DNA of 41,841 nt from a virus, in the IMG/VR virus record IMGVR_UViG_3300048929_000326, positions 1-41,841 of that record. The stretch is one strand, 5' to 3'. Positions 1 through 41,841 of the stretch are shown piece after piece (the stretch's first letter is position 1; each line of letters begins with the position of its first letter). The position numbers and the translations under genes are program-made. The notes below the pieces were generated by a model. It was given only the letters and a program-made list of their open reading frames with translations, did no database searches and had not been told where the DNA came from.

Positions 1-401
1 CGGTAATCGAACCCTGGCTCGCTACCTTGATCCAGCCGTGCGAATTCTTGCGTGACGATAAAGCGGGCCGGCGCCCCATAGCCGCCCATCGAATTTTTTG
101 CGCTTAGGACACCACAGACGGCCTTCGTCTTATCGGAGTATGTTGCGCTCCTAAATTTCGCAGAATCAGGGTCGTTCAACATGGCAAGAACCCGTTGTTT
201 TGCAGCGTCAATAGTGCGGTCGCCCGATGCACCAGTCTTCCCTCCACTCTGCGGCACGATCCGACTCAGAGCGGCGTTGCACTCCGCTTTCTTGGCGGGG
301 AATTTCAAAGCTCCACAGGCTTCGCGCAATATGTCCGCATCTGTAGAGGCAGCGGCCATCACTGGCAAGAAAAGCGCCATAAGCAACGCTAGACGTTTCA
401 T
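1..401 (-). CDS. Exported hypothetical protein, 3' end outside window
   Basis: The gene reads leftward and leaves the window, so its C-terminus is unknown. The start is ATG at 401-399 with an AAAGGAGA ribosome-binding site just upstream. The first ~17 residues (MKRLALLMALFLPVMAAA) are a typical Sec signal peptide, so the product is likely periplasmic. The mature part has a conserved-looking segment DPDSAKFR...VCGVLSAKNSMGGY, a pattern I recall from small exported proteins of proteobacteria and prophages that have no known function. It converges on nothing visible and sits just downstream of the leftward repressor gene with an 11-nt gap, so it may be co-transcribed as a lysogenic conversion ('moron') gene. 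Function not assigned. Confidence 0.75.
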   Translation of the reverse strand, partial: MKRLALLMALFLPVMAAASTDADILREACGALKFPAKKAECNAALSRIVPQSGGKTGASGDRTIDAAKQRVLAMLNDPDSAKFRSATYSDKTKAVCGVLSAKNSMGGYGAPARFIVTQEFARLDQGSEPGFDY

Positions 402-412
402 CTCTTTCTCCT

Positions 413-1114
413 TTAAAAGCGCTCACCCTCACGCCAAACAATACGGCCGATGACCAAGCATTCGTTGCCGCGACATGCTCGCCGATAGTATTTCCGCTGA
501 TCCGGGTTGTCCGAAGAAAGCCACCATTGCCCCATGTCCCGCGAGAGTCGCTTCACGATTGCTTCTCCTTCGTAGTTCACCGCGTAGATGGCGTTATCCA
601 TGAGCGCCTTGTCAGCCAAATTAATTATGACCGTGTCGCCCTCATAGAGGGTCGGCTCCATGCTCTCACCCTTGACTTCAATAGCGATGAGGTGGGCTGG
701 ATCGTAACCACGGCGATCCACAATTCGTTTCGCCAGCCCCATGGTTCCGCCATCTCGGCGATCCGGTTCAGGCTGAAAGCCTGTGACGCCAGCCTGTAAC
801 TTCAAAGTGACCTTGGGAATTTTGTAGAGCAGAGGCGATTCTTCATCCAGTGGCACTACTTGACGAGCATCTACGGGGATCGGCGTAGGAGAAGTGGGCG
901 CAACCACCATTGGCCCTTCGCCGGTGTCCAGCCATGTTGCTGAGCAGCCGATTACGGCCTGCGCAGCTATGAGGCCTCGCTGAGAGATGCCGCGAGCCTC
1001 CCAATTGTTCACAGTCTGCGACGACATATTGAGTTCGCGCGCGATTTCCGCCTGGGTGGTCAGGCCCTTAAGTGTATTGGCTGCCTCATAGAGGCGGGTC
1101 ATTTGGATGTGCAT
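413..1114 (-). CDS. Phage repressor, CI/LexA-like with S24 self-cleavage domain
   Basis: This 233-residue protein is the probable lysogeny repressor. The N-terminal third has a helix-turn-helix (around residues 18-45, TQAEIARELNMSSQTVNNWE). The C-terminal half is a peptidase S24 fold: an Ala-Gly cleavage site at about 108-109 (LQAGV), the catalytic serine at about 151 (GESMEPTL) and lysine at about 188 (AIVKRL). This is the arrangement of RecA-stimulated self-cleaving repressors, so induction by SOS is expected. An ATG lies further upstream (1201), but it would place the coding region across the operators. The chosen start at 1114 has GGAG nine bases upstream. It is divergent from the Cro-like gene. 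Confidence 0.9.
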   Translation of the reverse strand: MHIQMTRLYEAANTLKGLTTQAEIARELNMSSQTVNNWEARGISQRGLIAAQAVIGCSATWLDTGEGPMVVAPTSPTPIPVDARQVVPLDEESPLLYKIPKVTLKLQAGVTGFQPEPDRRDGGTMGLAKRIVDRRGYDPAHLIAIEVKGESMEPTLYEGDTVIINLADKALMDNAIYAVNYEGEAIVKRLSRDMGQWWLSSDNPDQRKYYRRACRGNECLVIGRIVWREGERF

Positions 1115-1141
1115 GTGCGGATTCTCCACAATGTAAACAAA

Positions 1142-1178
1142 ACGTGTTACACGTGGCGTTGACATGTGTATAAACATG
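1142..1178. promoter_or_regulatory. Putative repressor/Cro operators
   Basis: Two inverted repeats lie between the divergent genes. ACGTGTTACACGT (1142-1154) is a perfect palindrome around its central base. CATGT-N6-ACATG (1163-1178) fills the spacer of the rightward promoter, where a bound repressor would block RNA polymerase. A related half-site, TGTAAACA, lies at about 1132-1139 on the repressor side. Operator function is inferred from position and symmetry. Confidence 0.65.
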
Positions 1179-1187
1179 GTGTTTAAT
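1159..1187 (+). promoter_or_regulatory. Early rightward promoter (pR-like)
   Basis: TTGACA (1159-1164), a 17-bp spacer and TTTAAT (1182-1187) form a near-consensus sigma-70 promoter pointing at the Cro-like gene. Its spacer contains an operator-like inverted repeat. It is the best candidate for driving the early operon. Confidence 0.8.
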
Positions 1188-1219
1188 GGGCGCGTCACCA
1201 ACTAACTTGGGCTTAGCAA

Positions 1220-1417
1220 ATGTCCGGCGATAAGCAGATTATTGAAACACTAGGCGGCCCGGCTAAGGTTTGCGAGCTGCTCGGGTATGCCAAGCATGGC
1301 GGCGTTCAGCGTGTGCAAAATTGGACCGTGCGAGGAATTCCCGCGAAGGTGAAGCTCGACAACCCGCATCTGTTCCCAAACCACGCCTCGAACAACCCCC
1401 TCCCACCTGCGGAATAA
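1220..1417 (+). CDS. Cro/YdaS-like HTH regulator
   Basis: A 65-residue protein, the first gene of the rightward transcript. The segment IIETLGGPAKVCELLGYAKHGGVQRVQNWTVRGIP is split here as IIETLGGPAKVCELLG and VQRVQNWTVRGIP. It fits the compact helix-turn-helix of Cro/YdaS-type phage regulators, in which the second helix (VQRVQNW) contacts DNA. Its position immediately after the operator-bearing promoter, divergent from the repressor, supports a Cro role: shutting off repressor synthesis and moderating early transcription. No strong Shine-Dalgarno is seen before the ATG. Confidence 0.75.
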   Translation: MSGDKQIIETLGGPAKVCELLGYAKHGGVQRVQNWTVRGIPAKVKLDNPHLFPNHASNNPLPPAE

Positions 1418-1561
1418 CACCGTCGAATTGCTCGGCCTGATTAGTCACGTCTAAAAAGTTGCAAATGGGAATTAATTTCATATCGGTATTAAAGATTCAC
1501 GGTTTCAATAAGTATCACATTTCTTTTCGTTAATAACCTCATTTGTTTTAAAGGCTCGCAA

Positions 1562-2005
1562 ATGAACATCCTCGACACCCTCTACAAGACCGCGCACGAC
1601 TTCGCCGGCGGCTGCGAAGCGCTGGCCCAGCGGCTGGGCATGTCCGCGCAAGTCCTGCGCAACAAGGTCAATCCGAACATCACGTCGAACACCGCCTCGT
1701 TGGAAGACGCGGACCGGATCATGGCGATCACCAACGACCACGCCGTCCTGCACGCGCTGGCGCGCAGCCACGGCTTCGTGTGCGTACGCGTCGATACCGG
1801 CTCCGTCGCGTCGGACATGGCCGTGCTGGAGCTGGTGATGCAGGTCTGGGCTGCTAGCGGAGACGTCGGCGCCGAGGTGCACGCCACGCTGGCCGACGGC
1901 GTCGTCGAGCCGCACGAGATTGAGCGCGTGAAGGCCGCGGTGTATCGCGTCAACCGCTCGCTGAGCGAGATGGTCGGCCGCCTGGAAGGCATGGTCGAAA
2001 AATGA
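1562..2005 (+). CDS. CII-like phage regulatory protein (Phage_CP76 family)
   Basis: This 147-residue protein begins MNILDTLYKTAHDFAGG and continues with an HTH-like region (LAQRLGMSAQVLRNKVNP). It then has an alpha-helical C-terminal half typical of the phage regulatory protein CII/CP76 family of beta- and gammaproteobacterial phages. These proteins act on phage early promoters during the lysis-lysogeny decision. An AAAGG motif precedes the start. The 144 bp upstream (1418-1561) are AT-rich by comparison and may hold a second promoter, but no clear -35/-10 pair stands out. Family assignment is by recognition of the sequence pattern; the exact target is unknown. Confidence 0.75.
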   Translation: MNILDTLYKTAHDFAGGCEALAQRLGMSAQVLRNKVNPNITSNTASLEDADRIMAITNDHAVLHALARSHGFVCVRVDTGSVASDMAVLELVMQVWAASGDVGAEVHATLADGVVEPHEIERVKAAVYRVNRSLSEMVGRLEGMVEK

Positions 2006-2035
2006 ATTCCCACCAACCCTGTAAAGGAGAGCTGC

Positions 2036-2269
2036 ATGAGCAAGATCGAAATCAATTTCGACCAGAACAAGCTGATCGACCATCTGCTGGAGACGTACAA
2101 GCTGCGCAACGATGCCGCGCTGTCGCGCAAGTTGGACGTGGCACCGCCGGTGATCAGCAAGATCCGTCACAACCGCCTGCCGATCGGTCCGGCAATCAAG
2201 CTGCGCATGATGCGCCGCTTCGGGATCTCGCTGGAGAAGATCGACGAGCTGGCTCCGGAGGCTGCTTGA
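2036..2269 (+). CDS. Small HTH protein
   Basis: A 77-residue protein with a helix-turn-helix pattern (DAALSRKLDVAPPVISKIRH, residues about 25-44) of the lambda-repressor superfamily. The start has AAAGGAG seven to eight bases upstream. It is cotranscribed with the CII-like gene, 30 bp downstream of it, and its stop overlaps the start of the next small gene. It is probably an auxiliary early regulator; no specific target can be inferred. Confidence 0.7.
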   Translation: MSKIEINFDQNKLIDHLLETYKLRNDAALSRKLDVAPPVISKIRHNRLPIGPAIKLRMMRRFGISLEKIDELAPEAA

Positions 2270-2364
2270 GCACGCCGGCGAAAGAGGCTCCGTTGGAGCC
2301 GCATCACGTCATGACGCGGCGGTACTACGAGCGTCTGGCCCGCGAAGCGGCGGCCCAGAAATAG
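2266..2364 (+). CDS. Small hypothetical protein (TTG start)
   Basis: A 32-residue reading frame starts at TTG (2266) inside the stop of the preceding gene (TTGA overlap) with GGAGG 4-5 bases upstream. It ends three bases before a strong hairpin. The product, beginning STPAKEAPLEPHHVM and ending YERLAREAAAQK, has no recognisable domain. The translational coupling and good ribosome-binding site argue that it is real, but it is short. Confidence 0.45.
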   Translation: MSTPAKEAPLEPHHVMTRRYYERLAREAAAQK

Positions 2365-2366
2365 GA

Positions 2367-2389
2367 AAGGCCCGCTTGGGGCGGGCCTT
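2367..2389 (+). terminator. Strong hairpin without long T-tract
   Basis: AAGGCCCGC (2367-2375), a five-base loop and GCGGGCCTT (2381-2389) form a perfect 9-bp stem. Only two T residues follow, so it could be an attenuator or RNA-stabilising hairpin rather than a full intrinsic terminator. Confidence 0.55.
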
Positions 2390-2420
2390 CGGTACAACGA
2401 AACGAACAGGGACATTATCC

Positions 2421-2771
2421 ATGAAAATTCCACAGAAGCATAGCAGGGCGCGGGCGATCCTCGAAACGCTGCTGTCCGAGCCGGCTACGATCTACCAGGG
2501 TATTGAGCGCCATGGTCTCATGGGCGTCGGTGAGCAGAACATCCGCAATCTGTACCAGAAGCTGGAAGTCGATCAGTGCGTCGTCAAGAACGGCCTGGTC
2601 TACATCGTCACCGAGCGCGCCCGCGCCGAACTGACGCCTGTAGTCGCTAGAACCAACGACGCACCACCTACTGAACCCGCATACCGTGGCAACTGGCAGA
2701 TCGGCGCGCTGACCGCCGCCACTGCGCGCCGCGCTGGCGCCGCCTTCGGCCTCGATTGGATTCGCCCATGA
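2421..2771 (+). CDS. Hypothetical early protein, winged-helix-like
   Basis: A 116-residue protein (start MKIPQKHSRARAILETLL, with AGGGA upstream). The first ~70 residues (…LSEPATIYQGIERHG…IRNLYQKLEVD…KNGLVYIVTER) read like a small winged helix: three helices followed by a two-strand wing. The tail is Ala/Thr-rich with a final GLDWIRP. I do not recognise the family with certainty. It overlaps the next small gene by an ATGA, so it is part of the early operon. Confidence 0.55.
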   Translation: MKIPQKHSRARAILETLLSEPATIYQGIERHGLMGVGEQNIRNLYQKLEVDQCVVKNGLVYIVTERARAELTPVVARTNDAPPTEPAYRGNWQIGALTAATARRAGAAFGLDWIRP

Positions 2772-2878
2772 GCGCCGCCTATCGTTGCGTTGGATGCCAG
2801 CGCGAGCGTGGCTCGGCTCACGCTGCCGCATGCCCATTCCGTATGCTTTCCTGCCTGTTCACTCCGGAGGCCGCATGA
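2768..2878 (+). CDS. Tiny cysteine-rich protein (possible zinc finger)
   Basis: A 36-residue frame is coupled at both ends: its ATG overlaps the stop of the gene before (ATGA at 2768) and its stop overlaps the next start (ATGA at 2875). It contains CVGC at 7-10, then C22 and C29 with H18, which could bind one zinc ion. Small zinc-ribbon proteins are common in phage early operons. The call rests on the double coupling and the cysteine spacing only. Confidence 0.4.
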   Translation: MSAAYRCVGCQRERGSAHAAACPFRMLSCLFTPEAA

Positions 2879-3171
2879 ATACCGGTGCCGAGGTGATGAT
2901 CGCTGGGGGGGGGCATCAGTTCCAGCACGGGCGCCTGCACACGCTGGATGCTACGTCCTACACGATTCCGTTCGCACATGTGCAACTGCGGGGCGTCAAG
3001 GGCACGTTGCTGAAGAACCGCTGGGCATTCGTGCCAGCGAAGTACTTGGTCGAGTTCGACGTGGAAGCGCTACGCGAGGGCGAGATGCGCAGGATGGCGG
3101 AGCGTTACGGCGCCGACTCGGATGCATACAAGCGCCTGCTCAATCAGATGGAGGCCGCGTATGAAGCGTGA
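2875..3171 (+). CDS. Hypothetical early protein
   Basis: A 98-residue protein starting MNTGAEVMIAGGGHQFQHG, with GGAGG correctly placed upstream. No known domain is recognised. The middle (LLKNRWAFVPAKYLVEFDVEAL) looks like a small beta-rich fold, followed by a charged helix. A run of nine G residues near its start (about 2905-2913) is a slippage-prone stretch that would shift the frame if its length varied. It overlaps the next frame by 11 bases. Confidence 0.6.
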   Translation: MNTGAEVMIAGGGHQFQHGRLHTLDATSYTIPFAHVQLRGVKGTLLKNRWAFVPAKYLVEFDVEALREGEMRRMAERYGADSDAYKRLLNQMEAAYEA

Positions 3172-3268
3172 CTCCATGACACTGCCTCTCGATCTCGGCC
3201 ACGAACTGATCATCGACAACTTTGCGGGCGGCGGCGGCACCAGCACCGGCCTGGAGGCGCGATGCTGA
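3161..3268 (+). pseudogene. N-terminal remnant of a DNA cytosine-5 methyltransferase
   Basis: A 35-residue frame contains LIIDNFAGGGGTSTGLEA, which matches motif I (the AdoMet-binding FxGxG loop) of phage C5 cytosine methyltransferases. It then stops at 3268. The motifs for catalysis (PC loop, ENV, QRR) are absent nearby, so the rest of the gene has been lost, apparently by a deletion joining it to the start of the radical-SAM gene, which overlaps it by 7 bases. It cannot be an active enzyme. The identification rests on motif I alone. Confidence 0.65.
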
Positions 3269-4167
3269 TCGAAAAAAGCAAATGGGTCGGCGGCCTAGCC
3301 GAGTGGACGGAGGGCGACACGATGTTCCTGTCGGTGGCCTTCACGTGGAAGCTCGACGAAGCCTACTCGCGCGCGTTGTTCGCCAAGGCCTGCGGAATGA
3401 AAGTGCTGGCCGGCGGCCCGGCGCTGTTTCTCTCGAAGATGCAGCACGAGCTGGTCGACGTCGCAGAGATCGGCGCGTCATATCCGGACGCGATCGCGCG
3501 CCACAATCCGATGGCGACGATCGCCAGTCGTGGCTGCCCGGTAGGCTGCCACTTCTGTATCGTTCCGGCCATGGAAGGGAGGGAATTCACCCTGCTGCCG
3601 GAATTCGAGGTACGGCCGATCCTATGCGACAACAACCTGTCGGCGCTGCCTGGCGCGTATCAGGACTTCATCATCGAGCGCTACATCGGCGCCGGCGTGC
3701 CGCTGCTCGATGCGAATTCGGGCTTCGAGCCCCACACCTTTGACGCCGAGGTGTATGCGCGCTGGAAGCCGTTAATCAATGCCGGGCGCGGCCCCTGGAG
3801 GTTCGCATACGACGAAACCGGCGAGCGAGACGACGTCCTTCGCGTCATGCGCATGCTCAAGGACGAGCCACAGAAGCGCAAACGCGTCTACGTCCTGATC
3901 GGCAACGAGCCCTACGCCGAGTGCATGGCGCGCATCCAGGAAGTGATCGACCACGGCTGCGAGCCTCACGTCCAGCCCTACATGAAGCTGGTGGCGCTCG
4001 ATCGGGAGCCACATGTTCGCTTCGACTGGACGACCCAGAAGTTGAAGGACGTGGCCCGCTGGGCGAACGGTTTCCTGTGGAAGAAAACTCCGTTCGAAGA
4101 ATACGACCGCAGTATGCGCAAACGCCTGGTCGACACCTTCGATATTCAACGAGGCCTATTCGTATGA
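3262..4167 (+). CDS. Phage radical-SAM protein
   Basis: A 301-residue protein with the radical-SAM cluster motif CPVGCHFC (C92, C96, C99), which binds a 4Fe-4S cluster and S-adenosylmethionine. The preceding part (MFLSVAFTWKL…AYSRAL…VLAGGPALF) is the lead-in region seen in uncharacterised phage radical-SAM proteins. Later segments fit the half-barrel (VPLLDANSGFEP, WRFAYDETGE, RVYVLIGNEP). The substrate is unknown. It is overlapped by the truncated methyltransferase upstream and by ATGA with the HNH gene downstream. The proximity to a DNA-modification remnant makes a nucleic-acid substrate conceivable, but this is speculation. Confidence 0.8.
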   Translation: MLIEKSKWVGGLAEWTEGDTMFLSVAFTWKLDEAYSRALFAKACGMKVLAGGPALFLSKMQHELVDVAEIGASYPDAIARHNPMATIASRGCPVGCHFCIVPAMEGREFTLLPEFEVRPILCDNNLSALPGAYQDFIIERYIGAGVPLLDANSGFEPHTFDAEVYARWKPLINAGRGPWRFAYDETGERDDVLRVMRMLKDEPQKRKRVYVLIGNEPYAECMARIQEVIDHGCEPHVQPYMKLVALDREPHVRFDWTTQKLKDVARWANGFLWKKTPFEEYDRSMRKRLVDTFDIQRGLFV

Positions 4168-4568
4168 CCTACCGCTACAAGACCGTCAAGATCGGCGGAA
4201 AAACGAAGCTGCTGCACCGGCATATCATGGAGCAGCAGCTGGGCCGCGTGCTGCGCGCCGATGAGCACGTGCATCACAAGAACGGCGATCGGCACGACAA
4301 CCGGATCGAGAACTTGGAAGTGATGGTGGCAGCGGACCATCTCCGCGAGCACAAGCAGAAGCACGCGCTGCAGGCGACCTGCACTGTGTGCGGGACCCAG
4401 TTCACGCCGGCGCCGACGAAGCGTGGTCGCGCGAAGACCTGCTCGCCGGGCTGCGCGAACGTACAGCGCTCGCGTACCGAGAAGGCGACGAAGACGTGCC
4501 CGCCGATGGCCCGTGCGCTAATTCAGGCGAATTTCAAGCATGAACAACAGATTGTGAGGGCAGCGTAA
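4164..4568 (+). CDS. HNH endonuclease with C-terminal zinc finger
   Basis: A 134-residue protein. The N-terminal half (LHRHIMEQQLGR…DEHVHHKNGDRHDNRIENLEV, residues about 20-55) is an HNH_3-type homing-endonuclease-like fold, with the HHKNGDRxDNRxxNL signature that coordinates a metal ion. The C-terminal half has CTVC and CSPGC pairs (a zinc finger) for DNA contact. It starts by ATGA overlap with the radical-SAM gene, so it is in the early operon rather than a free-standing intron nuclease. The role may be DNA nicking or mobility. Confidence 0.8.
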   Translation: MTYRYKTVKIGGKTKLLHRHIMEQQLGRVLRADEHVHHKNGDRHDNRIENLEVMVAADHLREHKQKHALQATCTVCGTQFTPAPTKRGRAKTCSPGCANVQRSRTEKATKTCPPMARALIQANFKHEQQIVRAA

Positions 4569-5326
4569 TGGCGGGCGAATGGCTCAAGATGGAAAGCTCC
4601 ACTCCCGACAAGCCGGAGGTGTTTGCGATTACCGCGACGATGGGCTGGGATGATCCGGACCTGACCGTGGGAAAACTCTTCCGCGTCTGGCGATGGTTTG
4701 ATCAGCAAACTGTAAACGGTAACGCTGCTGGCGTTACGCCAGCGTTACTTGATCGTATCGCGGGCGCTACAGGATTCGCAAAAGCGATGATCAGCCAGTA
4801 CTGGTTGGTTGAAACGGAAGACGGTTTGGCGCTGCCCAATTTCGAAAAACACAACGGCGCAACTGCAAAAGGGCGCGCGCAGACCGCAAAAAGGGTCGCA
4901 AACCACCGGTCTCCCTCCTCTGGTAACGATGAATGTAACGCACAGACCGTTACAGGAGCGTTAGCTAGAGAAGAGAAGAGAAGAGAAGAAGTAAACAATA
5001 AAAAAAATAAACAAAAAAAGCCGCCAGCTGCGCCGGCGTTCGATCCGGTACCGGCCTTGCATCTGCTCGGAGTCGCTGACCAGACTGCGGCTGACTGGCT
5101 GGCTCTGCGCAAGTCGAAACGCGCGACCGTCACCAAGACCGTGGTGGACAACTTCCTGCGAGAGGCCGCGAAAGCGAGCATGGACCTCGACTCCGTGCTG
5201 GCCCTCTGCTGCGTTCGTGGCTGGGTGGGCTTCGAGGCTGCCTGGCTGCATCGCGACAGCGCCGCGGCGCCGGGCCGATTCGACGCCACGGCCCACGTGA
5301 ACCGCAACCGCCCGAGGCCGCAGTGA
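4568..5326 (+). CDS. Replication initiator, lambda O-like
   Basis: A 252-residue protein. The N-terminal ~105 residues (EWLKMESSTPDKPEVFAI…LFRVWRWFDQQT…) resemble the winged-helix DNA-binding part of phage replication proteins O/DnaT-like. A Lys/Glu/Asn-rich linker (about 135-155) joins it to a C-terminal helical domain. It is followed by a P-like gene with GTGA overlap, the same gene order as lambda O-P. The gene carries an apparent origin: seven phased GTAACG repeats followed by an A-rich stretch. The linker is encoded by low-complexity DNA, as in lambda O. The initiator is expected to bind these repeats. Confidence 0.75.
   Translation: MAGEWLKMESSTPDKPEVFAITATMGWDDPDLTVGKLFRVWRWFDQQTVNGNAAGVTPALLDRIAGATGFAKAMISQYWLVETEDGLALPNFEKHNGATAKGRAQTAKRVANHRSPSSGNDECNAQTVTGALAREEKRREEVNNKKNKQKKPPAAPAFDPVPALHLLGVADQTAADWLALRKSKRATVTKTVVDNFLREAAKASMDLDSVLALCCVRGWVGFEAAWLHRDSAAAPGRFDATAHVNRNRPRPQ
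4712..5020. other. Putative replication origin: phased GTAACG iterons plus A-rich tract
   Basis: The core GTAACG occurs in two clusters inside the O-like gene. Cluster 1 is at 4719 (forward), 4731 and 4742 (reverse). Cluster 2 is at 4923 and 4935 (forward), 4948 (reverse) and an imperfect reverse copy at 4958. Within clusters the copies are 11-13 bp apart, about one helical turn. An AGAGA tandem repeat and an A-rich segment (4991-5020, almost only A with a few T, C and G) follow directly, resembling a DNA-unwinding element. The layout mirrors lambda ori. Function is inferred. Confidence 0.6.
4966..4990 (+). repeat. Pentanucleotide tandem repeat (AGAGA x4-5)
   Basis: Four perfect copies of AGAGA and a degenerate fifth lie in the linker-coding region of the O-like gene. 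A change in copy number shifts the reading frame (5 is not a multiple of 3), so this is a potential slippage site as well as part of the origin region. Confidence 0.7.
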
Positions 5327-6108
5327 GCACCGCAGCCAACCTGACCGCGCCTGGCGCCGCGCAAGGTGTCGCCACCACTGCGCCGAATTCGCGCTGGCTC
5401 GACGTGCATCCAGCGCTCGGCATCTCGTTGATGGACCATCTGTGGAACCGTCTGGACGGCGCGTACCCCAAAAAATGGAGGGAAAGTTTCCCGAGTCAGC
5501 AGTCGATCGACAACTGGCGCGAGAGCTGGGTCGAAGCCTTTGAGGAGGAGTTCGTGTCGCCGGAGGAGGTCAAATCCGGTCTCAAGGAATGCCGCCGCCG
5601 ATTCCCGTGGCCGCCCTCGTGCGCCGAGTTCATTCAGGTTTGCAAGCCGTACATGGACGCCGTGGCCGCCTACCACGAGGCCGTAGACGGCCTCCAGGCG
5701 CGCGGAAAGGGTGAGGCAGGGGTGTGGTCCCACCCCGCGATCTTCTGGGCCACGACGGGCCTCTCGCGCGATTTGATGGAGCAGACGCATGCACAGGTGA
5801 AGGATCGGTGGGCGGCGGCGCTAAAGCGGCAGCTAACTCGTGGTGCGTGGGAACCGATTCCGGCCGCCCGCGTCCTGCTGCCGCCACCGGAGCGCGAGGC
5901 CATGTCGAAGGAATCGGCGGAACAGTTTCTGCGCAACGTCGGCGCCGCCGGCATCGGGCAGGCGCCGAAAGAGGGCATCGACCACAAGCGTTGGGCACGC
6001 GTGGTTTTGGAGCGGCACGCCAAAGGTGACGCAGCTATCACACTCGCAGTCCTGCATGACGCGCAAGAAGCGCTTGGCATGCGCGGCCGTAGCGCAGTCT
6101 ATTTTTGA
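5323..6108 (+). CDS. Replication protein P-like (helicase loader candidate)
   Basis: A 261-residue protein with a GTG start overlapping the O-like stop (GTGA). Segments such as WLDVHPALGISLMDHLWNRL, SIDNWRESWVEAFEE and CRRRFPWPPSCAEFIQ resemble the replication P proteins of lambda-like phages of betaproteobacteria, which recruit and load the host DnaB helicase at the origin. Position next to the O-like initiator supports this. No ATPase motif is visible, consistent with a P-type rather than DnaC-type loader. The C-terminal third is less typical. Confidence 0.75.
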   Translation: MSTAANLTAPGAAQGVATTAPNSRWLDVHPALGISLMDHLWNRLDGAYPKKWRESFPSQQSIDNWRESWVEAFEEEFVSPEEVKSGLKECRRRFPWPPSCAEFIQVCKPYMDAVAAYHEAVDGLQARGKGEAGVWSHPAIFWATTGLSRDLMEQTHAQVKDRWAAALKRQLTRGAWEPIPAARVLLPPPEREAMSKESAEQFLRNVGAAGIGQAPKEGIDHKRWARVVLERHAKGDAAITLAVLHDAQEALGMRGRSAVYF

Positions 6109-6123
6109 TCGCATCGGAGTTGC

Positions 6124-7167
6124 ATGAGCGTTGACGTCTTCAGGGTTGGCCGGACTTACCACTATCGATTCCAGGTGCGGCCATTCGCGCGCGTCCAGCG
6201 CAGCACGCGCTTGCGCGACAAGCAGAAGGCGTTGGCTGTGGCCGAGCGCGCGTACAACGCCGCGGTTGCGCGCGCCAACGGCGGGGACCCGGTGCCGACG
6301 CTGATCGAGCTGATCAACGACTGGCATGCTGTCCGCGCGTGCCACTCCAGCGCGCACCACGTCCGCAGCATCAGGACTTTCACGAAGCTGCACCTGTACG
6401 GCATGGGCGACAAGCTGGTGAGCGAATTGGACACCACTACCGTCGAACGAGCCCGCGCGCTGCACCTGGACGGCCGCTCTTTCTCCACCGCAAACCACTG
6501 GCTGCGCATCCTCAAGCTGCTGGTGAGCTGGGCCGTCAAGCGCAACATCCTGCCTCGTCTGCCGTGGGACGTTGCAATGCTCAGCGTCCAGAAGCGCCCG
6601 CGAGCGATCCTGCCAATGGCCGACGTGCTGGCGTGGTTCGAAGTGATCGACCGCGCCGGCCGCGCGCCGGCGCTCAGCACCGCCGCGCGGCTGATGCTGT
6701 GGCTGGGTCTGCGCGAATCCGAGGTGATCACCGCCCGGTGGGAGTGGTTCGACTGGGAGCGCGCCACCTACACGCCGGGCCTGACGAAGGGGCGGGAGGC
6801 CGACGCACTGCGGGTGCTTCCCCAGCTGGCCGAATACCTGGCGCCGCGCCGCACGCCCGAGGGGCTGCTGGTCTGCCGCACCGGTGGCGCTCCGTACGGG
6901 CCGGGCTTCATGCGTGACGTCATCCAGGCGGCCAACAGCGCGTGCAAGATCAAGGGCATCACCCCGCACCGCCTACGCGGCACGATCGCCACATGGCTGT
7001 CGGAGAACGGCGCGCCGGCGCAAGACGTCAAGGCTTTCCTCCGGCACAAGGACATCCGGACGACGATGGCCTACCTCGAAAAGAACATGGACCGAGTCAG
7101 CGCCGCACAAGGAAAAATCGCCGAAAAAGCGGGTTTAACACGGCGAGAAAATGGCGAACACCTTTGA
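6124..7167 (+). CDS. Tyrosine recombinase / phage integrase
   Basis: A 347-residue protein with a complete tyrosine-recombinase active site: R197 (LGLRESEV), K222 (LTKGREAD), H282 and R285 (TPHRLRGT), H308 (LRHKDIRTT) and nucleophile Y317 (MAYLEKN). The N-terminal ~55 residues form an arm/SAM-like beta domain (HYRFQV…RSTRLRDKQKA), followed by a helical core-binding domain. It starts 15 bp after the P-like gene. Unusually, it lies inside the early operon between replication and late genes, about 25 kb from the probable attR. It may integrate the phage, or resolve other sites if a second integrase lies left of the window. Confidence 0.9.
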   Translation: MSVDVFRVGRTYHYRFQVRPFARVQRSTRLRDKQKALAVAERAYNAAVARANGGDPVPTLIELINDWHAVRACHSSAHHVRSIRTFTKLHLYGMGDKLVSELDTTTVERARALHLDGRSFSTANHWLRILKLLVSWAVKRNILPRLPWDVAMLSVQKRPRAILPMADVLAWFEVIDRAGRAPALSTAARLMLWLGLRESEVITARWEWFDWERATYTPGLTKGREADALRVLPQLAEYLAPRRTPEGLLVCRTGGAPYGPGFMRDVIQAANSACKIKGITPHRLRGTIATWLSENGAPAQDVKAFLRHKDIRTTMAYLEKNMDRVSAAQGKIAEKAGLTRRENGEHL

Positions 7168-7193
7168 ATGGAGCCTTATGGATACTGGAACCC

Positions 7194-7301
7194 ATGATTA
7201 TTGAGGATCATCAGAAACAAACCAGCCCGGCGTCACAGAAGCGCTGGCAAGAAGACAAGAACCAACCGCCAAACGAGGGATCATCATGCTGCAGCGAGTG
7301 A
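7194..7301 (+). CDS. Possible small protein preceding the Q-position gene
   Basis: A 35-residue frame (MIIEDHQKQTSPASQKRW… ending SSCCSE) overlaps the first 16 bases of the Q-position gene. Codons are plausible and the overlap suggests translational coupling, but the ribosome-binding site is weak (GGAA). It could equally be leader sequence. Confidence 0.3.
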   Translation: MIIEDHQKQTSPASQKRWQEDKNQPPNEGSSCCSE

Positions 7302-7681
7302 AGAAACAAAATGTACAGGCCGCCACGTGGTCGCGCCCGGACCCGCTGGACTTCTGTCTGGCGGTGTGGAAAGACTGGATGGCCAGCTCGGGCCAGCGCA
7401 ACCTGGGCGCTCGGATCATGGGCGGCCTGGTTGGCGAAAGCGATGGTCATGGATACGACATCCATGAGGCGCAGCACAGCCATGACATGCAGATCGCCGC
7501 GGCGACCGATGCGATGATCGACAGTTTGCCGCGACTGCATGTCTGGGCAATCTACAAGAGCTGCAGCATCTCAACAGCATGGCGCTTCCCGAATGCGGAC
7601 CTTGTGACTGTGGCCACAGAGGCCCGCACCGAGCTGACTGAGAAGCTGAAAAAAAATGAATGTACCCGTAACCTTTTTTAA
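7286..7681 (+). CDS. Q-position late regulator candidate
   Basis: A 131-residue protein (GAGGG ribosome-binding site) is the last gene before an extended -10 promoter with a terminated leader. That is exactly where lambda-like phages encode the antiterminator Q. The C-terminal ~55 residues (TDAMIDSLPRLHVWAIYKSC…AWRFPNAD…KLKKN) recur in two truncated copies at 32830-33011 and 34212-34394, so this module is mobile or recombinogenic. I do not recognise a named family, and antitermination is inferred from synteny only. If correct, it would let RNA polymerase starting just downstream pass the leader terminator and the many hairpins in the late operon. Confidence 0.6.
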   Translation: MLQRVKKQNVQAATWSRPDPLDFCLAVWKDWMASSGQRNLGARIMGGLVGESDGHGYDIHEAQHSHDMQIAAATDAMIDSLPRLHVWAIYKSCSISTAWRFPNADLVTVATEARTELTEKLKKNECTRNLF

Positions 7682-7688
7682 TTTTTTC

Positions 7689-7697
7689 TGATATAGT
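7689..7697 (+). promoter_or_regulatory. Late promoter, extended -10 (pR'-like)
   Basis: TG-A-TATAGT (7689-7697) is an extended -10 element preceded by a T-rich tract. No good -35 is seen, as expected when the extended -10 compensates. It lies directly after the Q-position gene and before a terminated leader. Homologous -10 elements occur at about 33793 and 35557. Confidence 0.65.
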
Positions 7698-7706
7698 GCA
7701 CGCACA

Positions 7707-7765
7707 CCGGGATTCGTTCGCCCGGAGAAAAGTAAGCCCACCGCCGCAAGGTCGTGGGCTTTTTT
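7707..7765 (+). terminator. Two-hairpin leader and intrinsic terminator (tR'-like), copy 1
   Basis: Hairpin 1 is CCGGG-N9-CCCGG (7707-7725), a possible pause signal. Hairpin 2 is GCCCAC…GTGGGC (7736-7759) with six T residues, an intrinsic terminator. Together they would yield a short (~65 nt) leader RNA like lambda 6S RNA unless antitermination occurs. The same two-hairpin layout recurs twice to the right of attR. Confidence 0.75.
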
Positions 7766-7793
7766 GTTTTGCAGCCGCGATTGCGAGGTTTTC

Positions 7794-7937
7794 ATGGAAG
7801 TCGATCTGACCGTCGCTGAAGTGCATTCTCGTATCCGCTGGGTTCGCATGTGTATGGCGCTGCTCCTATTTCAAGATGACATGCGCGTCGCGACCGAGAT
7901 CGCCGGCGCGAAGCAGCGCCGGCCAGCACGCTGGTAG
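7794..7937 (+). CDS. Small hypothetical protein
   Basis: A 47-residue protein (MEVDLTVAEVHSRIRW…) with GAGG upstream, the first gene after the leader terminator. A near-identical homologue lies at 35655-35804 after leader copy 3. No domain is recognised; a central hydrophobic stretch (CMALLLF) is too short for a confident membrane helix. Conservation of both sequence and position in the two copies supports that it is coding. Confidence 0.6.
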   Translation: MEVDLTVAEVHSRIRWVRMCMALLLFQDDMRVATEIAGAKQRRPARW

Positions 7938-7939
7938 AT

Positions 7940-8131
7940 ATGCAAGCGATCCACCACCGTGACCTGATTATCCGGGCTGTACGGGAGCGAGATGCCCGCA
8001 CGTTGGATAGGCTCATTGCGCAGCTTGTTGATGCTGAGCGCGCAAGAGAGATCCTTCGTGCCAAGGGCTATGGCGCAAGTGGTTTGACTGCCAGCGCGAC
8101 GGCCGCCCAGGTACCAGAGGCACCGCGCTGA
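7940..8131 (+). CDS. Small hypothetical protein, helical
   Basis: A 63-residue protein (MQAIHHRDLIIRAVRERDART…) predicted largely helical, with many Arg/Asp/Glu residues. It follows the previous gene by two bases and shares its last base with the HNH gene start. A homologue with mostly synonymous differences is at 36169-36363, which indicates selection on the protein. Function unknown; it always precedes DNA-packaging or cargo genes in this window. Confidence 0.65.
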   Translation: MQAIHHRDLIIRAVRERDARTLDRLIAQLVDAERAREILRAKGYGASGLTASATAAQVPEAPR

Positions 8132-8520
8132 TGGCACGATTGCAGACGCTCAAGTCGCGACTTGGAAGCGCCCCGAGTAGGCTGGCGACCATTCAGTCAG
8201 GAAGCTGGCGCACGGACAAGCAGAGCAGCACCGCACGAGGCTACGGCTACAAGTGGCAGCAGGCTCGTGCTGGCTATCTGGTGCTGCATCCATTCTGCGC
8301 TTACTGTCTGCGTGAGGCATCCATCAGCTACGCGCAGGACGCGGTCGCCATTGGTCTCCAGTGCGCTCGTGCAGGCATCGGCCTGCCGTATGCGCAGGTG
8401 GTCGACCATGTGACGCCGCACCGTGGCGACATGAAGCTGTTCTGGGACTCCAGCAACTGGCAGTCCCTCTGCTCGCCACATCATAGTCGCGACAAGCAGC
8501 GCGAGGAAGCATCGCTTTAG
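8131..8520 (+). CDS. HNH endonuclease (packaging-associated)
   Basis: A 129-residue protein. An early segment (SSTARGYGYKWQQARAGYL, CAYC) and the HNH core (VVDHVTPHRGD…FWDSSNWQSLCSPHHSRD) match the HNH proteins found immediately upstream of terminase in cos-type phages, such as HK97 gp74. There they stimulate cos cleavage by the terminase. The metal-binding D-H…N…H residues are present, as is a C-x2-C pair; a second cysteine site lies near the C-terminus. The position next to the small terminase subunit and a putative cos region fits this role. Confidence 0.85.
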   Translation: MARLQTLKSRLGSAPSRLATIQSGSWRTDKQSSTARGYGYKWQQARAGYLVLHPFCAYCLREASISYAQDAVAIGLQCARAGIGLPYAQVVDHVTPHRGDMKLFWDSSNWQSLCSPHHSRDKQREEASL

Positions 8521-8619
8521 GCAGCAGGGGCGCGACTGACGGCCAGAGCGAGTAGAAAAGTTATGGAGGCTAACCCTCTGTCCTGCTCGATTTTTTGCGC
8601 GATCGAAACCAAAAAACGT

Positions 8620-8760
8620 ATCAGAAAGCAACATTGCACTGGTGCATAATTATCGATGCATCAAGGGAAACATTGCATCCAAGGAAGGGGTGGGGGTGGT
8701 CGAAAGTCTGGCCGCCCCGGCCGTCTAGACCGCATGTTCTCCCACGCACAGAATATTTCT
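8620..8760. other. Putative cos region
   Basis: The 260-bp gap between HNH and terminase (8521-8780) has no gene. It contains several ATTGCA/TGCAT repeats with dyad symmetry (TGCATAATTATCGATGCA at 8642-8659). A G-rich block GGGGTGGGGGTGGTCGAAAG starts at about 8688. I associate such a block, followed by a C-rich segment, with the region ahead of terminase genes in cos-type phages. Cleavage positions cannot be read from sequence alone. Confidence 0.4.
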
Positions 8761-8780
8761 CCCGTATGAGGTGGTGTTAA

Positions 8781-9245
8781 ATGGAGTTAACCAGCAAGCA
8801 AAGGGCCTTCGCGGATGCCGTGCTGGCTGGAAAGTCCAACAAGGATGCTGCGATAGCCGCCGGCTACAGCGCCAAGACGGCCGGCCCCGCCGGATCGCGC
8901 CTGGCGAAGTTGCCACATGTTGCCGCCTTCATCGCCAAGTACAAAAAAGCGGATGCGCCAACACCCCCGCCGCCCCCGCCAGTCAAGCCAGTGCCGACAT
9001 TCGACGTCAACACGGCGATTATGTTTTCCGATCCGAAAAATTTTCTGCTGGCTGCTATGAACGACCCGGCCGCTTCTGCGGCGCTGCGCGTCGACGCGGC
9101 AAAGGCCCTCATGCCGTTTGTGCACAAAAAGGTGGGGGAGGCTGGTAAGAAAGAGGAGAAGAAGGCCGCCGCTGAGAAAGCTGCCGGCCGATTCACCGCA
9201 TCCGCGCCGCCTAAGCTGGTCGCCGCCGGCGGCAAAAAGGTCTGA
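8781..9245 (+). CDS. Terminase small subunit
   Basis: A 154-residue protein beginning with the Terminase_2 signature (LTSKQRAFADAVLAGKSN, then AAIAAGYSAKTA), the DNA-recognition domain that binds cos/pac and assembles as a ring. A proline run separates it from a helical middle (about 78-118), and a Lys/Ala-rich tail may contact the large subunit. It lies between the putative cos region and the large subunit, the usual order. Confidence 0.85.
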   Translation: MELTSKQRAFADAVLAGKSNKDAAIAAGYSAKTAGPAGSRLAKLPHVAAFIAKYKKADAPTPPPPPPVKPVPTFDVNTAIMFSDPKNFLLAAMNDPAASAALRVDAAKALMPFVHKKVGEAGKKEEKKAAAEKAAGRFTASAPPKLVAAGGKKV

Positions 9246-9247
9246 CG

Positions 9248-10939
9248 GTGGGTGCAACTCCCGCTTGGGTGACAGCATGCACTGATTGGGAAGCTCGCCT
9301 CATCGCGGGCGAGTCGATTATCCCGCCTCCGATCTTTCCGGAGCAGGCGGAGCAGGCTCTAGCCATTTTCAAGGAACTGCGGGTCGTCGACTTGCCGGGG
9401 AAACCGACCTTCGGCGAGTGCACGGACCAGTTCGTGTTCGACTTCGTAGCGGCCATCTTCGGCGGCTACGACGCCGAGACCGGTAAGCAGATGATCCGCG
9501 AATACGGCCTGCTGATTTCGAAGAAAAACACGAAATCGACTATCGCGGCTGGGATCATGGTGACCGCACTGATCCTGTGTTGGCGGGAGGAGGAGGAACA
9601 CCTCATCCTGGCGCCGACTAAGGAGGTGGCGGACAACAGCTTTAAGCCGGCCGCGAGCATGATCCGCGCCGACGACGAGCTGATGGACCTGTTTCACATT
9701 CAGGACCACGTCCGAACGATCACACACAGGGTGAATCGGAACAGCCTGAAGGTGGTTGCTGCGGATACTGATACTGTCTCTGGCAAGAAGTCCGGGAAGA
9801 TCCTAGTTGACGAGCTATGGTTGTTCGGCAAGCGCTCCAACGCTGTCGCGATGTTCATGGAAGCGTTGGGCGGCCAGGTGTCACGGGATGAGGGCTGGGT
9901 AATTTTCCTGACCACGCAAAGCGATGATCCGCCGGCAGGTGTATTCAAAGAGAAGCTGGACTACTGGCGCGACGTCCGTGACGGCAAAATCGAGGACCCG
10001 AAGACACTCGGCATTCTGTACGAATTCCCCAAGTCGATGATCGAGTCGAAAGCCTACCTCGACCCGAAGAACTTCTACATCACGAATCCGAACCTTGGCC
10101 GCTCGGTGAGTGGGGAATGGCTGGCTGACCAGCTGAAAAAGAACCAGTCCAAGCAGGACGGCTCATTCCAGCAGTTCTTGGCCAAGCATCTGAACATAGA
10201 AATCGGCATGAATCTCCGGTCCGGCCGCTGGGCCGGCGCCGACTTCTGGGAAGCGCAAGGCATCGCGGCGCTGACACTCGATGAATTGCTGACGCGGTCT
10301 GAGGTCGCCGTGGTCGGCATCGACGGCGGCGGCCTGGATGACTTGCTCGGCTTGGCGGTAATCGGCCGAGAGAAAAAGACGCGTCGGTGGTTGCTATGGG
10401 CTCATGCCTGGGCGCACAAGATTGTTCTCGACCGCAGAAAAGAGATCGCGCCCGCGCTGTTGGACTTTGCGGCGGATGGCGACCTGACCATCGTGGATCA
10501 ACCCGGTCAGGATGTTATCGAGGTGGCGGACATCATCTGCCGCGTGCGCGACGCGCGTGTGCTACCGGATGAAAAGTCGATTGGCGTTGACCCTGCGGGC
10601 ATTGGCGACGTTATCGACGAGTTGACCGACCCTGACGTGTCTCGCGGATTCACGATGGAGCAGATTATCGGTGTTTCGCAGGGATGGCGCCTGAGTGGCG
10701 CCATCAAGACGACCGAACGAAAGGTCGCAGGTAAAGAGATGGTGCATAGCGGTTGCCGCCTCATGGCGTGGTGCGTCGGGAATGCGAAAGTGGCCCCGAC
10801 TGGGAATGCGACGCTGATTACGAAACAGATCTCAGGCACCGCAAAAATCGATCCACTCATGGCCGTCTTCAACGCCGTCTCTTTGATGTCGCTGAATCCG
10901 GAAAGCAACGCAATTGACCAGGGCTTCGTTTCCTTATGA
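9248..10939 (+). CDS. Terminase large subunit
   Basis: A 563-residue protein of the Terminase_1 family, the motor that translocates and cuts phage DNA. A Walker-A-like segment SKKNTKST is at about 91-98 and Walker B (KILVDELW) at about 184-191, with D188/E189. The nuclease domain begins near VVGIDGGGLDD (about 355-365), whose aspartate binds metal. The start is GTG two bases after the small-subunit stop, and the stop overlaps the portal ATG. The length is normal for the family. Confidence 0.93.
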   Translation: MGATPAWVTACTDWEARLIAGESIIPPPIFPEQAEQALAIFKELRVVDLPGKPTFGECTDQFVFDFVAAIFGGYDAETGKQMIREYGLLISKKNTKSTIAAGIMVTALILCWREEEEHLILAPTKEVADNSFKPAASMIRADDELMDLFHIQDHVRTITHRVNRNSLKVVAADTDTVSGKKSGKILVDELWLFGKRSNAVAMFMEALGGQVSRDEGWVIFLTTQSDDPPAGVFKEKLDYWRDVRDGKIEDPKTLGILYEFPKSMIESKAYLDPKNFYITNPNLGRSVSGEWLADQLKKNQSKQDGSFQQFLAKHLNIEIGMNLRSGRWAGADFWEAQGIAALTLDELLTRSEVAVVGIDGGGLDDLLGLAVIGREKKTRRWLLWAHAWAHKIVLDRRKEIAPALLDFAADGDLTIVDQPGQDVIEVADIICRVRDARVLPDEKSIGVDPAGIGDVIDELTDPDVSRGFTMEQIIGVSQGWRLSGAIKTTERKVAGKEMVHSGCRLMAWCVGNAKVAPTGNATLITKQISGTAKIDPLMAVFNAVSLMSLNPESNAIDQGFVSL

Positions 10940-12249
10940 AAAACACCGCATGGGAGGTCGTACAGAGCCGCGCTTCAATCCCCGGCTCGCCGATCCTGAC
11001 GAGTTGGCGCGCTGAGCGCGAAGGCGCCCGCCAGGTGCAGAACGCGGTGCAGACGGTCACATCCAGCGATCCGCAGGTCATCGCCATGTTGGGCGGCCAC
11101 AGCGCAGCCTCCGGATTTGCAGTGACGCCGGAGTCGTCGATGCGGGTTTCCGCCGTCTACGCGTCGGTGCGGCTGCTGTCGGGCGCGATCGCCTCCATCC
11201 CTGTGGCGTTGTACCGCGAAAAGGAGGGCGTCCGCGAATCCATCAGCCCTGAGCTTTGGTGGCTTCTCAATGAGGAACCCGCCCCCAGTTGGACCGCCGC
11301 CTCGATGTGGGAATGGATCATGCTGTCGATCTGCCTGCGCGGCGATGGCTACGTCGAGATTCGCCGTTCCGGCGCAACCATCAAGACGCTGCGACCATTG
11401 CATCCGGACCGCGTGTCCGCGCGCAAGGTGGGCGACTACCTCGTCTACTCAGTGTGCGACGAGGACGGCCAGGTTCGACCTGTGCACCAGGACGACATGC
11501 TGCATTTCGCTGGATTCGGCTTCAACGGCATTCGAAGCATGTCGGTGATCCAATGGGCGGCGTTCCAGTCGATTGGCGTGGCGCTGGCCGCCGATACATT
11601 CTCTGGCAGCTTCTTCGCCAATGGCGCGGCACCAAAACACGCCATCAGGGCTCCGAACCGGATGGATGAAGAGCAGATCGAACTGCTGCGCGCTGAGTAC
11701 AAGAATAAATATGCAGGAGCCAATAACGCCGGCGCTCCGATTGTGCTGACGCAAGGCCTGGATATCAAGGAAATGAGCATGACTGCGGAGGATGCTCAGC
11801 TTCTGGAGACGCGCAAGTGGCAGGTGATCGACATCGCCCGCGCGTTCGGAGTCCCGCCGCACCTGATCGGCGCCCAGGAGACCACCAGCTCCTGGGGAAC
11901 CGGCGTGGAACAGACCACGCTGGGCTTCATCAAATTCGCACTCCAGCCGCATATCAACCGCATCCGGCAGGAGCTGAACCGCAAGTTGTTCCGCCGCGCC
12001 TCGCCGTTCGCCGAACACAAGATGGAAGCGCTGCTGTCGGGCGACTTAAAAGCCGAAGGCGAGTTCATGCGCCAATCGGTTGGCGGTTCGCAGGGACCCG
12101 GCTGGATGACCATCAACGAGATCCGCAAGATCAAGAATTTGCCACCAGTTGAGGGTGGCGACGTGCTGTATCGCCCGGAAAAGCTGGCGCAACCCTCGAA
12201 ATCGACCAACAAGGACACCAATGAAGAAGATAGCCCAGCTGCTGCGTAA
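10936..12249 (+). CDS. Portal protein, HK97 family
   Basis: A 437-residue protein that forms the dodecameric DNA entry ring of the head. Diagnostic segments are SSMRVSAVYASVRLLSGAIA, LSICLRGDGYVEI, and the late ARAFGVPPHLIG…SSWGTGVEQ…GFIKFALQPH, all typical of Phage_portal (HK97 gp3-like). It starts by ATGA overlap with the terminase stop, and its last 29 bases overlap the protease gene. No anomaly is seen. Confidence 0.93.
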   Translation: MKNTAWEVVQSRASIPGSPILTSWRAEREGARQVQNAVQTVTSSDPQVIAMLGGHSAASGFAVTPESSMRVSAVYASVRLLSGAIASIPVALYREKEGVRESISPELWWLLNEEPAPSWTAASMWEWIMLSICLRGDGYVEIRRSGATIKTLRPLHPDRVSARKVGDYLVYSVCDEDGQVRPVHQDDMLHFAGFGFNGIRSMSVIQWAAFQSIGVALAADTFSGSFFANGAAPKHAIRAPNRMDEEQIELLRAEYKNKYAGANNAGAPIVLTQGLDIKEMSMTAEDAQLLETRKWQVIDIARAFGVPPHLIGAQETTSSWGTGVEQTTLGFIKFALQPHINRIRQELNRKLFRRASPFAEHKMEALLSGDLKAEGEFMRQSVGGSQGPGWMTINEIRKIKNLPPVEGGDVLYRPEKLAQPSKSTNKDTNEEDSPAAA

Positions 12250-12913
12250 CAGCGCCAGTGCAGCGCCGCCGAAAATCGTCGCCGAGGGCGAACCGGAGGT
12301 GCTTTACCTATACGACATCATCGATCCTTACTGGGGCGTCGGTGCAGCGCAGTTCAACAAGGCGCTGGCGGGCATGAGCGGCAAGAAGGTGACGCTGCGC
12401 GTCAATTCGCCAGGCGGCGATGTATTCGACGGCCGCGCTATGGCCGCCGCTATCGCGCAGCACGGGGACGTGCACGCTGTCATCGAAGGCCTGGCCGCCA
12501 GTGCCGCCACCTACGTCACTGCCGCCTGCGCTTCGGTGTCGATCGCAGCCGGCAGCTTCTATATGATCCACAACGCGTGGACCATGGCCTACGGGAACAA
12601 GGACGATCTGATCAAAACGGCAGATTTGCTCGGAAAGATCGACGATTCGATCATCGACGACTACGCCAAAAAGACCGGAAAGTCGCGTGACGAGATCGCC
12701 GCCTGGATGGATGCGGAAACCTGGTTCACCGCCGAGGAGGCTGTGGCGAACGGCTTCGCCGACACGGTTTCCGACTCGGCCAAGGTCGAAAACAAATGGG
12801 ATCTCAGCGCCTACAACAACGCACCACCGCCACCACCTCGCGATGACACCGCAGAGTGGGATGCGGTCCGCCAGCGCAACGCCAATCGTCTGCGCCTCCA
12901 CGAAATCGGATAA
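12221..12913 (+). CDS. Head maturation protease, ClpP-like
   Basis: A 230-residue serine protease of the ClpP/S14 prohead type. S94 lies in GLAASAATYV and H117 in FYMIHNAW, with the oxyanion-strand motif VNSPGGDVFDG at about 61-71. It cleaves the delta domain of the capsid protein during HK97-type maturation. The start was chosen at ATG 12221, with AAGGA upstream, where homology-like sequence begins (MKKIAQLLRNSA). A proline run near 213-217 precedes a helical tail that may act as a scaffold. It is followed by a terminator hairpin and the capsid gene. Confidence 0.9.
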   Translation: MKKIAQLLRNSASAAPPKIVAEGEPEVLYLYDIIDPYWGVGAAQFNKALAGMSGKKVTLRVNSPGGDVFDGRAMAAAIAQHGDVHAVIEGLAASAATYVTAACASVSIAAGSFYMIHNAWTMAYGNKDDLIKTADLLGKIDDSIIDDYAKKTGKSRDEIAAWMDAETWFTAEEAVANGFADTVSDSAKVENKWDLSAYNNAPPPPPRDDTAEWDAVRQRNANRLRLHEIG

Positions 12914-12935
12914 CGCACTCGCGCAATCCTCCTCC

Positions 12936-12958
12936 AGCCGCCCCGAGCGGCTTTTTTT
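12936..12958 (+). terminator. Intrinsic terminator between protease and capsid
   Basis: AGCCGC (12936-12941), a five-base loop, GCGGCT (12947-12952) and a T-tract. Lying inside the head operon, it must be partly read through or serve to process the mRNA. Confidence 0.75.
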
Positions 12959-12981
12959 ACGCCCGTAGAAAGGGAAATACG

Positions 12982-14199
12982 ATGAAATCGATTCAAGCAC
13001 TGCGCGAGGAACGTCAGCAACTCGCCAAGGAAGCCCGCAACCAGCTGGAGCAAAAGGGCGACCGCGCCTGGACCAAGGAAGATCAGGCGACATTTGATGC
13101 GCGCGCCGACAAGATCGAGGCCCTCGAAAGCGAGATCGCCTCGGTGGAGCGCCTGATGAAATTCGAGATCGAGGACAATAACCGCGATGTCGAGGAGTTC
13201 CGCCGCAATCCCGACGCGCGCGCCGAGAACAAGCCACGCGCGCTGTTCGAGAAACTGCTGCGCGAAGGCCCGCAGGCACTGAGCCGCGATGAACTGGTCG
13301 AAATCCGCAACACCATGTCGACGACCACGCCGTCGCAGGGCGGCTACACCGTGCAAACCGACGTGGCCAAGGAACTGATCGACGCGCTGAAGGCTTACGG
13401 CGGCATGCGCGGCGTCACCTCCAGTATCACCACTTCGCAAGGTAACCCGCTGGGCTACCCAAGCTCGGACGGTACTTCGGAGGAAGGTGAGTGGGTCGCG
13501 GAAAATGTCCAGGCTTCGTCTGCCGACCCATCGTTCGGCACCGTGGGCCTGAACACCTTCAAGGCCAGCTCGAAGATCATCACCATTCCGATTGAGCTGC
13601 TGATGGACAGTTCGATTGACGTGATCGCGATGGTCAATAAGCGCATCCGCGACCGCTTGGGCCGCACCATGAACAAAGGTTTCACCACGGGCACCGGTAC
13701 CGGCCAACCGACTGGTTACGTCACTGCGTCCGGCGTGGGCAAAGTCGGGGCCACCGGTCAGACTGTCACCGTGCTGTATGACGACCTGGTTGACCTGCAA
13801 GAATCGATCGATCAAGCATACCAAGATGCAGGCACCTGCCGCTTCATGATGCACCAGCAGACTCGCAAGGTCGTCCGCAAGATCAAGGACGGTGCTGGCC
13901 GCCCTATCTGGGCAGAGTCGTACGAAGCGGGCATCAAAACCGGCACTCCCGCTCAGCTGCTGGGCGCGGACGTCACCATCAACAACGACATGGCGCAGCC
14001 GGCTGCCAATGCCAAGACCATCGGCTTTGGTGACTTCAGCCGCTACATGATCCGCGATGTGCTGGACATCATGCTGTATCGCTTCGACGATTCGGCGTTC
14101 GCGACCAAAGGGCAAGTCGGCTTCCTGGCCTTCTCGCGCGCCGGCGGCAATCTGTTGGACGTCAACGGCATCAAGCTGTACCAGCAGTCGGCCACCTAA
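12982..14199 (+). CDS. Major capsid protein, HK97 family
   Basis: A 405-residue HK97-fold capsid protein. The N-terminal ~65 residues are charged and coiled-coil-like (the delta/scaffold domain, ALREERQQLAKEARNQ). A flexible region follows, then the E-loop/P-domain sequence (STTTPSQGGYTVQTDVA…GVTSSITTSQGNPLGYP…) and a typical C-terminus (GFGDFSRYMIRD…YRFDDSAFATKGQVGFLAF). GAAAGGG precedes the ATG. The length is near the HK97 norm of 385. Confidence 0.93.
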   Translation: MKSIQALREERQQLAKEARNQLEQKGDRAWTKEDQATFDARADKIEALESEIASVERLMKFEIEDNNRDVEEFRRNPDARAENKPRALFEKLLREGPQALSRDELVEIRNTMSTTTPSQGGYTVQTDVAKELIDALKAYGGMRGVTSSITTSQGNPLGYPSSDGTSEEGEWVAENVQASSADPSFGTVGLNTFKASSKIITIPIELLMDSSIDVIAMVNKRIRDRLGRTMNKGFTTGTGTGQPTGYVTASGVGKVGATGQTVTVLYDDLVDLQESIDQAYQDAGTCRFMMHQQTRKVVRKIKDGAGRPIWAESYEAGIKTGTPAQLLGADVTINNDMAQPAANAKTIGFGDFSRYMIRDVLDIMLYRFDDSAFATKGQVGFLAFSRAGGNLLDVNGIKLYQQSAT

Positions 14200-14211
14200 T
14201 CCCGTCCACCG

Positions 14212-14233
14212 GCGGCGGGCTTTGGCCCGCCGC
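14212..14233 (+). terminator. GC-rich hairpin after capsid gene
   Basis: GCGGCGGGC - TTTG - GCCCGCCGC, a perfect 9-bp stem just after the capsid stop. There is no T-tract, so it more likely stabilises or processes the capsid mRNA than terminates transcription. Confidence 0.55.
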
Positions 14234-14251
14234 ACTTCCATCGGAGAGAAC

Positions 14252-14449
14252 ATGAGTAAGAACCAACCGAAAGCCAGTTCCGCGACAGCGCTCGAAGGCG
14301 AAGTCAAGGCCCGCCTGCTGATCGACTGCGACCTGGGGAAATGCAACGACGTGGTGTTGATTGACGCGCAACTGGCCGAGACGATGAAAGATGTCATCGA
14401 CACCACGCCAGCCGCCGTCGAATACGCCGAATCCATCGCGAAAGAATAA
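14252..14449 (+). CDS. Small head-region protein
   Basis: A 65-residue protein (MSKNQPKASSATALEGEVKA…) with CGGAGAG upstream. The middle LLIDCDLGKCNDVVLIDAQL looks like a small beta hairpin unit. Genes of this size after the capsid gene often encode head decoration or assembly proteins, but no family is recognised. It is followed after two bases by the adhesin-like gene, so the three genes 14252-16748 form a unit. Confidence 0.6.
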   Translation: MSKNQPKASSATALEGEVKARLLIDCDLGKCNDVVLIDAQLAETMKDVIDTTPAAVEYAESIAKE

Positions 14450-14451
14450 TC

Positions 14452-16035
14452 ATGACAGTCCGCCTGCTTTGCGCTTATTCGATCTACCCGCAGAACGCCA
14501 TCGTCACCCTTGATGCGGGGACTGAGGCCGGCCTGATCGCAGCCAAAACTGCATCGGCTGACACGACAGGCGGACTCCTATACGTCGCCCCTCCCGTTCC
14601 CGTCCGATTGTCCGGACAAGCCGCCATGCCCAAAAGGACGATTTCCGGACCTATCGCCTTCGTTCCTGATAGCCCAGTTTCCGGCGGCTCCTGCTCGTTC
14701 GGGTTGGTCGCTGACGGGGTTAATGTGCCGGACTTCTCGGCGTTTAGCGCCCATTCCAGTGACCTGGGCTATCTCAACACGGCGGGCTATCTTAATTTGG
14801 TGGAATGCTTCCACCTTGCCGGCGTAAATTTCTACTCGATATCGCAGCCTGCCGTTCAGACAGTTGCAGACACCACGGCGCCGACAGTTACTGGCGCTGC
14901 CGTGGCAAACACTACTCCGACCGTAATTGCAGTATCGATCAGCGAAGCGCTCGCGTCAGCGTATACGCCTGACGTTTCGACATTTTCCGTTGCCGGCCAC
15001 CCGATTGTGCAGGCTGCGATCACCGGCTCCACTCTAAATCTCACGACGAGCACGGCTTTTGTCAATGGTGAGGCCGCACGCACTCTTTCCTACGTTCAGC
15101 CCGCAACAAATGGTCTGCGCGATGCAGCTGGCAATTTGATGGCTTCATTCTCCGGCCGCGCGATTACGAACAACGTTGCACCCGCCGATACCACCGCTCC
15201 GGTGATCCAGTCGGCCAGCATCAACGGTGCGACGCTGACGATGGTCTACAACGAGACGTTGACCAGCAACAACCCGACGCCAGCAGCGTTTGCCCTGGTG
15301 CTCGATGGCGGCGCCGCAGTGGCGCCAATGAGTGCCGTCGCGTCTGGTACGAACGTTGTCTTGACCTTTGCCGCTGCTGCTACGGCTGGCCAAGTCGCCA
15401 CTCTCGGCTACACGCCAGGGGCTGTTGCGATCAAAGACGCAGCTGGCAATAACGCAGCAGCGCTGGTCGGGCAGGCCGTAACCAATGGCACGCCGTCGGC
15501 GGGAGCGACTGCCGGGCGTCTGACTTCATTGCTGCGCATGACGGAATCGGGTTCGGTTGCGCCGTACACCTACACCGGTACGGGTGGTGAATTTTCAGGT
15601 TCAAACGGGGTTGATGGTGAAGGCCGACTGACTGTAGCCTTCCAAAATGGAGTTGATGGATCAGTAACGATGCAGACGCTGACCACGCCGGTGGCAACTA
15701 CTGGCCCAGAAACGTTGCTGTCGGTTGATGTATCGAATGCTTCAGGCATGCGTTATGGGACTATGGATTACGCCCTGGTCAACCATCCGGCCGGCTACAG
15801 CACCTTCACGAATGGCGCGGCTGGTCCCGCCTCAGCGGTTCTGGGCGCCGCAAACGATTATCAGCGCGTCAGCCGCGTCGGCTCCTCGCTGCTCTTCGAT
15901 GTGTCGAAAGATGGCGGCGCGACATGGACCAATATCCGAACATTCACCGGTGTTTCCACCGGAGTGTTGTACGTGTTTGTCCGGACCGCCTTTGCGGCGC
16001 AATTCACCAACTTGATGACGACGGGGTTGGCATGA
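14452..16035 (+). CDS. Adhesin-like head-region protein with SwmB-type repeats
   Basis: A 527-residue protein. The N-terminal ~135 residues (MTVRLLCAYSIYPQNAIVT…SISQPAVQ) form a unit that also opens the homologue at 37378. Two ~100-residue Ig-like repeats follow, each introduced by DTTAPV and containing SEALxxA or NETLTSNNPTPAAF and GLRDAAGN or AIKDAAGNNAA. This is the pattern of SwmB/Ig-like repeats of surface proteins. The C-terminal ~170 residues (TSLLRMTESGSVAPYTY… to the end) look like a beta-sandwich, possibly carbohydrate-binding. It lies among head genes and overlaps the SGNH-hydrolase gene. It is probably a virion surface decoration or receptor-contact protein; this is inferred. Confidence 0.65.
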   Translation: MTVRLLCAYSIYPQNAIVTLDAGTEAGLIAAKTASADTTGGLLYVAPPVPVRLSGQAAMPKRTISGPIAFVPDSPVSGGSCSFGLVADGVNVPDFSAFSAHSSDLGYLNTAGYLNLVECFHLAGVNFYSISQPAVQTVADTTAPTVTGAAVANTTPTVIAVSISEALASAYTPDVSTFSVAGHPIVQAAITGSTLNLTTSTAFVNGEAARTLSYVQPATNGLRDAAGNLMASFSGRAITNNVAPADTTAPVIQSASINGATLTMVYNETLTSNNPTPAAFALVLDGGAAVAPMSAVASGTNVVLTFAAAATAGQVATLGYTPGAVAIKDAAGNNAAALVGQAVTNGTPSAGATAGRLTSLLRMTESGSVAPYTYTGTGGEFSGSNGVDGEGRLTVAFQNGVDGSVTMQTLTTPVATTGPETLLSVDVSNASGMRYGTMDYALVNHPAGYSTFTNGAAGPASAVLGAANDYQRVSRVGSSLLFDVSKDGGATWTNIRTFTGVSTGVLYVFVRTAFAAQFTNLMTTGLA

Positions 16036-16748
16036 TTAATGCCCTTCGGCGCGGCGTGCCGTACGTTGATTTCACGACGGCGGATCTGAACTGTGTATTT
16101 GACGGTAACTCGATCGTGGCTAACGTTGGTGCTTCAACCGCCGCAAAGGGAATGGTCTCGCAACTCGGCCTCATCCCACCGATCAATGGCCGCACCGTGA
16201 TCGCCAACATCGGAGTTAGTGGCCAGACCATTGGTCAGTCGACGGCCACCACGGCGAGCATGCGCGGCCGGCGGGCCGCTTTCCTCGACCCGCTGTGGGT
16301 ACCAGGGAAAACGAATATCCTGTTCGTTCTGGAAGGCACCAACACGGTCTGCAACAATCCTGGACGTACTGGACTGCAGGCCGCTGCTGACTTGGCGGGA
16401 TACTGCGCCGAAGTGCTGGCGGTACACCCCTGGAAGATCGTAATGCTCCTGACGATCCCACGCTTCAATATGACACCTGGCATCTATCAGAGTGATCTGC
16501 CAGCGGGCAACGCCGAACTGCTCGCATTCAATAAGTACGTGATGGAGAACTATCGCTCGATGGGCATCAAGCTGTGCATCGATCCGATGCTGCAATCAGA
16601 TGGCATATTCACAGCACCGGCTGCGGCGACCAACACACCGGCGAACATGTCCCCATTCATGGCCGACAAAATTCATCCGAACGACGCCGGTCATCTGAAG
16701 TTTGCGCAGTATATCGCGGCGGTCCTGCCGCGACTTCCCGCGCGCTAG
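16032..16748 (+). CDS. SGNH/GDSL hydrolase
   Basis: A 238-residue protein with the four SGNH blocks: DGNS with S27 (block I), G64 in GVSGQ (II), EGTN with N104 (III), and DKIHPNDAG with D212 and H215 (V). Such esterases remove acetyl or other acyl groups from polysaccharides. It starts inside the stop of the adhesin-like gene (ATGA), implying coupled production, so it may deacetylate capsule or O-antigen during adsorption. No signal peptide is present, consistent with a virion protein. A location between capsid and connector genes is unusual for such an enzyme. Confidence 0.8.
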   Translation: MINALRRGVPYVDFTTADLNCVFDGNSIVANVGASTAAKGMVSQLGLIPPINGRTVIANIGVSGQTIGQSTATTASMRGRRAAFLDPLWVPGKTNILFVLEGTNTVCNNPGRTGLQAAADLAGYCAEVLAVHPWKIVMLLTIPRFNMTPGIYQSDLPAGNAELLAFNKYVMENYRSMGIKLCIDPMLQSDGIFTAPAAATNTPANMSPFMADKIHPNDAGHLKFAQYIAAVLPRLPAR

Positions 16749-16811
16749 CACCTATTTCTTGGCGGCGTACTTGCCCCACGTTGTTTTCAAACACTCCTCA
16801 GGGACTTCCCT

Positions 16812-17417
16812 ATGACCAAAATCCGGACCGTCGCTCCTGCAGTAATGGCCGTGACGCTTGACGCCGCAAAACAGGCGTTACGCATCGATGGCGGCGACAT
16901 GGATGCGCTGGTAGCGATCTGGACCAAGGGCGTCATCGGCAGCCTGGAACACGAAATTGGGCAGTGCCTGATGGAGCAGACCTGGGAGGTCCGCCTGGCG
17001 GCCTTCCCTGGTGTCCCGTGCTGGTACGTTGGTCAACCTGCACCCAGCAGCGTCGCCGCACCGATCGATCTGCCACACCCGACCATGAGTGTGACGACGG
17101 TGAAATACATCGATCCAACGGGAACTGAGCAGACGCTGGACGCCGCGGCGTATCGTCTCAATGTCGCGCGCTATACCAGCACGATCACGCCAGCGCGCGG
17201 AGGCCGCTGGCCGGCCACCGCAGAGGACGACGCAGCAGTGACGGTCACTGTTGTGTGCGGCTACGGGGACGACCCGGCATCCACTCCAGATGAGGTGCAG
17301 CTTTACATCCTGGCGAAATTGGCCGAGCAGTTCGATCCGGCCAGCCGAATGGAGCGCGACACCGTGCAGTCGGCGTTCGTTGGTAGCCTGCTTGATCGTT
17401 GCCGGAGCCGCGCATGA
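16812..17417 (+). CDS. Head-tail connector, gp6-like
   Basis: A 201-residue protein. VTLDAAKQALRIDGGDMDALV and the C-terminal helix DEVQLYILAKLAEQFDPAS match HK97 gp6/Phage_gp6-like connectors. These form a ring under the portal. The middle insertion (about 55-130) is beta-rich, as in longer members of the family. The next gene starts within its stop. CAGGGA is the ribosome-binding site. Confidence 0.85.
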   Translation: MTKIRTVAPAVMAVTLDAAKQALRIDGGDMDALVAIWTKGVIGSLEHEIGQCLMEQTWEVRLAAFPGVPCWYVGQPAPSSVAAPIDLPHPTMSVTTVKYIDPTGTEQTLDAAAYRLNVARYTSTITPARGGRWPATAEDDAAVTVTVVCGYGDDPASTPDEVQLYILAKLAEQFDPASRMERDTVQSAFVGSLLDRCRSRA

Positions 17418-17737
17418 GTCTTTCCGGCCGCCTCAACAAGCGCATCGAACTCTGGACCGTGGGCGAAACGCGGGACGAGATCGGGCAGCCAGTGGACGGC
17501 CCGGTGTTCATCGCTACTGTCTGGGCCGAGGTAAAGGATAAAGACGGTGATCTCGCCGTCGAAGCCGACCGTCAGCAGCGCACCGTGAAGACGAACATCA
17601 CCATCCGCTACCGCGACCTGCCGGATAAACTGACCGCGCGCTATAAGGGCAGCGAGTATCGGATTGACGCCACGCTTGGACAGGACAACCGCTCGCTCGT
17701 CCTCGCGGCGATCAAAATCGGGAAGGTTCCCACGTGA
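17414..17737 (+). CDS. Head-tail adaptor (phage_H_T_join, HK97 gp7-like)
   Basis: A 107-residue protein. The start MSLSGRLNKRIELW, then VWAEVKDKDG and ITIRYRDLPDKLTARYKGSEYRI, are diagnostic of the head-tail joining family, which links the connector to the tail. It overlaps genes on both sides by four bases (ATGA, GTGA). Confidence 0.88.
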   Translation: MSLSGRLNKRIELWTVGETRDEIGQPVDGPVFIATVWAEVKDKDGDLAVEADRQQRTVKTNITIRYRDLPDKLTARYKGSEYRIDATLGQDNRSLVLAAIKIGKVPT

Positions 17738-18198
17738 GCAGGGGTTTCAACGTTGACCTGTCGCAGATCGCCGGCCTGCAGCGCGACATCCGGGAGTGGG
17801 GTGAGAACGTCAAGGACGAAGTGGCGATGGCCGGCGTCGCCGCCGGTGCACGCGTGCTGTATCACGAGGCGCAGGCGAATGCTCCTGTATCCGACGAAGC
17901 GCACACCTTCTACGGCCGCGCATCGGTGCGCACCGGCGTGACGTATACCTTTGCTCCTGGCAATCTTCGCAATTCGATCTACCGGAAATTCTCGCCGGAA
18001 TACAGCGGTCCATCGCGCAAGGAATACCGCATCAGCTGGAACCACCTCAAGGCGCCATACGGCCACATGGTGGAATTCGGCACATCGCGCGCAGCGCCGC
18101 ACTCGTTTATCGGCGCCGCGCTGTCGGCGCTGCCGGAAGCCTACACCTCAGCAAAGGTCGCCATGGGCGCCCAGCTGGTCACGATTCAAAGGCGGTAG
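17734..18198 (+). CDS. Tail component, HK97 gp10-like
   Basis: A 154-residue protein with a GTG start. The opening FNVDLSQIAGLQRDIREW, the helix VAAGARVLYHEAQANAPV and the late HLKAPYGHMVEFGTSRAAPHSFI are characteristic of HK97-gp10-type tail completion proteins acting at the head-tail interface. The gene order around it is canonical. Confidence 0.85.
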   Translation: MSRGFNVDLSQIAGLQRDIREWGENVKDEVAMAGVAAGARVLYHEAQANAPVSDEAHTFYGRASVRTGVTYTFAPGNLRNSIYRKFSPEYSGPSRKEYRISWNHLKAPYGHMVEFGTSRAAPHSFIGAALSALPEAYTSAKVAMGAQLVTIQRR

Positions 18199-18200
18199 AT

Positions 18201-18566
18201 ATGAGCATGGAATCCCTGATCTTTGATGCGCTCAAGGGTCTGGTGGACGAGCGTGTCTATCCGGCAGTGGCGCCCGAGGACGAGCCCACTCCCTACATCG
18301 TCTGGCAAGTTCCGGGCGGTGGCCAGGCGATCAACTTCGTCGACGGCGGACAACCCAGTAAGAAGAATGCTCGCATCCAGCTCAACGTGTGGTCGAAGTC
18401 CTTGGCCGAGGCGCTGCGCATCGCCCAGCAGGCTGAAACGATCATGCGCGCCACCACGGCGCTGAGCACCACGGTGCAGAGCGATCAGCGGACGCGATAC
18501 GAGGAGGACACCAAACTGCACGGCACCTACCAGTTCTTCAGCTGCTGGGCAGATATCTCGCCCTAA
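18201..18566 (+). CDS. Tail terminator/completion protein (DUF3168)
   Basis: A 121-residue protein (MSMESLIFDALKGLVDERVYP…) with IVWQVPGGG and RIQLNVWSKSLAEALRIAQQ, typical of DUF3168 tail terminators that cap the growing tail tube. It is followed by three hairpins before the tail tube gene. Confidence 0.82.
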   Translation: MSMESLIFDALKGLVDERVYPAVAPEDEPTPYIVWQVPGGGQAINFVDGGQPSKKNARIQLNVWSKSLAEALRIAQQAETIMRATTALSTTVQSDQRTRYEEDTKLHGTYQFFSCWADISP

Positions 18567-18574
18567 ACAACACC

Positions 18575-18652
18575 GAGCCCGCTAATGCGGGCTTTTTTGC
18601 TTTCTGGCCCCTTGAGGGGCAGTCAACCAGCCGCCGCAAGCGGCTTTTTTTT
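18575..18652 (+). terminator. Tandem intrinsic terminators before tail tube gene
   Basis: AGCCCGC-TAAT-GCGGGCT with six T residues (18576-18598), then GCCCC-TTGA-GGGGC (about 18606-18619), then AGCCGC-N5-GCGGCT with eight T residues (18629-18652). Two strong terminators in series inside the structural operon imply antitermination or a deliberate step in expression before the tail genes. Confidence 0.8.
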
Positions 18653-18674
18653 CGCCCATCGAAAGGACTCTCAA

Positions 18675-19319
18675 ATGAGTGTATCGCTCCCCAACGGCAT
18701 TATCCTGGCTCTGGCCACGGCGTATGCCACGTCCCTGACCGTCACCACCGCTAGCAATGCGTCGGAGACGGTCCTGGGCGTCACCAACACGCTGGCCGCC
18801 GGCGATCTGGTCGAGTACACCTCCGGCTGGTCGCGCGCGAACCAGCGCATCTACCGCGTGAAGGCGCCGTCCGGCTCCAGCGTGACGCTGGAAAATCTGG
18901 ACACCACCGACACGACCCTGTTCCCGGCTGGCAGCGGTGCCGGATCGATCCGCAAGATCAACACCTGGACCCAAATCCAGCAGGTGATGGAGTTGACCAG
19001 CTCCGGCGGCGAGCCGCAGTACCAGACGTACTCCTTCCTGGAGGACGACTATGACCGCCAGATCCCGACCACCACGTCCGCGCAGTCGCTGACGATCCAG
19101 GTGGCCGACGATCCGACTCTGGCCGGCTACCAGGCCATGAAAACGGCCGCGCAGTCCCGCCGCGTCACCGGCCTGCGTGCCACGCTGCCTCAAGGTGGCG
19201 TGATTCTCTACAACGGCATCGTCGCCTTCGACGAGACGCCGACCATGCAGAAGGGCAACGTCATGGCCTGTAACGGCGGCTTCGCGCTGCAGGGTAAGCC
19301 GGTCCGCTACGCCAGCTAA
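18675..19319 (+). CDS. Major tail tube protein
   Basis: A 214-residue protein with the tail-tube-like segments FLEDDYDRQIPTTTSAQSL, LAGYQAMKTAAQSRRVTGLR and DETPTMQKGNVMACNGGFAL, typical of siphovirus tube proteins (TTP families). It is abundant in virions, and its gene is flanked by terminators on both sides. The N-terminal ~75 residues form an Ig-like/beta segment (NGIILALATAYATS…). Confidence 0.85.
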   Translation: MSVSLPNGIILALATAYATSLTVTTASNASETVLGVTNTLAAGDLVEYTSGWSRANQRIYRVKAPSGSSVTLENLDTTDTTLFPAGSGAGSIRKINTWTQIQQVMELTSSGGEPQYQTYSFLEDDYDRQIPTTTSAQSLTIQVADDPTLAGYQAMKTAAQSRRVTGLRATLPQGGVILYNGIVAFDETPTMQKGNVMACNGGFALQGKPVRYAS

Positions 19320-19336
19320 ACGAGCAAGTAGCCATG

Positions 19337-19388
19337 CCCGCAGCAACGCGGGTTTTACCAGCCGGGATAGCTTCCTGGCTGGCTTTTT
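19337..19388 (+). terminator. Tandem hairpins after tail tube gene
   Basis: CCCGC-N6-GCGGG followed by TTTT (19337-19356), then CCAGCCGGG-N7-CCTGGCTGG followed by CTTTTT (19358-19388). Confidence 0.75.
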
Positions 19389-19416
19389 ACCTCCCCCCCC
19401 AGAAAGAGAAAACGCT

Positions 19417-19836
19417 ATGGCAATCAAACTCGGCAACAACCCGAAGGACTTCAAACGCCCTGTGCATGTCGTCAAATTCGACGGCGCGAAGGACTCGATC
19501 ACCTTCACCTTCATCTACCGGGACAAGCGCCAATTCGCCGCGCTGCTCGACGAGCGCGCCGGCGCTACCCGCGCCAAAGACGAGGCGGCCGTGGCCGCCG
19601 CCAAGGAATTGGACGATGCCGGTGGCACGCCCGCTCCGGTGAGCATCCACGACAACTACCTGGAATGGTCGAAGGACAGCGCCGAGAAGGTGCTGCAGAT
19701 CGCTAATGCGTGGGATTTGTCGGAGCCGCTGTCGGTTGAAAACCTGCAGCAGCTGGAAGACGAATTCCCCGGTGCGCTGGAGGAGATCCAGTCCGTCTAC
19801 CAAAAATCCGTCGCGGAAGTCCGCGTAAAAAACTAG
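19417..19836 (+). CDS. Tail assembly chaperone, gpG-like
   Basis: A 139-residue protein that ends at TAG (19834-19836), immediately after a slippery heptamer. By position (between tube and tape measure) and by the frameshift it corresponds to lambda gpG, a chaperone that coats the tape measure during tail assembly. The sequence (LGNNPKDFKRPVHVVKFDG…, DNYLEWSKDSAEKVLQIANAWDL) fits the phage tail assembly chaperone group. A fraction of ribosomes should continue into the following frame to make the G-T fusion. Confidence 0.82.
   Translation: MAIKLGNNPKDFKRPVHVVKFDGAKDSITFTFIYRDKRQFAALLDERAGATRAKDEAAVAAAKELDDAGGTPAPVSIHDNYLEWSKDSAEKVLQIANAWDLSEPLSVENLQQLEDEFPGALEEIQSVYQKSVAEVRVKN
19827..19833 (+). 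promoter_or_regulatory. Programmed -1 ribosomal frameshift site (A AAA AAC)
   Basis: The heptamer A-AAA-AAC is in the correct phase (xxA AAA AAC) directly before the TAG stop. After a -1 slip, reading continues CTA GAG GCC… in frame with the gene at 19854-20150. This is a textbook X XXY YYZ signal in the tail-chaperone position. Confidence 0.88.
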
Positions 19837-19853
19837 AGGCCGTCGCGCGGGAG

Positions 19854-20150
19854 ATGTATTCGGCCCCACCGTCCCGGCATGCGCTGGAGGCGTGGGGACT
19901 ACTCCCTTCCGATATCGCGGCGGTGGAAGTGTTCGAGGAAAACATTCCGGCCTTCGACCTGTTTTGCTACATGAGCACGCAGTGGATGGTGGGGATGGCC
20001 GGCGCCACCGGTCTGAAATATGAGGTGGCGCATCACAAGCTCGACCGGTCCAGGTTGGACCCTGAAGAGTACGAGGGCCGCATGCATGACTTGCGGACCA
20101 TGGAGCAGATCGCGTTGCAGGTAATGCGAGAACGGCAAAAGGAGAAGTGA
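19854..20150 (+). CDS. Tail chaperone extension, gpT-like (made by -1 frameshift)
   Basis: A 98-residue frame that is continuous with the upstream gene after a -1 slip at 19827-19833; the fusion would be about 245 residues. Segments HALEAWGLLPSDIAAVEVFEEN, MSTQWMVGMAGATGLKYE and the Arg/Lys-rich end resemble the DUF1799-type chaperone partners. In lambda the T part recruits tail tube subunits to the tape measure. Independent initiation at ATG 19854 is possible but there is no clear ribosome-binding site. Confidence 0.8.
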   Translation: MYSAPPSRHALEAWGLLPSDIAAVEVFEENIPAFDLFCYMSTQWMVGMAGATGLKYEVAHHKLDRSRLDPEEYEGRMHDLRTMEQIALQVMRERQKEK

Positions 20151-23100
20151 ATGTCTGATCAAATCGGCTCGGCATCAATCGGCCTCGCAGTAGATTCGAG
20201 CGGCGTCGATGCTGGTTTGAACACCATGGAGGCGACGGTCTCGCGTGCCGCACGCAGCCTGTCCACTCTGGGGCGGCAGGGCGCCGCTGCCGTTGAAGGT
20301 ATCGGCACCGGCGCCAGCACCGCGTCGGGGAACGTCAGCCGCGCCACGCGCTCGATCCAGAACGACATTCAACGCACGACGGCCATCACCCAGGCCGGCG
20401 AACGCGGTACGCGCGCGTACTATGAGGCCCTGGCCAGCCAGCGCGGCGCCGACGTCAACGCGCTGCGCCCTTTCCTGGACCAGCTGGAGCAGGTACGCAC
20501 CCGCCAACAGGAGGCTGCTGCGGCGGCCCTCCGCAGCGGCCAAGCCTTCAATACGCAATCCCAGTCCGCCGCACAGCTCGCCGCCAACCTGCGCGTGGTC
20601 CCGGCGCAGTTGACCGACATCGTGACGTCGCTACAAGGCGGCCAGGCTCCGTTGACGGTCTTCCTGCAACAGGGCGGTCAGTTGCGGGACATGTTCGGCT
20701 CCGCCGGCGGCGCTGCACGCGCACTGGGCGGCTACCTCGTCAGCCTGATCTCGCCGCTGACCGTGGCAGCCGCAGCGGTCGCCGCCCTGGGCGTTGCTTA
20801 CAACCAGGGCAGCAAGGAGGCTGATGCCTATCGCAAGTCCATTATTCTGACTGGCAACGTGGCTGGCGTTACCACCAGCCAGTTGGCGGACATGGCCAAG
20901 CAAGCATCCGCGACGGCCGGCACGCAGGCCCAGAACGCCGATGCGCTGGCGCAGCTGGTTGGGACTGGCAAGGTGGCCGCCGATCAGCTGACGAAGTCGT
21001 CCATCGCGGCTGTGCAGGCGCAAAAATATCTCGGCATCGCCGTCGAGGACACAGTGAAGAATTTCGCTGATCTTGGCAAAGATCCGCTTCAGGCCACGCT
21101 CAAGCTCAACGAACAGTACAACTACCTGACGCTGTCCACCTACAAGCAGATCAAGGCTCTTGAATTACAGGGGCAGACAGCCGCCGCCGCAAAGGTCGCA
21201 CAGACAGCCTACGCCGACACGCTGGCCGAACGCAGCAAGCAGATGGAAGGTTCGCTCGGATCGCTGCAAAAAGCCTGGAACGCCACCGGCGGCGCCGCGA
21301 AAAGTGCCTGGGACTTCATGCTCGACGTCGGCCGCGAAGACACGATTGACGACAAGATAAAAGCTGCCGAAAAGGCCTTGAAGGCGGCCAACCTGGCGCG
21401 CTTCTCGTCCATCGGCACTCAGTCGGAGCGTGACTCCGACCGCGATGAAGCGCAGCGGCAGTTGGATCGCTTGAAGAACATCAAGAAGGTCGGTGATTTG
21501 ACCGCGCAATATGCGGCTGAAGATGCCAAGAGCCGGGACGCTTCTTTGAAGTTTGATCAACAAGAAGAGCAGTATTTGTCGCGCATCGAAAAGCAGAAGC
21601 GTGACATCAAAGCTGCGGACACTCTTGGCCGAGCTGCCGCCGAGCGCGGCGAAGATCCTGCCGTCACTGAAGAGCGCATCCAGAAGCGTATCGCACAGAT
21701 CCGCGCCAGCTATGCCGACCTGAATAATCAGGGTATCGAATCGCAGATCGCGGCCGTGGAGCGGCTCGGGCAGGCGCAGGAGTTGGCCGCTCAGCGCGCA
21801 CGCATTCTGCTGCAAGGTGACCAGGATGGCGGTTTCAACAAGTCATTCGACAAACAAGAGGCATATCTTAAGGGTGTCGCGCAGCTCGATGAGGCGGATC
21901 TCCAACGCCAGAAATCCATCCTGCAGAAAAAGCTAGCCTTGGCCGCACAGGAGACCGTCAGCGAAGATAACCGGATCGCCCAGCTGGAGAAGCTGGCCGC
22001 GTTGCGTAACGAGATCGCGAACAAGAATGCGGAAATTGGTAACCGAGAATTAAAATTGTCGGTTGATCTTCGCAATGCTGACGTCGCGCGGAACCGGTCA
22101 GCGTTTGATTCGATGGACGCTTCGCTGTCTGCCCGAGAGGCTGACACCGAAGCACTGAAGCAGCAACTGCAGGCCCAAAATGACCAGAACGAAGCCATTG
22201 GCCTGACTGGTAAGGCGCTGGAGGATCTCAATACGAAACGCGCCGAGGAACTTGCACTCAGACTTTTGGAGAAGGCCGACGTCAAGGATTCAATTCTCGG
22301 CTTGGAAGGCGAGGCAGAGGCGTATCGCCGGCAAGCGCAGTTCGTGCGTGATCTGAATCAAGCTCAGATCGCGGGCGCCCGAAAAATGGCAGCGGTCAAC
22401 GTCTACAAGTCGTTCTGGGACTCTGTCGACAAAGCCGCCGAGGACGCCTTCACCCACATCGGCGAAGGCGGCAAGGCCGTGTTCGATCGTCTAAAGGACA
22501 GCCTCAAGTCCGGTCTGCTGGACGTGCTGTACCAGCTCACCGTCAAACAGTTCCTGATCAACATCAAGACGAACCTCTCGGGCGATCTGTTCAGCAGCCT
22601 GTCCGGCGCACTCGGGACTGATGGCGCGGGATCGTCCGGCACCAGCCTGCTGGGTACCGCGTCGAACTTGTTCACCATTGGTAAGACGATTTACAGCGGC
22701 TTTTCGACCGGCCTTGCCAGTTCTCTCGGCAGCCAGATCGGCAGTCTGGGTAGTCTGTTCGGTTCCGAGGCGGTGTCGGCGTTCGGCACCGGCCTGTCGT
22801 TGACCACAAGCCAAGCCGCCACCGCTGCGAGCGCATATGGCGCCGCTGGCAACACCGCAGTGGCCGGCGGCCTGAGTGCGGGGGCCAGTGCGGCCTCGGC
22901 GATCCCGATTATCGGCTGGATCATCGCCGGAATGGCTGCGAACGATGGCTTCTATAAGCAAGGCTATAGGATCGACGGCCAGCGCGGTGATATCACCAAG
23001 GAACTGCTGCAGAGCACGCTGAAAGGCAACATCCTCGGCCCGATCGGCGCCACCGCTACGGTGGGCATCGGCGCGGCTGACTCGCTGCTGCAGAAGCTCG

Positions 23101-25256
23101 GTCTGGATAGCCGCACGGCGTCCCTTCTGTCCGGAAGCTCTCTGTGGGCCAAAGCGTTCGGCCATCAGTCGCCCACGGTTCAGGCATCGGGCATTCAGGG
23201 CACCATCAATTCCACCGGCGTGACCGGCTCCAACTTTGCCGATATCCTGGAGAAGGGTGGCTGGTTCCGGAGCGATAAGCGTTACACCAACACGGCGGCA
23301 TTTGACGCGGATACCGATTCGGCCTTTGACAAACAGGTCACCTCGATCATTTCCGCTGTCAAGGGATTCGGCTCGGCGTTGGGCGAACAGACCACGCAGA
23401 TCGACAGCTACACGAAGGACTTCAAGCTGACGCTCACCGGCGATGCAACCAAGGACAAGGACGCTATCAATGCCCTGTTCTCCGGCGTCGGCGACGATCT
23501 GGCCACGCTGTTGATCCCATCGATCAGCAAATTGAGCGAAGAAGGTGAGACGGCCTCCACGACCCTCCAGCGCGTGGCCAACGACTACACCGTGATGAAT
23601 GCCGCGCTAGGAGCTATCGGTCTCAACTTTGGCGCCGTGGGCGCGTCGTCTCTGGAGGCGCGTGAGAAGCTGATCACGCTGACCGGCGGCCTGGACAATT
23701 TCGTCAGCCAGGCTGAGTTTTTCTCGCAAAACTTCCTGTCCGAGGCCGAGCGCACGGCGGCTGTTCAAAAGCAACTAGACGCCGCCTTCGCTGATCTGGG
23801 CGTGAAGTCTATTCCGAAGACTCGCGACGAGTTCAAGGCGTTGGTCCAAGGCCTTGACCTTACCACCGAGGGCGGTCAAAAAATGTATGCCGGCCTGCTG
23901 GCGATCGAGCAGGCGTATGCGTCGGTCACGCCTCAGATAGATGCCGCCGCCGTCGCGCTGACCCAGCAGAAAGAGCAGCGCGCGCTGGACATCCAGCTTA
24001 TGCAGGCGCTAGGCAATGAAGAGGGCGCCCTGGCCGCCACGCGCTCCGATGCGTTGGCCGCGCTGCTCACCGACCAGGCGCGCATCACACAAGCTCAGAT
24101 CAATGCCGCCCAAGATGCGAAGAAAGTATTTGATTCGCTGACCGGCGTTGCCGATGGCGCATTGGGACGCCTGTCGACCGCGATCAATGCCGAAAAGGAG
24201 CGCATCAACACTGCATATGCTCAGCAGTCCGATGCTATCCGCGCCGCCACGCAAGCGTCGGTGAAGTCGGCGCAGGACAGTTTGCAGGCGGCACAGACCC
24301 AGCAGTCCGCCATACAGACTGTGTTCAACGCGCTGGACAGTGCCTTGGGATCGACCAAGATCGAATCCGACGCTGCCACTCTGGCCCGCCGCCAATCGGC
24401 TCAGCAGGTATTCGCCGCGGCGATTGCGAATCCCGGCGACCTGGCGAACAACAAATCCCTGACCGACGCTCTTGCCACTATTACGGGCCAAGGTAACGAG
24501 CGGCTGTTCGGGACGTTTGAAGAGTACGCCCGCGACCAGGCGCGCACCAACAACGCCATCGCGGCGCTCAAGGATACTGCCGGCACCCAAGTCGACAATG
24601 CGGCACTGACCGTGAAAAAGCTCGGAGATGCGATCGACGCGATACAGCTGGCCGGCGAGAAGCAACTGACGCAGCTCCAGACGGATAGCCAGAGCCAGCT
24701 GGACAAACTCGACCAGCAACTGGCGAACGACACGGCCCAGATCGATGCGCTGAAGGGAATCGACAACTCGGTGCTAAGTGTGAAGTCCGCACTGGATCTG
24801 GTCGCCAGCGCGATCAATGCGCTCAAGGGAAACACCACCGGTCAGCAGAATTCCAGTGACGTATTCACGGCCCAGATTCAAGACCTGTATCACTCTCTGC
24901 TCGGCCGCGACGGCAAGCAGGAAGGTATCGACTTCTGGGTGAATGCGCTGAAATCGGGCGTGTCGCTGGACCACATCCGGCAGGAGTTTATGGACACCAC
25001 CGAGTATCAAAATTCACATCCGGTGTCGAGCGCGACTATCCCATCGATCGATAGCGACCAGGTTGCCGCGCTGATGGCAAGAGTCTCTGACCCGACGCAA
25101 AACAGCACCGCGCTTCTGGCTGAGGTTCAGCGCCTCACCGAACTGACGTCGGCTCAGCAGGTGACGCTCAACGCCATCGCGGCCAGCACCGGAATTGCAG
25201 GCGACGTATTGGATCGCGCCCAAAAAGGTCAGCCACTCGCAACGGAGGCAGTGTAA
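20151..25256 (+). CDS. Tail tape measure protein
   Basis: A 1701-residue protein that sets tail length. Residues about 1-230 match the TMP_2 start (SIGLAVDSSGVDAGLNTMEATV…, VVPAQLTDIVTSLQGGQAPLTVFLQQGGQL…FGSAGGAARALGGYL). This is followed by a hydrophobic segment (about 195-220), long coiled coils with Gln/Ala repeats (about 400-750 and 1300-1550), and a second hydrophobic/glycine segment near 915-930. Unusually, residues about 1570-1615 (LYHSLLGRDGKQEGIDFWVNAL…TTEYQNS split here) match a DUF4214-type unit usually found in secreted RTX or surface proteins. The length suggests a tail of roughly 250 nm by the usual rule. Confidence 0.9.
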   Translation: MSDQIGSASIGLAVDSSGVDAGLNTMEATVSRAARSLSTLGRQGAAAVEGIGTGASTASGNVSRATRSIQNDIQRTTAITQAGERGTRAYYEALASQRGADVNALRPFLDQLEQVRTRQQEAAAAALRSGQAFNTQSQSAAQLAANLRVVPAQLTDIVTSLQGGQAPLTVFLQQGGQLRDMFGSAGGAARALGGYLVSLISPLTVAAAAVAALGVAYNQGSKEADAYRKSIILTGNVAGVTTSQLADMAKQASATAGTQAQNADALAQLVGTGKVAADQLTKSSIAAVQAQKYLGIAVEDTVKNFADLGKDPLQATLKLNEQYNYLTLSTYKQIKALELQGQTAAAAKVAQTAYADTLAERSKQMEGSLGSLQKAWNATGGAAKSAWDFMLDVGREDTIDDKIKAAEKALKAANLARFSSIGTQSERDSDRDEAQRQLDRLKNIKKVGDLTAQYAAEDAKSRDASLKFDQQEEQYLSRIEKQKRDIKAADTLGRAAAERGEDPAVTEERIQKRIAQIRASYADLNNQGIESQIAAVERLGQAQELAAQRARILLQGDQDGGFNKSFDKQEAYLKGVAQLDEADLQRQKSILQKKLALAAQETVSEDNRIAQLEKLAALRNEIANKNAEIGNRELKLSVDLRNADVARNRSAFDSMDASLSAREADTEALKQQLQAQNDQNEAIGLTGKALEDLNTKRAEELALRLLEKADVKDSILGLEGEAEAYRRQAQFVRDLNQAQIAGARKMAAVNVYKSFWDSVDKAAEDAFTHIGEGGKAVFDRLKDSLKSGLLDVLYQLTVKQFLINIKTNLSGDLFSSLSGALGTDGAGSSGTSLLGTASNLFTIGKTIYSGFSTGLASSLGSQIGSLGSLFGSEAVSAFGTGLSLTTSQAATAASAYGAAGNTAVAGGLSAGASAASAIPIIGWIIAGMAANDGFYKQGYRIDGQRGDITKELLQSTLKGNILGPIGATATVGIGAADSLLQKLGLDSRTASLLSGSSLWAKAFGHQSPTVQASGIQGTINSTGVTGSNFADILEKGGWFRSDKRYTNTAAFDADTDSAFDKQVTSIISAVKGFGSALGEQTTQIDSYTKDFKLTLTGDATKDKDAINALFSGVGDDLATLLIPSISKLSEEGETASTTLQRVANDYTVMNAALGAIGLNFGAVGASSLEAREKLITLTGGLDNFVSQAEFFSQNFLSEAERTAAVQKQLDAAFADLGVKSIPKTRDEFKALVQGLDLTTEGGQKMYAGLLAIEQAYASVTPQIDAAAVALTQQKEQRALDIQLMQALGNEEGALAATRSDALAALLTDQARITQAQINAAQDAKKVFDSLTGVADGALGRLSTAINAEKERINTAYAQQSDAIRAATQASVKSAQDSLQAAQTQQSAIQTVFNALDSALGSTKIESDAATLARRQSAQQVFAAAIANPGDLANNKSLTDALATITGQGNERLFGTFEEYARDQARTNNAIAALKDTAGTQVDNAALTVKKLGDAIDAIQLAGEKQLTQLQTDSQSQLDKLDQQLANDTAQIDALKGIDNSVLSVKSALDLVASAINALKGNTTGQQNSSDVFTAQIQDLYHSLLGRDGKQEGIDFWVNALKSGVSLDHIRQEFMDTTEYQNSHPVSSATIPSIDSDQVAALMARVSDPTQNSTALLAEVQRLTELTSAQQVTLNAIAASTGIAGDVLDRAQKGQPLATEAV

Positions 25257-26191
25257 TGCCCGCAATCCTCAACATGCTGATCCCGACCCCGATTTCGGAT
25301 GCTCAGCTTGTCAGTTCGACGGTTATCGAAAATGACTACCCCGTGTGGAACTCGATAACCGTCTACGGCCTGGGTGTGCGTTGCATCAAGGGGCACAGGA
25401 TCTACGAAAGTCAGGTGGCCGCTGATGCCGCTAACAAAAATCAGGGCAAAGATCCGGAGGACTTGACTACGCAATTCGGCACCGTTGTGTACTGGATCGA
25501 TGTCGACCCTACAAACCGTTACGCGATGTTCGACGGGTACGTCAACACACAAACGGTGGCCACGACCAGCCTCACCGTTGTCGTGCGTGCTGGCGCATTC
25601 AACTGGATTTACCTCGATGGCCTCGACGCGAAAAACATCGACGTTACGGTCCGAGACGCACCAGGCGGCAACGTGATTTTCACCCTCTCGGGATCACTTC
25701 GCGGGAATCGCCCATCAACCTACTGGCAATACTGGTTCAACGCCTTCAACACGGTGCGTAGCAAGGTGATCGGCGGGGTACCACCGTACGGAAAGATGGA
25801 GCTGACGCTCACGCTCAGTGCCCCATCTGGAGTCACAGTCAAGTGCGGAGTGCTGGCCGTGGGGATGGTCAAGAAGCTGGGGCGGACCCAGCAAAACGTA
25901 GAGGCAAAGCCAAAAAACTATGGCTTCGTGAAAGTCGACGCCTACGGCAAGAACTCCTACTCGCCTGGGAAAAAAGCGAAGGATTTGACCGCCACCGCGC
26001 TGATCGACAGCAACGAAATGCGGCAGGTTCAGGAGCTGCTGGAAAGCGCGATTGGCGTGCCTTGCATGATTTCCTGCAGCGAAAACGCCGACTACTCCGG
26101 TCTGAATGTATTCGGGTTTGTGAGCGGCAAGGTGAATTACAAAACGAAGGAAACCAGTGAGGTTTCAATCACTCAGGAAGGTGTAATCTAA
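25256..26191 (+). CDS. Distal tail protein, unassigned
   Basis: A 311-residue protein starting inside the tape-measure stop (TAATG). It begins MPAILNMLIPTPISDAQLVS and has a beta-rich make-up (VTVRDAPGGNVIFTLSGSLRG, WFNAFNTVRSKVIGGVPPYG). Its end is FVSGKVNYKTKETSEVSIT. Position directly after the tape measure suggests a distal tail/baseplate hub or adaptor for the fibre. I do not recognise the family. The usual lambda-type M, L, K, I and J genes do not follow, so this protein may carry several of their roles; that is an inference. Confidence 0.55.
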   Translation: MPAILNMLIPTPISDAQLVSSTVIENDYPVWNSITVYGLGVRCIKGHRIYESQVAADAANKNQGKDPEDLTTQFGTVVYWIDVDPTNRYAMFDGYVNTQTVATTSLTVVVRAGAFNWIYLDGLDAKNIDVTVRDAPGGNVIFTLSGSLRGNRPSTYWQYWFNAFNTVRSKVIGGVPPYGKMELTLTLSAPSGVTVKCGVLAVGMVKKLGRTQQNVEAKPKNYGFVKVDAYGKNSYSPGKKAKDLTATALIDSNEMRQVQELLESAIGVPCMISCSENADYSGLNVFGFVSGKVNYKTKETSEVSITQEGVI

Positions 26192-26192
26192 G

Positions 26193-27638
26193 ATGGCAAT
26201 CGAACCAGTACCATATATCGATCCGGCGCCAGTACCAGGCCCTCAGCGCGGTGATGAAAGCACCTTCGATGATCGCATGGACGCGAAAATTCGATGGGAT
26301 GAGAACAGTGCGCAGCAGTTCGGGGATTTGGCCGACAACGTTGCACATAATGCTGGCGAGGCTCACAACAGCGCTGTCGCAGCGGATGACAGCGCCATCT
26401 CTTCCGGCAACTATGCGGCGGCGGCACAGGACAGCGCAATCGATGCCGCAGACAGCGCTGATGCCGCGAATGCCAGCGCGACCAATGCCAGTAACAGCGC
26501 CGACGCTGCCGCAAACTCCGCCGCTGGCATTGCCGCTTCCAGCACGACATCGCTGGCCGTCGGTGCGGGCACCAAAGTGTTCACGGTGCCCGCCGGGAAG
26601 CAGTTCCTCGCCAGTGTACCGATGGTCGCGGTGAGCGCCAGCGACCCGACCAAGCGCATGTTTGGTTCGGTGCAAGACTACATTGGCCCGACGCTGACGC
26701 TCAACATCACCAGTTTCGATGGCACGGGTACTGCCAACGACTGGAACATCTCGCCGTCTGGCGCCAAAGGTGCCACCGGCGGCACTGCCGGCGGCCAACT
26801 CACCGGCGCGCTGGATGAGCTGAAGGGTTCGGACCTGGTGGCGGCCAGCACAGTTGACCCGTGGTCGACCGGCGGCAATCTGATGAATCTCACTGGAAAT
26901 GCCGCTATCACGGCTATCGCTAATGCTCCACAGGCCGGGGCGAAGCGCACTCTGCTGGTAACTGGCACGCCGATGCTCACTAGCAATGCCAGCATCATAG
27001 TGAAAGGTGGCTCTGTTGCATTACTGCCAGGCGACGAGGTTCAGATTCGCGCAGAGACGACCACAAAGTTTCGCGTCACTGTTTTTCGTGCCGCCGGTGC
27101 TGGAACCACCATGATGATGGCAGTGATAAGCACGTCCGGTACTTTCACCATTCCTGCAGCGAGTTTTGAAGTGGAGGTGCAGGCAGGCGGCAATGCTGCG
27201 AAAGGTTCCCAGCAAGCCCAGGGGACTTCCGGCGCCGATGCTGGATGGTGTGGTGTGCGCCGGTACCAAGGCGCCACAGTTGGGGCTACCGCGACTGTCG
27301 TGGTCGGGGCGGCTGGTGTCGGCGCCTTCGGCGATCCGACTGTAGCCGGAGGAAACTCCAGTTTCGCGCTACAGGGTTTCACCACCCTGTCGGCGAGTAC
27401 AGTGGGGGTGACGAATGCCGACATGACTTATGCCGGCCAGAAAGGGCTTGGCGGACAGAATATTACGGTCGGCGCGATTTGGGGCGGCGTAGGAGGGAGC
27501 AGTCGTAATGGATTTGGTGGCGATGGTGTGAACGGCAATCCGAATGCTGTGGGATACGGCGCGGGAGGCTCCGGAGTGGCTTCGGGGATTGGTGGAAATG
27601 GCGCGCCAGGCGTTGTTATCGTGCGTTGGATGCAATAA
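26193..27638 (+). CDS. Tail fibre with Ala-rich coiled coil and glycine-rich tip
   Basis: A 481-residue protein. The N-terminal ~50 residues probably attach to the tail. Residues about 50-115 are an Ala/Ser/Asp-rich heptad-like stretch (DSADAANASATNASNSADAA), typical of trimeric fibre shafts. A middle beta region follows. The last ~160 residues are glycine-rich (GGVGGSSRNGFGGDG, YGAGGSGVASGIGGNGAPG), ending VVIVRWMQ. This resembles glycine-rich fibre tips and tip adhesins that fold as polyglycine-II helices. It is likely the receptor-binding fibre. Confidence 0.75.
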   Translation: MAIEPVPYIDPAPVPGPQRGDESTFDDRMDAKIRWDENSAQQFGDLADNVAHNAGEAHNSAVAADDSAISSGNYAAAAQDSAIDAADSADAANASATNASNSADAAANSAAGIAASSTTSLAVGAGTKVFTVPAGKQFLASVPMVAVSASDPTKRMFGSVQDYIGPTLTLNITSFDGTGTANDWNISPSGAKGATGGTAGGQLTGALDELKGSDLVAASTVDPWSTGGNLMNLTGNAAITAIANAPQAGAKRTLLVTGTPMLTSNASIIVKGGSVALLPGDEVQIRAETTTKFRVTVFRAAGAGTTMMMAVISTSGTFTIPAASFEVEVQAGGNAAKGSQQAQGTSGADAGWCGVRRYQGATVGATATVVVGAAGVGAFGDPTVAGGNSSFALQGFTTLSASTVGVTNADMTYAGQKGLGGQNITVGAIWGGVGGSSRNGFGGDGVNGNPNAVGYGAGGSGVASGIGGNGAPGVVIVRWMQ

Positions 27639-27648
27639 GGAGATGAAA

Positions 27649-27864
27649 ATGGATTTACTGCCCCCCAATACGTGCTCTGCGGACGATCCAGTCATGGATG
27701 CCGTGAGAATCTTTGATCAAGATGGTGTGATTTTGAACACCGTTCGAGCCACCGTATGTAATGCGAATTGGTTGTGCGTGGCTATACCTCTTCTCGAGAT
27801 GTACCCGGGAGTTACTTCCTGTACTTGGCAGGAAGTGGTGCCTGAAGATCCCGTTGAGGTGTGA
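27649..27864 (+). CDS. Small protein after tail fibre
   Basis: A 71-residue protein. Of two nearby ATGs, the one at 27649 is chosen because AAGGAG lies six bases upstream (the ATG at 27643 has none). The sequence (MDLLPPNTCSADDPVMDAVRIFDQDG…) has no recognised domain. Its position suggests a fibre chaperone or accessory. Confidence 0.5.
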   Translation: MDLLPPNTCSADDPVMDAVRIFDQDGVILNTVRATVCNANWLCVAIPLLEMYPGVTSCTWQEVVPEDPVEV

Positions 27865-27932
27865 GCGAAGCCTTTGCGCTGAATCATCTTCAGCACGCAG
27901 CAATTGCTGATCGCAAATCGACGTTCCAAACA

Positions 27933-27953
27933 CCCCGCCGCAGCGGGGTTTTT
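27933..27953 (+). terminator. Intrinsic terminator before lysis genes
   Basis: CCCCGC-CGCA-GCGGGG followed by five T residues. Confidence 0.8.
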
Positions 27954-27974
27954 ATTGTCCAAAGAAAGGCGTAC

Positions 27975-28160
27975 ATGCCAGAGGAAGATCGAAAGCTCAC
28001 TGACGCCGACATCGACGCAATCGTCGATCGGCTGGAAACGAAGGTCACTGAACGGTTCTACGGCGATCTTGGCCGTGGAGTATGGGGCGTGGTCTGGAAG
28101 GCCATTGTCCTCGCGATTGTAGGCATCGCCGCCTACGGCTCTATGAAAGGCATCAAATGA
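27975..28160 (+). CDS. Small membrane protein of lysis module
   Basis: A 61-residue protein with an acidic/charged N-terminal half (MPEEDRKLTDADIDAIVDRL) and one membrane helix at the C-terminus (VVWKAIVLAIVGIAAYG). It is coupled to the endolysin by ATGA overlap. It may be a holin-like or antiholin-like factor; single-span proteins of this kind commonly precede lysis genes. Confidence 0.6.
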   Translation: MPEEDRKLTDADIDAIVDRLETKVTERFYGDLGRGVWGVVWKAIVLAIVGIAAYGSMKGIK

Positions 28161-29110
28161 AAATCCTGAAATACGTTACGCGTCATCGCTCGCTGTTCCT
28201 GTTCGGCGGCGCACTGCTGGCGGCCTGGGCTTCGCTCGAATCCGATCCTGATCACGGCTGGGCCACGGCGCTGGGCGGCCTGTCGATCCTGCAGGGCATC
28301 TGGGCAGTAGCCGCATCGCACTGGGCGCGCAAGGCGCTGCTGGACTACCCGGAGGCGGACATGCGCAAGCTGTTCACGCGCGCCGGCCAGGAGGCCACTG
28401 GCGCCGGCCTGGCGCTGATCGCGATGGCCATCATCCTGGCGGCGCTGATGCTGGTGTTTTCCCCTCGAGCGCATGCAGCGGATTTGCCGGCCAGCGCGGT
28501 GAAGTACCTGCCGGCGCTGAAGGCTGAGCAGGAGCGCCTGTGGCCCGACCATCCGCGCCCGGCACTGCTGGCTAGTCTGGTCGAGCAGGAGTCGTGCATT
28601 ACACTGCGCGCGCGGGGCTGCTGGAACCCTGGCGCGCAGCTGAAGACGGCGCGCGAGGAGGGCGCCGGCGTCGGCCAGATCACGCGCGCCTATCGCGTCG
28701 ACGGTAGCGTCCGCTTCGATGCGCTGGCCGGCCTACGCGATCAGTACAGCGCCGAGCTGGGCGCGCTGACCTGGTCGACCGTGTATCAGCGGCCTGACCT
28801 GCAGTTCCGTGCGCTGGTGCTGATGTCCCGCGATTCGGCGCGTCAGTTCCGCACGGCGCCGGCGGCGCTGGAGTTCGGCGATGCCGGCTACAACGGCGGC
28901 CCGGCCGGCGTGCAGCGTGAGCGCCGCGCATGCGCGCTTGCGAAGGGCTGCGACCCTGGCCAGTGGTTCAGCAACGTTGAATTGCACTGCCTGAAGTCGC
29001 GCGAGCCGCTGTACGGCGGCCGGTCGGCGTGTGACATCAACCGCGAGCACGTGCGCAACGTGTTCCAAGTCCGGCCAGCGAAGTACTTCACCGCGTGGGC
29101 GGCCCTATGA
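28157..29110 (+). CDS. Membrane-anchored endolysin, lytic-transglycosylase-like
   Basis: A 317-residue protein with three hydrophobic segments (about 13-27, 37-53 and 82-102, the last ending AHAAD like a signal-peptide cleavage site). The rest is a soluble muramidase/transglycosylase-like domain: SLVEQESC with E143/E145 as candidate catalytic acid, GAGVGQITRAY at about 169-179 and GYNGGP at about 244-249. This is the motif order of SLT-type lysozyme-fold enzymes. The membrane part suggests either a fused holin-like unit or a SAR-type release by proteolysis or depolarisation. Confidence 0.75.
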   Translation: MKILKYVTRHRSLFLFGGALLAAWASLESDPDHGWATALGGLSILQGIWAVAASHWARKALLDYPEADMRKLFTRAGQEATGAGLALIAMAIILAALMLVFSPRAHAADLPASAVKYLPALKAEQERLWPDHPRPALLASLVEQESCITLRARGCWNPGAQLKTAREEGAGVGQITRAYRVDGSVRFDALAGLRDQYSAELGALTWSTVYQRPDLQFRALVLMSRDSARQFRTAPAALEFGDAGYNGGPAGVQRERRACALAKGCDPGQWFSNVELHCLKSREPLYGGRSACDINREHVRNVFQVRPAKYFTAWAAL

Positions 29111-29331
29111 GCTTCATCAAGGATCTGATCACCTGCGCCGATGGTGAGTCCTACGACATCGGCCGCGTGTCGTGGGTAGTGGCGACCGGGGCCGTCCTGG
29201 TCGCCGCCGCGTGGAACGGCTGGCATGGCACCGCCATCAGCCTGACGGAGCTCGCGGGCGCGCTGGGCGCCGTGGTGGTGGCGCATGGCGCCGCGCTGTG
29301 GGCGAAGGCTGCGACGGAGCCGAAGCCATGA
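29107..29331 (+). CDS. Holin candidate
   Basis: A 74-residue protein with two hydrophobic segments (WVVATGAVLVAAAWNGW and LAGALGAVVVAHGAALWA) and charged ends. It lies between the endolysin and spanin genes and overlaps both by four bases. Size, topology and position fit a class II holin that permeabilises the inner membrane at lysis. Confidence 0.7.
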   Translation: MSFIKDLITCADGESYDIGRVSWVVATGAVLVAAAWNGWHGTAISLTELAGALGAVVVAHGAALWAKAATEPKP

Positions 29332-29888
29332 GCATCATTCCGTGGTGGTGGAAGTTGTTGGGCGCCGCGGCGTTGGTCGGCGCGTTGGTCGTAGCGAAGA
29401 ATGCCTACGACGATCATCTCATCGCGCAGGGCGATGCCGCCGGCGCCGCGCGCGTGCAAGGGCGATGGGATAACGCCGAGGCTGCGATCAAGGCGGACGC
29501 CCAACGCATGGCCGCCGTTGACACCGCTCGCGCGCGCGCCGAGACAGCGGCGCTCCAATTGAAATTTGACCAGCTGGCCGAACGCCAGCAGAAAGATCGT
29601 CTCGACCATGAAAACGATAAACGCATCGCTGTTGCTGGCGCTCTCGCTGGCAACGTGCGCCTGTCAATCGCTACCACCGGCGGAGCCAGTGGTGCGCTAC
29701 CTGAAATCGGAGCGGTCGAAGGTGCCGGACCTGGAATCGGCACTGCGCGAGAAGCGCGAGCCGACCTCCTGCCGGAAGCTGCTGCAGCTGTTCTCGGCAT
29801 CGCCGGAGATTACGGACAGCTTGTGCGGGACTATAACAGCCTCCTCGGCCGATTCGACGCCGCTCGCGCCACCTGCAACGCCGAGTGA
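29328..29888 (+). CDS. Rz-like inner-membrane spanin
   Basis: A 186-residue protein with an N-terminal membrane anchor (WWWKLLGAAALVGALVVA) and a long charged helix (about 40-105), typical of Rz. It ends with an Ala-rich region containing LVRDYNSLLGRF. The Rz1 gene is embedded in another frame. Together they would bridge and fuse inner and outer membranes in the last step of lysis. Confidence 0.8.
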   Translation: MSIIPWWWKLLGAAALVGALVVAKNAYDDHLIAQGDAAGAARVQGRWDNAEAAIKADAQRMAAVDTARARAETAALQLKFDQLAERQQKDRLDHENDKRIAVAGALAGNVRLSIATTGGASGALPEIGAVEGAGPGIGTAREARADLLPEAAAAVLGIAGDYGQLVRDYNSLLGRFDAARATCNAE

Positions 29889-29892
29889 ATAG
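29608..29892 (+). CDS. Rz1-like outer-membrane lipoprotein spanin (nested)
   Basis: A 94-residue frame almost wholly inside the Rz gene in the +1 frame. It starts MKTINASLLLALSLATCACQ, a lipoprotein-like signal with two candidate lipobox cysteines (LATC or CAC). It continues SLPPAEPVVRYLKSERSKVP, proline-containing as in Rz1. The nested arrangement is as in lambda Rz/Rz1. Confidence 0.75.
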   Translation: MKTINASLLLALSLATCACQSLPPAEPVVRYLKSERSKVPDLESALREKREPTSCRKLLQLFSASPEITDSLCGTITASSADSTPLAPPATPSE

Positions 29893-29899
29893 GCACCGG

Positions 29900-29913
29900 T
29901 TGCGCTAGCGCAA
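29900..29913. other. 14-bp perfect palindrome
   Basis: TTGCGCTAGCGCAA lies just after the lysis genes, in the 64-bp gap before a convergent gene. No T-tract follows. It could be a protein-binding site or a weak bidirectional stop. Confidence 0.4.
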
Positions 29914-29956
29914 ATACACTGGTGAGTTGGACGAGGTTATTGCAGGATGCCGGTAG

Positions 29957-30319
29957 CTAACTGAGAAGCGTCGTGATCCACGCGATATCAACATTTTTTG
30001 CGAGCGACACAGCCTTATTCGCAAAGTCTAAACTTTTTCCCATGCGATCGAATAGGCTGTTTTTCTTCACTACGTCCAATTTCTTATCTTCTGGGGTGCT
30101 TTGAAGTTCTTGAAATAACCTTGCCAGTGCTTTGGGATCGGTATCTGCGGGCATACCAAGTTGCTCAAATATAGAGATGCTATTGGACACACTGATGGCT
30201 GCACCGCCGGTATTTTGGACGTGGACGTGTTGAAAGTCGACGTCATCGTTAGATTGAATTTTGATGCCTTCCTGTCCAGTGTGATTGATTGTGACATTAG
30301 TAAATGTGATTTTTCCCAT
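29957..30319 (-). CDS. Unknown accessory protein
   Basis: A 120-residue protein with GGAG upstream of the ATG. The first ~45 residues (ITFTNVTINHTGQEGIKIQS, VDFQHVHVQNTGGAAISVSN) look like rungs of a right-handed parallel beta-helix. The remainder is helical (DPKALARLFQELQS…, FANKAVSLAKNVDIAW). It is AT-richer than the phage core and reads against the late operon, so it is a likely lysogenic accessory gene. Such short beta-helix starts followed by helices also occur in proteins of toxin or defence loci, but no function can be assigned. Confidence 0.55.
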   Translation of the reverse strand: MGKITFTNVTINHTGQEGIKIQSNDDVDFQHVHVQNTGGAAISVSNSISIFEQLGMPADTDPKALARLFQELQSTPEDKKLDVVKKNSLFDRMGKSLDFANKAVSLAKNVDIAWITTLLS

Positions 30320-30404
30320 TTTTTCTCCGTGCGTTTTGGACGTTAAACTAGACCTGCGTTTCTTATTTTGTGCGAGTATTAACGGCGCAATACCGTTTCG
30401 TCGC

Positions 30405-31106
30405 TCATAGCAATCCTATTTGTACATCTGCGGTAGGCGTCAACGGCGCCTGCTTCTTGGCGCGCGGCGGCACCGGGAATTCCCACGCGCGCATCAGTTC
30501 GGCGGGATAGGGGCGCAGGAAGCTGCGCGCGAACTCTGGGTCTGTGCAGCCCAGCCACTCATCCCACTCCATCTGCGGCACGATCACCAGCGCGCGCTTT
30601 TCGTCGTCCGGCTTGTGGAAGCGCTGCATCAGCGGGTGTTCGTCAGCGTTGATCGTCAGTTGCGTGAATGAATGCTCTGGCCCGGTCTCGCCGTCCCATT
30701 CCCGCCACAGGCCGGCGACGGCAAACATCGACTGGTCTGCCATGCCGATCCCCCAGCGCACCGCCTTGCCGCTCTCGTAGTTCGGTTCGTAGAACGCGGT
30801 CATCGGCACCAGGCACAGCTGTGACTTCTTCCAGGCGCCGGAGAATGAGCGCAGCTGGCCGACTGTTTCAGCCCGCGCGTTCATCGTGTCGAACGGGCGC
30901 ACGCCGGCGGGGATGCGTTTGCGCGGCACCATTCCGTAGCTGGCCAGCAGCGCCTCGCGGTCCCCGTCGGCGCTGCGGCGCACGATCGGCGCGCCATAGT
31001 CCTTCCAGGTCTCCGTGCGCCAGAAACCAGTGTCGTGCAGATCGATGCTGACGCCCATGACAGCTTCGAGCAACTCAGGTTCGGGCGGGCGGAAGTTGAC
31101 ACACAT
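30405..31106 (-). CDS. SOS response-associated peptidase (SRAP/YedK/HMCES family)
   Basis: A 233-residue protein that begins MCVNF, with the essential C2 exposed after removal of methionine. Further active-site residues are N76 (DTMNARAE), E107 (TAFYEP) and H164 (MQRFHKP). The family crosslinks covalently to abasic sites in single-stranded DNA and shields them during replication. A LexA box lies 60 bp upstream in the divergent intergenic region, and a -10 hexamer (TATAAT on the minus strand, at 31163-31168) overlaps its edge, so SOS control is likely. Carrying it on a prophage may protect replicating phage DNA. Confidence 0.88.
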   Translation of the reverse strand: MCVNFRPPEPELLEAVMGVSIDLHDTGFWRTETWKDYGAPIVRRSADGDREALLASYGMVPRKRIPAGVRPFDTMNARAETVGQLRSFSGAWKKSQLCLVPMTAFYEPNYESGKAVRWGIGMADQSMFAVAGLWREWDGETGPEHSFTQLTINADEHPLMQRFHKPDDEKRALVIVPQMEWDEWLGCTDPEFARSFLRPYPAELMRAWEFPVPPRAKKQAPLTPTADVQIGLL

Positions 31107-31167
31107 GGCAGACCTTCAGGGCATATTGGCTTTGTAATAATAGCGCTTTTCTCGCTCGATGATTATA

Positions 31168-31183
31168 CTGTGTGCATGTACAG
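31168..31183. promoter_or_regulatory. LexA (SOS) box
   Basis: CTGTGTGCATGTACAG matches the CTG-N10-CAG LexA consensus, with extended CTGT…ACAG arms. It lies between the divergent SRAP gene and the gene at 31203 and overlaps candidate -10 hexamers of both (TATAAT on the minus strand; TATATA at 31184-31189 on the plus strand). Confidence 0.8.
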
Positions 31184-31202
31184 TATATAGGTTTGGGGAA
31201 AT

Positions 31203-31877
31203 ATGAAAGCGTGGGTGTCTCGGCGCAGGGACGACGGCGCGGTGTTGGCTACGCCGCTGCCGGTGGTGGAGGGCGCGTTGCTGCTCGAACTGGTCGTGGT
31301 AGAGATCACGGAAGAGGGAAACCGCCGTCCAATCAAGGTGGCCAGGCTGAAGCCCATCGGCGAGCAGCGCATTCTGGCGCAGATCAAGCTCCCCGCCCTG
31401 GTACAGCTGAAAGACTGGAAGATGGTGCTGAGCGGCATTGAAGAAATCCGCGACGAATATGGGCACATCCGCAGCGTAGCGCAGACGTGGCTTTGTGAGT
31501 TGCGGCCGCCCGAAACGGCGGTCGGGTTCCGCATAAAAGAGATGTACACCTGTGGGGTCCGCGTTCCACGCGGCGCGCTTCACCAAGCAATCAGCAATCG
31601 AGGAACGATTGTGGTGACCGGCGGCCACTCCAACGCGCTCCAGCGGCATACCACATGCGCCGAGCTGCATTATTACCAGATATCGACCTTTCCCGCGAAG
31701 CGGCTGATCGATTGCCATATCGAATTCATGTCGGAAAACAGCTTCGGCCTGGGCGGCCTGTCCGTCCGCGAGGCCTATGAGGATCGTCCGCAGCGCATCG
31801 AGCGCAGCGGTTGGTTGTGCGAGTTCGACGTCACGGAGCGGGAGTTGACGAAGTCGGAGTATCGGATGTTGAGATAG
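31203..31877 (+). CDS. Unknown protein, probably SOS-controlled
   Basis: A 224-residue protein (MKAWVSRRRDDGAVLATPLP…) with no domain I recognise. It looks like a mixed alpha/beta soluble protein; a central stretch (GQRILAQIKLPALVQLKDWKMV-like) and WLCELRPPETAVGF resemble DNA- or nucleotide-handling beta barrels only vaguely. The start lies 19 bp after a LexA box, with GGGGAA upstream, so its transcript leader must be very short. Divergent pairing with the SRAP gene suggests joint induction on DNA damage and perhaps a joint role in DNA protection. Confidence 0.6.
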   Translation: MKAWVSRRRDDGAVLATPLPVVEGALLLELVVVEITEEGNRRPIKVARLKPIGEQRILAQIKLPALVQLKDWKMVLSGIEEIRDEYGHIRSVAQTWLCELRPPETAVGFRIKEMYTCGVRVPRGALHQAISNRGTIVVTGGHSNALQRHTTCAELHYYQISTFPAKRLIDCHIEFMSENSFGLGGLSVREAYEDRPQRIERSGWLCEFDVTERELTKSEYRMLR

Positions 31878-32000
31878 GACGCTACGCGCGGCGTAACTTT
31901 CGGCGTAACTTCTAAGAACCGGCAGCCGCGCTCATAGGGAAACTGTACTGCTGCATCATCGGTACATATTTCATCGAGTGTATTTTTCGTGCTCTAGCAT

Positions 32001-32219
32001 TTATAAAACCGGGATCTTGAAATCGACTTTACACGCGCCGCACCGGCCCCACCATTCCACGCCACGCACCACCCAGCCGGTCATGTTTCCCTCCACCTTA
32101 TCCACGCTCCGATGTGGATTTCGCATAAAAGGGAAGTCATCCTCGGACACATCAAATACTGCCGTTGTATCGCAATGCGGACACTTTACATCAAAGCTAT
32201 AACGATCCCTGGCGGCCAT
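32001..32219 (-). CDS. Zinc-ribbon protein
   Basis: A 72-residue protein with CPHC (residues 13-16) and CGAC (60-63) knuckles, a classic zinc ribbon. AAAGGAG precedes the ATG. Small zinc ribbons of this type are common in prophages, mostly without known function. The 123-bp gap 31878-32000 to its right-hand neighbour holds two GGCGTAACTT repeats and nothing else clear. Confidence 0.65.
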   Translation of the reverse strand: MAARDRYSFDVKCPHCDTTAVFDVSEDDFPFMRNPHRSVDKVEGNMTGWVVRGVEWWGRCGACKVDFKIPVL

Positions 32220-32371
32220 CTTGTCTCCTTTAGTGGATGATCGGACTTGTATAATTTGAGGTTGGCAAACACCATTTTAAGCGGCTTCCAGAGCGCTAAA
32301 AATATCACTGTATATTATACGTCTATCGAGCGAACCCGCATGAATGCTACATCCTAGTCGTTCACGTTTCA

Positions 32372-32418
<47 letters not shown>

Positions 32419-32435
32419 ACAAAATCAAGAACTTA

Positions 32436-32465
32436 GGCCAGCCGCGCAGCTGGCCTTTTTCTTTT
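32436..32465 (+). terminator. Intrinsic terminator after tRNA-Pro fragment
   Basis: GGCCAGC-N6-GCTGGCC followed by TTTTTCTTTT. Its place 17 bp after the CCA end fits the original terminator of the tRNA operon, marking chromosomal sequence right of attR. The following 32466-32642 holds two direct GTGTCCGAA repeats (about 32477-32495), a TATAAT at about 32569-32574, and no gene. Confidence 0.8.
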
Positions 32466-32642
32466 CTAGGTTTTGGTGTCCGAATAGTGTCCGAAATTGC
32501 GCCGTTTTACCTCGGTTTTTATCACATCATTCTGGACAATTGATGGTTCCAAGTCGGAAAGTTTACTTATAATCAAGTAGTATTTTGTTAGCCCGGCTTT
32601 TGCTGCGGCATGCGATCAACCCGACTCAGAGGAGCACCTAAT

Positions 32643-32762
32643 ATGGCAACCAGCAATCCAGCAAATTCCCGACCTACTCCAGGCTCGGAAGGCATGGCAC
32701 AAGACCACGCTCCGCGTCCAGCTACACATAAGCCAGCACCACCTCCGCCTGCAAAAAAATAG
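32643..32762 (+). CDS. Small proline-rich protein
   Basis: A 39-residue frame (MATSNPANSRPTPGSEGMAQ… ending with a PPPP run and AKK) with GAGGAG nine bases upstream. There is a TATAAT hexamer ~70 bp ahead. It is likely disordered. No family is recognised. Confidence 0.45.
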   Translation: MATSNPANSRPTPGSEGMAQDHAPRPATHKPAPPPPAKK

Positions 32763-32829
32763 CCATGAGCGATTTTGAATATCTGTACGGACTGCGTTGC
32801 AATGTGCGTCAGCGTGCGCTTGCTAGCCA

Positions 32830-33011
32830 TGGCCACTGACGCGATGATCAGCAGCCTGAGTCGGTTGCACGTGTGGGCTATTTATCGTTCTTGTAGCTTG
32901 GCGAACGTCTGGAACTTCCCGAATGCCTCTCTGGCCGATGTGTCTATCGAGGCCCGGATTGAACTAGCGGCAAAGCTCCGCCGTAACATCTGCACGGCGG
33001 TACTGTTCTAG
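32830..33011 (+). pseudogene. Truncated Q-position gene, copy 2
   Basis: The ~60 residues (MATDAMISSLSRLHVWAIYR… to ICTAVLF) match the C-terminal half of the gene at 7286-7681; the N-terminal ~73 residues are missing. A short frame (32765-32839) sits where the N-terminus should be but is unrelated. It might be a functional short form, since the frame is intact and no stops interrupt it. It is followed by a PLD-like gene and then leader copy 2. Confidence 0.6.
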
Positions 33012-33059
33012 GGAAAGATGCTAGAATAGTTGCCCATCTGTAAAAACATTGAGGTGAAG

Positions 33060-33761
33060 ATGAGGCCGTCAAATGAGCAGTTTGCTGCCGCTTTCGACTC
33101 GTTGGCAAGGAGTATGCCTGACAAACGTGCGTTGTCACATGATAAGCTTGAAAATCACGAGTGGTTGGGTGAGGCAGCTGGTCTGATTCAATTGGCAGAT
33201 CCACTTAGAGCTGTCTCGTTTAAAGCTGACGTTGAAAGACTGCACAACTCGGGATATATGCCGCTCGAGATCGCGCAGAGGATTGCTGTCACCGTTATGC
33301 AATTTCGCACAGAATTTCGCTTAAAAACCATGGGGCCGCTGACTGTTGCGTTTGAATCCGGGCAGCAGTTCAGTTATTTTGACGAGATTCGACAGATTCT
33401 TGAAGCTGCAACATCGGACGTCTTGGTCGTTGATCCATATCTAGGTGCTGACTTCATCTCGAGATATTTACCTCATGTTAAGCCAGGAGTGCCGGTTCGA
33501 CTGCTTGTGCAAAATCAAGTCAGTCAGGTGCGTTCGGCCGCAGAGATGTTTTCAGTGCAGCATGGAACCGCCATTGAAACCAGACGATCAGATGGCCTTC
33601 ACGACCGGTATATCTTTATCAATGGCACCGAATGCTACCATAGCGGCGCAACCTTCAAAGACGGTGCTGTCAAGTCACCAACTACGCTTACGCAAATCAC
33701 CGATGCATTCGAAGCCGTTCGCTTGACGTACGAAAATGCTTGGTCCAGCAGCAAGCAATGA
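33060..33761 (+). CDS. PLD-like domain protein (cargo gene)
   Basis: A 233-residue protein; the start at 33060 has GAGGTGAAG directly upstream. The N-terminal ~100 residues are helical. The C-terminal half resembles a single phospholipase-D/nuclease-like domain: strand-turn VLVVDPYLGADF (about 121-132), LLVQNQVSQ, and a degenerate HxK-like motif HDRYIFIN (H191, R193, N198) followed by GATFKDGAVKSPTT. One motif per chain implies a dimer if active. Base composition is AT-richer than the core phage genes. It lies between a truncated Q-like gene and a late-promoter leader, a typical accessory or defence slot. Confidence 0.65.
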   Translation: MRPSNEQFAAAFDSLARSMPDKRALSHDKLENHEWLGEAAGLIQLADPLRAVSFKADVERLHNSGYMPLEIAQRIAVTVMQFRTEFRLKTMGPLTVAFESGQQFSYFDEIRQILEAATSDVLVVDPYLGADFISRYLPHVKPGVPVRLLVQNQVSQVRSAAEMFSVQHGTAIETRRSDGLHDRYIFINGTECYHSGATFKDGAVKSPTTLTQITDAFEAVRLTYENAWSSSKQ

Positions 33762-33792
33762 TTTTTAGATGTTTTAAGGCTGCATTTAGCTC

Positions 33793-33870
33793 TATTATCA
33801 TCGACGCATAGGCGGTCTTTACACGCCCGAAGAAAAGAAAGCCCACCGCCGCAAGGTTGTGGGCTTTTTT
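33793..33870 (+). terminator. Late promoter plus two-hairpin leader, copy 2
   Basis: TATTAT (33793-33798), hairpin GGCG-N9-CGCC (33811-33827) and terminator GCCCAC…GTGGGC (33841-33864) with six T residues. The layout and much of the terminator sequence are the same as at 7692-7765. Confidence 0.7.
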
Positions 33871-33872
33871 GT

Positions 33873-34084
33873 TTAGCTTTCTTTTGTCTTTGACTGGCCT
33901 GCGCGGTAGATCGCTTCCGTCAGATGAGTAAGCATCGTAGTCAAGTAAAGTGAATCTTGCTTTGCGGATTCATCGGAGGAGAGCCCTGAGCCCTTCGCGC
34001 CCAGAAGCTTAAGCGATTCGTTAGACAATGCTGATTTAACGATTTCTGCGGCTATTTCCGCCGCCCGGTACGGGCAAGTGACAT
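33873..34084 (-). pseudogene. Frameshifted small gene
   Basis: On the minus strand a good ribosome-binding site (AAGGAG) precedes ATG at 34084, but that frame stops after ten codons. The following frame, shifted by one base, is open for ~62 codons with protein-like composition (YRAAEIAAEIVKSALSNESL… ending YRAGQSKTKES). A one-base indel near 34065-34075 would restore one gene of ~70 residues. It is probably a decayed helical phage protein. Confidence 0.45.
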
Positions 34085-34127
34085 GTTTTTCTCCTTAGTT
34101 TTGGAGTTGCAATGTTAGCACTAACTT

Positions 34128-34204
34128 GCGGGCGTAGCTCAATGGGCAGAGCTGAAGCCTTCCAAGCTTATGACGAGAGTTCGATTCCCCCTTCGCTGGC
34201 TCTA
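34128..34204 (+). pseudogene. Decayed tRNA-Gly(TCC)
   Basis: The 5' half is nearly canonical (acceptor GCGGGCG, D-arm GCTC…GAGC, anticodon loop CTTCCAA with TCC). The T-stem is broken by extra C residues, and the acceptor 3' strand (CGCTGGC) no longer pairs fully. The CCA end is altered to CTA. It is closely related to the intact copy at 36080. Confidence 0.65.
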
Positions 34205-34211
34205 GCAGACG

Positions 34212-34394
34212 GGGACCGATGCGATGATCAGCAGCTTGAGCCGTCTGCACGTGTGGGCGATCTACCCGTCGTGCAGCTTGGCGACGGTGTGGAACTTTCC
34301 AAACAAATCTTTAGCTGAGGTTGCCGTTGAAGCCGGAGCCGAGCTTGTTGTGAAATTGAGAAGAAACTCATGCACCAGCTTGATTTTTTCATAG
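34212..34394 (+). pseudogene. Truncated Q-position gene, copy 3
   Basis: The frame GTDAMISSLSRLHVWAIYPS… to SCTSLIFS matches the same C-terminal half as copy 2, and its homology begins at nearly the same residue (TDAMI). A start could be ATG at 34224. It is followed by a membrane-protein gene and then leader copy 3. Confidence 0.6.
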
Positions 34395-34462
34395 TGAGTT
34401 GGGTAAATGGGCGATACTTGTTAAACGGATAAAGTCTGTTTTTTCATATGCGGAGGAGTGGT

Positions 34463-35482
34463 ATGGTCGTCAGCCGTTTTTCAACGCTACGCGAAAAGGT
34501 CTTACGTAGGCGATTGGTTCGCCATTCTTATTTTATTGGTCATTCTTACTTAATTGCTTTTGCTGTATCTGGTCTGACGTTTATCTCTATGGTATCGGAG
34601 TTGAGAAATACTTCGAGAATTGAGCCGGCAGGTTATGTATTTTTTGCTTCGCTATTAGCTCTACCATTTGGAATTGCTTATTTGGTACGGGCATTTTCTC
34701 GAGTGACTAGCATTTCCGAAATCAATATGGGAGGTACGCCGAAATACAGGTGCAAGCTAGCGATTATTTATTTACGAAGCAGAGCTCGACATCTACGTGT
34801 TTTTGCGTTACTGATGCTAGTCTTAATGTTGGTGGCGCTTGGAGGGGGGATATCAATTTTCCTCTCTGCGGATAAAAACGCCCAGAATGAAAACTCGCAG
34901 CAATTTATCGATTTAACCGAGATGAGGGGGCGAAACAAGGCGTTTATTAAATTTGCAGAATTAATTGAGCTGTCAAAAGGCAAGGACGTTCTCGATAAAG
35001 GTAGCTTTGAAGATTTAATGAATGCCTTAAATTCGTCGTCTTCACCTCAAGATCCTTTTAATAGGATTGCAAGAATGAATCCATGTATAAATCAAAAAAT
35101 AGCCTGTTGGGCTGTGATGAAGGAAAAATATGCGCAAGAGTTGAGTGATAGCGATAGTGTTGTGAAATTTATAGCTAACAAGCCAGAGGAAAGCGTTTAT
35201 AAATTTTGGATTTCTACGTTAGGTGTAAAAATTGGATCAATTGCTGTAGTTCTGTTTTTAGTGCAGTTGTTGAGTAGCCTTTATCGTTATAATATTAGAA
35301 TGGCAGCCTATTACGATGCGCGTGCTGATGCGATATTGCTTTCGGGTGCACTTGCACTAGATTCGTTGAAGAAGTTGTCGGAGATACTTTCTCCGGAAAT
35401 GCTCGATTTTTCAAAGACTCCTGAAACTCCGTGGGAAAAAATTATCGAAACGGCTGGAAAGCTTACCGGTAAGAAGGACTAG
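34463..35482 (+). CDS. Four-helix membrane protein (cargo gene), unknown
   Basis: A 339-residue protein; ATG 34463 is preferred over 34448 because GGAGGAG precedes it. Predicted membrane helices are at about 22-42, 54-74, 110-133 and 252-270. A ~115-residue domain between helices 3 and 4 contains two close cysteines (PCINQKIAC), and a ~65-residue soluble tail follows. Strongly AT-rich relative to the phage backbone, so it was acquired separately. Membrane proteins in this kind of slot are often exclusion or abortive-infection factors, but nothing in the sequence proves that. Confidence 0.6.
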   Translation: MVVSRFSTLREKVLRRRLVRHSYFIGHSYLIAFAVSGLTFISMVSELRNTSRIEPAGYVFFASLLALPFGIAYLVRAFSRVTSISEINMGGTPKYRCKLAIIYLRSRARHLRVFALLMLVLMLVALGGGISIFLSADKNAQNENSQQFIDLTEMRGRNKAFIKFAELIELSKGKDVLDKGSFEDLMNALNSSSSPQDPFNRIARMNPCINQKIACWAVMKEKYAQELSDSDSVVKFIANKPEESVYKFWISTLGVKIGSIAVVLFLVQLLSSLYRYNIRMAAYYDARADAILLSGALALDSLKKLSEILSPEMLDFSKTPETPWEKIIETAGKLTGKKD

Positions 35483-35533
35483 TGGCAGGCAGAACAAGAT
35501 AGGTCGCAATGATTGAGATTGCCTGCCGGGCAG

Positions 35534-35562
35534 TTGTAAACCTGATTGAGATCTGTTATTGT
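35534..35562 (+). promoter_or_regulatory. Late promoter, copy 3
   Basis: TTGTAA (35534-35539), a 17-bp spacer and TATTGT (35557-35562), with a TG extended -10 at 35554-35555. Equivalent to the promoter at 7689-7697. Confidence 0.6.
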
Positions 35563-35570
35563 ACGCGCAT

Positions 35571-35626
35571 AGGCGAACTTCGTTCGCCTAAAGAAAAGCC
35601 CACCACCGCAAGGTCGTGGGCTTTTT
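35571..35626 (+). terminator. Two-hairpin leader terminator, copy 3
   Basis: AGGCGAA-N5-TTCGCCT (35571-35589), then GCCCAC…GTGGGC (35598-35621) with five T residues. Hairpin 1 differs in sequence from copy 1, but its pairing is preserved. Confidence 0.75.
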
Positions 35627-35654
35627 GTTTTGCAGCCGCGATTGCGATGTTTCC

Positions 35655-35804
35655 ATGGAAGTCGGTCTGACCGTCGCCGAAGTGCATTCTCGTATCCGTT
35701 GGGTTCGCATCTGTATGGCGCTGCTCCTATTCCAGGATGACATGCGCGTCGCGACCGAGATCGCCGGCACCAAACAGCGCCGACCAGCGCGCTGGGAGTG
35801 CTGA
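35655..35804 (+). CDS. Small hypothetical protein, second copy
   Basis: A 49-residue homologue of the gene at 7794-7937 (MEVGLTVAEVHSRIRW…), differing at a few residues and with a slightly longer end (RWEC). It stands in the same place relative to the leader terminator. Confidence 0.6.
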   Translation: MEVGLTVAEVHSRIRWVRICMALLLFQDDMRVATEIAGTKQRRPARWEC

Positions 35805-35819
35805 CAACCAGGAGAAGAT

Positions 35820-36074
35820 ATGACTCATACCACCAACACCATGCGCGCCAAGTTGCAGGTCAGCGAAGTTCAATCAACCGCTACCAGCGAGCGCCTGACC
35901 TTCCGCGCGGTTGGCAAGGCCGGCGGCTATCCTGCTGATGGCAGCGACGAAGACAACAGCTTCGCCCGCTGGACACCATCCGCCGAACTGACGATGACCG
36001 TGAATAACCCAGCTCTGCTGGGTAAGTACAAGTCGGGTGACAAGTTCTACGTGGACTTTACGCCGGCTCCGTAA
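35820..36074 (+). CDS. Small phage protein, unknown function
   Basis: An 84-residue protein (MTHTTNTMRAKLQVSEVQS…) with CAGGAGA upstream. The pattern RLTFRAVGKAGGYPADGSDED…FARWTPSAELTMTV…GDKFYVDFTPA (here in pieces) is a small beta-barrel-like phage protein I have seen as a conserved hypothetical in siphoviruses. It is absent from the corresponding place in the left prophage, where 7937 and 7940 abut, so it and the tRNA form an insertion there or a deletion in the other copy. Confidence 0.65.
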   Translation: MTHTTNTMRAKLQVSEVQSTATSERLTFRAVGKAGGYPADGSDEDNSFARWTPSAELTMTVNNPALLGKYKSGDKFYVDFTPAP

Positions 36075-36079
36075 TACCT

Positions 36080-36153
36080 GCGGGCGTAGCTCAATGGTAG
36101 AGCTACTGCCTTCCACGCAAGAGACAAGGGTTCGATTCCCTTCGCCCGCTCCA
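36080..36153 (+). tRNA. tRNA-Gly(TCC)
   Basis: The 74-nt cloverleaf has an encoded CCA: acceptor GCGGGCG/CGCCCGC is perfect, D-arm GCTC/GAGC, T-arm AAGGG-TTCGATT-CCCTT. The anticodon loop CTTCCAC gives TCC. The anticodon stem (ACTGC/GCAAG) pairs only at its three loop-proximal positions, so activity may be reduced. It lies between two phage-type small genes and is therefore phage-borne. Confidence 0.8.
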
Positions 36154-36168
36154 ACAAAAGAGGTAAGT

Positions 36169-36363
36169 ATGCAAGCGATCCATCACCGTGACCTGATCAT
36201 CCGGGCGGTGCGGGAGCGCGATACTCGCACTTTGGATAGGCTCATCGCGCAGCTTGTTGATGCTGAGCGCGCACGAGAGATCCTTCGCGCCAAGGGCTAC
36301 GGCGCCACCGGCATGACTGCCAGTGCTGTTGCGGCTTCCGTGCCGGAAGTCTCTATTGTCTAA
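36169..36363 (+). CDS. Small helical protein, second copy
   Basis: A 64-residue homologue of the gene at 7940-8131 (MQAIHHRDLIIRAVRERDT…), nearly identical for the first 45 residues and divergent at the C-terminus (VAASVPEVSIV). AGAGGT precedes the ATG. Confidence 0.65.
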   Translation: MQAIHHRDLIIRAVRERDTRTLDRLIAQLVDAERAREILRAKGYGATGMTASAVAASVPEVSIV

Positions 36364-36410
36364 ACCGAATGGAGTAGACTTGATCAATCATAGCGGGAGG
36401 GGAGATCAAG

Positions 36411-37292
36411 TTGGAGAAATACATTTCGATAGTGTGTAACGGACGATTTAGGCGCTTAGCTAAAATTATTGAAAGACCGGACGGGGATCTTATCATTGCG
36501 ATTTTTGCGGGATTGAATCGAGAAGATTCGGCTACGGATCGGATAAAGGATATCCACTTTTCGGTGCACCAGTCGAAAAAAATACCGCAGGGGAATTTGA
36601 TTAAAATGACGGTCTCTTCTGTCGAAGAGAGCCCGTTGAAGAACTATGCCTTTACCAGCGGCATCAAGGGGCGAGAAGGATTTTGGCACGTTTTGTCGTA
36701 TCGCTATACGGGCATGGAAGCAGATTATTTTGATATGCCTGAAGCGGAAGATAACTTTGTGATTCCGATCGGTTTTGAGCGTGAAACGGGAGTTCTCACG
36801 TTGGGCGTTTTCGTCGCCGGCGCGGAAGAGGAATTTCTTACCGATAGCGAGTTTTACACGCACTCCATTATTACGAAGCACTTTAATGTGACGCTGTTGG
36901 TTGCGATTAGTAATTTAGGTGCACTTCCGTTTGGTAATTTCTACGTGCCCAAAACGTTCAATCCTCTCGCGCCCACGGATGGCATCACCACCGAGCAGGC
37001 GTTTAAGCTGATGCGTGGTGTTTCCGCCGATGTCTGCGTTAAGCGATTTCGGATTTCGGTGATCAAAATGTTGTTGAACTCGTTGGAGAAATTATTGCAA
37101 CAATGTAATTTGCACGACGTTGCGATTTCAGATGAAGGCCTTGCGAACCTCAAATATAAATACCGAAAACTCGAATATCAAATGTATGACCTCATCCGGG
37201 CGTCACCAGAGGATTACCCGCTTGAACCTAATTTGCCTCCAGACTACTCGGTGAGGCCAAATTCTCCGATTCTATTGCGCTTTAAAAATTGA
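36411..37292 (+). CDS. Unknown protein (TTG start), accessory
   Basis: A 293-residue protein; TTG at 36411 follows GGAGGGGA at the correct distance. No known domain is recognised. The N-terminal ~130 residues look like beta strands (ISIVCNGRFRRLAKIIERP, DLIIAIFAG), and a helical region at about 195-250 precedes a proline-rich end (EPNLPPDYSVRPNSPILL). It occupies the place that HNH has in the left prophage, and it is AT-richer than the core genes. A cargo or defence role is possible but unproven. Confidence 0.55.
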   Translation: MEKYISIVCNGRFRRLAKIIERPDGDLIIAIFAGLNREDSATDRIKDIHFSVHQSKKIPQGNLIKMTVSSVEESPLKNYAFTSGIKGREGFWHVLSYRYTGMEADYFDMPEAEDNFVIPIGFERETGVLTLGVFVAGAEEEFLTDSEFYTHSIITKHFNVTLLVAISNLGALPFGNFYVPKTFNPLAPTDGITTEQAFKLMRGVSADVCVKRFRISVIKMLLNSLEKLLQQCNLHDVAISDEGLANLKYKYRKLEYQMYDLIRASPEDYPLEPNLPPDYSVRPNSPILLRFKN

Positions 37293-37332
37293 CGGCCAGT
37301 CCGAAATTTTTCTAAGTACATGATTGCTACTG

Positions 37333-37364
37333 CCGCGACGCATGCTGAATGCTGGCGGTTTTTT
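37333..37364 (+). terminator. Intrinsic terminator-like hairpin
   Basis: CCGC/GCGG and GCAT/ATGC stems separated by a small internal loop, followed by six T residues, immediately before the truncated adhesin gene. Confidence 0.6.
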
Positions 37365-37377
37365 ATTTGAGGTACAC

Positions 37378-38970
37378 ATGACTGTCCGCCTGTTGAAGCC
37401 CTACGCCCAACGCCCGGCCAACGCCATTGCCACGTTTGACGCGAGTGTCGAGGCAGGTCTGATTTCGGCAAACCAAGCCTCGGCGGATCTGACTGGCGGC
37501 GTGAAGTACTTTGTCCCGCGCCCTGGGCTGGCGTTGCAATCGAAGCAGATCGCAGTCGGCGCGGTGGCGTTGAAAATGGAAGAGCAGACCACGGTGGTAT
37601 TGCCGGAGGGGCAGGTCTTGTTGGTGACTGGCGCCGCCTCGACTGTTGGCACCGTTGCGCGCAGCGGAAGCTCGGACACTTGGGTTGTTGGCGTCGGTGC
37701 ACTTGCGCCGATCGGCCCGTATGCAGGAACGCATAAGTTCAGCCTCACTTGCGATAGCGGGAGTATTGTCGCAAGGGTGCAGGACGCAGTGCTGAACTTG
37801 TCGGGCGGCAGTGCGGTGGCCTTCAACGCCACAATCCCGCTGTCTGGAAACAACACGATGTCGAAGCAGGCTGTAAGTGGGCCAATCGCATTTGCCCCGG
37901 CGGCAGACCCTGTGCCTGGCGCGTCGTGCATCGCGATTTTGATAGCAGATGGCGTAAATGCGCCGACCTTTACGGGCGGCTTCGCCGCGGGCGATGCGGA
38001 ATGGGCAAGCTCACTCGGTTACGCGAACATCGCCGGCTATACGAACGTGATCCAGTTCTGGTACGACGGCGTTGGCTATCGCTACTCGATCTCTCAGCCT
38101 GCCAGACAAGTGGTCAGCGACACCACGGCACCGACTGCCACGGCGGCCGCCGTCGCGAACGCAACGCCAACCATTGTGGCGCTGACGATGTCCGAGGCGC
38201 TGGACGCAGCCAATGTTCCAGCGGCGTCGGCCTTCACGGTCAGCGGTCACGCAGTGTCGGCGGTAGCCATTTCTGGTGCTGTCGTCAACCTGACGGTGAG
38301 CACGCCGTTCGTCAATGGTGAAGCGGCCCGCACGCTGGCATATACGCAACCTGGGGCGAATGGTCTGCGCGATGCCGCTGGAAATCTTGCCGTCAGCTTT
38401 ACCGGTCGCGCGATCACAAACAACGTTGCGGCTGCCGACACCACCGCACCGGTGATCCAGTCGGCCAGCATCAACGGCGCGACGCTGACGATGACCTATA
38501 ACGAAACGCTGACGAGCAACAACCCGACGCCGGCAGCATTTGGGCTGGTGCTCGATGGAGGCGCGGCAGTTGCGCCAACAAGTGCAGTCGCGTCCGGTAC
38601 GAACGTCGTCTTGACCTTTGCCGCCGCTGCGACGGCTGGTCAAGTTGCCACCCTCGGCTACACCCCTGGGGCTGTCGCGATCAAAGATGCTGCTGGCAAC
38701 AACGCAGCATCGCTGGTCGGGCAGGCCGTGACCAATGGCACGCCGTCGGCGGGGGCAACTGCTGGGCGGCTTACTTCCTTGCTGCGCATGACGGAGGCGG
38801 GTTCGGTAGCGCCATACACTTACACCGGCACGGGTGGTGAATTTTCAGATTCAAACGGGGTCGATGGTGAAGGTCGCTTGACTGTAGCCTTCCAAAATGG
38901 CGTTGATGGGTCGGTAACGATGCAAGCGCTGACCACGCCGGTGGCTATCACTGACAAAATTCGTATGTAG
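37378..38970 (+). pseudogene. Adhesin-like gene, truncated second copy
   Basis: A 530-residue frame homologous to the head-region adhesin at 14452-16035. The first residues (MTVRLLKPYAQRPANAIATF) and the two DTTAP-type repeats match. From about 38310 to 38945 the DNA is highly similar to 15060-15700. The N-terminal region has an extra ~85-residue insert. The C-terminal ~110 residues are missing: after TTPVAIT the frame runs into unrelated DNA and ends IRM. The partner SGNH gene is also missing. This is the right-hand breakpoint of the prophage remnant. Confidence 0.75.
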
Positions 38971-38996
38971 CGTGGCGTACAGCCATGTCAACCCTG

Positions 38997-39033
38997 TCGT
39001 TGTAGCGCATTTGAGCTACAACGATTTTGTTTT
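38997..39033. terminator. Intrinsic terminator
   Basis: TCGTTGTAGC-N8-GCTACAACGA, a 10-bp stem, followed by TTTTGTTTT on the plus strand. Confidence 0.75.
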
Positions 39034-39095
39034 CAATTGAATAATTTTGTGTAATATTGGCAAGTTTCATTCTATATAATTCAATCGAGGGGATC

Positions 39096-39659
39096 ATGGT
39101 GAAAATTTTACTCAGGCTGGCTGCGCTGGCGCTTACCCTTTTTGCCGGGGCCACCGCCCAGGCAACCACCTTCAATTTTTCGTACATCTTTGGTAACGGC
39201 ACTGCCGTCACGGGATCGTTCGATGGCACGGCGAACGGCAATCTGGTCACCGGCCTGTCGAATATTTCGGTAGAGCTCAATGGCAAAGCGTTTGCAGGCA
39301 ACGGCTCCTTGGTGGCGGCCGCCTTCGATCGCGATAATTACAGTTGGTACAACAGTCCGGTGGTTTCGTTCAATGGCCTTGAAAGCAATTTCGGTTTCGC
39401 CAATGGTGACATTAACTCCAGCTACACCAACGTTTTCCTGATCATTCCCTATGCCACGACCACCACTGATTTTGCCGAGGTAACCACGCCAACGATCGAC
39501 GTGGCGGAGGAGGCCGGACCGACCACCAGTATCCAGGCCAGCTGGCACCTGCAAGCCGTGTCGCCGACCACCACGGTACCGGAACCGGAAACCTATTGGA
39601 TGCTGTGTTCAGGACTAGCCTTGATGGGGGTGGTCGCACGTCGCCGCCAGCAATCCTGA
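39096..39659 (+). CDS. PEP-CTERM exported protein
   Basis: A 187-residue protein; the start has GAGGGG upstream. It has a signal peptide (about 1-22, LLRLAALALTLFAGATAQA), a beta-rich mature part and a C-terminal sorting signal: PEPETYW, then a hydrophobic helix (MLCSGLALMGVVA) and RRRQQS. The signal is recognised by exosortase in bacteria that make an exopolysaccharide matrix. A TATAAT hexamer (39075-39080) is upstream. It is flanked by strong terminators, so it is a single-gene unit of the chromosome. Confidence 0.88.
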   Translation: MVKILLRLAALALTLFAGATAQATTFNFSYIFGNGTAVTGSFDGTANGNLVTGLSNISVELNGKAFAGNGSLVAAAFDRDNYSWYNSPVVSFNGLESNFGFANGDINSSYTNVFLIIPYATTTTDFAEVTTPTIDVAEEAGPTTSIQASWHLQAVSPTTTVPEPETYWMLCSGLALMGVVARRRQQS

Positions 39660-39677
39660 TCGCGCAATGTTGTGGGC

Positions 39678-39713
39678 AAAAAGGCCAATCCGCTAAACCG
39701 GATTGGCCTTTTT
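39678..39713. terminator. Strong bidirectional terminator
   Basis: A 15-bp perfect stem with A-tract and T-tract arms, AAAAAGGCCAATCCG / CGGATTGGCCTTTTT around a six-base loop. Confidence 0.9.
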
Positions 39714-39855
39714 AATTTATGGCGAACAATCCTTCGGCGCCTTTGACTTCTCTGTGAAGTTCCGCACGGAATTTTTTCTTATTTCAACTAATCTGTCACT
39801 AATTTCATATTTTCAGTCACTAGCGAGTAAATCGCGTTGGTGCCAAGATATCGCC

Positions 39856-40170
39856 ATGGGAGACATTCACCGAAGTCAATATCGAATGCCGTTTTCGCTC
39901 TTTGAGAAACTGAAGGCGGAGGCGGACAGAGCCGGCCGCAGCGTCAATGCTGAATTGGTCGGACGTCTGGAACGCACGCTGTTGGGCAGCTCGAACGAGA
40001 TCGATATCCGTCATATTTTTGAGGCGCTGGAGCGACTGTCCGCACGCAATCCGGACATGCGCTACGCGTTCAGCTTTAATCTCGGCGGCGAACTGGAAGG
40101 CAGCTCGCCCCACATTCAAAACGGCAAGTGGACCTTGCCGGCCAACGAGCCGAGCACCTCGCTCGACTAG
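39856..40170 (+). CDS. Arc-like ribbon-helix-helix regulator
   Basis: A 104-residue protein. The N-terminal ~45 residues (RSQYRMPFSLFEKLKAEADR, then AGRSVNAELVGRLERTL) match the Arc family ribbon-helix-helix, in which the strand RSQYRMP contacts DNA as a dimer. The remainder is of unknown role (YAFSFNLGGELEG). The upstream 140 bp are AT-rich; the ribosome-binding site is weak. It is probably a chromosomal regulator, though Arc-type proteins also occur in prophages. Confidence 0.75.
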   Translation: MGDIHRSQYRMPFSLFEKLKAEADRAGRSVNAELVGRLERTLLGSSNEIDIRHIFEALERLSARNPDMRYAFSFNLGGELEGSSPHIQNGKWTLPANEPSTSLD

Positions 40171-40226
40171 TCCTTGCGCTGGCTGTTAGGCTATGATGCC
40201 GTATCAAACAACAACAGGGGACGGAT

Positions 40227-40436
40227 ATGGCGGACTGGGATTGGAGCAGCACCTCGGCGAGGGAATCGCTGGTGCTTCCGCGCGTGGACGCGCTGGCCAT
40301 CTACGAAAACAGCAACGGCGAAATCGTGCTGCGGCAGCAGGGCATGGACGGCCACGACGACAGCATCGTCATCATCCCCAAGGCGCAGGCGCAGGTGGTG
40401 ATCAACGCCATCGCGAGCATGCTGGGCGATAAATAA
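40227..40436 (+). CDS. Small hypothetical protein
   Basis: A 69-residue protein (MADWDWSSTSARESLVLPRV…) with AGGGGA upstream. It contains a likely beta-hairpin (ALAIYENSNGEIVLRQQG) and a C-terminal helix (KAQAQVVINAIASML). No family is recognised. Codon usage is like the surrounding chromosome. Confidence 0.7.
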   Translation: MADWDWSSTSARESLVLPRVDALAIYENSNGEIVLRQQGMDGHDDSIVIIPKAQAQVVINAIASMLGDK

Positions 40437-40492
40437 CCGCCCTGGTGCATCAGCTATCCTGGACTAGGTCTGCGGCGCTTCATCGTCAAACT

Positions 40493-41071
40493 TCATGGAC
40501 ATAAGGTGCCCCCCGGCTGAAAGCCGAGCGACTCGGCTTTGACGATGGTGGTCGCCTGCGGCAGCGGAAAGTGGATGCCGGTCAGCGGCAGCAAGGGCTG
40601 GTAGGGCACGGCTTGGCAGTCGTCCGCGCCCGGCGCGCAGATGCGCACGCGCACCAGGCGGATGCAGCTGTCGCCGTAGGGATTGGCGACGCACTGGATG
40701 CGCGCCCGCGCCGGACAGGCCGGCAGGCTGGCCGCCGGTATCGGCGTCATGGTCATGCTGCCGCCCGAGGCGCGCGCCAGCGACAGGTAATCGATGCGGA
40801 CATGCGCATCGGTGACCGGCGCGCCCAGCAGCAGCGTGCCCGGCGCGTCGCGCAGCACGGCCGCCTGCCGCACCTGGTTCATCACCCCCGGATCGCTGAA
40901 GTCGCTGACGGCGGCCAGCGCCGCCGCGCGGCGCGTCGCTTCCTGCAGCGTGTTGAGCAGGTACACCGCGCGCGCCAGTTCGACCACGAAGAACATCGCG
41001 CTGAAGAAGATCACCGCGCACAAGGCGAATTCGGCGGCGGTGGCGCCGCGCTGGCGCTTAGTTGCCCACAT
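40493..41071 (-). CDS. TadE-like minor pilin/assembly protein
   Basis: A 192-residue protein. The N-terminus RQRGATAAEFALCAVIFFSA is the TadE signature: a short basic leader, Gly-Ala-Glu cleavage region and hydrophobic helix. The long periplasmic part has four or more cysteines (CPARARIQC, DSC, CAPGADDC). TadE-type proteins are processed by the prepilin peptidase TadV and are needed for Flp/Tad pilus assembly. It overlaps the upstream gene by 14 bases. Confidence 0.82.
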   Translation of the reverse strand: MWATKRQRGATAAEFALCAVIFFSAMFFVVELARAVYLLNTLQEATRRAAALAAVSDFSDPGVMNQVRQAAVLRDAPGTLLLGAPVTDAHVRIDYLSLARASGGSMTMTPIPAASLPACPARARIQCVANPYGDSCIRLVRVRICAPGADDCQAVPYQPLLPLTGIHFPLPQATTIVKAESLGFQPGGTLCP

Positions 41072-41495
41072 AGCGCATGGTGTGAGTGGCCGAGATCGCC
41101 TGGTCGACCAGTTCCGGCGCGAGGTCGAACATCGGGTTGCTCACCTTGATCTGCAGGCTGACCGTGACCGTCGATGGCACGCTCAGGCCGGCGCATTGCA
41201 TGCCGTCGCACAGGATCGACAAGGCCATGGTGGTCGGATCGAACCGCCCCAGCTCTTCCACCACAATCGCCTGCGCCACGGCCAGTTCGTAACCGACCAT
41301 GGCGCTGCTGTTCATATTGCGCACGCTGGCGCTGGCGATGTAGCGCGCCGCGTCGTGGCTGGCCTTCTGCGCCAGTTCGTAGTTGTACAGCAAGCGGCCG
41401 TAGAACAGCAAAAAGGCCGCCACCGGGAACAAGAAGCCCAAGGTCAGCGCCAGTTCCAGCACCACCGCGCCGCGCGCCGTGCGTCGCGCCTTCAT
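41058..41495 (-). CDS. TadE-like protein
   Basis: A 145-residue protein with RRTARGAVVLELALTLGFLF at the start, again the TadE leader and helix (Gly-Ala-Val-Val-Leu-Glu). HDAARYIASA follows, typical of the family. It lies between the TadG-like gene and the other TadE-like gene with 4- and 14-base overlaps, so the three are one operon. Confidence 0.82.
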   Translation of the reverse strand: MKARRTARGAVVLELALTLGFLFPVAAFLLFYGRLLYNYELAQKASHDAARYIASASVRNMNSSAMVGYELAVAQAIVVEELGRFDPTTMALSILCDGMQCAGLSVPSTVTVSLQIKVSNPMFDLAPELVDQAISATHTMRYVGN

Positions 41496-41841
41496 CGCTG
41501 CAACTCCACGGCGCCGCCCAGCGCCGACAGCGGGACGGCGCCGGCGAATTCCGCGCTGAGACTGCTGGAGGTGGCCGGCACCGTCATGAAGAAGCGCCCC
41601 ACGCCCAGCACGCTGGCGCTGGTGATGGCGCCGGCCGCCACTGGACAGTCCAGCAGCGCGACGTTGAGCACGCGCCGCCTGGCCACGCCCGGCTGATGCT
41701 CGGCGGCGGGAGCGAGGAAGTTGCCGCTGCTGCTGGCCTGGCCATACGGCGCCAGTGTCAAGGACGACGTCGGATAGCCGTTGGCTGTCGGTGGTCCCGG
41801 TGTGTACAGCTTGGCCCAGTAGCTGGGCGGGAAGCCGTTGT
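41492..41841 (-). CDS. TadG-like protein, 5' end outside window
   Basis: Only the C-terminal ~115 residues are in the window, from NGFPPSYWAKLYTPG to GGAVELQR. The pattern RRRVLNVALLDCPV…VLGVGRFFMTVPA matches the C-terminal region of TadG-type Tad pilus proteins. It reads leftward and overlaps the next gene by four bases. Confidence 0.72.
   Translation of the reverse strand, partial: NGFPPSYWAKLYTPGPPTANGYPTSSLTLAPYGQASSSGNFLAPAAEHQPGVARRRVLNVALLDCPVAAGAITSASVLGVGRFFMTVPATSSSLSAEFAGAVPLSALGGAVELQR

What the first reader, a model, noticed from the sequence alone, without database searches (positions are those of the whole stretch)
32830..35626. Recurring 'Q-like C-terminus - cargo gene - late promoter/two-hairpin leader' cassettes
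Three copies of one module are present. Copy 1 is the complete Q-position gene followed at once by the pR'-like promoter and leader (7286-7765). Copies 2 and 3 have only the last ~58 residues of that gene, then a different AT-rich gene (a PLD-like protein; a four-helix membrane protein), then the same promoter, pause hairpin and terminator. Both truncated copies begin homology at the same residue (TDAMI). The two constant flanks would let homologous recombination swap cargo into an infecting or resident phage. This looks like an undescribed accessory-gene (perhaps defence) hotspot between the late regulator and the late promoter. The repetition is seen; the hotspot and defence roles are inferred.
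Basis: partly seen in the sequence, partly recalled or inferred. Interest (0 to 1): 0.8.

Follow-up and report, generated by a model that had tools for sequence, protein, structure and literature searches.

The report
Phage cargo slot beside late promoter
In a large, uncultured group of prophages of Duganella/Massilia-type soil bacteria, the point where the late-gene regulator ends and the late promoter begins is a slot that about one phage in ten has filled with one of several unrelated cargo genes, some resembling anti-phage defence or toxin-antitoxin genes; the repeated modules in this window are two such filled slots in a decayed neighbouring prophage.

Summary
The window has one intact Q-position gene with its late promoter and leader (7286-7766), and two modules made of the Q C-terminus, a cargo gene and the leader (32.83-33.87 and 34.21-35.63 kb). 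The two modules lie outside the intact prophage: a partial tRNA-Pro(GGG) attachment core ends the prophage at about 32418, and they sit in a second, decayed prophage remnant.

Among 100 other loci with an intact Q, 10 have an insert exactly between Q and the leader, needing at least 6-8 independent changes on the Q tree; in nearly all others Q abuts the leader (its stop codon touches or overlaps the -10 box). Cargo genes are unrelated, mostly AT-richer, on either strand: PLD-fold protein, RelA/SpoT synthetase, HigB/HigA-like pair, HNH protein, membrane/coiled-coil proteins, small unknowns. Two match PADLOC candidate-defence families; the PLD relative sits beside a Type IIG restriction gene. 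Three phages show near-identical Q 5' ends and related leaders (79-97%) around a replaced Q 3' end plus cargo, the mark of homologous exchange.

The hotspot is well supported and I found no description of it. Defence is plausible for some cargo and untested. The truncated Q copies are relics. "Q" rests on position only.

The parts
7286..7681 (+). intact Q-position protein (131 aa), copy 1; no Pfam or PHROG family
   Evidence: family of about 100 homologues; AF2 model pLDDT 76, helical, no significant PDB match
7687..7766 (+). late promoter (TATAGT -10 just after the Q stop), pause-type hairpin, GAGAAAAG, terminator hairpin
   Evidence: R1 model 77.4 bits; structure; alignment
32387..32418 (+). 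3' end of tRNA-Pro(GGG), partial: attachment core; right end of the intact prophage
   Evidence: same 32-mer is the 3' end of intact tRNA-Pro(ggg) in relatives; in G003 an intact and a partial copy flank Q and its cargo 17.4 kb apart
32832..33011 (+). truncated Q C-terminus (58 aa), copy 2, remnant
33060..33761 (+). cargo 1: PLD-fold protein (233 aa), HDR in place of the catalytic HxK
   Evidence: PADLOC PDC-S05 E 2.8e-15; AF2 model against MITD1 7e-7 and Nuc 6e-5; homologue near Type IIG RM and PDC-S45
33791..33871 (+). late promoter/leader copy 2
   Evidence: R1 68.9 bits; fold
34124..34202 (+). degenerate tRNA-Gly copy between the two modules
   Evidence: 78% to 36076-36151, not called by ARAGORN
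34215..34394 (+). truncated Q C-terminus (57 aa), copy 3, remnant
34463..35482 (+). cargo 2: membrane protein (339-344 aa), four hydrophobic segments
   Evidence: no family
35552..35628 (+). late promoter/leader copy 3 (9-bp pause-type hairpin, terminator)
   Evidence: R1 78.5 bits; fold
36080..36153 (+). intact tRNA-Gly(tcc) downstream of module 3
   Evidence: ARAGORN

Best explanation
The junction between the Q-position gene and the late promoter is an accessory-gene (moron) slot in a large uncultured group of Burkholderiales (Oxalobacteraceae) prophages. In the usual, empty state the Q stop codon touches or overlaps the -10 box, and a TTGC/GTGC element 16-18 nt upstream lies inside the last Q codons. 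A cargo gene enters exactly at the stop codon without harming Q, and in most cases a new TTGC element is found at its 3' end, so the late promoter stays whole (shown by sequence). Cargo is then swapped between phages by homologous crossovers in Q and in the leader (sequence evidence in one group, inferred for the rest). In a lysogen I infer that the slot is a quiet, insulated place: Q is off, and transcription from the late promoter stops at the leader terminator, so cargo with its own promoter can be expressed for the host's benefit. Part of the cargo probably excludes other phages (inferred). Copies 2 and 3 of the window are two filled slots kept in a decayed neighbouring prophage, with intact cargo but broken Q.
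For: Leader directly after Q in most loci and displaced by inserts in the others. Ten occupied of 100 distinct loci with intact Q, 10 clusters of 85 at 95% identity, at least 6-8 changes on the tree. Inserts bounded by the Q stop and the -10 box, with TTGC 16-18 nt upstream of the -10 in 9 of 14 filled sites (background 1.3%, binomial P about 2e-14, post hoc) and TTGC or GTGC in 64 of 69 empty sites. Insert GC 0.41-0.51 in most cases against 0.57-0.62. Unrelated cargo families, one of them shared by three divergent phages (L016, L093, L162). Mosaic: L045 against L032 is 96% in the Q 5' end, 58% in the Q 3' end, then cargo, then leader 97%; empty-empty controls are flat. Defence hints: PDC-S05, PDC-S33 and RelA_SpoT E 1.6e-20, HigB/HigA-like pair, PLD homologue near Type IIG RM and PDC-S45.
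Against: Only 10% of loci are filled, and insert rates at other junctions were not measured. The DNA on the far side of the leader is also variable, so the slot may be one part of a wider variable zone. Antitermination by the Q-position protein is not shown: no Pfam, PHROG, PDB-sequence or significant fold match. The PADLOC PDC families are mostly untested candidates (PMC12988326). Most cargo families have no defence annotation. The mosaic pattern was clear in one clade only; in L005, L016, L122 and L012 the Q profile is flat.
Confidence: 0.75

Rival explanations
1. The three modules are only a local tandem duplication and decay product of one prophage, with no wider meaning.
For: Copies 2 and 3 lie in a remnant outside the prophage, with a degenerate tRNA-Gly and broken genes. 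Truncated Q is not seen in intact relatives.
Against: The two cargo genes are unrelated, and full-length Q plus cargo plus leader recurs in ten other loci with other cargo.
Confidence: 0.1
2. Mobile cassettes: the unit [Q C-terminus - cargo - leader] is itself a mobile element that inserts at, or recombines from, a fixed point in Q (TDAMI).
For: Three truncated Q copies (two here, one in G190) begin at or next to the same residue. L045, L048 and L093 have replaced Q 3' ends.
Against: No recombinase or repeat was seen at the boundaries of the window copies. In G190 an IS30-like transposase lies next to the break. The TDAMI block is among the best conserved parts of Q, so breaks there may be ordinary homologous or illegitimate recombination. 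The ten intact filled loci all have full-length Q.
Confidence: 0.12
3. Cargo serves the lytic programme, for example as an extra late-gene regulator or lysis-timing gene co-transcribed with Q, rather than the lysogen.
For: Many inserts are on the Q strand directly after Q.
Against: Two inserts (RelA/SpoT; HigB/HigA-like pair) are antisense to Q. Cargo families are defence/TA-like or AT-rich strangers. Cargo stays intact where Q is truncated or frameshifted (window copies 2 and 3, L016, L162).
Confidence: 0.13

Closest known systems
P2 and P4 antiviral hotspots (Rousset et al. 2022, PMC9122126)
   Same: small loci with high turnover of unrelated genes between two conserved phage genes, many of them anti-phage
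   Different: P2/P4 hotspots lie next to the cos site of P2-like phages and their satellites; here the slot is between the late regulator and the late promoter of another prophage group, and cargo is mostly a single gene
phi80 taiEcA/orf63 late-region moron (PMC11364771)
   Same: an immune gene expressed in the lysogen, antisense to the Q-controlled late operon
   Different: tai interrupts the Q-controlled late operon; tai homologues mostly lie upstream of the packaging genes. Here the insert is before the late promoter, between the Q stop and the -10 box
lambdoid moron site between the repressor and N (rexAB, bstA; PMC7067206)
   Same: lysogen-expressed accessory genes at a fixed place in a temperate phage
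   Different: different position and a different transcription unit
region between Q and the toxin genes in Shiga-toxin phages (PMC6266700)
   Same: accessory genes near Q and pR', sequence diversity in that region
   Different: there the cargo is downstream of pR' and Q-dependent; [quoted passage not shown]
PADLOC PDC-S05 and PDC-S33 candidate defence proteins
   Same: the PLD-fold and RelA/SpoT cargo match these models
   Different: partial matches; those families are mostly untested, and the PLD cargo lacks the canonical HxK

Membership tests
prophage diversity/defence hotspot (Rousset type) | many unrelated genes between two conserved phage features across related phages | tested here: met
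   10 of 100 loci filled, at least 7 unrelated cargo families, at least 6-8 changes
prophage diversity/defence hotspot (Rousset type) | more turnover at this junction than at other junctions of the same phages | not tested
   only the stretch after the leader was measured, and it is variable too
prophage diversity/defence hotspot (Rousset type) | many cargo genes have anti-phage activity | tested here: inconclusive
   two PADLOC candidate matches, one TA pair, one HNH; others without family; no assay possible
moron | extra gene inserted between two features adjacent in relatives, atypical composition | tested here: met
   empty sites in most loci; GC 0.41-0.51 against 0.57-0.62 in most inserts, the exception being L114 at 0.58 against 0.60
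moron | own promoter and terminator, expressed in the lysogen | tested here: inconclusive
   antisense orientation of two inserts implies their own promoter; the consensus scan of 32.4-36.4 kb found no promoter-like site on the cargo strand; expression not testable
lambda-type Q antiterminator | sequence or fold homology to Q families | tested here: not met
   no Pfam, PHROG or PDB sequence match; Foldseek PDB best E 3.7
lambda-type Q antiterminator | gene before a late promoter followed by a pause element and terminator | tested here: met
   conserved in most loci by sequence and single-sequence folding
lambda-type Q antiterminator | makes RNA polymerase read through the leader terminator | not testable with these tools
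   needs a reporter assay
phospholipase D superfamily (cargo 1) | PLD fold | tested here: met
   Foldseek of the AF2 model (pLDDT 74): MITD1 7e-7, Nuc 6e-5
phospholipase D superfamily (cargo 1) | HxKxxxxD catalytic motif | tested here: not met
   LHDRYIFIN in the cargo, HDR in its close relatives

The most novel reading that the evidence does not exclude
A previously undescribed class of prophage defence hotspot sits between the late regulator and the late promoter across a large uncultured Burkholderiales phage group. The promoter is split so that its upstream element can be supplied either by the regulator gene or by the cargo gene, and cargo is traded by homologous exchange through conserved flanks.
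Probability: 0.45. Interest if true: 0.72.

Novelty: new variant of a known kind. Interest (0 to 1): 0.6.

Why it matters
It gives a precise address, defined by a late-leader sequence model and a Q stop codon, at which cargo genes of uncultured prophages can be collected automatically, including families with no annotation (a membrane/coiled-coil protein seen in three divergent phages, a 150-161-aa family, a four-segment membrane protein). Position-based collection of this sort has yielded new anti-phage systems at other hotspots (PMC9122126). It also shows how a promoter that overlaps a coding sequence can tolerate repeated gene insertion.

Tried and rejected
Rejected: copies 2 and 3 as parts of the intact prophage (attachment core at 32387-32418). 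Rejected: truncated Q as the normal unit (only in remnants). RNAalifold on the leader alignment gave a spurious long-range helix because the hairpins were misaligned, so covariation of the pause hairpin is not claimed; the model R1 built on it is in effect a sequence model; single-sequence folds were used instead. A simple TTGACA test of the -35 was not significant; the TTGC element was then counted, post hoc. Q fold search against PDB gave nothing significant, with scattered sigma-region-4 matches at E 6-9; the viral library's best match was an unnamed phage protein at E 4e-3. No homologue of Q was found in 50,697 phage records, so no characterised relative could be used. L130 (a Q without a clear leader) stayed out of the occupied/empty count; L131 and L153 (likewise without a clear leader) were not placed in the tree; L035 ends inside its insert. 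A slip in the table script took the weakest instead of the best hit for the window and L016, so neither is in the tree; both were judged separately. Literature searches found no description of a slot between Q and the late promoter, but the library lacks most subscription journals.

Full report
What is in the window. The window is a 41.8-kb virus record. A complete Q-position gene (7286-7681, 131 aa) is followed by a promoter with TATAGT just after its stop codon, a small hairpin, GAGAAAAG and a terminator hairpin (7687-7766). Two further leaders lie at 33791-33871 and 35552-35628; a model built from 28 leaders finds these three and nothing else strong. Each of the two is preceded by a cargo ORF and by the last 57-58 residues of the Q-position protein.

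Where it lies. At 32387-32418 is a 32-mer that in relatives is the 3' end of tRNA-Pro(GGG). In genome G003 (Duganella sp. CF517) an intact tRNA-Pro and a partial copy 17.4 kb apart flank a Q gene and its cargo. In the window only the partial copy is present. The intact prophage therefore ends at about 32418 and copies 2 and 3 lie beyond it, in a second remnant that runs to about 38970 and ends before host-type genes (PEP-CTERM protein). The remnant is decayed: Q is truncated twice, one tRNA-Gly is degenerate while a second is intact, a 63-aa gene is broken and a tail-type gene is cut short. Both cargo ORFs and both leaders are intact.

Survey. The Q-position protein has no Pfam or PHROG family, no PDB relative by sequence and no match in 50,697 phage records. 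Scans of IMG/VR, GTDB genomes and 394 genomes of one family gave about 100 distinct loci. I located Q and the leader in them. Among 100 distinct loci with an intact Q (the window itself not counted), 10 have an insert between Q and the leader; they fall in 10 of 85 clusters at 95% Q identity. The other 90 were scored as empty: in nearly all the leader follows the Q stop directly, in a few (for example L058, L152) after some 40 nt. On a Q tree the label needs 8 changes, and at least 6 are forced by well-supported branches. The tree is short and many forks are open.

Cargo. L012: RelA/SpoT synthetase, antisense (PF04607 1.6e-20; PADLOC PDC-S33 1.3e-15). L122: Gp49/HigB-like toxin and HTH_37 antitoxin, antisense (PF05973 1.7e-23; PF13744 1.5e-24). 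L061: HNH protein. L093, and also L016 and L162: one family of 256-263-aa proteins with hydrophobic segments and a probable coiled coil. L037, L045 and L048: one family of 150-161 aa. L005 (156 aa), L049 (179 aa) and L114 (99 and 131 aa): no family. Window: the PLD-fold protein and a membrane protein. L016 has a frameshifted Q and L162 a truncated, frameshifted Q, so these two are not among the ten. Insert GC is 0.41-0.51 in most cases against 0.57-0.62 for the loci; L114 is an exception.

The PLD cargo. The AlphaFold model (pLDDT 74, shallow alignment) matches MITD1 (7e-7), FAM83, TrmBL2 and the nuclease Nuc (6e-5). The HKD lysine is missing (HDR), so nuclease activity should not be assumed. 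PADLOC gives PDC-S05 (2.8e-15). A 47% identical homologue in G166 lies next to PDC-S45 (2e-78) in a row of genes that begins with a Type IIG restriction-modification gene (2e-164), a defence-island setting. The membrane cargo has only one weak relative in the genomes searched.

Anatomy of the slot. In empty loci the Q stop touches or overlaps the -10 box (typically TGATATAGT), and TTGC or GTGC occurs 16-18 nt before the -10 in 64 of 69 loci where a -10 was recognised, inside the last Q codons (in 25 loci no -10 of the listed forms was recognised). In filled loci the left boundary is the Q stop and the right boundary is the -10 region, and 9 of 14 have a TTGC element 16-18 nt before the -10, now supplied by the cargo end (background 1.3%). 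The element was noticed after looking, so the P value is only a guide. Whether it is a -35 box or a regulator site is not known.

How cargo moves. L045, L048 and L093 share 86-96% identity with the empty phages L032 and L036 in the 5' part of Q, drop to 52-58% in the last 120 nt, carry cargo, and return to 81-97% in the leader. The closest empty-empty controls in the same clade stay at 82-94% throughout Q. L093 and L045 also differ in cargo and Q 3' end (54%) while sharing the Q 5' end (92%). This is what exchange by homologous crossovers in Q and in the leader would give. In L005, L012, L016 and L122 the Q profile is flat, which fits simple insertion or loss at the stop codon.

Truncated Q. 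Truncation at the TDAMI residue occurs three times: twice here and once in G190, where an IS30-like transposase lies next to the break and Q is also frameshifted. The coincidence is noted, not explained; the block is highly conserved, which may favour recombination there. In every case of broken Q (window copies 2 and 3, L016, L162) the cargo ORF is intact, which suggests, without proving it, that the host keeps it.

Limits. Defence activity, cargo expression and the Q function are inferred. The region after the leader is also variable: 18 to about 2000 nt to the next conserved gene. I did not measure insert rates at other junctions, so 'hotspot' means repeated independent insertion of unrelated genes at one exact point, not a proven excess over the rest of the genome. 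PADLOC PDC families are mostly unvalidated (PMC12988326).

Noticed in passing
window 6124-7167: A tyrosine recombinase gene lies between replication genes and the Q-position gene, far from the right attachment core at 32387-32418; its role (integrase or other) is unclear.
   Followed up: no
window 30405-31106 (-): SRAP-family (SOS response-associated peptidase) gene near the right end of the prophage (Pfam E 9e-26).
   Followed up: partly
window 36080-36153 and 34124-34202: Intact tRNA-Gly(tcc) and a degenerate copy of it, one after each of the two remnant modules.
   Followed up: partly
window 36411-37292: Intact 293-aa ORF of unknown family in the remnant, after the broken 63-aa gene; another possible cargo gene downstream of the leader.
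   Followed up: no
L162 1892-2371: A 159-aa ORF just after the leader is related to cargo found before the leader in L005 and L037, so the same family occurs on both sides of the leader.
   Followed up: partly
L163 14625-15089 (G190): IS30-like transposase directly beside a truncated Q copy.
   Followed up: partly
window 14452-16035 and 37324-38970: Two tail-type proteins with SWM repeats, 80% identical over 880 bp, one in the prophage and one in the remnant.
   Followed up: no
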